Below are positions 1 through 44,147 of a stretch of 44,147 nucleotides of DNA, piece by piece (the first letter of the stretch is position 1; every line of letters begins with the position of its first letter). The notes beneath the pieces were generated by a model. That model worked only from the letters and a program-made list of their open reading frames with translations. It did not search any database and was not told the DNA's origin. Both the position numbers and the translations under genes were made by a program. The stretch spans positions 1 through 44,147 of the forward strand of contig JAGCRH010000033.1 in assembly GCA_017964785.1 (NCBI GenBank), given 5' to 3'. Source of the DNA: Prevotella sp. GTDB taxonomy: Bacteria > Bacteroidota > Bacteroidia > Bacteroidales > Bacteroidaceae.

Positions 1-117
1 ATTAGAAATTGTGATTACCTTGCTAAACAATGATTAAAATAATGTAAATTTTCACCTTTTTGCGAACAATCATATCATAATTTCCAATTTCTCATTTCTC
101 ATTTCTCATTTTTTTTG

Positions 118-125
118 TACCTTTG
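118..125 (+). promoter_or_regulatory. Bacteroidota -7 promoter box (TACCTTTG)
   Basis: TACCTTTG follows a T-run and lies only 9 nt before the ATG at 135. With the usual spacing of this promoter class, transcription would start about 3 nt before the ATG, so the mRNA may be almost leaderless. Three 7-bp repeats of ATTTCTC (87-107) lie directly upstream. Confidence 0.7.
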
Positions 126-134
126 CAGCCGATT

Positions 135-899
135 ATGAGTACAATTATCTATCCATCACCCATCTTCGGCCCCGTACACAGCCGTCGTCTGGGCATTTCA
201 TTGGGCATCAACCTGCTGCCTGCCGATGGCAAGGTGTGCTCCTTCAACTGCATCTACTGCGAGTGTGGCTTCAACGAAGACCACCGCCCCACCCTGCCGA
301 TGCCTACACGGGAGGAGGTTGCCACCAAACTCGAAGAGAAACTCCGTCAGATGGTTGCCGACGGTCAACTACCTGATGTACTGACTTTTGCGGGCAATGG
401 CGAGCCTACCTGTCATCCTCATTTTGCGGAGATCATCGACGATACCATTCGCCTGCGCAACCAGTATTGTCCAAGGGCGAAGGTATCCGTGCTGAGCAAT
501 GCCACGATGATCCACCGCCAGACCGTACACGATGCCCTGATGCGGGTGGACAACAATATCTTGAAACTCGACACCGTCGACCCTATATATATAAATAAGG
601 TGGACCGTCCCAACGGAGCCTACGATGTAAACAGGATCATCGAAGGCATGAAGGCATTCAATGGCCATCTCATCATCCAGACCATGTTTATGCGCGGCAC
701 CGATGTAGATAACACAGGCGAGGAATATGTCGCTCCCTGGTTAGAAGCAGTAAAGGTCATCAAACCCCAACAGGTGATGATCTACACCATCGAACGCGAG
801 ACCCCCACCCAAGGTCTACTCAAGGCCACTCACGAACAACTCGATGCCATCCGCGACAGAGTCATCGCTGCAGGCATCCCCTGCACCGCCTCCTACTGA
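135..899 (+). CDS. Radical SAM protein (COG0731-like)
   Basis: This is a 254-residue radical SAM enzyme. The cluster motif CSFNCIYC (Cys35, Cys39, Cys42) is the CX3CX2C set that binds a 4Fe-4S cluster and S-adenosylmethionine. The following FAGNGEPTCHPHF stretch fits the SAM-binding beta-strand region of the family. The N-terminal YPSPIFGPVHSRRLGISLG is typical of the Tyw1-related group often labelled COG0731; the substrate is unknown. I chose the ATG at 135 over an in-frame TTG at 123, because the TTG lies inside the promoter box. The gene converges with the phosphatase gene on the other strand and their ends overlap by 7 nt (893-899). It stands alone under its own promoter. Confidence 0.88.
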   Translation: MSTIIYPSPIFGPVHSRRLGISLGINLLPADGKVCSFNCIYCECGFNEDHRPTLPMPTREEVATKLEEKLRQMVADGQLPDVLTFAGNGEPTCHPHFAEIIDDTIRLRNQYCPRAKVSVLSNATMIHRQTVHDALMRVDNNILKLDTVDPIYINKVDRPNGAYDVNRIIEGMKAFNGHLIIQTMFMRGTDVDNTGEEYVAPWLEAVKVIKPQQVMIYTIERETPTQGLLKATHEQLDAIRDRVIAAGIPCTASY

Positions 900-2920
900 T
901 TGTTCCACTTGATGGCGAGCATCGTAAGATCGTCGCTCTGCTCGGCATCGCCCACAAAGTGATGGACAGCATTGGTCATCTGCTCAATCAGTTGGGCTGG
1001 TGAAACATCCTGCTCGCCAAGCATCTGCTCAGCCACCTTGAAGATGCGTGACTCGCCAAACAACTGATGATCCTTCTCTTCTGCCTCTGTCAGTCCGTCG
1101 GTATACAGGAAGATGAGGGTGCCTGGGGCAATCACCGTTTCCTGCGCTTCAAACTCCCATCCTGACATGGTGCCGAGAGGAAGGTTAGAAGAACAAGGCA
1201 ACAACTCAACACGCTTTTCCCTGACGTTCAGCAGCAGAGGCGCATCATGACCGCCATTGCAATACGTGAGACGACCGGTTTTCAGGTCGAACGTCCCAGT
1301 AAAGAAGGTAACAAACATATTTGAGTCGTTATGATTAGCCAGGGCCTCGTTCATTTGGCTCATAATGCGATTGGGTTCGTCAACATGCATAGAGACGATA
1401 CGGAACAGGGTCCTCGAAACAGCCATCACCAATGAGGCAGGAACACCCTTGCCAGAGACATCACCGACACAGAAGAACAATTTGTCGTCGCGGATATAGA
1501 AATCATAGAGGTCTCCACCCACCTCCTTGGCAGGTGTCAGGCATCCATAGATATCAATGTCGTTACGTTCCGGATAAGGCGGATAATGCTTCGGAATCAT
1601 CGACATCTGAATATCACTGGCCACCTTTAATTCTCCCTCGATACGACCCTTCTGCTCATTGACGCGCTTCAGTTCTTCCATCTGCTCCGTAAGGGATGTC
1701 TGCATCATGGCAAACGAATCGTGGAGATGCCTCATCTCGTCGTTCGAACGAATCTGAGGCAAAGAGGCATTCAGGTTGCCCTGGGCTATACTGTCGGCAG
1801 ATTTAGCAAAGAGCGTCAGAGGCTTTGTGACACGTCTCAGGATGCGACGGCAGACAGCAAACAGAACGATCAGTCCCAGGAACATGACAACCATGATGAT
1901 GATGGCAGAGCGCATCGAACGGTAGATAATCAACTTATAAGGGATGACGGTAGCCATCGACCAGCCTGTGCGTTCTATCGGCGCATAGTGGATAATAAAC
2001 TTCGTACCATCGCGGTAGATGTATTTCATGCCCGCCTTGCCATTGGCCATTTCATAGCCGATCTGTCTGTCATTGCTGTCGTTCGATTTCGCGGAGTAAG
2101 TGAAGTAACTATCATTCAGGATACGTTCGCGCAGCGGATGAGCGATATAGGTTCCGCCTTTGCCTATTATAAAAGTATATGCATGATTATATAGGAATGC
2201 ACTGTCGACTACCACTTCTTCCGACGCCTCTTCATCGTCGCTCAGATTAAAGCCCAAGACCTTCCGATTGAAGTCAATGTCGCTTTTCTTCAAAAGGTCT
2301 GTCAGCCAGTCCAACGACACGTCAGCCGTCAAGATGCCATACATCTTGCCATTGGCATCATAGAGGGGATGCGAGAAGGTGGTCATCATCTGCTCACCTC
2401 CACCATAATCATAATAGGGTTCGCTCCAGCAGTTCTTATTCTGATACTTGGGCGTCCGATACCAGTCCATATAATGATACTTATAGTCGTCGGTACCCAA
2501 CTGCTTCGTCCGTATCTCTCCATTCACGTCACGATAGGCGTATGGCGAGAATTGTTCTCCCTTCGAGGGATAATAATAGGGTTCAAAGGCCACGGTGGAG
2601 CCGATGATATTCGGATTAGACTCCAACAGACTGAGAACGATGCCATACATGCCATCAGGATTGGAGAGTGTTGACTCCACGTCAGGAGCCGTGTTCTCCA
2701 CAGCCACTTCCACAGCCCCCAGCACACTGTTGATATGCTGATTGGCAATCTCCATTCGGCTTTGCGCATTCTCTGTCGACTCTGCAAACATCGCTGTTGA
2801 ACTGAGATAGGTGACAATCAGCGTGATAATGATGAATACAACTATCACCGTGAGCATCACCCAAAAAGTGAGTCTGGCGTAAAGTGTATGGAATGGTGAA
2901 AATCTATCTGATAACTTCAC
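893..2920 (-). CDS. Membrane sensor with Cache and HAMP domains and SpoIIE-type PP2C phosphatase
   Basis: This is a 675-residue signalling protein. It has a TM helix (about 17-40), an extracytoplasmic dCache-like region (about 45-365), a second TM helix (about 370-393), a HAMP segment (about 395-450), a coiled linker, and a C-terminal SpoIIE/PP2C phosphatase domain (about 465-672). Metal-binding motifs are visible as GGDLYDF, GDVSGKG, YTDGLTEAE and SDDLTMLAI. The family dephosphorylates serine or threonine on anti-sigma-factor antagonists or similar partners; the partner here is unknown. The start is a GTG at 2920, one base after the stop of the lpxA-like gene. An in-frame opening continues into lpxA, but it has no credible start and would precede the TM helix with a low-complexity tail. 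It is probably the last gene of the efflux operon. Confidence 0.85.
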   Translation of the reverse strand: MKLSDRFSPFHTLYARLTFWVMLTVIVVFIIITLIVTYLSSTAMFAESTENAQSRMEIANQHINSVLGAVEVAVENTAPDVESTLSNPDGMYGIVLSLLESNPNIIGSTVAFEPYYYPSKGEQFSPYAYRDVNGEIRTKQLGTDDYKYHYMDWYRTPKYQNKNCWSEPYYDYGGGEQMMTTFSHPLYDANGKMYGILTADVSLDWLTDLLKKSDIDFNRKVLGFNLSDDEEASEEVVVDSAFLYNHAYTFIIGKGGTYIAHPLRERILNDSYFTYSAKSNDSNDRQIGYEMANGKAGMKYIYRDGTKFIIHYAPIERTGWSMATVIPYKLIIYRSMRSAIIIMVVMFLGLIVLFAVCRRILRRVTKPLTLFAKSADSIAQGNLNASLPQIRSNDEMRHLHDSFAMMQTSLTEQMEELKRVNEQKGRIEGELKVASDIQMSMIPKHYPPYPERNDIDIYGCLTPAKEVGGDLYDFYIRDDKLFFCVGDVSGKGVPASLVMAVSRTLFRIVSMHVDEPNRIMSQMNEALANHNDSNMFVTFFTGTFDLKTGRLTYCNGGHDAPLLLNVREKRVELLPCSSNLPLGTMSGWEFEAQETVIAPGTLIFLYTDGLTEAEEKDHQLFGESRIFKVAEQMLGEQDVSPAQLIEQMTNAVHHFVGDAEQSDDLTMLAIKWNNQ

Positions 2921-2921
2921 A

Positions 2922-3698
2922 TTATTTACACATAATCCCTCGTGACTTCTCGAGGAACTGGATGATGGTCTGTATCTCGGGACCGTCGGGCACCTGTTCC
3001 TTGATCTGGTTGACGACATCAAACACACTCGTCTTTCCATGGAACAGCAGACGGTAGGCATTGGCGATGTGCTTCTGCACCTTCTCGTCGATACCTGCCT
3101 CGTGCATCATCGTGTTGTTAGGCCCACCGTATTCGAGGGGTTTACCGCCGGCAATGACGAAGGGTGGGATGTCCTGTGAGAACGAGGTGCCGGCCTGAAT
3201 CATTGCCAGGCGTCCCACACGGGTGTTGGCGTTCTGGATGGCCGAGCTGGAAAAGATGACACCATTGTGGATCTCGCAGTCGCCCGCAACCTTCACACCA
3301 TAGCCAAACACGCAGTGGTCGCCCACCACCGTGTCGTGACTGATATGCACGCCTTCCAAGAGGAAGTTGTTGTTACCGATCTTCGTCACGCCATCGCGAT
3401 GGGTACCACGGTTGATGACCACATTCTCGCGGATGACATTGTTGTCGCCAATCTGTACATACGACTTCTCACCACGGAAGTTGAAGTCCTGTGGCAGGGC
3501 GGCAATGACAGAGCCCTGGTGGATCTTGTTGCTCTTTCCGATGCGCGAGCCGTCGCAGATGCTGACGAAGGGGAAGATGATACAGTTGTCACCGATCTCC
3601 ACATCGTCCTCGATATATACGAAGGGGAATATCTTACAGTTGTTGCCGATCTTCGCCTTTGGGCTGATCTCGGCTTTGGAACTTATTTCACTTGCCAT
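2922..3698 (-). CDS. lpxA: LpxA-family acyl-ACP UDP-N-acetylglucosamine O-acyltransferase
   Basis: This 258-residue protein is built from left-handed beta-helix hexapeptide repeats (for example KIGNNC, EIGDNC, QIGDNN, KIGNNN). The family transfers a hydroxyacyl chain to UDP-GlcNAc in the first step of lipid A synthesis in the cytoplasm. The segment HISHDTVVGDHC holds the histidine that matches the LpxA catalytic His, and IRENVVINRGTHRDG matches the conserved substrate loop. The C-terminal helical part (HIANAYRLLFHGKTSVFDVV) is also LpxA-like. It starts 12 nt after the efflux channel gene and ends one base before the phosphatase start. The usual lpxA partners (lpxC/fabZ, lpxD, lpxB) are not next to it, so it may be a second, specialised copy; that is inference. 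Confidence 0.85.
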   Translation of the reverse strand: MASEISSKAEISPKAKIGNNCKIFPFVYIEDDVEIGDNCIIFPFVSICDGSRIGKSNKIHQGSVIAALPQDFNFRGEKSYVQIGDNNVIRENVVINRGTHRDGVTKIGNNNFLLEGVHISHDTVVGDHCVFGYGVKVAGDCEIHNGVIFSSSAIQNANTRVGRLAMIQAGTSFSQDIPPFVIAGGKPLEYGGPNNTMMHEAGIDEKVQKHIANAYRLLFHGKTSVFDVVNQIKEQVPDGPEIQTIIQFLEKSRGIMCK

Positions 3699-3710
3699 AA
3701 TTCATCCGTT

Positions 3711-5090
3711 TTATTTTGCACCTCCGCCTAAAGCCTGGTACAAGTTAACTACTGACTGCATCTTATAGAACTGATCCTGCACCTGCGAGATCTGGGCATT
3801 GAGGAGGTTCGACTGTGCGGAGATGACCTCGAGGTAGGTGGTGTTGCTGGATGACTCCATCAACTTCCTCGTGTCCTCCACGTTCTGCGTCAGCACAGCC
3901 ACGCGCTTGGCATCGAGTTCAGCCTTCTCAGCATAGGAGTTGTACGACACAAGGGCATTCGACACCTCGTTGCCGGCCTTGTAGATGGCGTTCTGCCAGT
4001 TGTTGAAGGCTTGCTCATATTTGTCCTGCGCCACTTTCAGACCAGCCACGATCTGTCCGTGCTGGAAGATGGGCTGCACCAGACTACCCACTGCCGAAAG
4101 GAGCATCTTACCGGGATTCACCAAGCCATTGTTATTCGTAAAGGCGGCTGTTCCCGTCACGGTGATACTCGGATAGAAACGGCTACGGGCCGTTTCCACA
4201 TCGTAGAAGCACTGGGCGAGTGCCATCTCGTATGAATGCACGTCGGCACGGTTGTTAAGCATCTGGATACCCACACCGGCAGAGAGTTCCGTTGGCAGAC
4301 TCTGACCGGCAAACGTACCACGCTGGATGGTCTGTCCGGGTTGTCCGAGCAACAGCGAGAGGGAGTTCTCCATCTCACGGATCTGACGCAGCAAGTCCAC
4401 CTTCTGTGCCTGCACCTGATAGTAGGCAGCCTCAGCACTCTGCACAGCGGTAGAACGATAGCCGATACGGTTCTCATGCATGAACTGCATCTTCTCCCAC
4501 GTCTCCTTCGTGAGTTGCTCCATGTTGGTGCTGATCTCCACCTGTCGGTCGAGCATCAGCAGCGTGTAATAGAGGTTGGCGATGGCAGAGATGACATTGG
4601 TCTTCACCACCGTCTGATAGTCCTTGGTGGCGATGAGTTGCATCTGTGCCGAGCGCTTCACGCTGAGCAGGTTGCCGAAGAGGTCGACATTCCACGATGC
4701 ACTGACGGGCAGTGAGTAGGCCTTCGTGGGGGTAGCCCCGTCGAACGACGACAGGGTGCCTTGCGGCGAGAGTGCCACTGAGGGCAGGAAGGCGAGTTTA
4801 GCAACCTTCAGTGCCTGATTGATCATATCCACGTTGAGGGCGGCATTCAACAGGTCGGGATTATTGTCGAGTCCCTGCTGGATGAGCGCCTGCAACTGCG
4901 GGTCGGTGAAGACACTGCGCCACGGCATGTTGCCGAACGACGTGGTATCGCTGACAGCGAGCGTATCGGTAAGCGACACGGGGTCGCGCACGATACCGTC
5001 GGCCTTCACCTCCGGACGCTCGTACTTATTATAGAGTCCGCAACTCGACAGCAGCAGGGCTGCGGACAGATATACCATTACTTTCTTCAT
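3711..5090 (-). CDS. Outer membrane efflux lipoprotein, TolC/OprM family
   Basis: This is a 459-residue outer membrane channel for the tripartite pump encoded just upstream. The N-terminus MKKVMVYLSAALLLSSCG is a lipoprotein signal with the acceptor cysteine at residue 17, as in OprM-type channels. Two OEP repeats follow (about 60-255 and 270-455), with long Ala- and Gln-rich coiled-coil stretches such as TYLEVISAQSNLLNAQ. I chose the ATG at 5090, which gives the lipobox directly; a longer opening would add 27 residues that run into the pump gene. The start is one base after the pump's stop codon, so translation is likely coupled. Confidence 0.9.
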   Translation of the reverse strand: MKKVMVYLSAALLLSSCGLYNKYERPEVKADGIVRDPVSLTDTLAVSDTTSFGNMPWRSVFTDPQLQALIQQGLDNNPDLLNAALNVDMINQALKVAKLAFLPSVALSPQGTLSSFDGATPTKAYSLPVSASWNVDLFGNLLSVKRSAQMQLIATKDYQTVVKTNVISAIANLYYTLLMLDRQVEISTNMEQLTKETWEKMQFMHENRIGYRSTAVQSAEAAYYQVQAQKVDLLRQIREMENSLSLLLGQPGQTIQRGTFAGQSLPTELSAGVGIQMLNNRADVHSYEMALAQCFYDVETARSRFYPSITVTGTAAFTNNNGLVNPGKMLLSAVGSLVQPIFQHGQIVAGLKVAQDKYEQAFNNWQNAIYKAGNEVSNALVSYNSYAEKAELDAKRVAVLTQNVEDTRKLMESSSNTTYLEVISAQSNLLNAQISQVQDQFYKMQSVVNLYQALGGGAK

Positions 5091-5091
5091 A

Positions 5092-8000
5092 TTATTTCTC
5101 CAGTTCATAGTCTTGTGGTTTAGAATGTGCATATTGAGCCAGTTCGGCAGCCACCTCCGGATTCTCCTCATCCTCGAACTTCATCGGACGGAACTTCTCC
5201 TGCAATGACTGGAAGATGACGAAGAGCGTCGGCACCACGAAGATCTGCAATAGCGTACCGATGAGCATACCACCTACGGCAGCAGCACCCAGCGTCTGGT
5301 TACCGTTCTTGCCGACACCCGATGCGAACATCATCGGCAGCAGACCGACGACCATCGCCAGTGAGGTCATCAGGATAGGACGCAGACGAGCAGCGGCACC
5401 TAAGACAGCCGACCACGAGATGGCCATACCCGTCTCACGGCGCTCCAGGGCGAACTGCACGATCAGGATAGCGTTCTTCGCCAACAGTCCGATCAGCATG
5501 ATCAGTGAGATCTGCATGTATATATCGTTGGCATGACCGAAGATCATCGTGAAGAGGAAACAGCCAGCCAGTCCGAAGGGCACGGAGAGGATGACGCACA
5601 ACGGCAGGATGTACGACTCATACTGTGCCGACAGGATGAGGTAGATGAAGACGACGCACAACAGGAAGATGATGCCAGTGGTGTTCGATGCCTTGGCCTC
5701 CTCACGCGTCAGACCCTGATACTCGTAGGAATATCCGGCAGGCAGCATGTCGGCAGCCACCTTCTCGGCAGCCTTGATAGCCTCACCGGTAGAATAGCCG
5801 TCAGCCACCGTCGCCGTCACATTGATAGACGTAAACAGGTTGAAGCGGTTGATGTTCGACGGACCGTAGACACGCTCCAGACGACAGAACTCCTGAATGG
5901 GCGCCATTCCCGCAGGCGTACGTACATATATATTATTAAGCGACTCCACCGTCATACGGGTATCAGGCGAGGCCTGGATCATCACACGGTAGAGTTTACC
6001 GTAGGCATTGAAGTTTGAGGCATAGAGACCGCCGTAGTAGCCCTGCAGTGTGGTGAGGATGGTCGAGGGCGAGATACCGCTCTGCTTACACTTCGCCACA
6101 TCCACATGGATCATATACTGCGGATAACTGGGGTTATACGATGTCTGTGCCATCTGGAACTCCGGCAGTTTGTTCAGTTCGGCGATATAATCCTTCACGA
6201 TGCCGAAGAATTTCTCCAGACTACCACCCGTACGGTCCTGCATCACGATCGACACACCACTGTTGGCAGAGAAGCCCGGGATCATTGGCGGCTGGAAGGC
6301 CAGGATGGAAGCATCCTTGATATGAGCCGTCTTGATGAATATCTGTGCGATGACACCCGTGGCTTCCGACGGATCGAGGAAGAAACGGTAGATACCGTCG
6401 CCCTGCCACAGTCCGCTGAGTTTCCAGAAGAAGCCATGCTGACGCTCAGAGAACGGTTTCAGTTTCAGGATGAACGTAGCCTGGTCGGAGCCCGAACCGG
6501 CAATGAAGTTATAACCCTGGATCTGTTCACGGCTCTGGATGGCGGGGTCGGCAGCCAGGATGCTGTCCACCTCGCTGATCACCTGCTTTGTACGGGCCAC
6601 GGAGGTGGCTGGCGGCATGGAGATGGTACAGAAGAGCGTACCCGTATCCTCCGAAGGCACCAGACCCGTCTTGGTGGTGAGGAGCGTCGTCACCAGCACG
6701 GCAATACCGATAATCACGGCGATGCCGATGGCCAACGGCTTGCGCACCAGTTTCTCCACGCGGTTCTTGTATTTGCCCAGCACCTTGTCGTAAGCCGTAT
6801 TAAAGGCAGCATGGAAACGGTCTATACGCGACATCTTCACCTCATGCCCGTCCTTGTCGTGCGGTTTAAGGAAGATGGCACAGAGAGCCGGCGACAGTGT
6901 CAGGGCGTTGAGTGCCGAGATGAAGATAGACACAGCCATCGTCACACCGAACTCACGGTAGAACGTTCCAGATGTACCGCCGATGAACGACACGGGGATA
7001 AACACCGAGGCCATCACGAGTGTGATGGAGATGATGGCACCCGAGATCTCGTTCATGGCATCGATAGAGGCCGTCAGCGTCGACTTGTACCCTTGGTCCA
7101 ACTTCGCATGCACGGCCTCTACCACCACGATGGCATCATCCACCACGATGGCGATGGCCAGAAGCAAAGCCGACAGCGTCAGCAGGTTGATGGAGAATCC
7201 GAATACATTCAGGAAGAAGAACGTACCAATCAGTGACACCGGCACGGCAATCAATGGGATGAGTGTCGAACGCCAGTCCTGCAGGAACACGTAGATCACG
7301 ATGAACACCAGCAAGAGGGTGAAGAACAGCGTGAACACCACCTCCTCGATAGAGGCGTACAGGAATTCCGTCACGTCGTAGTTGATCTTATATTCCATGC
7401 CCGGAGGGAACAGTTTGGCCTGTTCCTCCAACTCAGCCTTCACCTGCTTGGCAATCTCGTTGGCGTTAGAACCGGCAATCTGCTGCACCATACCCAGCAC
7501 TGAGGGCTGGTTGTTGTTCTTCATCGAGACCGAATACTGCTGTCCGCCCAGTTCAATCTTGGCAATATCCTTCAGTTTCAGCGTCGTTCCGTCAGCCCTG
7601 CTCTGGATGATGATGTTACCAAACTCCTCAGGTGTCTTCAGACGACCGGTATAGCGCATGGAGTATTCATAGGCCACGTTGGCATTCTCACCGAAGATAC
7701 CTGGAGCCGCCTCGATATTCTGCTCTGCCAGCACACCACTGATGTCACTCGGCATCAGGTTGTACTGCTTCATCACGTCGGGCTTCAGCCAGATACGCAT
7801 AGAGTAAGTCTTCAGACCCGGGCTCTGCACGTCACCCACACCCTGAATACGCTTGATGGCAGGCACGATATTGATATTGTTATAGTTCGTCAGGAACTCA
7901 TCGTCGTAGCGACCGTCCTTGGAGGTCAGCGTAAACATCAGCACCTGTGAGGTCTGACGCTTCATCACCGTCACACCGATACGCGTCACCTCGGCAGGCA

Positions 8001-8352
8001 ACAGCGCCAGTGCCTGCTGCACACGGTTCTGCACGTTGACGGCACACATATCGGCATTCATGCCCTGACGGAACAGCACACTGATCTGTGCCGATCCGGC
8101 ACCAGCCGACGACGAGATATAGTCCATACCCTCCACACCGTTGATACTCTCTTCCAACGGCACGATCACGGAGTTCTTCACCGTCTCTGCGTCGGCACCA
8201 GGATAACTGGTCCATACCGCTACGGTTGGCGGTGCAATATCTGGATACTGCTCAATAGGCAGCGACACCAGTCCGATAAAGCCCAGCAAGACGATGACAA
8301 TGGAGATCACCGTCGAGAGCACCGGGCGTTTGATAAAATTCGTAAAAGTCAT
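5092..8352 (-). CDS. RND multidrug efflux pump, HAE1/AcrB family inner membrane subunit
   Basis: This 1086-residue proton-driven exporter is normal in length for the family. It opens with the HAE1 signature MTFTNFIKRPVLSTVISIVI, followed by a large periplasmic loop with the GVEGMDYISS motif. The TM4 proton-relay pair is intact as Asp405-Asp406 in AIVVDDAIVVVEA, matching AcrB Asp407 and Asp408. A second TM bundle and porter loop follow in the C-terminal half, ending with a hydrophilic tail. It sits between the adaptor (19-nt gap) and channel genes, so all three parts of the pump come from one operon. Substrates cannot be read from sequence; the family exports drugs, bile acids or detergents. 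Confidence 0.95.
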   Translation of the reverse strand: MTFTNFIKRPVLSTVISIVIVLLGFIGLVSLPIEQYPDIAPPTVAVWTSYPGADAETVKNSVIVPLEESINGVEGMDYISSSAGAGSAQISVLFRQGMNADMCAVNVQNRVQQALALLPAEVTRIGVTVMKRQTSQVLMFTLTSKDGRYDDEFLTNYNNINIVPAIKRIQGVGDVQSPGLKTYSMRIWLKPDVMKQYNLMPSDISGVLAEQNIEAAPGIFGENANVAYEYSMRYTGRLKTPEEFGNIIIQSRADGTTLKLKDIAKIELGGQQYSVSMKNNNQPSVLGMVQQIAGSNANEIAKQVKAELEEQAKLFPPGMEYKINYDVTEFLYASIEEVVFTLFFTLLLVFIVIYVFLQDWRSTLIPLIAVPVSLIGTFFFLNVFGFSINLLTLSALLLAIAIVVDDAIVVVEAVHAKLDQGYKSTLTASIDAMNEISGAIISITLVMASVFIPVSFIGGTSGTFYREFGVTMAVSIFISALNALTLSPALCAIFLKPHDKDGHEVKMSRIDRFHAAFNTAYDKVLGKYKNRVEKLVRKPLAIGIAVIIGIAVLVTTLLTTKTGLVPSEDTGTLFCTISMPPATSVARTKQVISEVDSILAADPAIQSREQIQGYNFIAGSGSDQATFILKLKPFSERQHGFFWKLSGLWQGDGIYRFFLDPSEATGVIAQIFIKTAHIKDASILAFQPPMIPGFSANSGVSIVMQDRTGGSLEKFFGIVKDYIAELNKLPEFQMAQTSYNPSYPQYMIHVDVAKCKQSGISPSTILTTLQGYYGGLYASNFNAYGKLYRVMIQASPDTRMTVESLNNIYVRTPAGMAPIQEFCRLERVYGPSNINRFNLFTSINVTATVADGYSTGEAIKAAEKVAADMLPAGYSYEYQGLTREEAKASNTTGIIFLLCVVFIYLILSAQYESYILPLCVILSVPFGLAGCFLFTMIFGHANDIYMQISLIMLIGLLAKNAILIVQFALERRETGMAISWSAVLGAAARLRPILMTSLAMVVGLLPMMFASGVGKNGNQTLGAAAVGGMLIGTLLQIFVVPTLFVIFQSLQEKFRPMKFEDEENPEVAAELAQYAHSKPQDYELEK

Positions 8353-8370
8353 ATCTTTTTCTAAATTAGA

Positions 8371-9543
8371 TTACTTCATGGCATCCACGATGTCGCCGGC
8401 ACTCATGGCCTTGGCCTGCTCCTGAATCTTCTGCTGGTAGCGCTCCGGTGTGATGGGAACGATCTCCATACCGTCCGTCAGTTTCGTGATACCGTTGGTC
8501 ACATATTTGTCGCCCACCTTCAGGCCGTCGGTCACGATGTAGTTGTTACCGTCGGTCTGCGGATCCACCTGGATCTCGGTGTACTTGACCTTATTATCCG
8601 TGCCTAAGGTGTAGACGAACTTCTTGTTCTGAATCTCCGACACACAACTCTGCGGAATGACGATGGCGGCCGAGTTGCTCTTCGGGATGATGATCGAACC
8701 GGAGCCACCGCTCTTCAATATGCGCTCAGGGTTGGGGAACACGGCGATGACCTGAATCGAACCCGTCGCAGGATCGATCACACCACTCATCTTCGTCACC
8801 TTACCCTCGTGGCCGTAGATGGAACCGTCGGCCAACTGCAACTGCACGTTCGGCATGGCACCCATGGCGGCCTTCTGACCACCCTCTGCCTGTGACATCA
8901 TCAGCGCGTCCTTCTCCGTCAACGAGAAATACACCTCCATCGACGAGTTGTTCGACACCGTGGTCAGCACCGAAGCCGTATTCACCAGCGCACCCTTCTT
9001 GAAGGGCAGCGTACCAACGACACCGGCAGCGGGACTCTTCACATAGCAGAAACTCAGCATCTCCTTAGCCGAAGCCAGAGAGGCCTCTGCCTGTGACAGA
9101 CCGGCCTTGGCCTGCTCATACTGGTTGGTGGCCGACTGCAACTCGAAGTCGCCGATGACCTTGCTCTCAAACAGTTTCTGGGCATTCTCATACGAGAGTT
9201 TGGCCGTATTACAGGAGGCCTGGGCCGTATTCACCGAAGCCTGGGCCTGACGCACCTGAGCCTGATAGGTCACGTTGTCAACCACGAAGAGCACCTGTCC
9301 GGCACCCACCGACTGACCTTCCTTCACGTTGATCTGAGTGATGAATCCCTGTACCTTCGGTGATATCTGCACATCCTGCACACCCTTGATGGTTGCCGGA
9401 TAAGTGGTCTGCATCTGGGTACTCGACGTACCGACGGTCACCACCGGATACTCGTTGTCGCCGAATGTCGGACGACCACCGCCACCACTGCACGATGCCA
9501 TCAGCATCGCACCGGCAGCAAACATTAAAATCTTCTTTTTCAT
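8371..9543 (-). CDS. RND efflux periplasmic adaptor (membrane fusion) lipoprotein
   Basis: This 390-residue adaptor links the inner membrane pump to the outer membrane channel. The N-terminus MKKKILMFAAGAMLMASC is a lipoprotein signal with cysteine at residue 18. The lipoyl-like halves flank a coiled-coil hairpin rich in Ala, Gln and Ser (about 90-160, with AQVRQAQASVNTAQASC), followed by beta-barrel and membrane-proximal domains (EVYFSLTEKDALMM, then QVDPQTDGNNYIVTDGLKVG). The ATG at 9543 is preferred because a longer opening would begin upstream of the promoter at 9590-9597. It is the first gene of the operon, with a palindrome at its promoter that may be an operator. Confidence 0.93.
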   Translation of the reverse strand: MKKKILMFAAGAMLMASCSGGGGRPTFGDNEYPVVTVGTSSTQMQTTYPATIKGVQDVQISPKVQGFITQINVKEGQSVGAGQVLFVVDNVTYQAQVRQAQASVNTAQASCNTAKLSYENAQKLFESKVIGDFELQSATNQYEQAKAGLSQAEASLASAKEMLSFCYVKSPAAGVVGTLPFKKGALVNTASVLTTVSNNSSMEVYFSLTEKDALMMSQAEGGQKAAMGAMPNVQLQLADGSIYGHEGKVTKMSGVIDPATGSIQVIAVFPNPERILKSGGSGSIIIPKSNSAAIVIPQSCVSEIQNKKFVYTLGTDNKVKYTEIQVDPQTDGNNYIVTDGLKVGDKYVTNGITKLTDGMEIVPITPERYQQKIQEQAKAMSAGDIVDAMK

Positions 9544-9589
9544 ACTGAATCTATTGTTATTACTGATATTTCTAACGGCTATCAAAGTG

Positions 9590-9597
9590 CAAAGGTA
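9590..9597 (-). promoter_or_regulatory. Promoter -7 box of the RND efflux operon
   Basis: On the minus strand TTTTTGTACCTTTGCA contains the consensus TACCTTTG box, 46 nt before the adaptor ATG. A perfect palindrome lies 5 nt upstream, where the -33 element is expected. Confidence 0.7.
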
Positions 9598-9602
9598 CAA
9601 AA

Positions 9603-9621
9603 ATATATCTAATAGATATAT
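9603..9621. promoter_or_regulatory. Candidate operator: 8-bp inverted repeat at the efflux promoter
   Basis: ATATATCT and AGATATAT form a perfect 8+8 inverted repeat with a 3-nt AAT spacer. It covers the expected -33 position of the efflux promoter, in the 93-nt gap between the ABC transporter stop and the adaptor start. The placement fits a dimeric repressor or activator, but no regulator gene lies next to it. Its A+T-rich sequence makes chance occurrence possible. Confidence 0.45.
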
Positions 9622-9636
9622 CTCCGCCAAAAGTTT

Positions 9637-11226
9637 TTAACAAAGTTTCACCACCTCGTCGCACTGTTCAGTGACGGCAGGACGGTGGGTGATGAAGAGC
9701 ATCGTCTTCTGCGGATAGGCGGCAAAGAGCCGACGGTAGAGTTCCTCCTCGGTGGGACCATCGAGTGAACTGCTGATCTCGTCGAGCAAGAGGACATTCC
9801 CCGGACGTAGCAGTCCGCGGGCAATGGCGATACGCTGGGCCTGTCCCTCACTGAGTCCGCTGCCCCGCTCACCGAGTTCGGTATCAATGCCCTGCGGCAG
9901 ATCATCCACGAAGTCGGCACAGGCCACATGCAGCACCTTCTTCAGTTCCTCGTCGGTGGTCTCTGGCTTTGCCAGTTGCAGGTTGTAACGGATGGTCCCT
10001 GACATCAGCGTGTTCCCCTGCGGCACAAAGCACAGTCCCCCACCCGTTGTCACACGGCCTTCTGTCGGCTCGATAAAGCCGAGGATCAGTCGGAACAGCG
10101 TGGTCTTGCCGATGCCCGTCTCGCCCATGATGGCGGTCTTCGACCCTGCCTTAAACGTATGCGTGAAATGACTCAGTATCGCCCGGTCGCCCTTGGCATA
10201 ACTGAACGACACATCCTCGAATGTAACACAGGGGGACGGTTCTTTTGTGTCAGACGACGCTGACACAAAAGAACCGTCCCCCTGTGTTACCAACTCCTCC
10301 AGTCTGTCGATACTCGCCGTGGCATGGATCACCCCCGGCACCATATTCAACAGTTGCAAGATCGGACTCTGGATCATGCCCACCAACTGCAGGAACGATG
10401 TCATCACACCAAAGGTGATCGCCCCGGCCCGCAGTTGCAGTCCGCCCCAGACGAACGCCAACAGATACCCCAATCCGAAAGCCAGTCCGAGAGCCAGTCG
10501 TGTCACTACCGTAAACCGTGTGCGCCGCCGCACATTCCCCGTCAGCCGCTGTTGCATCGTGTCGAGCCGTCCCGTCACCCACTGTTCCGAGCCCAGTGAG
10601 CGCAACACGGCGTTGTGCTCCATGCCCTCCTGTATCTGCATCTGTATACGACTCTCGTCCTGTCGGATGTCGTGTGTCATCTGGCGCAGACGGCGCGCTA
10701 CGAGTTTGCCGAAGACGACGGCCATCGGTGTCAGCAACAGCAGTGCCCACGCCAAGCGCGCGTCAAACCACCGCATGAGGAGGAAGGCGCCGAAGAGTTG
10801 TATCGTGGTGATGACCATCTGCGGCAGCGTGTCGTTCACGATCCCGCTCACGGTCTCGATGTCTTTCGCCAGTCGTGAGGTCACGTCGCCCGAGTGCAGT
10901 TCCTGTTCGGTGAAGAGTTGTCGGCGGAACAGACTACTGAAGATACGCAGTCGGAGTGTGTTCGTCTGTCGGATGCCCGCCATCGTGGTCATGTAGAAAT
11001 AGAGTTGTCGCAGGGCCACGCCGCCCACGACGGTCAGCACCAGCCAACAGACCATCCTGATCACCTCGTCGGTCTCGCCGGTACGGATGGTCTCGTCGAT
11101 GAACAGGCGACTGAGCCATACCATCAGCAGACCGAGCGCCACCTGAGCGATGCCCGTCACGATGCGCACCGCCATGTTCCAGCGGATGCCCCGTGTGTTA
11201 TGCCACAACCACGCTACGTATTTCAC
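9637..11226 (-). CDS. ABC exporter (fused permease and ATPase) of the PqqD/HprK-like operon
   Basis: This 529-residue half-transporter has an exporter-type membrane domain (about 20-310, six TM helices) and a nucleotide-binding domain (about 345-529). The Walker A motif is GETGIGKTT, the signature is LSEGQ, Walker B is VLLLDE and the switch His is in FITHR, so the ATPase looks active. It has no N-terminal C39 peptidase domain. The start is a GTG at 11226 whose GTGA overlaps the stop of the peptidase-like gene. The linker between the two domains contains about 23 residues (TQGDGSFVSASSDTKEPSPC) encoded by a perfect 31-bp inverted repeat, apparently an in-frame insertion. Context suggests export of a peptide product of this operon; that is inference. 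Confidence 0.87.
   Translation of the reverse strand: MKYVAWLWHNTRGIRWNMAVRIVTGIAQVALGLLMVWLSRLFIDETIRTGETDEVIRMVCWLVLTVVGGVALRQLYFYMTTMAGIRQTNTLRLRIFSSLFRRQLFTEQELHSGDVTSRLAKDIETVSGIVNDTLPQMVITTIQLFGAFLLMRWFDARLAWALLLLTPMAVVFGKLVARRLRQMTHDIRQDESRIQMQIQEGMEHNAVLRSLGSEQWVTGRLDTMQQRLTGNVRRRTRFTVVTRLALGLAFGLGYLLAFVWGGLQLRAGAITFGVMTSFLQLVGMIQSPILQLLNMVPGVIHATASIDRLEELVTQGDGSFVSASSDTKEPSPCVTFEDVSFSYAKGDRAILSHFTHTFKAGSKTAIMGETGIGKTTLFRLILGFIEPTEGRVTTGGGLCFVPQGNTLMSGTIRYNLQLAKPETTDEELKKVLHVACADFVDDLPQGIDTELGERGSGLSEGQAQRIAIARGLLRPGNVLLLDEISSSLDGPTEEELYRRLFAAYPQKTMLFITHRPAVTEQCDEVVKLC
10223..10290. repeat. REP-like palindrome inserted in frame in the ABC transporter gene
   Basis: Two perfect 31-nt arms (10223-10253 and 10260-10290) are separated by a 6-nt loop. 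The arms begin GTAACACAGGGGGACGG and contain TTCTTTTGTGTCAG. The element falls in the linker between the membrane and ATPase domains and keeps the frame open. A degenerate relative lies in the neighbouring kinase gene (12366-12436) and a third element with similar ends lies upstream of the operon. Confidence 0.85.
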
Positions 11227-11660
11227 CTTTTCACCCTTCGATATATCGCTAACAGATACCTTCTTACCGGTCGCAGATACCACCAGAGCCGTGCCGCCAC
11301 GCGCCGCCAGCGACAGTAGAGGTCGTGGGGCCGTTCGTCGGCACCGATGACGTGTGTCACCTTCGCCTTGATGTCTTGGAGCGTACAGTGCTCCGTACCG
11401 CTCAGGTTCCCGTCGCCCATCAGCGTCACCGCATCGCCCTCGATGGCGATGATGCGGTGCACCACATAGCGACAGCCATTGACCCATGCCAGTACCACGT
11501 CACCGTTTTCCGACTGCGCAGGCTTTTGCAGGATCACGCTTTCCTTCCCGCCGATGATAAACGGCAACATACTGTGCCCGTTTACCGGCAGCGTCACGCA
11601 GAGCCCCTCGCCCACCAGCCGTACTGCCTCCTCTATAATCGTATCGTCACTTACCTCCAC
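11223..11660 (-). CDS. S24/S26 signal-peptidase-like protein with ER-type Ser/His/Asp motifs
   Basis: This 145-residue protein has the signal peptidase I fold signatures: Ser30 in GHSMLPF, His68 in RYVVHRII and Asp83 in LMGDGN. Bacterial enzymes usually have Lys at the second place. His there, followed by a GD(N)N-type motif, is the pattern of the archaeal, eukaryotic and SipW-type group. There is no N-terminal TM helix; the C-terminus is very basic and aromatic (RWRRVAARLWWYLRPVRRY) and may bind membrane. It sits between the HPr-kinase-like and exporter genes, with a GTGA overlap to the exporter, so it may trim the exported product. It could instead be a non-catalytic relative. Confidence 0.75.
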   Translation of the reverse strand: MEVSDDTIIEEAVRLVGEGLCVTLPVNGHSMLPFIIGGKESVILQKPAQSENGDVVLAWVNGCRYVVHRIIAIEGDAVTLMGDGNLSGTEHCTLQDIKAKVTHVIGADERPHDLYCRWRRVAARLWWYLRPVRRYLLAIYRRVKR

Positions 11661-11688
11661 TTTTCACTATTAACTATTCACTATTCAC
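11661..11688. repeat. 7-bp tandem repeat at the kinase/peptidase gene junction
   Basis: Four heptads (TTTTCAC, TATTAAC, TATTCAC, TATTCAC) cover the 13-nt gap before the peptidase-like gene and the last codons of the kinase-like gene, giving its C-terminal VNSE. The same heptad type appears at 15275-15302, 17356-17376 and, as ATTTCTC, at 87-107. Confidence 0.75.
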
Positions 11689-12528
11689 TGTTTTCCGGCA
11701 CAGTCTCGCCGCTTCTTCGTCGGGCAGACACTCCAAGTGCCACACCGGCACGTTCGTCACCAGCGCGTTCTCCGTCTGGTGCAGTCCGTCGGCAATGCGA
11801 CTGTTCCACCGCTGACCGCTGATGCTCGCCACGAGCGCCGTATACGCCTCGATGCCGCCCAGTCGCCGTATCTGATTGTAGGGCGCCTGACTCAGCAGCA
11901 CGATCCCGCCCAACGGATAACTCACGTTCCGGTAGCAGGGTGTCTTCCCGCTCCACGGCGAGCCGTACACCACCCCGTCTCTCACCACAGGATTGTCGTC
12001 GTTCACCAGTTCCGTGCCCTCGATATGTTCCAGCCATAATTGCGCGTGCGTGCTCTTGCCCGTGCCGCTCTTGCCGAGGAACATATAGCCCTGACCCTCG
12101 TGGCTCACCACCGCTGCATGAAACAGCGCCGTCCCCAGTCTTGCCGTCGCCATCGCAAAGAGCAGCATCAGCGCGTTGTCGATGGCCATCTTCGAATGTT
12201 TGCCCGACGTGAGGAGCCATCCCAGACGATAATCCGTCGCACACACTAGCCATCCCACCGTCTCACCGCACCAGCCGAACTGATACACCGGCTGTCCGTC
12301 GGCATTCCTGCCACAAACGATGGTCTGCTCCTCATCTTCCTGCCGCATCTCCTCCGTGAAAATGATACGGGAGGGCTTTTCTTTTGTGACATCGATTTCA
12401 AGCGATGTCACAAAACAATCGTCCTCCTGCGTTGCAAACGGCTTATAGTTCTTCATCTGCGTGAAGACCTTTGCCTCGCCACTGACACTGAACAGATGTC
12501 CCGCCACCCGATAATATCTCGTTATCAT
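11674..12528 (-). CDS. HPr kinase/phosphorylase-like P-loop protein
   Basis: This 284-residue protein has a C-terminal domain like that of HPr kinase/phosphorylase. The Walker A motif is GKSGTGKST (152-160), followed by NDDNP (176-180) and GSPWSGKTPCYRN, which fit the nucleotide- and metal-binding loops of that fold. The N-terminal about 130 residues are beta-rich and not recognised. True HprK regulates sugar uptake through HPr, but the PqqD-like and exporter neighbours instead recall kinase-like accessory proteins in peptide-maturation clusters. Residues about 33-57 (TQEDDCFVTS...KEKPS) come from a hairpin element resembling the one in the exporter gene. The target of phosphorylation, if any, is unknown. 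Confidence 0.8.
   Translation of the reverse strand: MITRYYRVAGHLFSVSGEAKVFTQMKNYKPFATQEDDCFVTSLEIDVTKEKPSRIIFTEEMRQEDEEQTIVCGRNADGQPVYQFGWCGETVGWLVCATDYRLGWLLTSGKHSKMAIDNALMLLFAMATARLGTALFHAAVVSHEGQGYMFLGKSGTGKSTHAQLWLEHIEGTELVNDDNPVVRDGVVYGSPWSGKTPCYRNVSYPLGGIVLLSQAPYNQIRRLGGIEAYTALVASISGQRWNSRIADGLHQTENALVTNVPVWHLECLPDEEAARLCRKTVNSE
12366..12436. repeat. REP-like hairpin inside the HprK-like gene
   Basis: A perfect 13-bp stem (12382-12394 with 12403-12415, 8-nt loop) extends imperfectly outwards to ends resembling AACGCAGGAGGACG. It encodes TQEDDCFVTS followed by TKEKPS, matching the TQGDGSFVSA and TKEPS encoded by the palindrome in the exporter gene, so both probably derive from one element family. 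Confidence 0.7.
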
Positions 12529-12546
12529 CGTCTATCTCATGGAGGG

Positions 12547-12813
12547 TTAGATAACACCGACACGCTGCCAGTCGTCGAGGATGGCAGCCACGTCGGAACG
12601 GGCCTCGTCGGGGGTCACGTCATATTCTTCACAGAGGCGCTTTACAAGGTCTTCTTCGGTAAAGAAGCCCATCTTCTGGGCCTGTTTCCACAGCCAGGCC
12701 GCACTCTCATTCAGGGCGAGCAGTTTGCCAAAATTGATGGCCTGAAGTCCCTCGCCCACAATCACATTCTCGCCGCACACCTCGCGCAGCACAAATCCAT
12801 CTTTTATTTTCAT
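12547..12813 (-). CDS. PqqD-family peptide-binding protein (RRE-like)
   Basis: This 88-residue protein fits the PqqD family throughout: an N-terminal beta segment (MKIKDGFVLREVCGENVIVG), the core AINFGKLLALNESAAWLWKQ, and a C-terminal helical part ending DWQRVGVI. PqqD domains bind the leader of a precursor peptide and present it to modifying enzymes. It is the first gene of the operon, 18 nt after a consensus promoter and 18 nt before the HprK-like gene. No precursor peptide gene is visible next to it. Some PqqD-like proteins pair with HprK-like kinases in other bacteria, which supports a shared pathway. Confidence 0.82.
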   Translation of the reverse strand: MKIKDGFVLREVCGENVIVGEGLQAINFGKLLALNESAAWLWKQAQKMGFFTEEDLVKRLCEEYDVTPDEARSDVAAILDDWQRVGVI

Positions 12814-12830
12814 AATCGTCTATTGGTCTG

Positions 12831-12838
12831 CAAAGGTA
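12831..12838 (-). promoter_or_regulatory. Promoter -7 box of the PqqD/HprK/peptidase/ABC operon
   Basis: On the minus strand a T-rich stretch and GTACCTTTGCA contain the TACCTTTG box, 17 nt before the PqqD-like ATG. A terminator-like hairpin (12849-12873) ends just upstream and a 21-bp repeat array lies beyond it. Confidence 0.7.
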
Positions 12839-12848
12839 CGAATAAAAA

Positions 12849-12873
12849 TCGGGCTGACCAAACGTCAGCCCGA
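12849..12873 (-). terminator. Rho-independent terminator upstream of the PqqD operon
   Basis: TCGGGCTGAC and GTCAGCCCGA form a perfect 10-bp stem with a 5-nt loop, followed on the minus strand by TTTTTATT. It would stop transcripts entering from the acyltransferase gene. It overlaps the expected -33 region of the PqqD promoter, so an operator role is also possible. Confidence 0.7.
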
Positions 12874-12883
12874 CTATTTTCAA

Positions 12884-12988
12884 ATAAGCGTACCTTATTA
12901 CGAAATAAGGCAGGGTTATTGAGCGATAAGGCAGGGTTATTGAGCGATAAGGCAGGGTTATTGCTGAATAAGGGCAGGTTATTACACA
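12884..12988. repeat. 21-bp tandem repeat array upstream of the PqqD operon
   Basis: Five units start at 12884, 12905, 12926, 12947 and 12968. The three central ones are near-identical (ATAAGGCAGGGTTATTGAGC); the outer two are degenerate. Each holds an AATAA/TTATT inverted pair, and the 21-bp period equals about two DNA turns. No spacers are present, so this is not a CRISPR array. Confidence 0.75.
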
Positions 12989-13013
12989 GATATACAGAGG
13001 GACGTTTCTGGTC

Positions 13014-13104
13014 GGTCATCATGCTGTAGAATGCCATGCTAAGCCCCCTATACATGCAGCGGGCATGTATACAGGGGGCTGCTTAGTATGGCAGCATGAT
13101 GACC
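13014..13104. repeat. Long imperfect hairpin downstream of the acyltransferase gene
   Basis: Arms of about 42-44 nt (13014-13057 and 13063-13104) pair around a 5-nt loop. Both arms start GGTCATCATGCTG and both end in a CCCCCT...ATACATGC block. Imperfect similarity continues outward to ends resembling ACAGGGGAC, as in the palindromes inside the exporter and kinase genes. It begins 26 nt after the acyltransferase stop and may also act as a terminator. Confidence 0.75.
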
Positions 13105-13129
13105 ATCACGCGGCTGTCCCCTGTGTGTT

Positions 13130-14206
13130 TCAGAGTTTGATGTAGATCTTCTTGCGGTAGAGGATGTAGCCGATGGCGAAGTTGAGGAGGACGAAATAGA
13201 GGGCGTAGGCCAGGGAGGCCCACTTGTCGGGCGGGATGACAGCATGGATGCCGTTGTAGACCCATTCGGAGACACCGATATTACCCAAAATGATCGCAAG
13301 GAGTTCACTCGACACATAAAGGGCGAGGGCATTGACGCCAAACACGTGGAAGAAAGTCGTCCAGCCTGACTTCTTCTGAATATCAATGACATACATCAGA
13401 AAGGCCTGCAACAACGAGGCGAGGCCACAGGTGGCGAGGACGTAACTGGGACTCCAGATGCGCTTGTTGAGCGGCAGACCGTAAGAGAGCAGATAGCCGC
13501 CGATGACGAGTACCGTACCTACGACGAAGAGGGCGATGACCTTATCAGAAACGATTTCTTTCTGACGGATGAGCATACCACAGTAAAAACCGAGCAGCAC
13601 ATGGGCCACGGAAGAGATCGTACCCAACAAGCCCTCGGGATCGACGGGACTCTTATGGTAAATATGGTCGTAGCCGAACAGGCGGAGGTCTGCCTGAGCC
13701 AAGATGTTCACGTTGGCATCCTGCACGTAGCCGTTGCCGAAAACAAGGATAGCGGCGTAGACCACCAACAATCCGATGATGACAGGTATCGTGCACTTAT
13801 GGTTGCAGAAGAGGGCGAAGAGCGAGACGATGCCATAGCAGAGGGCGATGCGCTGGAGAACGGCCCAAATGCGGAGATGGCCGAAACAGAGCAGGTCGCC
13901 CTCGATGGCGTGGTCGAACCAGTTGATAAAGAGTCCGATGGCAAAGAGCAACACGGTACGTTTGATGATACGGCGGATGACTGGCGGCGTGGGCTTGAAT
14001 TCCGACTTCACCAAGGAGAGATAGCAAGAGATACCCATGATGAAGAGGAAGAAAGGGAAGACAAGGTCGCAGGGGGTCATGCCGTTCCATTTGGAATGAC
14101 CGAGCATCTCGAAGGACTCGCCCCAACCGTTGTTGACGAGGATCATACCGGCAACGGTGATGCCGCGGAGGATATCGAGACTTAAAAGACGATTGGACTG
14201 TTTCAT
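13130..14206 (-). CDS. HGSNAT/NagX-like membrane acyltransferase (DUF5009-type)
   Basis: This 358-residue polytopic membrane protein has about ten TM helices. The N-terminus RLLSLDILRGITVAGMILVN and the following FPFFLFIMGIS are the signature of the heparan-alpha-glucosaminide N-acetyltransferase family, which moves an acetyl group across the membrane onto a terminal amino sugar. His77 lies far from the N-terminal motif, so I do not assign a catalytic residue. The ATG overlaps the end of the upstream GH89 remnant in an ATGA, showing that the two were translated together. A long hairpin lies just downstream. The substrate is inferred from the family and neighbour only. Confidence 0.8.
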   Translation of the reverse strand: MKQSNRLLSLDILRGITVAGMILVNNGWGESFEMLGHSKWNGMTPCDLVFPFFLFIMGISCYLSLVKSEFKPTPPVIRRIIKRTVLLFAIGLFINWFDHAIEGDLLCFGHLRIWAVLQRIALCYGIVSLFALFCNHKCTIPVIIGLLVVYAAILVFGNGYVQDANVNILAQADLRLFGYDHIYHKSPVDPEGLLGTISSVAHVLLGFYCGMLIRQKEIVSDKVIALFVVGTVLVIGGYLLSYGLPLNKRIWSPSYVLATCGLASLLQAFLMYVIDIQKKSGWTTFFHVFGVNALALYVSSELLAIILGNIGVSEWVYNGIHAVIPPDKWASLAYALYFVLLNFAIGYILYRKKIYIKL

Positions 14207-15331
14207 TTCGTGGTCGTTATTAATTCCATTACTTCTTTCGCGATGTCGACGGGTGAGCCTTCAGGGGCGGCGGTATAGGGGTTGTGACGGAGGGTCCAGG
14301 GCTCTTCAATGGCGTAATAGTCGAGACGCGGATTCTCCGTCCATCCCCTGGATGACCCAGACGGCTTTGGGATTGACACGCTTCATGGCCTGCATCATTG
14401 CCTCACCCGCCTTGGCGTAATTGATATGAGGATCGTCGTTGCTCTCGTGGAAGGGATCCATCGAGTAATAGTCGGCTTTACCAAAGAGGTTCGTGAGTTC
14501 ATTATAATATAAGGTGGCAATCTCCGCAAAGCGCGGGTCGGTGGGCAGGAGGTTGGCAGGACGCTGGAAACCGTTCCAGAGGCCCGCATCGGCCACGTTC
14601 AGGTTCAACTTCTGTTTGGCATCGTGCGGCACCATCCCACAATAGCCGGGCAGCACGGGGTGCATGCCGAGTTGCTTCATACGGGCGAGGATCTGTTTCT
14701 GGAGTCTCTCCTGACGGTCGTACCACGAGAGCGGCAGCGGTCCACCCCACCCTTCGAGGTTGTTCATCTCCCACCAGGCGAGGAAGGCTGGCCCGGCAAT
14801 GAACTGACCTACCTCTTCCTCGGTATAGCCGAGTTTGAGGAGCATATTGCGCCACACACACTCCTCGCCGACAATCGCCAACGGCAAATTCACGCCATGC
14901 AAGGCGAGCCAGTCGATCTCCTGTTCCCAACGCTTCCAGTCCCAGAAAGCCATCGAATAAGAGAAGGTGCAGTAGTTAAAGGCATAACGCTGCGTCAGGT
15001 CGGTCTCATGGCGCTCTTTCTGACTGACGGCAGGCAGGACGGCAGGCAACGGCGCCTGCATCTGGTTCCACGAGAGGTGAATGCCGGCATAGTACTTCAG
15101 GTACCAGTTGATGCCCGAGGCGATATTCACCCAAGTATTGCCCCGCACCACGACCTTATGCCCCTGCTGGTCGAGTTCAAAGAAATCCTTGTCGCTCTTC
15201 ACCAGTTGGGTCTTAAACTTGGCCGAAGCGCCCTTGTCAATTCTTTCCAGGAGTTCATCAACGGGGTTCGCTATAGTGAATAGTGAAAAGTGAATAGTGA
15301 ATAGTACAAGCAGTAATCGTTTCATCATCAT
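14203..15331 (-). pseudogene. GH89 alpha-N-acetylglucosaminidase, internally deleted and frameshifted
   Basis: The intact reading frame gives 341 residues (14306-15331), about half the usual length of GH89 enzymes. It has a signal peptide, the N-terminal domain (HKVVVRGNTWVNIASGINWY) and the first half of the barrel, including DPFHESNDD, whose Glu fits the acid/base. It then reads WVIQGMDGES and stops. Removing one G restores WVIQGWTENPR, a motif expected there, followed directly by LDYYAIEEPWTLRHNPYTA and a C-terminus ending at 14203. So about 350 residues, probably including the nucleophile, are missing, and the ends are out of frame. The old stop overlaps the acyltransferase ATG. The signal peptide is encoded partly by 7-bp repeats. 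An assembly error remains possible. Confidence 0.8.
15275..15302. repeat. 7-bp tandem repeat encoding part of a signal peptide
   Basis: Four AGTGAAT/AGTGAAA heptads on the plus strand, TTCACTA/TTCACTT on the coding strand, encode the hydrophobic core VLFTIHFSLFTIAN of the GH89 signal peptide. Confidence 0.75.
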
Positions 15332-15342
15332 TGAGTATTTAG

Positions 15343-16866
<1,524 letters not shown>

Positions 16867-16889
16867 CGGTTATTTTTCCTTTTCGGCGA

Positions 16890-16897
16890 CAAAGGTA
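16890..16897 (-). promoter_or_regulatory. Promoter -7 box of the nucleotidyltransferase gene
   Basis: On the minus strand TTTTTTTGTACCTTTG holds the TACCTTTG box, 23 nt before the ATG at 16866. Confidence 0.65.
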
Positions 16898-16940
16898 CAA
16901 AAAAAGCCACAGATTTCACAGAATATCACAGATTATTTTG

Positions 16941-16948
16941 TAACTTTG
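16941..16948 (+). promoter_or_regulatory. Promoter -7 box of the coiled-coil lipoprotein gene
   Basis: TAACTTTG fits TAnnTTTG and lies 24 nt before the ATG at 16973. It is divergent from the nucleotidyltransferase promoter. Three CACAGAWT copies (16908, 16917, 16927) lie between the two. Confidence 0.55.
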
Positions 16949-16972
16949 CACACGGAATTAGTTATTTTGTCA

Positions 16973-17350
16973 ATGAAAAGTATCATTTTTGTAATTCTCA
17001 GTGCGGCCCTGATGGTGTCCTGCGGCGGGAACAGCAAGCAGAGAGAAGAAATCAATGCCCGTTGGAAGGCACTTCGGCTCCATCAGGAGACAGAACTGAA
17101 ACGGGCGCAGGACGAACTGGCACAGACCGACAGTCTGCTGCAACTGGTGCAGCGCGACTACGACGACCTGCAGGCAAAGGTGGAGAAGGACAAGGCCGCC
17201 CTGCGGGCTACGCCCGAGGAACTGACATTGTTGACGAAGACCCGCATCAGACGTGACTCGCTGCGCACACAATGTGAGACATTAGGGGCCAAAATACGCT
17301 ATATCCGCAAGAAACAGAGCGAATACCCGAAAAATAATGAAGAGCGGTAG
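16973..17350 (+). CDS. Small coiled-coil lipoprotein
   Basis: This 125-residue protein has a lipoprotein signal (MKSIIFVILSAALMVSCGG, cysteine at residue 17). The rest is highly charged and predicted to be one long coiled coil (about 22-112, for example LHQETELKRAQDELAQTDSL), with a Lys-rich end. I do not recognise a named family. It probably sits in the periplasm anchored to a membrane. I chose the ATG at 16973 because it starts the signal peptide; a longer opening begins inside the promoter. It lies upstream of the DUF1599 gene, which has its own promoter. Confidence 0.75.
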   Translation: MKSIIFVILSAALMVSCGGNSKQREEINARWKALRLHQETELKRAQDELAQTDSLLQLVQRDYDDLQAKVEKDKAALRATPEELTLLTKTRIRRDSLRTQCETLGAKIRYIRKKQSEYPKNNEER

Positions 17351-17355
17351 CAAAT

Positions 17356-17376
17356 TTTTCACTTTTCACTTTTCAC
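17356..17376. repeat. 7-bp tandem repeat next to a promoter
   Basis: Three TTTTCAC heptads lie directly before a T-run and the TACCTTTG box of the DUF1599 operon. The layout matches the ATTTCTC triplet before the radical SAM promoter at 87-107. Confidence 0.75.
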
Positions 17377-17385
17377 TTTTTTTTG

Positions 17386-17393
17386 TACCTTTG
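17386..17393 (+). promoter_or_regulatory. Promoter -7 box of the DUF1599-doxX-tpiA operon
   Basis: TTTTTTTTGTACCTTTGCA holds the TACCTTTG box and ends 8 nt before the ATG at 17402, so the mRNA leader is probably only a few nucleotides long. Confidence 0.7.
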
Positions 17394-17401
17394 CACCCGA
17401 T

Positions 17402-17950
17402 ATGGCCAATTTGGAGAAAACAAACGCCCAGTTCGAACAGGCCATGGCAGAATGCCGAGCCCTGTTTGAGAAGAAATTGCACGACTACAAGGCATCGTGG
17501 CGTATCCTGCGTCCCACAGCCCTGACAGACCAACTCTTCATTAAGGCGAAGCGCATCCGCTCACTCGAGATCAAGAAAGAGAGCATGGTGGGCGAAGGCA
17601 TCCGTCCGGAGTTCATCGCACTCATCAACTACGGTATCGTGGGACTGATCCAACTCAACAAGGGCTTTGCCGACATCGTCGACATCACCAACGAGGAGGC
17701 GATGCGCCTTTACGACCAGTATGCCCACGAGGCACTGGAACTGATGAAGCGCAAGAACCACGACTACGACGAGGCGTGGCGCTCGATGAGGGTCAGTTCG
17801 TACACGGACTTCATCCTCACCAAGATCGAGCGCATCAAGGAAATCGAGAACCTGCAGGGCGAGACACTCGTCAGCGAGGGCATCGACTCCAACTATATGG
17901 ACATTATCAACTATGCGGTCTTTGGCGTCATTCAATTAACGGAGGACTAA
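17402..17950 (+). CDS. DUF1599 domain protein with internal duplication
   Basis: This 182-residue soluble protein is made of two similar halves. Residues about 22-85 (KKLHDYKASWRILRP...INYGIVGLIQL) match about 115-179 (KRKNHDYDEAWRSMRV...INYAVFGVIQL). DUF1599 is common in Bacteroidota and its function is not established as far as I know. The conserved HDY and W residues in both halves hint at a repeated helical unit. It begins an operon with the DoxX-like gene 18 nt downstream. The same neighbours are found in Bacteroides, so the order is probably conserved. Confidence 0.82.
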   Translation: MANLEKTNAQFEQAMAECRALFEKKLHDYKASWRILRPTALTDQLFIKAKRIRSLEIKKESMVGEGIRPEFIALINYGIVGLIQLNKGFADIVDITNEEAMRLYDQYAHEALELMKRKNHDYDEAWRSMRVSSYTDFILTKIERIKEIENLQGETLVSEGIDSNYMDIINYAVFGVIQLTED

Positions 17951-17968
17951 TACGGCTGTACATCGGGT

Positions 17969-20053
17969 ATGAGGAAGATCGTTGTCAACATCGCACGGCT
18001 GCTGCTGGCCCTGACCTTCATCCTCTCAGGATTTGTCAAGGCGGTGGACCCGCTGGGTACGCAGTACAAGATCAACGACTATCTCGCAGCCATGGGACTG
18101 GGACGACTGGTGCCAGACTTCCTGACATTAGGTATGTCCGTGTTCCTGCTGGCGGTTGAGTTTATCATCGGCATCTGCCTGTTGTTTGCCATCCACAGAC
18201 GACTGGTATCGAAGATAACATTAGGGGTGATGGTTTTAATGGGACTCCTCACGCTGTGGTTGGCGATTACCAATCCCATCAGCGACTGCGGCTGCTTTGG
18301 CGATGCGATCGTCCTGACGAACTGGCAGACCTTCTGGAAGAATATGGTGCTGTTGGCGGCGGCCCTCATCATCTGGCGATGGCCGACGGATATGATCAGG
18401 ATGATCAGTCCAGCAAACCAGTGGATTGTATTCAACTTCTCCACCCTGTTCATCCTCTTCATCGCAGGATGGTGTCTCTACGACCTGCCCCTGTTCGACT
18501 TCCGCCCCTATCACATCGGCGCGAATATCAAGGAAGGCATGGAGATACCCGAGGGGGCACCCCAGCCACAGTTCGAGACGACCTTCATCCTGGAGAAAGA
18601 CGGACAACGGCAGGAGTTCACGGCAGACAACTATCCTGACTCCACCTGGACGTTCATCGACTCGAAGACCGTGCAGACGGCTGAGGGTTACATACCGCCC
18701 ATCCATGACTTCTCCATCACGACGGACGAAGGTGAGGACATCACGGAGGAAGTGTTGGACCACAAGGGATATACCTTCCTACTCATATCGCCGCATCTGG
18801 AGAATGCCGATGACTCACAACTCGACCTGATTAACCAGGTGTATGAATACAGCAAGGAACAAGGGTATCCCTTCTACTGTCTCACGGCAAGTACGGACAA
18901 GGCCATCAGTCGCTGGCAGGAGATGACCGGTGCCGACTATCCCTTCTGCTCGACGGACGAGATCACACTGAAGACCATCATCCGCAGCAATCCGGGACTG
19001 GTCCTGTTGAAGCAGGGTACCGTCATCCAGAAGTGGAGCCACAACCATCTGCCCGTCATCGAGGAAAAGCAATATGCCAAGTCCCTCGAACAACTGGACT
19101 ACGGACAGATGCCGTCGGACAGCGTCCCCGGCAAGATTGCGAAGATACTGCTGTGGTTTGTCCTCCCGTTGGCCTTGCTCACGTTGGCTGACCGTCTCTG
19201 GGCATGGACCAAATGGATACACTGGAAGACCGGGCAAATAAAGAAACCAAAAGAACAAAGTTTTATATTAAAAGAACAAAGTAAAAACATTATGAGAAAG
19301 AAAATTGTAGCAGGAAACTGGAAGATGAACATGAATCTCCAGGATGGTATTGCTCTGGCAAAAGAGTTGAACGAGGCATTGAAGGCTGACAAGCCCAACT
19401 GTGGTGTGGTGATCTGCACCCCATTCATCCACCTCGCAAGTATCGCACAGTTCTTGGATCAGGACATCATCGGTCTGGGTGCCGAGAACTGCGCCGACAA
19501 GGAGAAGGGTGCCTACACGGGTGAGGTAAGCGCCGAGATGGTGAAGAGCACTGGTGCCCAGTACGTGATCTTAGGTCACTCAGAGCGTCGTGAGTACTAT
19601 AAGGAGACACCCGAGATCCTGAAGGAGAAGGTGCTGTTGGCTCAGAAGAACGATCTGAAGGTGATCTTCTGCATCGGTGAGAGCCTGGAAGAGCGCGAGG
19701 CCGGCAAGCAAAACGAGGTGGTAAAGGCAGAACTCGAAGGCTCTGTGTTCAACCTCTCCGAGGAGGACTTCCGTAAGATCGTCATCGCCTACGAGCCCAT
19801 CTGGGCCATCGGTACCGGCAAGACCGCTACCGCTGAACAGGCTGAGGAGATCCACGCTTATATCCGTAGTATCATCGCCGAGAAGTACGGTCAGGCTGTT
19901 GCCGACGACACGACTATCCTCTATGGCGGTAGTTGCAAGGCCTCTAACGCTCCTGAACTGTTTGCAAAGCCCGACATCGACGGTGGTCTCATCGGCGGTG
20001 CCTCACTGAAGGCTGCAGACTTCAAGGGTATCATTGACGCCTGGAAGAAGTGA
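17969..20053 (+). CDS. DoxX-like (BT_3928-type) membrane protein fused in frame to triosephosphate isomerase
   Basis: The reading frame is open for 694 residues without a stop between two normally separate genes. Residues 1-170 form a DoxX/MauE-like membrane domain ([20 protein letters not shown], and the SDCGCFGD motif). Residues about 240-370 resemble a redoxin fold without a CxxC motif. A TM helix follows at about 400-420. A Lys- and Gln-rich linker ([16 protein letters not shown]) then leads into Met442, the start of a complete triosephosphate isomerase. The linker DNA carries AAAGAACAAAG twice. Either a real membrane-tethered fusion is made, or the DoxX stop was lost and TpiA is translated from its own ATG at 19292. 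A single-base assembly error is less likely, because the frame is open throughout. Confidence 0.8.
19292..20053 (+). CDS. tpiA: Triosephosphate isomerase (C-terminal part of the fused frame, with its own start)
   Basis: This 253-residue TIM-barrel enzyme interconverts dihydroxyacetone phosphate and glyceraldehyde 3-phosphate in glycolysis. The catalytic lysine is in AGNWKMN near the N-terminus, the histidine in ILGHSERR, the glutamate in [11 protein letters not shown], and the phosphate-binding end is [10 protein letters not shown] and GGLIGGASL. The length is normal for a stand-alone enzyme, and codon use shifts towards GGT, GCT and CGT, as in highly expressed genes. It is in frame with the upstream DoxX-like gene and no stop separates them. 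An A-rich stretch precedes the ATG, as in many Bacteroidota genes. The SPOR gene starts in a GTGA overlapping its stop. Confidence 0.88.
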
Positions 20054-20688
20054 AACGCTTAGTCACTATATGGCTGTTGTGTGCTGGCTGCATCCTTGCA
20101 GCCAGCGCACAGACAACCTTCACCCAGAGACTCCAGGAGGAGAAGCAGGGCGAAGGCAAGGTCACCGTCACACAGGACAAAGCCATCGACGAACTCGTCA
20201 ACGGCCCCCAGACGACAGTGCCCAAACAGGTCACCCAATCGACCCAACCTACCCAGCAACAAAAGACAACCGAACAACAGCATAAGCCCGATAGCGGGAC
20301 CACACAGCGTCCTGTGGTGGCAGAGAAAGAACAGCAGTCCGACACGACGACCATCGACGATGGACGCAAGAAAGTGATGAAGGGCGGCTACAAAATCAAC
20401 GGCTACCGCGTACAGGTCTATGCCGGAGGCAATTCCCGCGATGCCCGCATCAAGGCAGAACGTATCGGCCGGGAGATCAATGCGCTCTTCCCGGGCGAGC
20501 CCGTCTATGTGCATTTCTACTCTCCGCGCTGGATCTGCCGTATGGGTAACTACCGCACCTACGAAGAAGCCCATCAACGACTGCGCGCCGTAAAGAATCT
20601 CGGCTATTCATCAGCCATTATTGTCAAGGGAAAGATCACCGTACCGTATCTCACGCCCTCAGAACCTTCAAACACCATCTCCGAATGA
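20050..20688 (+). CDS. SPOR domain periplasmic protein
   Basis: This 212-residue protein has a signal peptide ([20 protein letters not shown]), a Gln- and Thr-rich linker (about 55-95, with [16 protein letters not shown]) and a C-terminal SPOR domain (about 118-200: [20 protein letters not shown], then [15 protein letters not shown]). SPOR domains bind peptidoglycan lacking stem peptides, often at division sites. The start is a GTG overlapping the tpiA stop, and its own stop overlaps the folE ATG, so translation is tightly coupled. A role in cell-wall work is inferred from the domain only. Confidence 0.85.
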
Positions 20689-21272
20689 ATCCGGAAACAG
20701 CATACAGAGAAGGACTCGACAAACTCGCTGAGCACTACCGTGACATCCTGTCGCTCATCGGTGAGGATCCAGACCGCGAAGGACTGGAAAAGACACCTAT
20801 GCGCGTGGCCAAAGCCATGCAGACACTCACCAGAGGCTACGAGGTGGATGCCCACGAAGTATTGCGACAGGCCCTCTTCAAGGAAGACTACTCACAGATG
20901 GTCATCGTTAAGGACATCGACTTCTTCTCCCTCTGCGAACACCACATGCTGCCCTTCTACGGCAAGGCCCATGTGGCCTATATCCCCAACGGCTACATCA
21001 CGGGACTCTCCAAGATTGCCCGCGTAGTCGACATCTACAGCCACCGCTTACAGGTACAGGAACGCATGACACTCCAAATCAAGGAGTGCATCCGCGAGAC
21101 CCTGAAACCCCTCGGTGTGATGGTTGTTGTCGAGGCCCGTCACATGTGCATGCAGATGCGCGGGGTGGAAAAGCAGAACAGCATCACCACCACCAGCGAC
21201 TTCTGCGGTGCCTTCAACCAGGCCAAGACCCGTGAGGAATTCATGAATTTAATCCATAACAACAAAATTTAA
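20685..21272 (+). CDS. folE: GTP cyclohydrolase I
   Basis: This 195-residue enzyme converts GTP to dihydroneopterin triphosphate, the first step of folate synthesis. The zinc-binding residues are visible in [16 protein letters not shown] and in the cysteine of [33 protein letters not shown] and [12 protein letters not shown] are conserved active-site segments. The length and start fit the type IA family. Its ATG overlaps the SPOR stop (ATGA), and a one-TM protein follows 6 nt later. I recall the same order after tpiA in Bacteroides. Confidence 0.95.
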
Positions 21273-21278
21273 TAACTT

Positions 21279-21848
21279 ATGTATCAAGACGACAACTTTA
21301 AACAGAAAGAATCTGTCGGCCAGGCATTCTATCACAGTTGCCTTGGGAAACTGGTTATCTTAGCCATTGTGATCGTGATTCTGCTACTCATTGCCATCAT
21401 TGCCAAGCCCAGCAAGCCGACCATGATTGCGGAAACCACTGACGGCATCCTTGAATGCATTGAGAACAACGACAGCATCAAGGGCGACATGATCGATGAC
21501 TACATGTCGAACATCGCACATGTCTTTACGACTGCCGACACCACCCAGATCAACCCTGACCTGATGGCGGGTCTAAGGAAGTACAACAGGATGGAGATTC
21601 ACGATCACACCTTCTTCCGTACGGCCTACATTCACAACAATGTCCACCCGGAAGGCGTACGCGTGGCCTGGGGTGCCTACGGTCTGGTGCTCCCCACAGT
21701 CACCTACAGCGACCTGCTGCTTTACATCGACAAGATGCACGGTGACTTCAACAAGGCGATCCTGCGTAACGGAGCCCTTGACGATCACGACCTCGGCACG
21801 ATTTCTCCCGCCAAGGAGTTCCACTATAAAGGCAACCCGGAAGACTAA
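21279..21848 (+). CDS. Single-TM protein of unknown function
   Basis: I do not recognise this 189-residue protein. A charged N-terminus (MYQDDNFKQKESVGQAFY) leads to one TM helix (about 24-43, VILAIVIVILLLIAII), followed by an extracytoplasmic domain with the segments GVRVAWGAYGLVLPTVTYSD and FNKAILRNGALDDHDL. It lies 6 nt after folE, the last gene of the DUF1599-tpiA-folE operon, and a hairpin terminator follows. The short spacing suggests co-expression with folE but not a shared pathway. Confidence 0.75.
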   Translation: MYQDDNFKQKESVGQAFYHSCLGKLVILAIVIVILLLIAIIAKPSKPTMIAETTDGILECIENNDSIKGDMIDDYMSNIAHVFTTADTTQINPDLMAGLRKYNRMEIHDHTFFRTAYIHNNVHPEGVRVAWGAYGLVLPTVTYSDLLLYIDKMHGDFNKAILRNGALDDHDLGTISPAKEFHYKGNPED

Positions 21849-21856
21849 TGGTATAA

Positions 21857-21890
21857 ATGCAAATCCCCGCCAGGCGGCAGGGATTTGCAT
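21857..21890. terminator. Bidirectional terminator between convergent operons
   Basis: ATGCAAATCCC pairs with GGGATTTGCAT (11-bp stem) around a GC-rich loop, followed by CTTTTCATTTT on the plus strand. It lies between the folE operon and the Sel1 gene, whose stops are 46 nt apart. Confidence 0.75.
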
Positions 21891-21894
21891 CTTT

Positions 21895-22476
21895 TCATTT
21901 TCCGATTAGTTTCAGTATCCGTTTGGCATCCTCATCGCCAGCGGAAGCATCCTTGCGGATCTTAGCAAGGATATCAGCACCGTCCTTTGGATTACTTACA
22001 GCCTTTGTCAGCCATGACTTAGCCTTCTTCTCGTCGGCTTCAACACCTTTCCCCTTCAAGTAACTCTTACCTAAGGCATACTGTCCGTCAGCATTATCCT
22101 GTTTGGCTGCCTTTGAGAACCAGGCAACCGCTTTCTTACGGTCTTTTTCAACGCCCTCTCCATCCTTATAGCACTTGCCAACAGCATATTGGGCCTTGGC
22201 ATACTCCTGGGCAGCCGACTTGGAATACCACTGGAAAGCCTGCGCATCGTTCTCTGTCACACCATGCCCCTTGTCATAGCAGCGCCCCAAACGATACTGC
22301 GCTTTCTTATGACCTTTCTCGGCGGCGGCCTTCAATTTCGGCACGGCCGCCGTATAGTTCTTGGCATCATAGAGTGCTTTCCCCTCCTTGTAGAGTTTAT
22401 CGGCATTCTGTGCACCGGCGGTCATACAGCCCACCAGCGCCACCATCAGAAAAAAGAATCTCCTTACCATCTCCAT
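21895..22476 (-). CDS. Sel1-repeat secreted protein
   Basis: This 193-residue protein has a signal peptide (FFFLMVALVGCMTAGAQ) and then four helical repeats (about 28-175). These start TPR-like (ADKLYKEGKALYDAKNYTAA) and continue as Sel1 units (AQYRLGRCYDKGHGV, AQYAVGKCYKDGEGV, GQYALGKSYLKGKGV). Sel1 repeats are protein-binding scaffolds. It is the last gene of the minus-strand operon with DUF2490, DUF4956 and the VTC-domain protein. The ATG at 22476 is followed by a second ATG two codons later; either could be used. The partner is unknown. Confidence 0.85.
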   Translation of the reverse strand: MEMVRRFFFLMVALVGCMTAGAQNADKLYKEGKALYDAKNYTAAVPKLKAAAEKGHKKAQYRLGRCYDKGHGVTENDAQAFQWYSKSAAQEYAKAQYAVGKCYKDGEGVEKDRKKAVAWFSKAAKQDNADGQYALGKSYLKGKGVEADEKKAKSWLTKAVSNPKDGADILAKIRKDASAGDEDAKRILKLIGK

Positions 22477-22485
22477 TTAACACTG

Positions 22486-23217
22486 TTAGAACTTAAAGGT
22501 ATAGCCGATGCCGAGGATATGGCGGTTACCCTCATCATCGTCTTCATCGTAAACCTTCTGGAACAGGTATTTCACGTCGAACGAATGTTTCTTGGAAACA
22601 CGGATCTCCGTACCTGCTGCCAGACGCAACTTCTCCATCCCACTGCCTGCCACAAAAGTCTCACCATTGATGTAGGGACGCCAAAGACTACTCACCTTGT
22701 ACTTCAACTGCAGACGGTTACGCCACACGTTCTTGCCCTTGCCGTTGTAGGTCTTTTCTTCCACCTTGCCGTTAGAGACCTTGGTGCGCTCCACCGTCTT
22801 CTGAGGACGATAGGTATACTGCCATCGCTCACGAAGCGACACACTGAGATTGCCAAAGTCGACAGAACCCGTCAATGCCACGTTGAAACGATGGCGCGTG
22901 CCCCAGAAATTAGCCACCTTGGTTTGCTTGTCATTCCATTTCTCATTATGGTCATAGAGGTATGTGTAGTCGGCAGATGCCTTCAGCCAGTTTGTCACTT
23001 TGTAACTGGCACCCAGACCAACACTCCATCTGTCAACAGTCTCGTGACTATTGCGTGAACGGTTCTCTCCAAATAAATCCAGATCGAGTCTATTTGTTAG
23101 TTTCTTTTCAACATTCAACTCCGTCCAGATGCCGAAATCATCGTCCTCAGCCCTCATCCCCACCGATGTCAGCAGGAGAGCGGTCAACACCAGCGCAAAC
23201 TTTACACTTCGTTCCAT
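22486..23217 (-). CDS. DUF2490 outer membrane beta-barrel protein
   Basis: This 243-residue protein has a signal peptide (VLTALLLTSVGMRAEDD) and then alternating aromatic beta-strands ending in a terminal strand with Phe (ILGIGYTFKF), as in outer membrane barrels. The opening FGIWTELNVEKKLTNRLDL fits the DUF2490 family. It overlaps the end of the DUF4956 gene by 16 nt, so translation is coupled. The polyphosphate-polymerase-like operon context is intriguing, but no function follows directly. Confidence 0.8.
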   Translation of the reverse strand: MERSVKFALVLTALLLTSVGMRAEDDDFGIWTELNVEKKLTNRLDLDLFGENRSRNSHETVDRWSVGLGASYKVTNWLKASADYTYLYDHNEKWNDKQTKVANFWGTRHRFNVALTGSVDFGNLSVSLRERWQYTYRPQKTVERTKVSNGKVEEKTYNGKGKNVWRNRLQLKYKVSSLWRPYINGETFVAGSGMEKLRLAAGTEIRVSKKHSFDVKYLFQKVYDEDDDEGNRHILGIGYTFKF

Positions 23218-23855
23218 TGCGACTTTCTTACTTTGAATTGTCCATCTACACCATTGAAGCGATTATACTTCCTGTTATCACTCTCGTAGGTAATACGAAT
23301 CACCACCGAGTCTTTCAGGAAATCGATACCACCGATGTCGATCTTCAAGATCTTCAACCCCGTGCGCATCTCCAAATCGGCTTTCAGTTCCTCACGCCTC
23401 TCAGGCTTCACCAGTTCCACACGGTCATACTGGATGAGTTTCGTGGGCTGGATCTTCATCGTCATCTCAAAGCCCGTGATGGATGCCAGCACGATTGCAT
23501 CGATGATGAAGAGTTCGATATACTCTGAAGCCATGGCATGCACCACCGAGAGACAGATAATCAGGAACAGATAGGTCATCTCACGAACCGGCATGGCATC
23601 GGTGCGGTAACGCATAATACTGAAGATACCGAACAGTCCGAGTCCCACACCCATCGTGGCCTTGCCGCGTTCCATGCCCATCATAAAGAACACAAGGAAA
23701 TAGATGGCGATTGACATGAGCATAAAGGTGAAGGAGAAGTCACGACGGTGACTCTTGCGGAAATACAACTGGAAGATGATAACCCAGTTGACAACGATAC
23801 AAATCAGAAATTTCACCATCGCCTGGGCGAATTCTGCACTTAATACGAAATCCAT
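23202..23855 (-). CDS. DUF4956 membrane protein
   Basis: This 217-residue protein has about four TM helices in the first 115 residues (ICIVVNWVIIFQLYF, AIYFLVFFMMG, TYLFLIICLSVVHAMA) and a cytoplasmic C-terminal domain of about 90 residues. The GVGLGLFGIFSIMRYRTDAM segment is typical of DUF4956. The family is commonly encoded with VTC-domain proteins, as here, so it is probably a partner of that enzyme. It lies 14 nt after the VTC gene. Confidence 0.83.
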   Translation of the reverse strand: MDFVLSAEFAQAMVKFLICIVVNWVIIFQLYFRKSHRRDFSFTFMLMSIAIYFLVFFMMGMERGKATMGVGLGLFGIFSIMRYRTDAMPVREMTYLFLIICLSVVHAMASEYIELFIIDAIVLASITGFEMTMKIQPTKLIQYDRVELVKPERREELKADLEMRTGLKILKIDIGGIDFLKDSVVIRITYESDNRKYNRFNGVDGQFKVRKSQWNEV

Positions 23856-23869
23856 ATTCTTATTGGTTT

Positions 23870-24619
23870 TTAATGTTTAATGTTCATAATAATGTCAATG
23901 TCGCGCAACTTATCCTTGAAACGGTTCACAGGTAACTGCGGATTGGTCATGGCCGATCCCATGCAGTATTTCGAGAAGCCGTGGGGATGGATGCGCAACT
24001 GGCGCAGCATCTCCAACACGGGAGAAAAGACCAGTCCGTCGCGCTTCAATTCGATGATGACCAAATCACCCATATCCTTATCGATGCCACTGACCAGATT
24101 ATGGAAGCGTAACTCACTGTCGATGGTCAGTCTTTCGGTCTTGCCACGGTTCACTAATGTGATGCGACGGAAATGGTTGTTGATGGCAGGTTGCAACGTA
24201 TCGACCTCGTAGCGCAGATGCTTCTCTAAGAACTCGCGTTTCTCCGAATCCATCAAACTCATGTCCGTTACCTCAATACGTTTCTTCTTCGTCCGTCCAT
24301 GATTATTCTTCGTCTTCACCTCCATAAACTGCAGGTGAGAACTGACGTATGTGCGGAAACGGATCTTCTGACGGTTGACATGCCCATACTGATGCTGGCG
24401 GTACATATCAAACGCCTTGGTGTCGAAATAGGTCGTATCGTACGCCATATTCCGCTCGCCGTCAATCTCCTGGATGTAATAGTCATTTTGAGCCATCTCC
24501 AACAACAGGCGCAGCCGATCAAGAGTAGTGACGAACTTCGTATCAGTACGGTTCATCAACTTCACTCCGCTCATCTGTTCCAGCGTGATAGGATTGAACT
24601 TAGACAGTAACTCAATCAT
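23870..24619 (-). CDS. VTC-domain polyphosphate polymerase-like protein
   Basis: This 249-residue protein spans a VTC domain, a tunnel-fold enzyme that in yeast polymerises ATP phosphates into polyphosphate. Basic residues expected in the tunnel appear as NRTDTKFV, QKIRFRTYVSS, MEVKTKNNHGRTKKKR and VNRGKTERLTID, with the acidic VIIELKRDG near the end. I chose the ATG at 24619, after the promoter; an opening further upstream would run through it. It is the first gene of the operon with DUF4956, DUF2490 and Sel1 genes. Without assay the product could be another phosphate polymer or none. Confidence 0.82.
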   Translation of the reverse strand: MIELLSKFNPITLEQMSGVKLMNRTDTKFVTTLDRLRLLLEMAQNDYYIQEIDGERNMAYDTTYFDTKAFDMYRQHQYGHVNRQKIRFRTYVSSHLQFMEVKTKNNHGRTKKKRIEVTDMSLMDSEKREFLEKHLRYEVDTLQPAINNHFRRITLVNRGKTERLTIDSELRFHNLVSGIDKDMGDLVIIELKRDGLVFSPVLEMLRQLRIHPHGFSKYCMGSAMTNPQLPVNRFKDKLRDIDIIMNIKH

Positions 24620-24640
24620 CGGTTTATCATTTTGATGGTG

Positions 24641-24648
24641 CAAAGATA
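24641..24648 (-). promoter_or_regulatory. Promoter -7 box of the VTC operon
   Basis: TATCTTTG on the minus strand lies 21 nt before the ATG at 24619 and is divergent from the exodeoxyribonuclease promoter. Confidence 0.6.
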
Positions 24649-24711
24649 GGAAAAAAGAAGGGATTAACAAAAAAATATCGGCAAAAACCCTGTTTTATTC
24701 AACTTATTTTG

Positions 24712-24719
24712 TATATTTG
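24712..24719 (+). promoter_or_regulatory. Promoter -7 box of the exodeoxyribonuclease III operon
   Basis: TATATTTG, preceded by TATTTTG, lies 28 nt before the ATG at 24748. Confidence 0.6.
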
Positions 24720-24747
24720 CACACAAATACATTAACTATTTATAATA

Positions 24748-25500
24748 ATGAAACTGATTTCTTGGAACGTAAACGGACTGCGAGCCTGCGAGGGTAAGGG
24801 CTTCAGTGAGACATTCAGACAGTTGGATGCCGACTTTTTCTGTCTACAGGAGACCAAGATGCAGGAAGGACAACTCGACCTGCAGTTTGAGGGCTACACC
24901 TCCTATTGGAACTCTGCTAAGAAGAAAGGCTACTCCGGTACTGCCATCTTCACCCGCCATCAGCCCCTCAACGTGGCATACGGCATCGGCATCGACTTAC
25001 ACGACCACGAGGGTCGCGTCATCACACTCGAGATGCCAGACTTCTATCTCGTCTGCTGCTACACCCCGAACTCTCAGGACGGTCTGAAACGCCTGGAGTA
25101 CCGTATGTCGTGGGAGGATGCCTTCCGGGCCTATCTGAAACGACTCGACCAACAAAAACCCGTCATCCTCTGTGGCGACCTGAACGTGGCCCACGAGGAG
25201 ATAGACATCAAGAACCCCAAGACCAACCGTCACAATGCGGGCTTCACCGACGAGGAGCGCGAGAAGTTCAGCGACCTCCTGGCCTGTGGCTTCACCGATA
25301 CCTTCCGTTACAAGTATCCTGACGAGGTGAAATACTCTTGGTGGTCATACCGTTTCCAGGCCCGTCAGAAGAATGCCGGCTGGCGCATCGACTATTTTGT
25401 CATCTCTGACCGTCTGCGCGAGCGCCTGGTAGATGCTGCCATCCACACGGAGATATTCGGCTCCGACCATTGTCCTGTAGAGTTGACCCTCAACCTGTAA
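24748..25500 (+). CDS. xth: Exodeoxyribonuclease III (AP endonuclease)
   Basis: This 250-residue enzyme of the exonuclease-endonuclease-phosphatase fold cleaves DNA at abasic sites and removes 3' blocking groups in base excision repair. Motifs in order are SWNVNGLRA, FCLQETKM (metal-binding Glu), CCYTPNSQ, LCGDLNVAH (catalytic Asp and Asn), the DNA-contacting segment WWSYRFQARQKNAGWRIDYF, and GSDHCPVEL (catalytic His). The length is complete. It starts an operon with two ABC transporter genes 13 nt downstream; the link between repair and export is probably only positional. Confidence 0.93.
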   Translation: MKLISWNVNGLRACEGKGFSETFRQLDADFFCLQETKMQEGQLDLQFEGYTSYWNSAKKKGYSGTAIFTRHQPLNVAYGIGIDLHDHEGRVITLEMPDFYLVCCYTPNSQDGLKRLEYRMSWEDAFRAYLKRLDQQKPVILCGDLNVAHEEIDIKNPKTNRHNAGFTDEEREKFSDLLACGFTDTFRYKYPDEVKYSWWSYRFQARQKNAGWRIDYFVISDRLRERLVDAAIHTEIFGSDHCPVELTLNL

Positions 25501-25513
25501 CAAGAACGAACCC

Positions 25514-27280
25514 ATGCTCCGCACACTCACCCAGCAGATCAAAGAATACCGCACAGCCTCCATTATGACGCCCGTCTGGACGGCTACCGAAGTGGTGCTC
25601 GATGTGCTGATACCCTACGTCACGGCCTCGCTCATCGACAAGGGTATCAATGCGGGGAGTATGGAGAATGTGTATCTTTATGGAGCCGTCATGATCGGGA
25701 TGGCGTTTCTCTCACTTGCCTTCGGCATCCTAGCGGGGCGAAGCGTGGCTTACGCCGCCTCAGGCTTTGCGGCCAACCTGCGTAAGGCGATGTACCGCAA
25801 TATTCAACGCTTTGCATTCTCCGACATCGACAAGTATTCCACCTCAGGCCTCGTCACCCGTATGACCACCGATGTCAACAACCTCCAGAATGCCTACCAG
25901 CAGATACTGCGCATCACCGTACGCGCCCCATTCCGACTGATACTAAGCATCGTGATGTGTCTCGTCATCGATGCCCGTCTCTCCATTATCTTCATCGTAG
26001 CGATGGTCATCCTCAGTTTCTCGCTCTACAACATCATCTCACGGGTGGCAAGGCTCTTCCAACAGGTCTTTGTGAAGTATGACGACCTGAACCAGAGTGT
26101 GCAGGAGAACATACAGGCCATCCGAGTGGTGAAGGCCTTCGTGCGCGAGGACTACGAGAACCAGAAATTCGGTAAGGCCGCTGAGGCCCTCTATAAATTA
26201 TATGTACGCGCGGAGAGTCTGATGGCACTCAACCATCCCATCATGAATCTGGTGGTCTATGGTTGCATCATCGCCCTGTCGTGGTGGGGAGCCCACTTCA
26301 TTGTCGGAGGCACACTCACCACAGGCGAACTTACCTCACTCTTCACCTACGTCATGTCGATCCTCCAGTCACTGATGATGCTGTCGATGATCTTCGTCAT
26401 GCTCACGCAGAGTGTTGCCAGCGCCAAGCGTGTCAGCGAGGTCATCGAGGAAGAGCCGGATATCGTGAACCCTGAGGAGCCTGTCTATGAGATCAAGGAC
26501 GGCAGCATGGCATTCAGAGGGGTGCGATTTGATTATGGGACTAATGGGTCGAATGGGTCTCATAAGCGCTCAGCGCTCTATAATGTTTCTTTCAGCATCG
26601 CCTCTGGCGAGACCATTGGTATCATCGGCGGCACGGGCTCAGGAAAGTCCACGCTCATCAGTCTTATCAGCCGCCTCTACGACCCCTCGGAAGGCGAGGT
26701 GCTCGTGGGGGACCGCAATGTCAAGGACTACGACCTCACCACCCTTCGCTCTGCCGTCAGCGTGGTGCTGCAGAATAACATCCTCTTCAGCGGTTCCATC
26801 CTCGACAACCTGCGCTGGGGCAATCCCAAGGCCACACTCGACGACTGTCGCCACGCCTGTCATCTGGCCTGTGCCGATGAGTTCATTGACCAGATGCCCG
26901 ATGGCTACGACACCCACATCGAACAAGGCGGTACGAATGTCAGTGGCGGTCAGAAGCAGCGTCTCTGCATCGCCCGTGCCTTGCTGAAACAGCCGAAGAT
27001 ACTCATCCTCGACGACTCCACTTCGGCCTGCGACACGGCGACAGATGCCAGGATCCAGCGGGCTTTCCGCGAGGAACTGCCGAAGATGACCAAACTCATC
27101 ATCGCCCAACGCATCCTCAGTGTAAAGGACTGTGACCGCATCCTTGTACTGGACAACGGTGTCGTTACGGGCTTCGACACGCATGAAAATCTTCTGAAGA
27201 CAAATGCCCTCTATCAGGAGATCAACGCCATCCAGAATGCCGATGTCGGCGACTTTGACGAGAAAGGAGGTGCCGCATGA
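25514..27280 (+). CDS. ABC exporter half A, with degenerate ATP site
   Basis: This 588-residue half-transporter has a six-helix exporter membrane domain (about 15-310) and a nucleotide-binding domain (about 340-575). Walker A is GGTGSGKST and the signature is VSGGQ, but Walker B ends LILDDS, with Asp instead of the catalytic Glu, and the switch segment is IIAQR, with Gln instead of His. Those two changes mark the non-canonical subunit of heterodimeric exporters. An odd TNGSNGSHK stretch, from ATGGGT repeats, interrupts the start of the ATPase domain. Its stop overlaps the ATG of half B (ATGA), so the pair is probably made in equal amounts. The substrate is unknown. Confidence 0.9.
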   Translation: MLRTLTQQIKEYRTASIMTPVWTATEVVLDVLIPYVTASLIDKGINAGSMENVYLYGAVMIGMAFLSLAFGILAGRSVAYAASGFAANLRKAMYRNIQRFAFSDIDKYSTSGLVTRMTTDVNNLQNAYQQILRITVRAPFRLILSIVMCLVIDARLSIIFIVAMVILSFSLYNIISRVARLFQQVFVKYDDLNQSVQENIQAIRVVKAFVREDYENQKFGKAAEALYKLYVRAESLMALNHPIMNLVVYGCIIALSWWGAHFIVGGTLTTGELTSLFTYVMSILQSLMMLSMIFVMLTQSVASAKRVSEVIEEEPDIVNPEEPVYEIKDGSMAFRGVRFDYGTNGSNGSHKRSALYNVSFSIASGETIGIIGGTGSGKSTLISLISRLYDPSEGEVLVGDRNVKDYDLTTLRSAVSVVLQNNILFSGSILDNLRWGNPKATLDDCRHACHLACADEFIDQMPDGYDTHIEQGGTNVSGGQKQRLCIARALLKQPKILILDDSTSACDTATDARIQRAFREELPKMTKLIIAQRILSVKDCDRILVLDNGVVTGFDTHENLLKTNALYQEINAIQNADVGDFDEKGGAA

Positions 27281-29094
27281 GACAACCGAGTTTCGGCGGC
27301 CCACGTGGTCCACACGGACAAGCCGGATTCCAGAAGGCCAGCAAAGAACAGCGTGCCATCATCTGGCGCCTGACGAAATACGTGCTCAGCAATTACAAGT
27401 ACAGCATCATCACCGTACTTGCCTGCATCGCCATCACCTCTGTCACCACCCTCGCCTCTACCCTCTTCACCCGTACGCTCATCGACGACTATATCACGCC
27501 GCTGACACAGATGGCCAACCCAGAATACACCTCGCTCTGGCAGACATTGTTTAAACTCGGTGGCATCCTGTTGGTCGGTGTCATCTGCTCCTACCTCTAC
27601 AACCGTCTGATGATCAACGTCTCACAAGGCACGATGCTCCGTCTGCGGAAGATGGTCTTCGAACGGATGGAGAAACTGCCCATCAGTTACTTCGACCAGC
27701 ACGCCCACGGTGAGACGATGTCCGTCTACACCAACGATATCGACTCGTTGCGACAGATGATCTCGACCTCCATCTCCCAAGTCTTTAACTCTGCCATCAC
27801 CATTGCCGTCACTTTCACCTCTATGATTGTGATGAGTGTGCCGCTGACGCTGGTGAGTATCGTGATGGCCATTGTGATGATGGTGGTCACCACCCGACTC
27901 GGCAAGCGCAGCCGCACCTTTTTCCGTACCCAGCAGGAGAGCCTCGCCCGTGTCAACGGCTTCATCGAGGAGATGATGACGGGACAGAAGGTTGTAAAGG
28001 TGTTCTGTCACGAACAGCAGGCCATCGATGAGTTCGAACAGATCAATGAACAACTGCGTTCCTCGGCCTACAACGCCAACAAGATTGCCAATATCGTGAT
28101 GCCCGTCAATGGCAACCTCTCCAACCTCGGCTATGTCCTCATCGCCGTCGTCGGTGCCACACTCGCCATTCATGGCGGAGCCATCACCTTAGGAACGGTC
28201 GTGGCGTTCTTAACATTGAACAAGAGTTTCACCCAGCCCATCACCCACGTCTCGCAGCAGATCAACTCTGTACTCAATGCCACCGTCGGTGCTGAACGTG
28301 TGTTCCGCCTTGTGGATGCCGAACCAGAAGTGGACGATGGAACAAAAGAACTGACGAACCCTCAGGGCGATGTCGACTTCACCGATGTCGATTTCGGCTA
28401 CACTTCCGAAAAACAAGTACTCTTCGATATCGACATCAACACCAACCCCGGACAGAAGATAGCCTTCGTGGGCGGAACGGGAGCAGGCAAGACCACCATC
28501 ATCAACCTCATCAACCGCTTCTACGATATCCAGAAAGGACAAATCCTCTACGACGGCATCCCCATCACAGACATCCGCAAGGACTCCCTGCGCCGTTCGA
28601 TGAGTATCGTGCTACAGGAGACACATCTCTTCACCGCCACCGTGCTCGACAACATCCGCTACGGACGACTCGGGGCTACTGATGAGGACTGCGTCGCTGC
28701 CGCCAAACTCGTAGGTGCCGACGACTTTATCCGTCGTCTCGCCAATGGCTACCAGACGATGCTCAACGGCGACGGTGGCAACCTCTCACAAGGTGAGCGC
28801 CAGTTGCTGGCCATCGCCCGTGCGGCCGTAGCCAACCCGCCCGTCCTTATCCTCGATGAGGCCACCTCCAGCATCGACACCCGCACGGAGATGCTCGTCC
28901 AGCGCGGTATGGACACGCTGATGCAGGGTCGAACCACCTTTGTCATCGCCCACCGCCTCAGCACCATCCGCAATGCCGACCTCATCATCGTCCTCGACCA
29001 CGGCCACATCATTGAGCAAGGTACCCACGAACAACTCCTCGCCCAGCAAGGCAAGTACCACCAACTCTATACTGGTCACGCGCTAACCGCATAG
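27277..29094 (+). CDS. ABC exporter half B, with canonical ATP site
   Basis: This 605-residue half-transporter has a Gly- and His-rich N-terminal stretch, a six-helix membrane domain (about 40-340) and a nucleotide-binding domain (about 365-600). Walker A is GGTGAGKTT, Walker B is VLILDEATSS with the catalytic Glu, and the switch His is in IAHRLST. Its signature is altered to LSQGE. Paired with half A, this predicts one active site (Walker motifs of B with the VSGGQ of A) and one degenerate site. The ATGA overlap with half A supports a heterodimer of the TmrAB or BmrCD type. Confidence 0.92.
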   Translation: MRQPSFGGPRGPHGQAGFQKASKEQRAIIWRLTKYVLSNYKYSIITVLACIAITSVTTLASTLFTRTLIDDYITPLTQMANPEYTSLWQTLFKLGGILLVGVICSYLYNRLMINVSQGTMLRLRKMVFERMEKLPISYFDQHAHGETMSVYTNDIDSLRQMISTSISQVFNSAITIAVTFTSMIVMSVPLTLVSIVMAIVMMVVTTRLGKRSRTFFRTQQESLARVNGFIEEMMTGQKVVKVFCHEQQAIDEFEQINEQLRSSAYNANKIANIVMPVNGNLSNLGYVLIAVVGATLAIHGGAITLGTVVAFLTLNKSFTQPITHVSQQINSVLNATVGAERVFRLVDAEPEVDDGTKELTNPQGDVDFTDVDFGYTSEKQVLFDIDINTNPGQKIAFVGGTGAGKTTIINLINRFYDIQKGQILYDGIPITDIRKDSLRRSMSIVLQETHLFTATVLDNIRYGRLGATDEDCVAAAKLVGADDFIRRLANGYQTMLNGDGGNLSQGERQLLAIARAAVANPPVLILDEATSSIDTRTEMLVQRGMDTLMQGRTTFVIAHRLSTIRNADLIIVLDHGHIIEQGTHEQLLAQQGKYHQLYTGHALTA

Positions 29095-29098
29095 ATGC

Positions 29099-29710
29099 AT
29101 GACTCAGCAGGGTTATTTCGGTGGACCACTTTCAAATATAAGATATATGCAGACAAGATATAAAAAGAATGCCAAGATCTTTGACATTGTCATTACAACC
29201 TTAGCGGGCATGGTTTCAGTGGGTGTCATACTTTATGCCATTGGTCATTTCGGCTTGCAGGAGTCATGGCCTGAACTGGTGCTCAATCTGTTCTACATCG
29301 CCTGTTTGGTGATGATTTGGATGTATTTCTTCAACAGACTGGATACCCATCGGTTCAACTACTGGTGTTCCATCTCCGTGGGCATCACGGTGCTGCTGCG
29401 CGACATCCTCTTTGCGCCCCCATTGGCCTATTATGCGCTCCACCTGGCGTGTCTCACGCTCTCGGTGCTGCTGCTCTGCATGCTCACCTTCTTCTATGCC
29501 CGAAAGAACTGGCAGAGTTACACCAAGCGCAACCTGTGGGCCATCTGCGTCATCGACATAATCATTGCCGCACTTTACAACTATGACATCTTTATTGAGC
29601 CCATCAATGAATATACCGACTATCTGCTCACCGAAATCTGGATACGTCCCACCATCACCTACGGCCTCGTGGCCTGTTTCGTGACGGAAGCAGAAAAAGC
29701 AAGTAAATAG
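29099..29710 (+). CDS. Polytopic membrane protein of unknown function
   Basis: This 203-residue protein has about six TM helices (for example IVITTLAGMVSVGVILYAIG, LVLNLFYIACLVMIWMYFF and LACLTLSVLLLCMLTFFYA) and short loops. I do not recognise the family. It lies 4 nt after the ABC exporter half B and is probably in the same operon. The start may be the ATG at 29099 or an internal ATG at 29147, which would remove a short Gly- and Gln-rich N-terminus. No gene follows for almost 900 nt. Confidence 0.7.
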   Translation: MTQQGYFGGPLSNIRYMQTRYKKNAKIFDIVITTLAGMVSVGVILYAIGHFGLQESWPELVLNLFYIACLVMIWMYFFNRLDTHRFNYWCSISVGITVLLRDILFAPPLAYYALHLACLTLSVLLLCMLTFFYARKNWQSYTKRNLWAICVIDIIIAALYNYDIFIEPINEYTDYLLTEIWIRPTITYGLVACFVTEAEKASK

Positions 29711-30019
29711 CAGAACACAATGCATGCCACCATGGCTGCGCCCAAACTTCTCTTTTAGAACATATCAAATCAAGCATCTGTAGCGGAGGATTCTTCTTTG
29801 AGTCAACTTCCTATATGTCCTCTTTTTTGATCCGTATGTTGGCTGCCTTGTAGTTCGGGTCGTATCTTAGCCCATGACCGGACATTGCTGGCCCATGATA
29901 CAGAGTGTGACCAGAATGCCGAATGTGACCGAAATGCCGGTATATTTTAAGGATTTCTCATGCGTACTGCGCACTCATGCGGTACGCGCGGAAAAACTCC
30001 ATTTTAATCCGACAATACG

Positions 30020-30155
30020 CGCACTGAGACCCAGAAATGGAGCATGGCAAAACTGATTCATGAACTGAAGAAGCAGTTCCCGAAGGCACGGATCCTCGGT
30101 CACCGTGACCTGCCCGGCGTCCACAAGGCATGTCCCTGCTATGACGTCGCAAAGG
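30020..30155 (+). pseudogene. N-acetylmuramoyl-L-alanine amidase, C-terminal remnant
   Basis: The frame RTETQKWSMAKLIHELKKQF followed by ILGHRDLPGVHKACPCYD is the C-terminal part of a T7-lysozyme-type amidase, including the zinc-site region HRDLPG and the final Cys motif. The N-terminal two thirds are absent upstream, and past about 30155 the frame runs into unrelated repeat sequence. In Bacteroidales such amidases are often found with small HU-family genes in mobile or phage-like groups; no HU gene is visible here. Confidence 0.75.
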
Positions 30156-30218
30156 ATCAGAATGGGGAGAAGCCATCTCAGAGTTTGAAAACCCTGCCCC
30201 GAATCTGGGACGCTCCTA

Positions 30219-30493
30219 TGCACAGGGGGCAGAAACATGAACCAAATTCGGGGGGCATTTATGCACGGTGTGCAGAAACCTGAACCAGATTCAAGGGACA
30301 TTTATGCCTGGGGTGCAGAAACCCGAACCAGATTCGAGGCACATTTATGCACAGGGGGCAGAAACATGAACCAGATTCAGGGCACATTTATGCACGGGGG
30401 GCAGAAACATGAACCAGATTCAAGGCACATTTATGCACGGAGGGCAGAAACATGAACCAGATTCAAGGCTGATTTATGCACGATGTGCAGAAT
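30219..30493. repeat. 43-bp minisatellite, about 6.4 copies
   Basis: Units begin TGCAC/TGCCT at 30219, 30262, 30305, 30348, 30391, 30434 and 30477, exactly 43 bp apart. The core reads GCAGAAACATGAACCAGATT. Since 43 is not a multiple of 3, open frames across it are not evidence of coding. An inverted piece (CTGCCCCGAATCTGG) just before the first unit pairs with the repeat. There are no unique spacers. Confidence 0.9.
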
Positions 30494-30543
30494 GTTCCGG
30501 AAAAAAATTCTGCGAAATCTGTTGTGGTTTCGCGGAATTTTCG

Positions 30544-30551
30544 TATCTTTG
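30544..30551 (+). promoter_or_regulatory. Promoter -7 box of the cupin lipoprotein gene
   Basis: TATCTTTG follows TTTTCG and lies 31 nt before the ATG at 30583, immediately after the minisatellite. Confidence 0.6.
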
Positions 30552-30582
30552 CTCCCGAAAGTGTATTTTTAAAAAAAGGGCA

Positions 30583-31053
30583 ATGAGAAAGATGATGCTA
30601 TGGGTGCTCGCCGCCATCCTTACAGTCTGCGGCGCAAGTGTACTGTGCTCATGCAAGGAAGCAAAAACCAATGAAGACAATCCTGCTCCCCAAGTGGTGA
30701 GCACCGAACTGATCCGTACCAGCCAGAGTTGGGATGGTGTGGAACTGCCCGACTACTTCCAGGGACGTCCCGAACTGGTAGCCGTGAAGTATGTGTTCCC
30801 CGCAGGTCAGAAACTGGGCTGGCACCACCATGTGGCCATGAATTACGGTGTGCTGGTGCAGGGCGAACTGACCATCATCGGTCTGGATGGTAAGACGAAG
30901 GTGGTGCATGAGGGCGAGGCTGTTGTCGAGATGGTCGGCACCGTCCACCATGGTGAGAACCGCGGCAAGAAAGACTGCATCCTCTACATGTTCTACCTCT
31001 CACAGAAAGACCTGCCCCTGGCTGTGCAGCATCCCGATATTCCGTTGGAGTAG
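30583..31053 (+). CDS. Cupin-domain lipoprotein
   Basis: This 156-residue protein has a lipoprotein signal (MLWVLAAILTVCGASVLCSC) and a single cupin barrel (about 60-150). The metal-binding motif appears as GWHHHVAMNYGVLVQGELTI, with Glu in that segment, and the second motif is GTVHHGENRGK. Single-domain cupins can be sugar or metal binders or enzymes, so no reaction is assigned. I start at the ATG after the promoter at 30544; a longer opening runs back through the 43-bp repeats and is not credible. Its downstream neighbour is a broken small gene. Confidence 0.8.
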   Translation: MRKMMLWVLAAILTVCGASVLCSCKEAKTNEDNPAPQVVSTELIRTSQSWDGVELPDYFQGRPELVAVKYVFPAGQKLGWHHHVAMNYGVLVQGELTIIGLDGKTKVVHEGEAVVEMVGTVHHGENRGKKDCILYMFYLSQKDLPLAVQHPDIPLE

Positions 31054-31057
31054 TTTG

Positions 31058-31233
31058 ATGATGAAGAAAAGGTATCTGAGTCATTTCCTTCTACTTGTGC
31101 TGAGCATAAGTGGAATGCCTGCCTACGCAGCCGACCATTGCTCGCCCATCTCTGATACGACTATCATGTCGTCGGCATTGTGGCATTGTTCCTGATCCTG
31201 ATGTTCATCCGCCGTAATGGGCGTAGGCTTTGA
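31058..31233 (+). pseudogene. Small membrane protein, probably frameshifted
   Basis: A signal peptide (KKRYLSHFLLLVLSISGMPA) and a short HCSPISD segment are followed by a stop at 31193-31195 in the same frame. Shifting one frame near 31155-31160 gives DYHVVGIVALFLILMFIRR and NGRRL, a clear TM helix with a basic tail, ending at 31233. Together the two parts make a sensible one-TM secreted or anchored protein of about 55 residues, so a single-base change probably broke it. Confidence 0.5.
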
Positions 31234-31328
31234 CCCCATATTTAGGGCAGGCCATCCTCGGGTCGGAATAAGAGAAATAGTTTCTTTCGTATCTATGCAC
31301 AAATAATTAGATTTCATTTCGAATAAAG

Positions 31329-34268
31329 ATGATGCGACGCATTTGGATATTGCTCATTGCCCTATGGGGGACAATCGTTAGTATGGCACAAAGTGTCATG
31401 CTGACGGAGCGGTATAATGTGTCGTATATTGACCTGCGGAGTGGACTACCCCACAACAACGTCAGTGCCATCTTCGTTGATTCCAATGGATTCCTGTGGA
31501 TAGGCACCTATGGGGGTGGCCTGGTGCGCTACGACGGTTACGGAATGATGACACCTGTGATGTGGCTCAAAAGCAATTCGTGCAAGAGCATCGCCGAGGA
31601 TCGTTTCAAGCGTCTCTGGGTGGCCTTCGATGAGGGGACGAACATCATCGACCTGAACACGATGATGGGTATCTCTCCTGAGTCATTGCCCGATTCTGTC
31701 AGGACAATGCTGCCCGAGCCGAGCACCAAGGCCTATTGCGATGCTTTGGGGCGCATCTGGCTGGTCACCTATTCATCGGTGAATCTGCTGACTTTCGATG
31801 AGCAGGGACGCATCAGTAAAGTGAGCTCCTACAGATACCAGGGAAATACGCCCGATGTATGCATACGTGATGTAGAGGGTAACGGTAAGCCCTGGATTGG
31901 CATTGACGGTGGACTCTTCCGACTGGTGGAGAAAAACGGTAGTCTGGTACGCGAGGAAGTATCGCCGCTGTTCCGTTCCCTAAACGGCCTGTATATCACA
32001 GATATGTTGAAACGGGGGAATGTGTTCTGGATTACGACGAACCACGGTCTGTACCGATACGACCCATACCAGCACAAGTTGGACCATTACGTGCATACTG
32101 CTATTGGAGGCACCTTGTCGCATGAGTTCCTGTCGGCCCTTGCCCTGATGCCCGACAATACGCTGCTCGTGGGATCCCTTTCCGGCGTGAATGTCTATGA
32201 CGAACAGACGGACCGCTTCACCGTGTGGAACTCTGCCTGTTCCCATCCGTTGCAAAGCGATTTCGTGCATTGTCTCCTGGTGGACAAGGGACTGATATGG
32301 ATTGGCACAGAGTCGGGAGGCATTGCCAAACTGGTGCCGAGACAGTTGCTGTTGCAGAACTATGTCCACACCGCCTCGCCTACATCCATCTCTCCTAACC
32401 CAGTGAACGCCATGTATGTGGAGCCCGATGGTACCCTCTGGGTGGGCACGGTGGAAGGTGGACTGAACCGGAAAGCGCGGGGCCAGGCAGGTTTTGTTCA
32501 CTTTACGAAGGCAAACTCAGCCCTGTCGCATAACAGCGTTTCAGCCTTGGTAGCCGATGACAAGGGTAGATTGTGGACTGGAACGTGGGGCGGTGGACTG
32601 AATGTGGTAGACCTTGCCACTGGTGCTGTCCATCGGGTGGAAATGACGGAAGAAGAGGCTCGCCTGACCAATTTTATCGGTGCACTGGCATACGATGCCA
32701 GGAACAACGGGTTGTGGATAGGCAGCAACGATGGTATCTTCCTTTATGATCTCAAAACAAAAAAACTCACAGAGCCTTTCGAAGGATGCGGGTTGATTCG
32801 TGGCTGTATTGGTTCCATCATCGACAAGGACGGAGTGCTCTGGATGGGGTGTATGCGAGGAGTCTGTGCCGTAGATCTCAAATCGAGGAAGGGAGGGAAG
32901 TTCAGTTTCCGTAACCTGATGTATCGCCTGAACAATCCCGACTCACATATCTACGAAAAGATTTCATCCTTCTGCGAAAGCAGCGACGGCACACTCTGGT
33001 TAGGTAGCAACGGCTATGGCCTGTACCACCGGATTGTGGGGAAAGAGGGTAAAGAAACGTTTGAGATACTGACACAGGAGGACGGTCTGGTGAACAATGC
33101 CGTGAAAGGTATTGTGGAAGACCAGAACGGGAAACTGTGGATTACGACCCAGAACGGACTTTCGGTCTACGACACACACTTAAAGACTTTCACAAACTAC
33201 ACCCACGCCGACGGACTGGCCAGTTCACAATTCTATTGGAACTCGGCAGTAATAGGCAAATCAGGCATGATCTATCTGGGCAGTGAGGCAGGACTGATTG
33301 AAGTGACCAGTGAGAATCCTGAGGCCACTTATCAAGGTCATCTTGTCTTTACCCACCTGATGGTGGACAATCAGGATATCCAGGCGGGGAGCAGTTATCT
33401 CGACGAGGATATCTCCATCACAAAGGCTATCACACTCACTGAGGGTAACCGTTCTTTCTCGATTGACTTTGCTGCCCTGAACTATGGCTATGAGACACAA
33501 GGTACTTTCATTTACAGAATGAAGGGGTTCGACAACGAATGGACACTTCTCAAACCTGGCCAGCATTCCGTGAGATACAGCGTCCTGCCTGTGGGGAATT
33601 ATACCTTTGAGGTGAAATATGAGTCGTCTTTGTCGTCAGTTGAAGAAGAAACCATCGCCATAGACATTGTGGTGAAACCGCACTTCTGGAATAGTTGGTG
33701 GTTCCGCCTTTTGCTGGCGCTTCTCCTTGTTGGGCTGATAGTATATATATATAATAGGTGGGTTACCGAATTGAAACGTCGTGAGGCCGAACAATTGCTT
33801 AGTCCCATACGGAAAGTGTTGGAGGAATCGAGTAATCCCAAACATCTTCAGCAACGCATCAGCAATATTCTCGACAATCAGGAACGTTACCAGCAAAGTG
33901 TGACGAAGAGTGTGGAGGCTGATAAGGAGGAGGTGATGAAAAACACACGTCCGCTGATGGAACGGGTGATGGAGATTATGGAAAAACATTACATGGATTC
34001 CGAATTTGGCGTACAGGAATTCTGTGATGCTTTGGGCATGAGCCGCAGTGTGGCCAGAAAGCACCTCAATGCGGAAGCAGGTCTGCCGGTGGGACAGTTT
34101 ATCCGCAACTACCGCCTGAACATGGCCAAGGAACTCCTCTCAGCCAAAACAGGCAACCGTAACATCACGGAGATAGCCTATGCCGTAGGATTTAATGACC
34201 CCAAATACTTCACACGGTGCTTTACCAAGATGTTTGGTGTCAGTCCCAGTTCATTTGGGGGCAATTGA
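31329..34268 (+). CDS. Membrane-spanning propeller sensor fused to an AraC DNA-binding domain, without kinase
   Basis: This 979-residue regulator has a signal peptide (WILLIALWGTIVSMAQ), two-component-regulator propeller repeats (about 40-690; LWIGTYGGGL, LWVGTVEGGL, LWTGTWGGGL), a Y_Y_Y domain (about 700-780), one TM helix (about 788-806), a short cytoplasmic linker and a C-terminal AraC helix-turn-helix pair (about 875-979; FCDALGMSRSVARKHL and ITEIAYAVGFNDPKYFTRCF). Hybrid two-component systems of this group carry a kinase and receiver between TM and AraC; here only about 65 residues separate them. It therefore probably acts as a direct ligand-to-DNA switch, recalling SusR. It lies just upstream of susC and probably controls that locus. 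Confidence 0.88.
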   Translation: MMRRIWILLIALWGTIVSMAQSVMLTERYNVSYIDLRSGLPHNNVSAIFVDSNGFLWIGTYGGGLVRYDGYGMMTPVMWLKSNSCKSIAEDRFKRLWVAFDEGTNIIDLNTMMGISPESLPDSVRTMLPEPSTKAYCDALGRIWLVTYSSVNLLTFDEQGRISKVSSYRYQGNTPDVCIRDVEGNGKPWIGIDGGLFRLVEKNGSLVREEVSPLFRSLNGLYITDMLKRGNVFWITTNHGLYRYDPYQHKLDHYVHTAIGGTLSHEFLSALALMPDNTLLVGSLSGVNVYDEQTDRFTVWNSACSHPLQSDFVHCLLVDKGLIWIGTESGGIAKLVPRQLLLQNYVHTASPTSISPNPVNAMYVEPDGTLWVGTVEGGLNRKARGQAGFVHFTKANSALSHNSVSALVADDKGRLWTGTWGGGLNVVDLATGAVHRVEMTEEEARLTNFIGALAYDARNNGLWIGSNDGIFLYDLKTKKLTEPFEGCGLIRGCIGSIIDKDGVLWMGCMRGVCAVDLKSRKGGKFSFRNLMYRLNNPDSHIYEKISSFCESSDGTLWLGSNGYGLYHRIVGKEGKETFEILTQEDGLVNNAVKGIVEDQNGKLWITTQNGLSVYDTHLKTFTNYTHADGLASSQFYWNSAVIGKSGMIYLGSEAGLIEVTSENPEATYQGHLVFTHLMVDNQDIQAGSSYLDEDISITKAITLTEGNRSFSIDFAALNYGYETQGTFIYRMKGFDNEWTLLKPGQHSVRYSVLPVGNYTFEVKYESSLSSVEEETIAIDIVVKPHFWNSWWFRLLLALLLVGLIVYIYNRWVTELKRREAEQLLSPIRKVLEESSNPKHLQQRISNILDNQERYQQSVTKSVEADKEEVMKNTRPLMERVMEIMEKHYMDSEFGVQEFCDALGMSRSVARKHLNAEAGLPVGQFIRNYRLNMAKELLSAKTGNRNITEIAYAVGFNDPKYFTRCFTKMFGVSPSSFGGN

Positions 34269-34293
34269 TTTATATCATTGATATATCTCAAGA

Positions 34294-34359
34294 GGTGGAT
34301 AATCTGTGCTCAGATAACTAAAAACCGTTTTATCCACCATATAAAACATTTTGTCCACC
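34294..34359. promoter_or_regulatory. Candidate AraC-type operator of the polysaccharide utilisation locus
   Basis: TTTTATCCACC (34328-34338) and TTTTGTCCACC (34349-34359) form a direct repeat with a 21-bp period, two helical turns, and GGTGGATAA (34294-34302) is an inverted copy. The last box ends 20 bp before the TAATTTTG promoter box, the position expected for an activator touching RNA polymerase. Confidence 0.6.
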
Positions 34360-34379
34360 TTTTCTTTACTACTAATGAC

Positions 34380-34387
34380 TAATTTTG
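34380..34387 (+). promoter_or_regulatory. Promoter -7 box of the susC operon
   Basis: TAATTTTG matches TAnnTTTG and lies 46 nt before the susC ATG at 34434. Confidence 0.6.
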
Positions 34388-34433
34388 CACCACATTTCAC
34401 TAATTATTAATTAATTCAAACAAAACAATTAAG

Positions 34434-37400
34434 ATGAGAAAACAAGTATTATTCTCTGTGATGTTCATCCTAAATGTGCTGGTAGGACTTACAGTCTGTC
34501 CGATATTTGCGATGGCATCAGTGGCACAGCAGACCATTCAGGTCAGCGGCCAGGTTGTTGACCAAGATGGTGAAGCATTGATTGGTGCAACCATCAAGGT
34601 AAAGGGATCCCAGACCGGTGTAGTGACCGACTATGACGGTAACTTCCAGGTGAATGCTCCTTCGGATGCCACTCTCGTGGTAAGTTATGTAGGTTTTAAG
34701 GATCGTGAGATTGCCGTAAACGGACGTGCTGTTCTTGGACAGATCCAACTTGAATCTGACGCCCAAGTTCTCGATCAGGTGGTGGTTGTGGGTTATGGTA
34801 CCCAGAAGAAAGCAGACCTGACTGGTTCTGTGTCTATCGTGAATGCTGAAGAACTGAAGCGCGTGTCTCACTCAAACATTTCTTCTATGCTGGAAGGTAA
34901 GGTGGCTGGTGTACAGATTACTTCTGACGGTCAGCCGGGTGCGGACCCAGCCGTGAAGATTCGTGGTTTGGGTACCTTTGGTAGTACCGCTCCACTGTAT
35001 GTCATTGACGGCGTGCCCATGGGTACTTCTATTCGTGATTTCTCTCCTAACGATATCGAGACCATTCAGGTGTTGAAGGATGCATCTGCCGGTGCTATCT
35101 ACGGTTCTCGTGCTGCTAACGGCGTGGTAATCATCACGACCAAGAATGGTAAGAAGGAACAACCCCTGAAAGTGGACTATAAGGGCTACTTCGGTGTTGA
35201 CTGGATTCCTACTGGTGAGTATAAGATGATGAATGCTGATCAGTATAGCCAATACATAGGACAGGCTTTTGCAAACACTAGCCAGGTATCTGGTGTCCAG
35301 AGGACTCTGCCTGGTGGTTACACTTATCATACTGAGACTGGTAGATATGCATTTCAGGACAACACCAATACCAACTGGGTGGATGAGGCCTTTAAGACTG
35401 GATTCCGTCAGAACCACAACATTAACCTCAGTGGTGGTGGTGCACATAACACATATAGTGTAGGTCTTGACTATTTCCAGCAGAAAGGAACTTTGAAGGG
35501 CGCAGGTCCTAACTACCAGCGTTTTACGGCACGTGTGAACAATACGATGGAGACGAAGTTCATCAACTTCCATACCAGCCTCGTTTACTCTCACTCTAAC
35601 CAAGATGGTATTGGTATAGGTAACGATCAGGAGTACATCCAAGGACTTTATGGAATGGATGGCGCCAATGTGTTAAGCAACTCTTTGCTGATGCCACCAA
35701 CTATCAAAGCATACGACGAGTCAACATGGTATCTGGATGATATTGTTTCTGCTGCCAAGAATTACAGTTATGACAGTTATGGCTATGGCACCTATTACGA
35801 GTCAGTGCATGGTCCTATCATGCGTGCCAACCCTCTGCTGGTCAACAACTTGATAACACGTAACACTATAGTTGATCGTGTACTTGCTACCGGTTCTGCT
35901 GATGTAAACCTGCTGAAGATGATCGGCATCGACAGCAAGAGTCAAAAATTGAACTATAAACTCAACCTCTCTTACAGCAAGACCTATGCATCGTATAAGA
36001 ACTGGACATCAGCATGGATTCAAAGTGGTAAAGTCTATTTGGATAAGAGTAATGAGAAACTAAGCAAGGAAACACGTCAATGGTCAGACTTCCTTGTGGA
36101 AAATACTATCACTTATGACGGAACATTCGGATTACACCATGTTAATTTATTAGGCGGTATCACCTATGAGGAGGAAAACTACAACTCTCTATGGGGTGAG
36201 GGAAAGAACTTCCCAGAGCCTTACTTCCTCCAATTGGGTAATGCAAACGACAGAAATTCCAGTTCCAACGAAAGCAAGCATGCTCTGACCTCTTTTATTG
36301 GTCGTCTGATCTATGATTATGACAGCAAGTACCTTTTCTCTTTCGTTATCCGTCGTGACGGTAGTTCCCGTCTGTCTAAGAATATCCGCTGGGGTACCTT
36401 CCCGTCAATCTCTATAGGTTGGCGTTTTGATAAGGAAAAGTTCTTCCCTATCAACCGTGACATCGTTAATATGTTCAAAGTTCGTGCCAGTTATGGTGAA
36501 CTCGGTAACGAGAATATCGGAGAATACATGTATCAGGCGACAATGCGTTATGGATACCTTCTCTATAGTTTTGGTAACAATATAGTTTCTGGTTCTGCTA
36601 TTGAGAGATATGTGAATGAGAACATCACATGGGAGAAGAAGAAGACAACCAATATCGGTATTGACCTCGCTATGTTCAACAACCGTTTGGAGTTCACTGC
36701 AGAGTGGTATAAGAACAAGTCGTCAGAGTTGCTGTACAGCGTTCCTGTTCCCTCAACGGCAGGTGCAGGCTCTTTGAACAACCCCGCCTATAAGGTGACG
36801 ATGAATGCAGCTACTATGGAGAACAGTGGCTTTGAGTTTTCTGCTACCTATCGAAACAACGACCATCCTTTCAAGTGGCAGGTGAGTGCTAACCTTAGTA
36901 CTTTGAAGAACAAGGTGACCTCACTCGGCTTCACCAACGAGCCATATTTGGAAGGCGACTGTATCACAAAGGTAGGTGAGGAAGTTGGTCAGTTCTACGG
37001 CTATGTCTATGAGGGTATTGCCCGCACACAGGCAGACTTGGACGATCATGCCACACAGGTGGGTGCCAACGTCGGTGACTGTCTTTATAAGGACATCAGT
37101 GGTCCTGACGGCACACCTGATGGTGTCATTGACACCTATGATCGCACGACCATCGGCAGCGGTATGCCTAAGGTGAACTTTGGTATCAGCGCGCGTTTCG
37201 AGTATAAGAATCTCGATTTGGCTATCTCTACCTTTGGTTCTTTGAACTATCATGTTACAGATGGTCTGTACAACACACTGACCTCATCCTATGGCTATCT
37301 CAACAAGGAGGCTTCTGTATCAGAAGCCAATCGCTGGTCTGACGATGGTTTGACATATATTTCCAATGTTCCTCGTACTTATATAGAAAGCACTGCGTCT

Positions 37401-37676
37401 CAGGCATGGAACGACTTGTTCAGTGACCGAAGGATCCAGAATGCTGCATATTGGAAAATTGCCAATATCGAGTTAGGCTATAACTTCCCCGACAAGTGGT
37501 TTAAGGGAGTGGTTTCCGGAGCCCGTGTCTATGTATCGGCTCAGAATCTCTATACCTTTACCAAATATAAAGGCTACAATGTAGACTTTGCCGGTGCTCC
37601 TTTCCAACCTGGTAACAACTGGTGCTCTTACCCCAGTGCACGCAGTTTCATGGCTGGTATCCTCTTCTCGTTCTAA
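34434..37676 (+). CDS. susC: SusC-like TonB-dependent outer membrane receptor
   Basis: This 1080-residue receptor imports oligosaccharides across the outer membrane using TonB energy. It has a signal peptide, a carboxypeptidase-regulatory-like domain (about 36-115; VSGQVVDQDGEALIGATIKV), a TonB box region (DQVVVVGYGTQKK), a plug domain (about 120-240; VRIRGLGTFG-type segments and the SusC hallmark LKDASAGAIYGSRAANGVVI) and a 22-strand barrel ending in ARSFMAGILFSF. The terminal Phe is normal for the family. It is the first gene of the utilisation locus, upstream of susD. Strong use of GGT, CGT and GCT codons suggests high expression. Confidence 0.95.
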   Translation: MRKQVLFSVMFILNVLVGLTVCPIFAMASVAQQTIQVSGQVVDQDGEALIGATIKVKGSQTGVVTDYDGNFQVNAPSDATLVVSYVGFKDREIAVNGRAVLGQIQLESDAQVLDQVVVVGYGTQKKADLTGSVSIVNAEELKRVSHSNISSMLEGKVAGVQITSDGQPGADPAVKIRGLGTFGSTAPLYVIDGVPMGTSIRDFSPNDIETIQVLKDASAGAIYGSRAANGVVIITTKNGKKEQPLKVDYKGYFGVDWIPTGEYKMMNADQYSQYIGQAFANTSQVSGVQRTLPGGYTYHTETGRYAFQDNTNTNWVDEAFKTGFRQNHNINLSGGGAHNTYSVGLDYFQQKGTLKGAGPNYQRFTARVNNTMETKFINFHTSLVYSHSNQDGIGIGNDQEYIQGLYGMDGANVLSNSLLMPPTIKAYDESTWYLDDIVSAAKNYSYDSYGYGTYYESVHGPIMRANPLLVNNLITRNTIVDRVLATGSADVNLLKMIGIDSKSQKLNYKLNLSYSKTYASYKNWTSAWIQSGKVYLDKSNEKLSKETRQWSDFLVENTITYDGTFGLHHVNLLGGITYEEENYNSLWGEGKNFPEPYFLQLGNANDRNSSSNESKHALTSFIGRLIYDYDSKYLFSFVIRRDGSSRLSKNIRWGTFPSISIGWRFDKEKFFPINRDIVNMFKVRASYGELGNENIGEYMYQATMRYGYLLYSFGNNIVSGSAIERYVNENITWEKKKTTNIGIDLAMFNNRLEFTAEWYKNKSSELLYSVPVPSTAGAGSLNNPAYKVTMNAATMENSGFEFSATYRNNDHPFKWQVSANLSTLKNKVTSLGFTNEPYLEGDCITKVGEEVGQFYGYVYEGIARTQADLDDHATQVGANVGDCLYKDISGPDGTPDGVIDTYDRTTIGSGMPKVNFGISARFEYKNLDLAISTFGSLNYHVTDGLYNTLTSSYGYLNKEASVSEANRWSDDGLTYISNVPRTYIESTASQAWNDLFSDRRIQNAAYWKIANIELGYNFPDKWFKGVVSGARVYVSAQNLYTFTKYKGYNVDFAGAPFQPGNNWCSYPSARSFMAGILFSF

Positions 37677-37705
37677 AATTGATAAGTGAAAAACGATAAT
37701 TGAAA

Positions 37706-39541
37706 ATGATTATGAAACTATATAAAGTAACATTTGCCCTGATATTGGGTATCGGTTCGCTGACTTCGTGCAGCGAAAAACTGGACTTGGCAAACCCTAA
37801 CGAACCGACTACTGCAACCTTTGGTAACACAGTAGACGACTTGGAGGAGGCTGTTATTGCATGTTACCATCACATGCGTATGGAAGGCACCTATGCTCGT
37901 GTCGGTTATGCTCATGATGCGGTTCGCGGTGATGAGATGTGGAACCCACAACATGCATGGTATTTAGGTATAGACCATTTCAATGCGGCTGCCACTAACG
38001 AAGTTGCCGCAGACTGGATCTGGCGTGACCAGTATTTTGCCATCAACGTTTGTAATTTTATCATCACCAAATGTGGTGAGGATAATACAGCACTGACGGA
38101 AACAATGAAACGTATCAAGGGACAGGCATTGTTCATTCGTGGTCTCGCTTACTTTAATCTTGCTAACTATTACCAGAATCCTGCACTTATTACTAGTTAC
38201 AACGACTACTCTACCATGGAAGGTCTGTATGCTTATAACTGGCAGGAAGGAGATGAGGACGAGTTCGACCAATATGACCGCGTAATGGATCAGGTAGAGA
38301 AAGACTTTGAAGAGGCTCTCGAACTGCTGCCTACCAAGGACTTGGGCGGTGAGTGGGCGAAAGGTCGTGCCAATAAAGGAGCCGCCGCAGGCTTCTATGC
38401 GCGTGCACTTATGCAGCGACATAAGTACAATGAGGCTCTTGTCACGCTGAAAGCCATTATTGTCGGCACGTATGGTAATTATGAGTTAATGAAAGAATAT
38501 GGTGATAACTTCCGTGAAGGGTCTGCTTACGAGAACAATGCTGAAAGTCTCTTTGAGATTCAGTTCATGGATTATGGCACCCAACAGGGCTCAGACGATG
38601 AGTGGACTCAAGTGAATGTTAGTAAGAACTCTGCCCAAGGGCATGCCTTAGAGGCTAACTTTGCAGGTGAATATGCAAGTGGTTGGGCAGATCTGTCTGC
38701 TTCTCCTTGGCTCTACCATCTTTACAAAAGCCAGAGAACAAAGGGTAACTCTCTTGACCCACGCCTTTATTGGACTATTGCTACTTATGAGCCAGAGTGG
38801 GACAACTATGCGTTTGGCAACTCATACTATACAGAGACGCTGACAGAAGAGGATTATATTTATGTGAAACCTGCACCAGGAGAGACCCCCAAACAGGTGA
38901 AGTCAGTTACACGCCCAAGCGACAATGGTGGTCTGCCTATTGCCAAGTGGACAAATCTGCGCACAAATCTTTATTCCTCTGCTATTACAGGTCTGAGATG
39001 TGGTATCAACCTCCGACTGATGCGTTACTCTGATGTTCTGCTTCGTGCCGCTGAGTGCGAGAATGAGGTGAACGGTCCTACACAGCAGGCTATCGACTGG
39101 ATCAATGAGGTGCGCCGCCGCGCTAATCTGGAAGACCTACAGTTGTCTGACTATAATACCGCCGACTTGCTGTTTGAGCAGATTGCCAACGTGGAACGTC
39201 CGACAGAATTCGGTTGTGAGCATGGTCGTGGCTTCGATTTGCTGCGCTGGGGATTCTTCTATTCCGCAGATCGTTTGAAGCAGATGAAGGAACATTCTGC
39301 ATACATCCTGACTCCTGACTGCTCAAAGGTGAAGGATGAGGTGAAATATGGTGATATTGGAGTTATCAGTTCTTTCGATGACTATGTTCCTGGACATGAG
39401 TTCCTGCCTATCTTCCAGTCAACATTGAACAACAATGCCAACCTGAGAGGAAATTCTGCCAACCTTAATAGAAACAATTCTGACTACTTCGCAAAGAAGG
39501 GATGGAAGATTCACCCTGTTGTTGAGTTGTCCAAAAAGTAA
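37706..39541 (+). CDS. susD: SusD-like glycan-binding lipoprotein
   Basis: This lipoprotein of about 611 residues caps the SusC barrel and binds glycan. The signal YKVTFALILGIGSLTSCSEK ends at a Cys. The SusD helical core is seen in RIKGQALFIRGLAYFNLANY (the tetratricopeptide-like helices) and the C-terminal RYSDVLLRAAECENEVNG followed by AIDWINEVRRRA, both conserved in the family. The start is uncertain among ATGs at 37706 and 37712; I use 37706. It lies 29 nt after susC and the surface-protein gene follows 25 nt downstream. Confidence 0.93.
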   Translation: MIMKLYKVTFALILGIGSLTSCSEKLDLANPNEPTTATFGNTVDDLEEAVIACYHHMRMEGTYARVGYAHDAVRGDEMWNPQHAWYLGIDHFNAAATNEVAADWIWRDQYFAINVCNFIITKCGEDNTALTETMKRIKGQALFIRGLAYFNLANYYQNPALITSYNDYSTMEGLYAYNWQEGDEDEFDQYDRVMDQVEKDFEEALELLPTKDLGGEWAKGRANKGAAAGFYARALMQRHKYNEALVTLKAIIVGTYGNYELMKEYGDNFREGSAYENNAESLFEIQFMDYGTQQGSDDEWTQVNVSKNSAQGHALEANFAGEYASGWADLSASPWLYHLYKSQRTKGNSLDPRLYWTIATYEPEWDNYAFGNSYYTETLTEEDYIYVKPAPGETPKQVKSVTRPSDNGGLPIAKWTNLRTNLYSSAITGLRCGINLRLMRYSDVLLRAAECENEVNGPTQQAIDWINEVRRRANLEDLQLSDYNTADLLFEQIANVERPTEFGCEHGRGFDLLRWGFFYSADRLKQMKEHSAYILTPDCSKVKDEVKYGDIGVISSFDDYVPGHEFLPIFQSTLNNNANLRGNSANLNRNNSDYFAKKGWKIHPVVELSKK

Positions 39542-39566
39542 AGTGAAACTGTAAAAAGATACAATT

Positions 39567-41552
39567 ATGAAATATATCAATAAATTAGCATCTGTCTTTT
39601 TCATGGCAGCCCTTGCCTTGCTGACTATGACGAGTTGTGAGGGTGGAGACCTTTATAACGTAGGCGCTCCTGACTGGCTCTCAGAAATGGGCGGTGAAGA
39701 GGATGAACCCGAACCAGAGGAGGAACTCGTGGGTCAGATGGAAGATGTGTATAACATCGGTAAGGAAGATCTGTCCTCTGGTTTCTTCACATTAGGTAAG
39801 ACTTATGTCGTACCCGCTGGTGCAAAGTGGCAGGCTCAGTTTATGCTGACTGTCAATCCTGACAATAAGTATTATAAAAACTTCTATATTGTCCTGAATG
39901 CATGTAAAAATGCAGAGACAGGCGAACTGGGTGATGAGTATGGTGTTATTCGTTATGACAACGATCCTTCAAAAAACTCTGAGTGGAATACTGTAGGTAC
40001 TGAAATTGATCGTAGTCTTGTTGATGGTAACTTTAACAATTCATCAGGTGAGGATGATATTGATGCTTCCGTTCAAAAGATGAATGGTAAGATTACACTG
40101 ACCGTTGATCGTACTGATGGTGGTCTCTTTATCAAAATGACCAATGGAACGCTGACAAAGACTTATACTCAGACGACTCCATTCCCTTCAACAGGAACTG
40201 ATGCTCCTTTGGCATGCCGTATCGGTATTGAACAGTCATTGGTTAACTTCATCTCTACCAATGTCGAGCCAATCGGTGGTTGCACTTCTGCCAATGATAA
40301 GCAACCTCTTTCTATGGAGTTGTCTGGTGTACCCAGTGAAGTACTTGTTGGCACAGAACTCGCTGAGGCTATGGCTAATGTGACAGCAACTGTTACCTTC
40401 GAGGAAGGTGTTACTGCAAATGTTACTGCAGAGAATCTTCAGTTCGAGGCTATTCCTAATATGACAGACCTTGGTCAGAAAACACTTATTGTTCTCTATA
40501 ACAAGACCTTCAAGGGTGCTAATGCCGACAAGCCTGTCATGGCAAGTAAGACCTTCAGTGTTGTGAAAGAACTCTCTGCATTCACGCAGACCGTAGTTGT
40601 TCCAACTCCACTGATGATTGGTCTTGAGGACAATACGACACCTTGGTGGACAGCATTTACCGATAATATTAAGGTAGAACCAAAGGAAACAAAGGTGGTG
40701 AACTTCACCAATTACACTGCTGGCGATGCCAATTTCAAGAACTATTTGATTATTATGAATAAGGCTGATATTTCTGCAGAGTATGGTGTCGTACGTGCAG
40801 ACAACTGGGGTTGGGGCGCCGGCATTGACGGTAATGCTAACTTCCAGAAGATAGGTGGTTTCGCAACTGATGAAGAGTGGGCTGCTTGGCGTGACGCCAT
40901 GAAGGGGGCTAAGTGTACTGCTTATGTTACCAATAATGGTGATGGTACTGCAGATATTAAGATTGTGATGCATGGTGTTGATGATAAGGACTATGTTCAG
41001 GAGTATAAGGGTATCAATACCATTGATCCTGATAATTTCTACTTCCGCTTTACCTGTGAGGGTGCTCACCTTGTGTTCGACAATGCAATCGGTGCAACGG
41101 ATAATACTACTCCATGGTGGACGGTATTCACCCCCAATGTGCAAGTGCCTGCTCATACAGAATGTACCGTCAACTTCATCAACTACACTGCTGGCGATGC
41201 CAATTTCAAGAACTTTGTTATTATTCTGAATAAGGCTGATAATGCCGAGTATGGTGTTGTACGTGCAGACAACTGGGGTTGGGGCGCCGGCATTGACGGT
41301 AATGCTAACTTCCAGAAGATTGGTGGCTTCGCAACTGATGAAGAGTGGGCTGCTTGGCGTGGTGCTATGAATGGTGCAAAGGTTTCTGCCAAGATAGTGA
41401 ATAATGGTGATGGTACTGCAGATATCAGAATTGTGATGCATGGTACTGATGGAAACGACTATACTCAGGACTACTTAGGTATCAATACCATTGATCCTGA
41501 CAATTTCTACTTCCGTTTCACCTGTGAAGGTGCTCACTTGGTATTTGAATAA
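39567..41552 (+). CDS. Surface glycan-binding-type lipoprotein with tandem duplicated domains
   Basis: This 661-residue lipoprotein (signal LALLTMTSCEGG) has an acidic linker and then three related beta-rich domains: about 55-230, 345-500 and 505-661, with an Ig-like segment between the first two. The last two are nearly identical (VVRADNWGWGAGIDGNANF and DPDNFYFRFTCEGAHLVF occur in both), as is a 62-bp DNA block at 40791-40852 and 41259-41320. The domains look like carbohydrate-binding modules with many Trp and Tyr. It takes the SusE/SusF position of the locus, so it probably holds the polymer at the cell surface. I do not assign a numbered CBM family. Confidence 0.8.
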   Translation: MKYINKLASVFFMAALALLTMTSCEGGDLYNVGAPDWLSEMGGEEDEPEPEEELVGQMEDVYNIGKEDLSSGFFTLGKTYVVPAGAKWQAQFMLTVNPDNKYYKNFYIVLNACKNAETGELGDEYGVIRYDNDPSKNSEWNTVGTEIDRSLVDGNFNNSSGEDDIDASVQKMNGKITLTVDRTDGGLFIKMTNGTLTKTYTQTTPFPSTGTDAPLACRIGIEQSLVNFISTNVEPIGGCTSANDKQPLSMELSGVPSEVLVGTELAEAMANVTATVTFEEGVTANVTAENLQFEAIPNMTDLGQKTLIVLYNKTFKGANADKPVMASKTFSVVKELSAFTQTVVVPTPLMIGLEDNTTPWWTAFTDNIKVEPKETKVVNFTNYTAGDANFKNYLIIMNKADISAEYGVVRADNWGWGAGIDGNANFQKIGGFATDEEWAAWRDAMKGAKCTAYVTNNGDGTADIKIVMHGVDDKDYVQEYKGINTIDPDNFYFRFTCEGAHLVFDNAIGATDNTTPWWTVFTPNVQVPAHTECTVNFINYTAGDANFKNFVIILNKADNAEYGVVRADNWGWGAGIDGNANFQKIGGFATDEEWAAWRGAMNGAKVSAKIVNNGDGTADIRIVMHGTDGNDYTQDYLGINTIDPDNFYFRFTCEGAHLVFE

Positions 41553-41560
41553 TCATTTAA

Positions 41561-43516
41561 ATGAATCATATTATGAAATATATCTCTAAATTTATAGTGC
41601 TGTTAGCCATCGTAATGATGGCAACAGCCTGTAAGGACGACCTCAACGAGGTAAACAATCCTCTGACAGTTACGGCTCCGACGGTGACTTCCGTTTCTGG
41701 AACCTATGCCATTGTTACTGCAACGGCTACTGGTTCGCACATCATCCATCGTGGTGTATGCTATTCAACTTCACCTAATCCTACAATTAGTGATGATAAG
41801 GTGTATTCTACCAGTAAGGATATGGTTCTGACTATCGGCGGTCTTACTAAGAGCACTACCTACTACGTTCGTGGTTTCGCGCAGACAAGTTTTGATGTGG
41901 CTTATTCGAGTGAGGTGTCTTTTACGACCACTTCTTCAGAATCTACAGAAGACGATCCCCAGACTGAGGGGCCATCAGCATTGAAGCGTGTCAGCGTGCA
42001 TGATCCAAGCGTGGTTTGGGATCCATCAACCAGCAGGTATTATATCTTCGGTTCACACCGTGCTGCTGCTAAGTGTAACAATATGATGTCTTGGGAGGCA
42101 TTTACTGCTCCCTGGGCTACTGCTACCAGCACAAATGCCGATAATGTCGATGCATTTACCACTCCTCAGATTACTAAGGTAGAGAAGGGTGGAGCAGAGT
42201 ATGACCTCAACTTCAACGCGCTTGCTTGGTCTCAGCGCGGTAGTGCAACATACGATATTAATGGTAATATGTGGGCTCCTGACGTTATCTATAACAAGAA
42301 GTTGGGTAAGTGGTGCATGTATCTAAGCATCAATGGCGATGCTTGGTATTCAAGCATCATTATGCTGACAGCAGACAACATCGCAGGTCCTTATCGCTAT
42401 CAGTCTCCTGTTGTGATGAGTGGATTCAGGGATGGTGATTCTTATAAATCTACCGACTTGGAGATTGTCCTGGGTGAGCAAACTTCGCTACCTTCACGCT
42501 ATGCTCCAAGTGATAACTACGGTAATCACTGGCCGAATGCTATCGACCCCTGTGTGTTCTATGACGAGGATGGCAAACTATGGATGTCATACGGCTCTTG
42601 GAGCGGTGGTATCTTCATGCTGGAACTTGATGAGGAGACTGGTCTGCGTGACTATGATGTGACATATGCTGAAAATGAGACTTCAGATCCTTACTTTGGC
42701 AAGAAGATTGCCGGTGGACATTATGTATCGGGTGAGGCCTCTTACATCGAGTTTATCGGCGGTTACTATTTCCTGTTCATGACTTATGGAGGTCTGGAGG
42801 CTGCTGGCGGTTACCAGATGCGCGTGTTCCGCTCACTGAATCCTGATGGACCATTCGTTGACAGTAAGGGCAGTTCCGCAGTTTATGACACCTATCAGTT
42901 GAACTTCGGTCCTACGGAGAACGACGGTAACCGTGGCGTAAATATCTTCGGTGCTTATGGAGACTGGGGCTTCCAGACATTAGGTGATTGGGCTGAGCGC
43001 GCCCAAGGTCACAACAGTATCATCGCTGCTCAAGACGGACGTACCTATCTGGTGTATCATACGCGCTTCCAGAATCGGGGTGAGGGCCATGAGGTACGCG
43101 TTCACCAAGTTTATCAAAACGAAGAGGGCTGGCTGGTAGCAGCTCCGTTTGAATATACAGGTGAAGGCGTGAAGAGTGCAGGTATTGCTGTTGCTCAGAA
43201 GGTGGCTACAACTGATATCCCAGGTGAATACAGGCTGTTGACTCATAGGTACGGACTTGATCATGCTGCCAAGGAAATTTCTGTTCCTGTTAATGTTACA
43301 CTGAATGCCGATGGTTCTATCTCTGGTGGAGTTACTGGTACTTGGAGCGTCAAGTCTGGTACTTCGTATATCACTTTCAATATCGGTTCAGAATTTAAGG
43401 GCGTCATGGTTCCACAGACTTTGGAACCAACTGATACAAAGACTCCTTGCTTCACGGCTCTTGACAGCAAGACCGGTGTTACTATTTGGGGCTATAAAAT
43501 AGTTCTTACTGAATAA
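41561..43516 (+). CDS. GH43 family lipoprotein, probable arabinan-active enzyme
   Basis: This 651-residue enzyme has a lipoprotein signal (Cys24 after MMATA), an FN3-like domain (about 38-124), and a GH43 five-bladed propeller (about 142-510). The three catalytic acids fit Asp148 in VHDPSVVW, an Asp in NAIDPCVFYD (about 329), and a Glu in YVSGEASYIEF (about 393). A C-terminal beta domain of about 140 residues follows, as in some endo-arabinanases. Arabinan is the likely substrate but xylan or related side chains cannot be excluded. The lipid anchor suggests action at the cell surface. It starts 8 nt after the surface-protein gene; a second ATG at 41573 is possible. Confidence 0.86.
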   Translation: MNHIMKYISKFIVLLAIVMMATACKDDLNEVNNPLTVTAPTVTSVSGTYAIVTATATGSHIIHRGVCYSTSPNPTISDDKVYSTSKDMVLTIGGLTKSTTYYVRGFAQTSFDVAYSSEVSFTTTSSESTEDDPQTEGPSALKRVSVHDPSVVWDPSTSRYYIFGSHRAAAKCNNMMSWEAFTAPWATATSTNADNVDAFTTPQITKVEKGGAEYDLNFNALAWSQRGSATYDINGNMWAPDVIYNKKLGKWCMYLSINGDAWYSSIIMLTADNIAGPYRYQSPVVMSGFRDGDSYKSTDLEIVLGEQTSLPSRYAPSDNYGNHWPNAIDPCVFYDEDGKLWMSYGSWSGGIFMLELDEETGLRDYDVTYAENETSDPYFGKKIAGGHYVSGEASYIEFIGGYYFLFMTYGGLEAAGGYQMRVFRSLNPDGPFVDSKGSSAVYDTYQLNFGPTENDGNRGVNIFGAYGDWGFQTLGDWAERAQGHNSIIAAQDGRTYLVYHTRFQNRGEGHEVRVHQVYQNEEGWLVAAPFEYTGEGVKSAGIAVAQKVATTDIPGEYRLLTHRYGLDHAAKEISVPVNVTLNADGSISGGVTGTWSVKSGTSYITFNIGSEFKGVMVPQTLEPTDTKTPCFTALDSKTGVTIWGYKIVLTE

Positions 43517-43519
43517 TAT

Positions 43520-44147
43520 ATGACTGTGAAACGAATTCTCTCTATAGTAGTGGTGCTCCTTGTGAGCACCACTCTATATTCTCAGTCTCATGACAAGGGA
43601 CATCCAAAAACGGATTTCCAGACTGACCAGCCGATGGTTCACGACCCCGTGATGGCTTATGAGGACAGTACATATTATATGTATAGTACTGGCATGGGTA
43701 TCCAGCAGATGACCTCGCAGGATCGCAAGACATGGACGGTGGAACCAAAACCTCTGATGTCGGTGATACCGAAATGGACACGTGACTCCGTTCCCGGTTT
43801 CCGCCATCATGTATGGGCTCCTGACGTCATTCAGTGGCACGGACGGTGGTGGCTGGCCTATAGTTGTTCTACATTTGGCAAGAACGGCTCAGCCATCGGA
43901 CTGCTTTCTACCCGCAAACTGGCTGACGGTTTATGGGATGACGAAGGTTGCATTGTCTGTTCTCGTGAGCAGCGCGACAACTGGAATGCCATCGATCCCA
44001 ATTTCATCATTGACGACAACGATCAGCCTTGGCTCGTGTGGGGCTCTTTCTGGGATGGTATTCAGTTGGTGCGTCTCGACACGACGATGCATATAGCCAA
44101 GGGTGCCAAGCCCCGTACGATAGCCCGCCGTTATAATCTGAACGACA
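43520..44147 (+). CDS. Second GH43 family enzyme, 3' end outside the window
   Basis: The first 209 residues are present. A signal peptide (ILSIVVVLLVSTTLYSQ) leads into a GH43 propeller with the catalytic-base motif PMVHDPVMAYEDS (Asp43) and the pKa-modulating Asp in NAIDPNFIIDD. RHHVWAPDVIQWHGRWWLAY is also a typical blade. No lipobox is visible, so it is probably periplasmic. It resembles endo-1,5-alpha-arabinanases, consistent with its GH43 neighbour 3 nt upstream. A perfect 10-bp hairpin (43549-43573) lies within the signal-peptide codons. The frame is open to the window edge; length and C-terminal domains are unknown. Confidence 0.82.
   Translation, partial: MTVKRILSIVVVLLVSTTLYSQSHDKGHPKTDFQTDQPMVHDPVMAYEDSTYYMYSTGMGIQQMTSQDRKTWTVEPKPLMSVIPKWTRDSVPGFRHHVWAPDVIQWHGRWWLAYSCSTFGKNGSAIGLLSTRKLADGLWDDEGCIVCSREQRDNWNAIDPNFIIDDNDQPWLVWGSFWDGIQLVRLDTTMHIAKGAKPRTIARRYNLND
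43549..43573 (+). promoter_or_regulatory. Hairpin in the signal-peptide codons of the second GH43 gene
   Basis: AGTGGTGCTC pairs with GAGCACCACT around a 5-nt loop, and ATAG/CTAT extends the stem past a bulge. It lies 29 nt inside the reading frame and could slow translation or shield the mRNA. Confidence 0.45.

Follow-up and report, generated by a model that had tools for sequence, protein, structure and literature searches.

Rickettsia genomes were found as early as 2000 to carry palindromic elements that keep the reading frame (RPE, for Rickettsia palindromic elements; Ogata 2000, 2002, as cited in PMC3733652, PMC10969869, and PMC6649704). Among transposase-linked repeats, the relevant passages of PMC3733652 describe TIRtrons, their TIRYT transposases and their TIR repeats, which correspond to subclass 2.1, or RAYT group 1, in PMC6006769. 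In the Prevotella genome described here, an in-frame palindromic element and a transposase gene with the same ends occur together, which makes it possible to test directly by what route mobile DNA reaches protein genes and what effect it has on the proteins. The sequence-only reading of this locus had likened its palindromes to the Rickettsia elements, and the finding of in-frame copies across unrelated host genes bears this out.

Palindromes in two neighboring genes and their family

The window analyzed is a 44,147-nt stretch of a Prevotella sp. contig, in which the following features were placed.

10223..10290, unstranded: palindromic element, in which the transposase-end repeat stands in two inverted copies, with 31-bp perfect arms and a 6-nt loop
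10223..10253, + strand: left arm of the exporter-gene element, GTAACACAGGGGGACGGTTCTTTTGTGTCAG, whose core is common to the 26-bp TIRs of the RAYT gene
10260..10290, - strand: right arm of the exporter-gene element, reverse-complementary to the left arm without a mismatch
9640..11487, - strand: host gene 1, ABC exporter (ABC_membrane, PF00664, and ABC_tran, PF00005, both over cut-off)
12362..12435, unstranded: degenerate copy, with 28-nt arms (12370-12397 and 12400-12427) that are 82% complementary
11677..12528, - strand: host gene 2, HprK-like protein, in which the degenerate copy occupies aa 31-55

The perfect 31-bp inverted repeat reported within the exporter gene was confirmed, with arms of 31 nt that are 100% complementary, separated by 6 nt and contained in the open reading frame. 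The arm starts with GTAAC and finishes with GTCAG, CGTC is found only inside it, and its single-stranded form is GTAACAGAGGGACGGTTCTTTTGTTA. Within the window, the 22-nt arm core at up to 3 mismatches occurs only in the two arms of this element (0/100 shuffles), and the 68-nt element folds as DNA at -38.5 kcal/mol against a shuffle mean of -8.3, with no equally good fold in 200 shuffles. The element encodes exporter residues 399-421, in the linker joining the two domains (numbering from an uncertain start codon, as orthologue matches mostly begin at about aa 69-91). The arm matches the degenerate copy at 75% across 28 nt, and the degenerate copy matches the family covariance model at E=2.9e-6 (whole genome; rough calibration). 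The ORF that carries it has Hpr_kinase_C as its sole profile support, a weak match below cut-off (E=0.0062). The two elements encode similar peptides just as the earlier reading had them, TQGDGSFVS and TKEPS in the exporter, TQEDDCFVTS and TKEKPS in the HprK-like protein.

The home genome (G000) is an assembly of 147 contigs with 81% completeness. A search for in-frame genic copies, as the earlier reading had proposed, recovered a repeat family: among the matches listed, 16 of 18 places lie in frame inside ORFs, and for 15 of these 16 places the ORF has a Pfam match over cut-off. These places are the listed matches to the family model, of any repeat type that the model catches. The hosts include ObgE, a ZntA-like ATPase with two copies in one gene, LacZ, RsmF, RsmD, and MntP, and the element peptide is about 20 aa long, either extra or exchanged for native residues. 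Each of the 13 exact-arm copies in G000 falls within an ORF of 200 aa or more, compared with 1740 of 4000 simulated insertions (43.5%, p=2e-5). Across six genomes, among the matches listed, 41 of 54 examined places are in frame in an ORF, 11 are not, and 2 are uncheckable because of N bases. The examined set excludes unlisted matches (3 in G000, 4 in G031, 2 each in G018, G090, and G099), weak listed matches (G090 C58, C40, C38, and C32; G099 C25:8319), and single arms such as those in C142.

Elements with the same core elsewhere are mostly extragenic: among the matches listed, 12/81 in Bacillota and others, 3/20 of the TGGGAC type, and 3/8 in one further bin are contained in ORFs of 150 aa or longer. 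The genic location is thus not explained by mechanism alone. An earlier flank test, with 300 open bases on each side, covered at least 147 exact copies, with 20 in frame, 109 neither, 4 open on both sides but unjoined (3 from Bacillota or others and 1 G099 copy with N), and 14 at locus edges; in G000 it scored 6/13 in frame. This test is too strict for genes near ends and was superseded by the ORF-based counts.

A transposase gene with matching ends

The earlier reading saw REP-like ends and proposed a search for a REP-associated transposase, and such a gene was found in G000 at locus L050.

L050 3742-4524: RAYT-type Y1 transposase gene, 260 aa, Y1_Tnp over cut-off
L050 3647-3672 and 4570-4595: perfect inverted 26-bp arms (TIRs) of the RAYT gene, copies of the arm core

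This is the single Y1 transposase gene found in G000. Its product carries the motifs NHVH and YIHQNP and matches NCBIfam REP_Tyr_transpos at E=6.5e-18 and 65 bits, under the 80-bit cut-off. Subclass 2.1 is characterized by a C-terminal HTH domain; the L050 product has a shared GASIRQIERLTGI-like stretch at its C-terminus, where no Pfam HTH model was significant.

Taken together, the data establish a dispersed family, a RAYT gene with the same repeat as perfect TIRs, in-frame copies in conserved genes, and skewed reading frames. The explanation we favor is that the palindrome is, very probably, a non-autonomous mini-element in which two TIRs belonging to a RAYT/TIRYT-type Y1 transposase are joined tail to tail, as a REPIN or TIR dimer. 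The RAYT would move, or would have moved, the element as hairpin DNA, with insertion presumably blind to genes. Copies that cause a frameshift, a stop, or damage to a structured part of a protein would be lost, and survivors would occupy variable loops, mostly in the one frame, TQ-R/G-DGSFV ... TKEPS, that we judge most hydrophilic.

It is possible but unlikely that the mover was something other than the RAYT, such as a lost transposase or recombination, and that the RAYT is a bystander hit by the repeats. Upstream of the RAYT gene, at 0.9-1.5 kb, there are two further single arms, as a bystander would allow, and no movement of the element was seen. The family-1 RAYT was detected in only 2/6 genomes (G000 and G031); none was seen in the other four, G018, G090, G099, and G051, which carry family-1 copies and are 61-90% complete, and the RAYTs seen there have other ends, no recognized ends, or are of a short kind (G051). 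In G032, a related family has 16 examined copies, but a Y1_Tnp search at E<=0.001 found nothing. Of 16 genomes searched, 14 gave Y1_Tnp matches whether or not they carry copies, so presence by itself is hardly informative. Against a bystander, however, stands the perfect 26-bp inverted arm pair that frames the G000 gene. In G031, a related Prevotella, there are three repeat families, each flanking or adjoining its own diverged RAYT: the RAYT that immediately precedes family-1 palindromes shares 74% identity with the G000 RAYT, and two with other repeat families at their ends share 57% and 47%. In other genomes, including Bacillus and Lachnospiraceae, RAYT relatives have arms within 1.5 kb at 7/116 loci.

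Reading frame, host proteins, and the fate of the inserts

At 26 hand-tabulated sites, the left arm is read as DGSF at 18 and the right arm as TKEPS at 21; shared sites were counted once, and the HprK-like copy, other families, and N-containing copies were left out. This frame bias fits selection after insertion. Length modulo 3 also differs between copies in ORFs (12/20/1 for remainders 0/1/2) and elsewhere (40/27/34; p=2e-4), but the test is weak and unspecific for frame selection because the TGGGAC group, which is mostly extragenic, shows a skew of its own (8/11/1).

The suggestion that the element is tuned to be tolerated within proteins was not supported. Exact copies (n=13) have 3.15 of 6 frames open compared to 3.02 of 6 for random 68-bp windows from the same loci, leaving tuning through stop-free sequence unsupported. 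The TGGGAC-stem family has 4.9 open frames yet lies mostly outside ORFs, and another family that is genic and in frame has only 2-3 frames open.

Across six orthologous pairs, 8 arm differences were mirrored, 7 affected one arm, and 1 was of another kind. In the long helix, 72 cells showed double changes compared with 22.8 after shuffling, although for columns at the outer ends the palindrome itself set the limit; stems within an arm are short in G000, at 3-5 bp in almost every copy. Since orthologous copies often differ by mirrored changes, fold-back template switching is proposed as the process by which the arms probably stay alike after insertion.

Could the inserts instead have been selected as useful peptides, or as RNA or DNA hairpins that regulate their hosts? 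The hairpin is strong and insertion sites in MntP, RsmF, MnmA, and PseudoU synthase are common to 2-3 genomes, but we consider this very unlikely, as the host functions are unrelated, close orthologues manage without the insert, other frames occur beside the preferred one, and Rfam gave no match in region 9500-13500.

Orthologues lacking the element, a comparison that the earlier reading had called for, were found for ObgE (19/19, 15 of them carrying a 5-residue loop instead), the ZntA-like ATPase (25/25 other genomes, 26 places), MntP (5/8 genomes), and RsmF (7/9 aligned, 15 matched). For MntP, the shorter loop EQRSSFVT of G013 was scored as empty and could be an element remnant. The net gain is 20-21 aa in ObgE and the ZntA-like protein, 13-14 aa or more in MntP and RsmF, about 0-2 aa in the exporter, and about 2-5 aa in the HprK-like protein. 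ObgE is an essential GTPase in other bacteria; here, its 20-residue insert stands immediately ahead of the FISAVTG stretch, the G5 motif of this GTPase. The outer ends of the elements are copy-specific yet palindromic (GTGTA/TACAC, GTGAT/ATCAC, GTCTC/GAGAC), which hinted at a palindromic or duplicated target site, but the inspected sites of relatives lack such palindromes and permit no duplication to be read from them.

These comparisons also bear on whether the stretches are ancestral protein segments whose DNA is palindromic by chance, the observation named beforehand as refuting the insertion reading. We regard this as highly improbable as a general account. The same 60-70 bp of DNA occurs in unrelated genes and twice in one ATPase, the arms covary at the DNA level, and for ObgE, the ZntA-like protein, MntP, and RsmF an ancestral segment was rejected, their orthologues having shorter or unrelated loops. 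The two genes of the window are less clear-cut. The exporter copy is in frame as claimed, but its linker of 24 aa falls within the 22-32 aa of 28 measured orthologues, and this near-normal length indicates that the element was swapped for the native linker and not added to it. For the HprK-like gene, the kinship of the degenerate copy at the DNA level stands, but a protein insertion there is doubtful: seven informative relatives have a native segment at the same place that is only about 2-5 residues shorter, and most of this stretch is possibly ancestral.

A metagenome assembly artefact, which the fragmentation of G000 and the N bases in two G099 copies might invite, has a negligible chance of being the cause, as identical insert sites recur in separate assemblies with diverged sequences (RsmF in G000 and G018; MntP in G000, G031, and G090).

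A broader and tentative idea, which we rate as rather unlikely to hold in full, is that variable protein loops in this Prevotella clade offer free landing sites to several families of transposase-linked palindromes and to simple repeats, which would replace the native loop in frame. Fold-back copying would keep the arms alike, and proteins including essential ones would carry continually rewritten mobile loops. Besides selection, insertion or fold-back replacement itself may then favor products that keep the frame.

Comparison with known repeat systems

As in the TIRYT group described in passages of PMC3733652 and PMC6006769, the L050 gene encodes a Y1 transposase that has HuH and Y---NP motifs and a long C-terminal tail, is bordered by TIRs instead of GTAG REPs, and has further copies of these TIRs elsewhere, dimers included. 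The TIRYT motif GGGGWSAS (PMC3733652) is matched by the GGGGTCAG and GGGGACAG families of G031 and G090, whereas family 1, with GGGGACGG or AGGGACGG, is one base off, the seventh being G and not A. REPs are mostly intergenic in the account of PMC3733652 while the Prevotella copies are mostly intragenic, and the text passages of PMC3733652 and PMC6006769 that bear on the group name no Bacteroidota TIR repeat. The Bacteroidetes RAYT subclass 2.6 (PMC6006769) is of the same phylum, its motifs NH[LIV]H and YIH[QN]NP fit the L050 RAYT, and its flanking structures also have copies elsewhere in the genome; its protein is however shorter (179 aa in the table versus 260 aa), its structures are termed "atypical," and the passages on it contain nothing on in-frame copies. 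The L050 RAYT shares FQ and its length with subclass 2.1, the comparison with 2.6 being by motif table alone.

REPINs, as characterized in the relevant parts of PMC3116915, likewise pair two REP-like units in inverted orientation around a short variable spacer, in a genome that also has a RAYT, but they are extragenic and abundant, whereas the Prevotella element has about 18 copies, is genic (16/18 in ORFs, among the matches listed), and has arms that match TIRs. Intragenic GTAG/CGTC REPs of Opitutus terrae and others (PMC3733652, section 15) form in-frame dimers of 20-30 aa, sometimes two per gene, but are of another repeat class and mostly intergenic there. In the Nematomorpha mitochondrial coding palindromes, according to sections of PMC6649704, genic arms also evolve in concert and template switching was proposed; these are not dispersed, in contrast, and their arms encode conserved native protein.

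RPEs share with the present family in-frame palindromic repeats within unrelated protein genes and a recurring encoded peptide. The cited passages also mark differences: RPE-type repeats end in CGTC, which the Prevotella arms do not, and CGTC repeats apparently lack a dedicated transposase (both PMC3733652), whereas Prevotella has a matching one; RPE arms lose identity over time (PMC6649704), while many Prevotella arm differences are mirrored. Among the matches listed, a literature search on in-frame palindromes of Prevotella or Bacteroidales returned nothing on point, and one by the letters of the arm core returned only unrelated work. Intragenic REPs are already known, and what is new is a Bacteroidota family that is mostly in frame and comes with a matching transposase.

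Palindromes of the window and their genomic family

The window (contig C122, 44 kb, in the 147-contig, 2.88-Mb assembly of genome G000) carries two palindromes:

10223-10290, ABC exporter gene, minus strand: perfect 31-bp inverted repeat with a 6-nt loop (family 1)
12370-12427, HprK-like gene, minus strand: 28-nt arms, 82% complementary

The two are related by sequence comparison and both lie in frame, confirming the sequence-only reading of palindromes in frame in two neighbouring genes; in shuffle comparisons, the first hairpin lay far outside chance expectation. A suggested repeat family was also recovered: a 25-nt arm matched G000 nine times forward and nine times in reverse with up to 3 mismatches, the reversed control pattern gave no match in G000 at that tolerance, and the 68-nt element gave 32 BLAST matches (both strands counted). 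Other repeats were seen nearby. Tandem 21-bp repeats (TTATTGAGCGATAAGGCAGGG and variants, 12895-12978) adjoin the HprK-like gene cluster, and a bigger imperfect intergenic palindrome with similar-flavoured ends (ACAGAGGGACG ... CTGTCCCCTGTGTG, about 12985-13130) is perhaps another terminal inverted repeat family or a decayed element. Heptamer-like repeats (ACTATTC, TTTCATC, CTATCAA) lie at a gene end (11659-11690); in relatives (loci L193, L196, L302), such repeats occur within the exporter linker and RsmF loop, which are palindrome sites.

A covariance model built on 23 copies was run on 14 genomes; related families were also caught and counted. In-frame genic copies extended well past the two first seen, to 16 of 18 examined places in G000 (exceptions on contigs C50 and C48) and 41 of 54 over six genomes, among the matches listed.

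Places in frame within ORFs, among the matches listed
G000: 16/18
G031: 13/18 (one at contig edge)
G018: 4/4
G090: 6/7
G051: 0/1
G099: 2/6, plus 2 unverifiable through N

Genomes G031 and G018 are listed under the same genus as G000, and the exact two-arm pattern occurred in 6 of 200 genomes sampled from that genus. Pfam matches above cut-off were obtained at 15 of the 16 in-ORF sites of G000: ABC exporter, MTHFS, Trans_reg_C protein, ECF sigma factor, ObgE, HAD-IB phosphatase, acyltransferase, MntP, fucokinase/pyrophosphorylase, RsmF, RsmD, ZntA-like P-type ATPase (two inserts), LacZ and a BT4734-like protein carrying a different repeat type. The HprK-like protein had a weak match only, and three further host ORFs (GH-like in G018 and G031, M56-like in G090) had matches below cut-off.

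Genic location, frame and orthologues

Real elements were placed randomly within the same loci in 4000 trials, scored by whether an ORF of 200 aa or longer spanned them. All 13 exact G000 copies were spanned by such an ORF versus 1740 of 4000 random insertions (p=2e-5). With the ORF threshold set at 150 aa, copies within ORFs numbered 13/13 for exact G000 copies, 20/25 for other Bacteroidota loci lacking the TGGGAC stem (chiefly Prevotella by title or genus), 3/20 for those with that stem, 3/8 for one further bin and 12/81 for Bacillota and others. None of the 16 copies examined from a related palindrome family of genome G032 (L274-L280; AATCAGGGGGACAGGTTTTTGAATGAATTC and variants) lay in an ORF reaching 200 aa.

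At 26 tabulated host sites, the left arm used the frame encoding DGSF at 18 and the right arm the frame encoding TKEPS at 21. Length from ACAG to CTGT modulo 3 (0/1/2) was 12/20/1 in 33 ORF copies versus 40/27/34 in 101 copies from two mostly extragenic groups (p=2e-4), a test that is not specific because the mostly extragenic TGGGAC group alone gave 8/11/1. The proposal of an element tuned for tolerance within proteins was not supported, the element being open in 3.15 of 6 frames versus 3.02 in random windows.

Orthologues lacking the insert were found for ObgE, the ATPase, MntP and RsmF, but the exporter showed a net gain of about zero and the HprK-like protein gained about 2-5 aa over relatives. 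ObgE was present in 20/20 genomes; 15 of 19 relatives (82-95% identity) have a loop like L-PQDL-P versus 24 residues in G000, a net gain of 20 aa, or 60 bp from ACAG to CTGT. In the other four, this position is occupied by longer loops of unrelated sequence (G099 L342, G051 L347, G034 L349, G006 L358), that of G051 being itself palindromic (CCCCCGAGGGGG...CCCCCTCGGGGG). Neither ATPase insert was present in 25 other genomes matched (26 places), several of which have longer unrelated segments there, and both align as gaps against solved ZntA (4umv). The MntP insert is present in G000, G031 and G090 and absent from five other genomes having the gene. In G090 (L290), its asymmetric loop appears to have the opposite orientation to that in G000 and G031, which would fit a flip of the palindrome through recombination between its arms. 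The RsmF insert occurs in G000 and G018 and in none of seven other aligned genomes (15 matched); G025 RsmF, without insert, has heptamer repeats at the site. In G000 RsmF (L047, near 1062) the element end is duplicated in frame relative to G018 (TCCCTCTGTTACAC twice). The exporter linker is 24 aa in G000 versus 22-32 aa in 28 measured orthologues, and therefore gained about nothing; at the same place, G031 has an other-family palindrome and G025 a half copy of the family-1 element. The extent to which the element replaces a native loop differs among hosts.

Transposases and arm evolution

The search for a REP-associated tyrosine transposase (RAYT) found one Y1_Tnp gene in G000 (C34:3742-4524, 260 aa, motifs NHVH and YIHQNP), above cut-off for Pfam Y1_Tnp and below the model cut-off for the NCBIfam REP-associated tyrosine transposase (E=6.5e-18). 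On one side of the gene stands GTAACAGAGGGACGGTTCTTTTGTTA and on the other its exact reverse complement, at a distance of 897 bp, and two further single arms lie upstream; each palindrome is thus a tail-to-tail pair of such end repeats. Also upstream of the gene are degenerate repeats of about 42 bp (L050, 2339-2690).

A second in-frame family in G031 and G090 (GTCACATTGGGGTCAGGATACTTTGTGACAT..., peptide VTLGSGYFVTS...DVTKYPDPNVT) has hosts including HisH, MnmA and MetH, and one G031 RAYT bears its repeat at its ends. A third family (CTGACAGGGGACAGGTACCTGTCAG) flanks another G031 RAYT and lies within the G031 exporter. A third G031 RAYT is truncated by the contig start and directly followed by family-1 palindromes; identity to the G000 RAYT is 74% for this one, against 57% and 47% for the first two. 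A profile of these RAYTs, run on the 116 loci listed for the arm pattern, found at least seven relatives with arms within 1.5 kb (Bacteroidota, Bacillus, other Bacillota). Against such repeat-transposase pairing count the lack of any family-1 RAYT seen in G018, G090, G099 or G051 and the breadth of Y1_Tnp matches (14 of 16 genomes searched). G032 had no Y1_Tnp match at E<=0.001. In G031:C38 (L245), a 304-aa ORF that immediately follows a RAYT gene has a palindrome on either side (761-834 and 1735-1808), the loops of the two being inverted with respect to each other; this may be a composite unit.

Arms of one copy change together. In G000, they agreed at 92% within versus 59% between copies over the inner six bases, and at 88% versus 64% over the outer ten. 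The 23-copy alignment had 11 pairs with double changes (72 cells versus 22.8 shuffled), although its outer columns are biased because they are bounded by the palindrome itself. Six orthologous copy pairs held eight differences mirrored on both arms, seven on one arm and one other; two pairs had no mirrored change. Fold-back template switching, discussed for other coding palindromes in PMC6649704, is a likely cause.

Proposed mechanism and known systems

We infer that the palindromes move and that selection acts as the filter. Most likely, a RAYT recognises the arm, whose ends are able to pair as a small hairpin around conserved GGGACGGTTCTTT. Mean within-arm stems were 4.9 bp over 290 arms versus 3.3 in swapped halves; G000 stems are mostly 3-5 bp, and many shuffled sequences fold as well as single arms do. 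Paired arms would travel as one small hairpin unit, with most genic landings lost and in-frame landings in variable loops surviving to be inherited. Some insertion sites are common to more than one species.

PMC3733652 already describes REPs inside genes and TIRtrons, and PMC6006769 describes Bacteroidetes RAYTs with repeated flanking structures. Rickettsia palindromic elements are likewise described (Ogata papers, as cited in PMC3733652, PMC10969869 and PMC6649704), and the last states that they lose repeat identity over time. Searches covering open-licence papers yielded, among the results listed, no description of such elements lying in frame in Prevotella or elsewhere in Bacteroidota. The features compared do not establish the family-1 system as a full member of any of these systems; it is like TIRYT/REPIN in anatomy and like the Rickettsia palindromic elements in behaviour.
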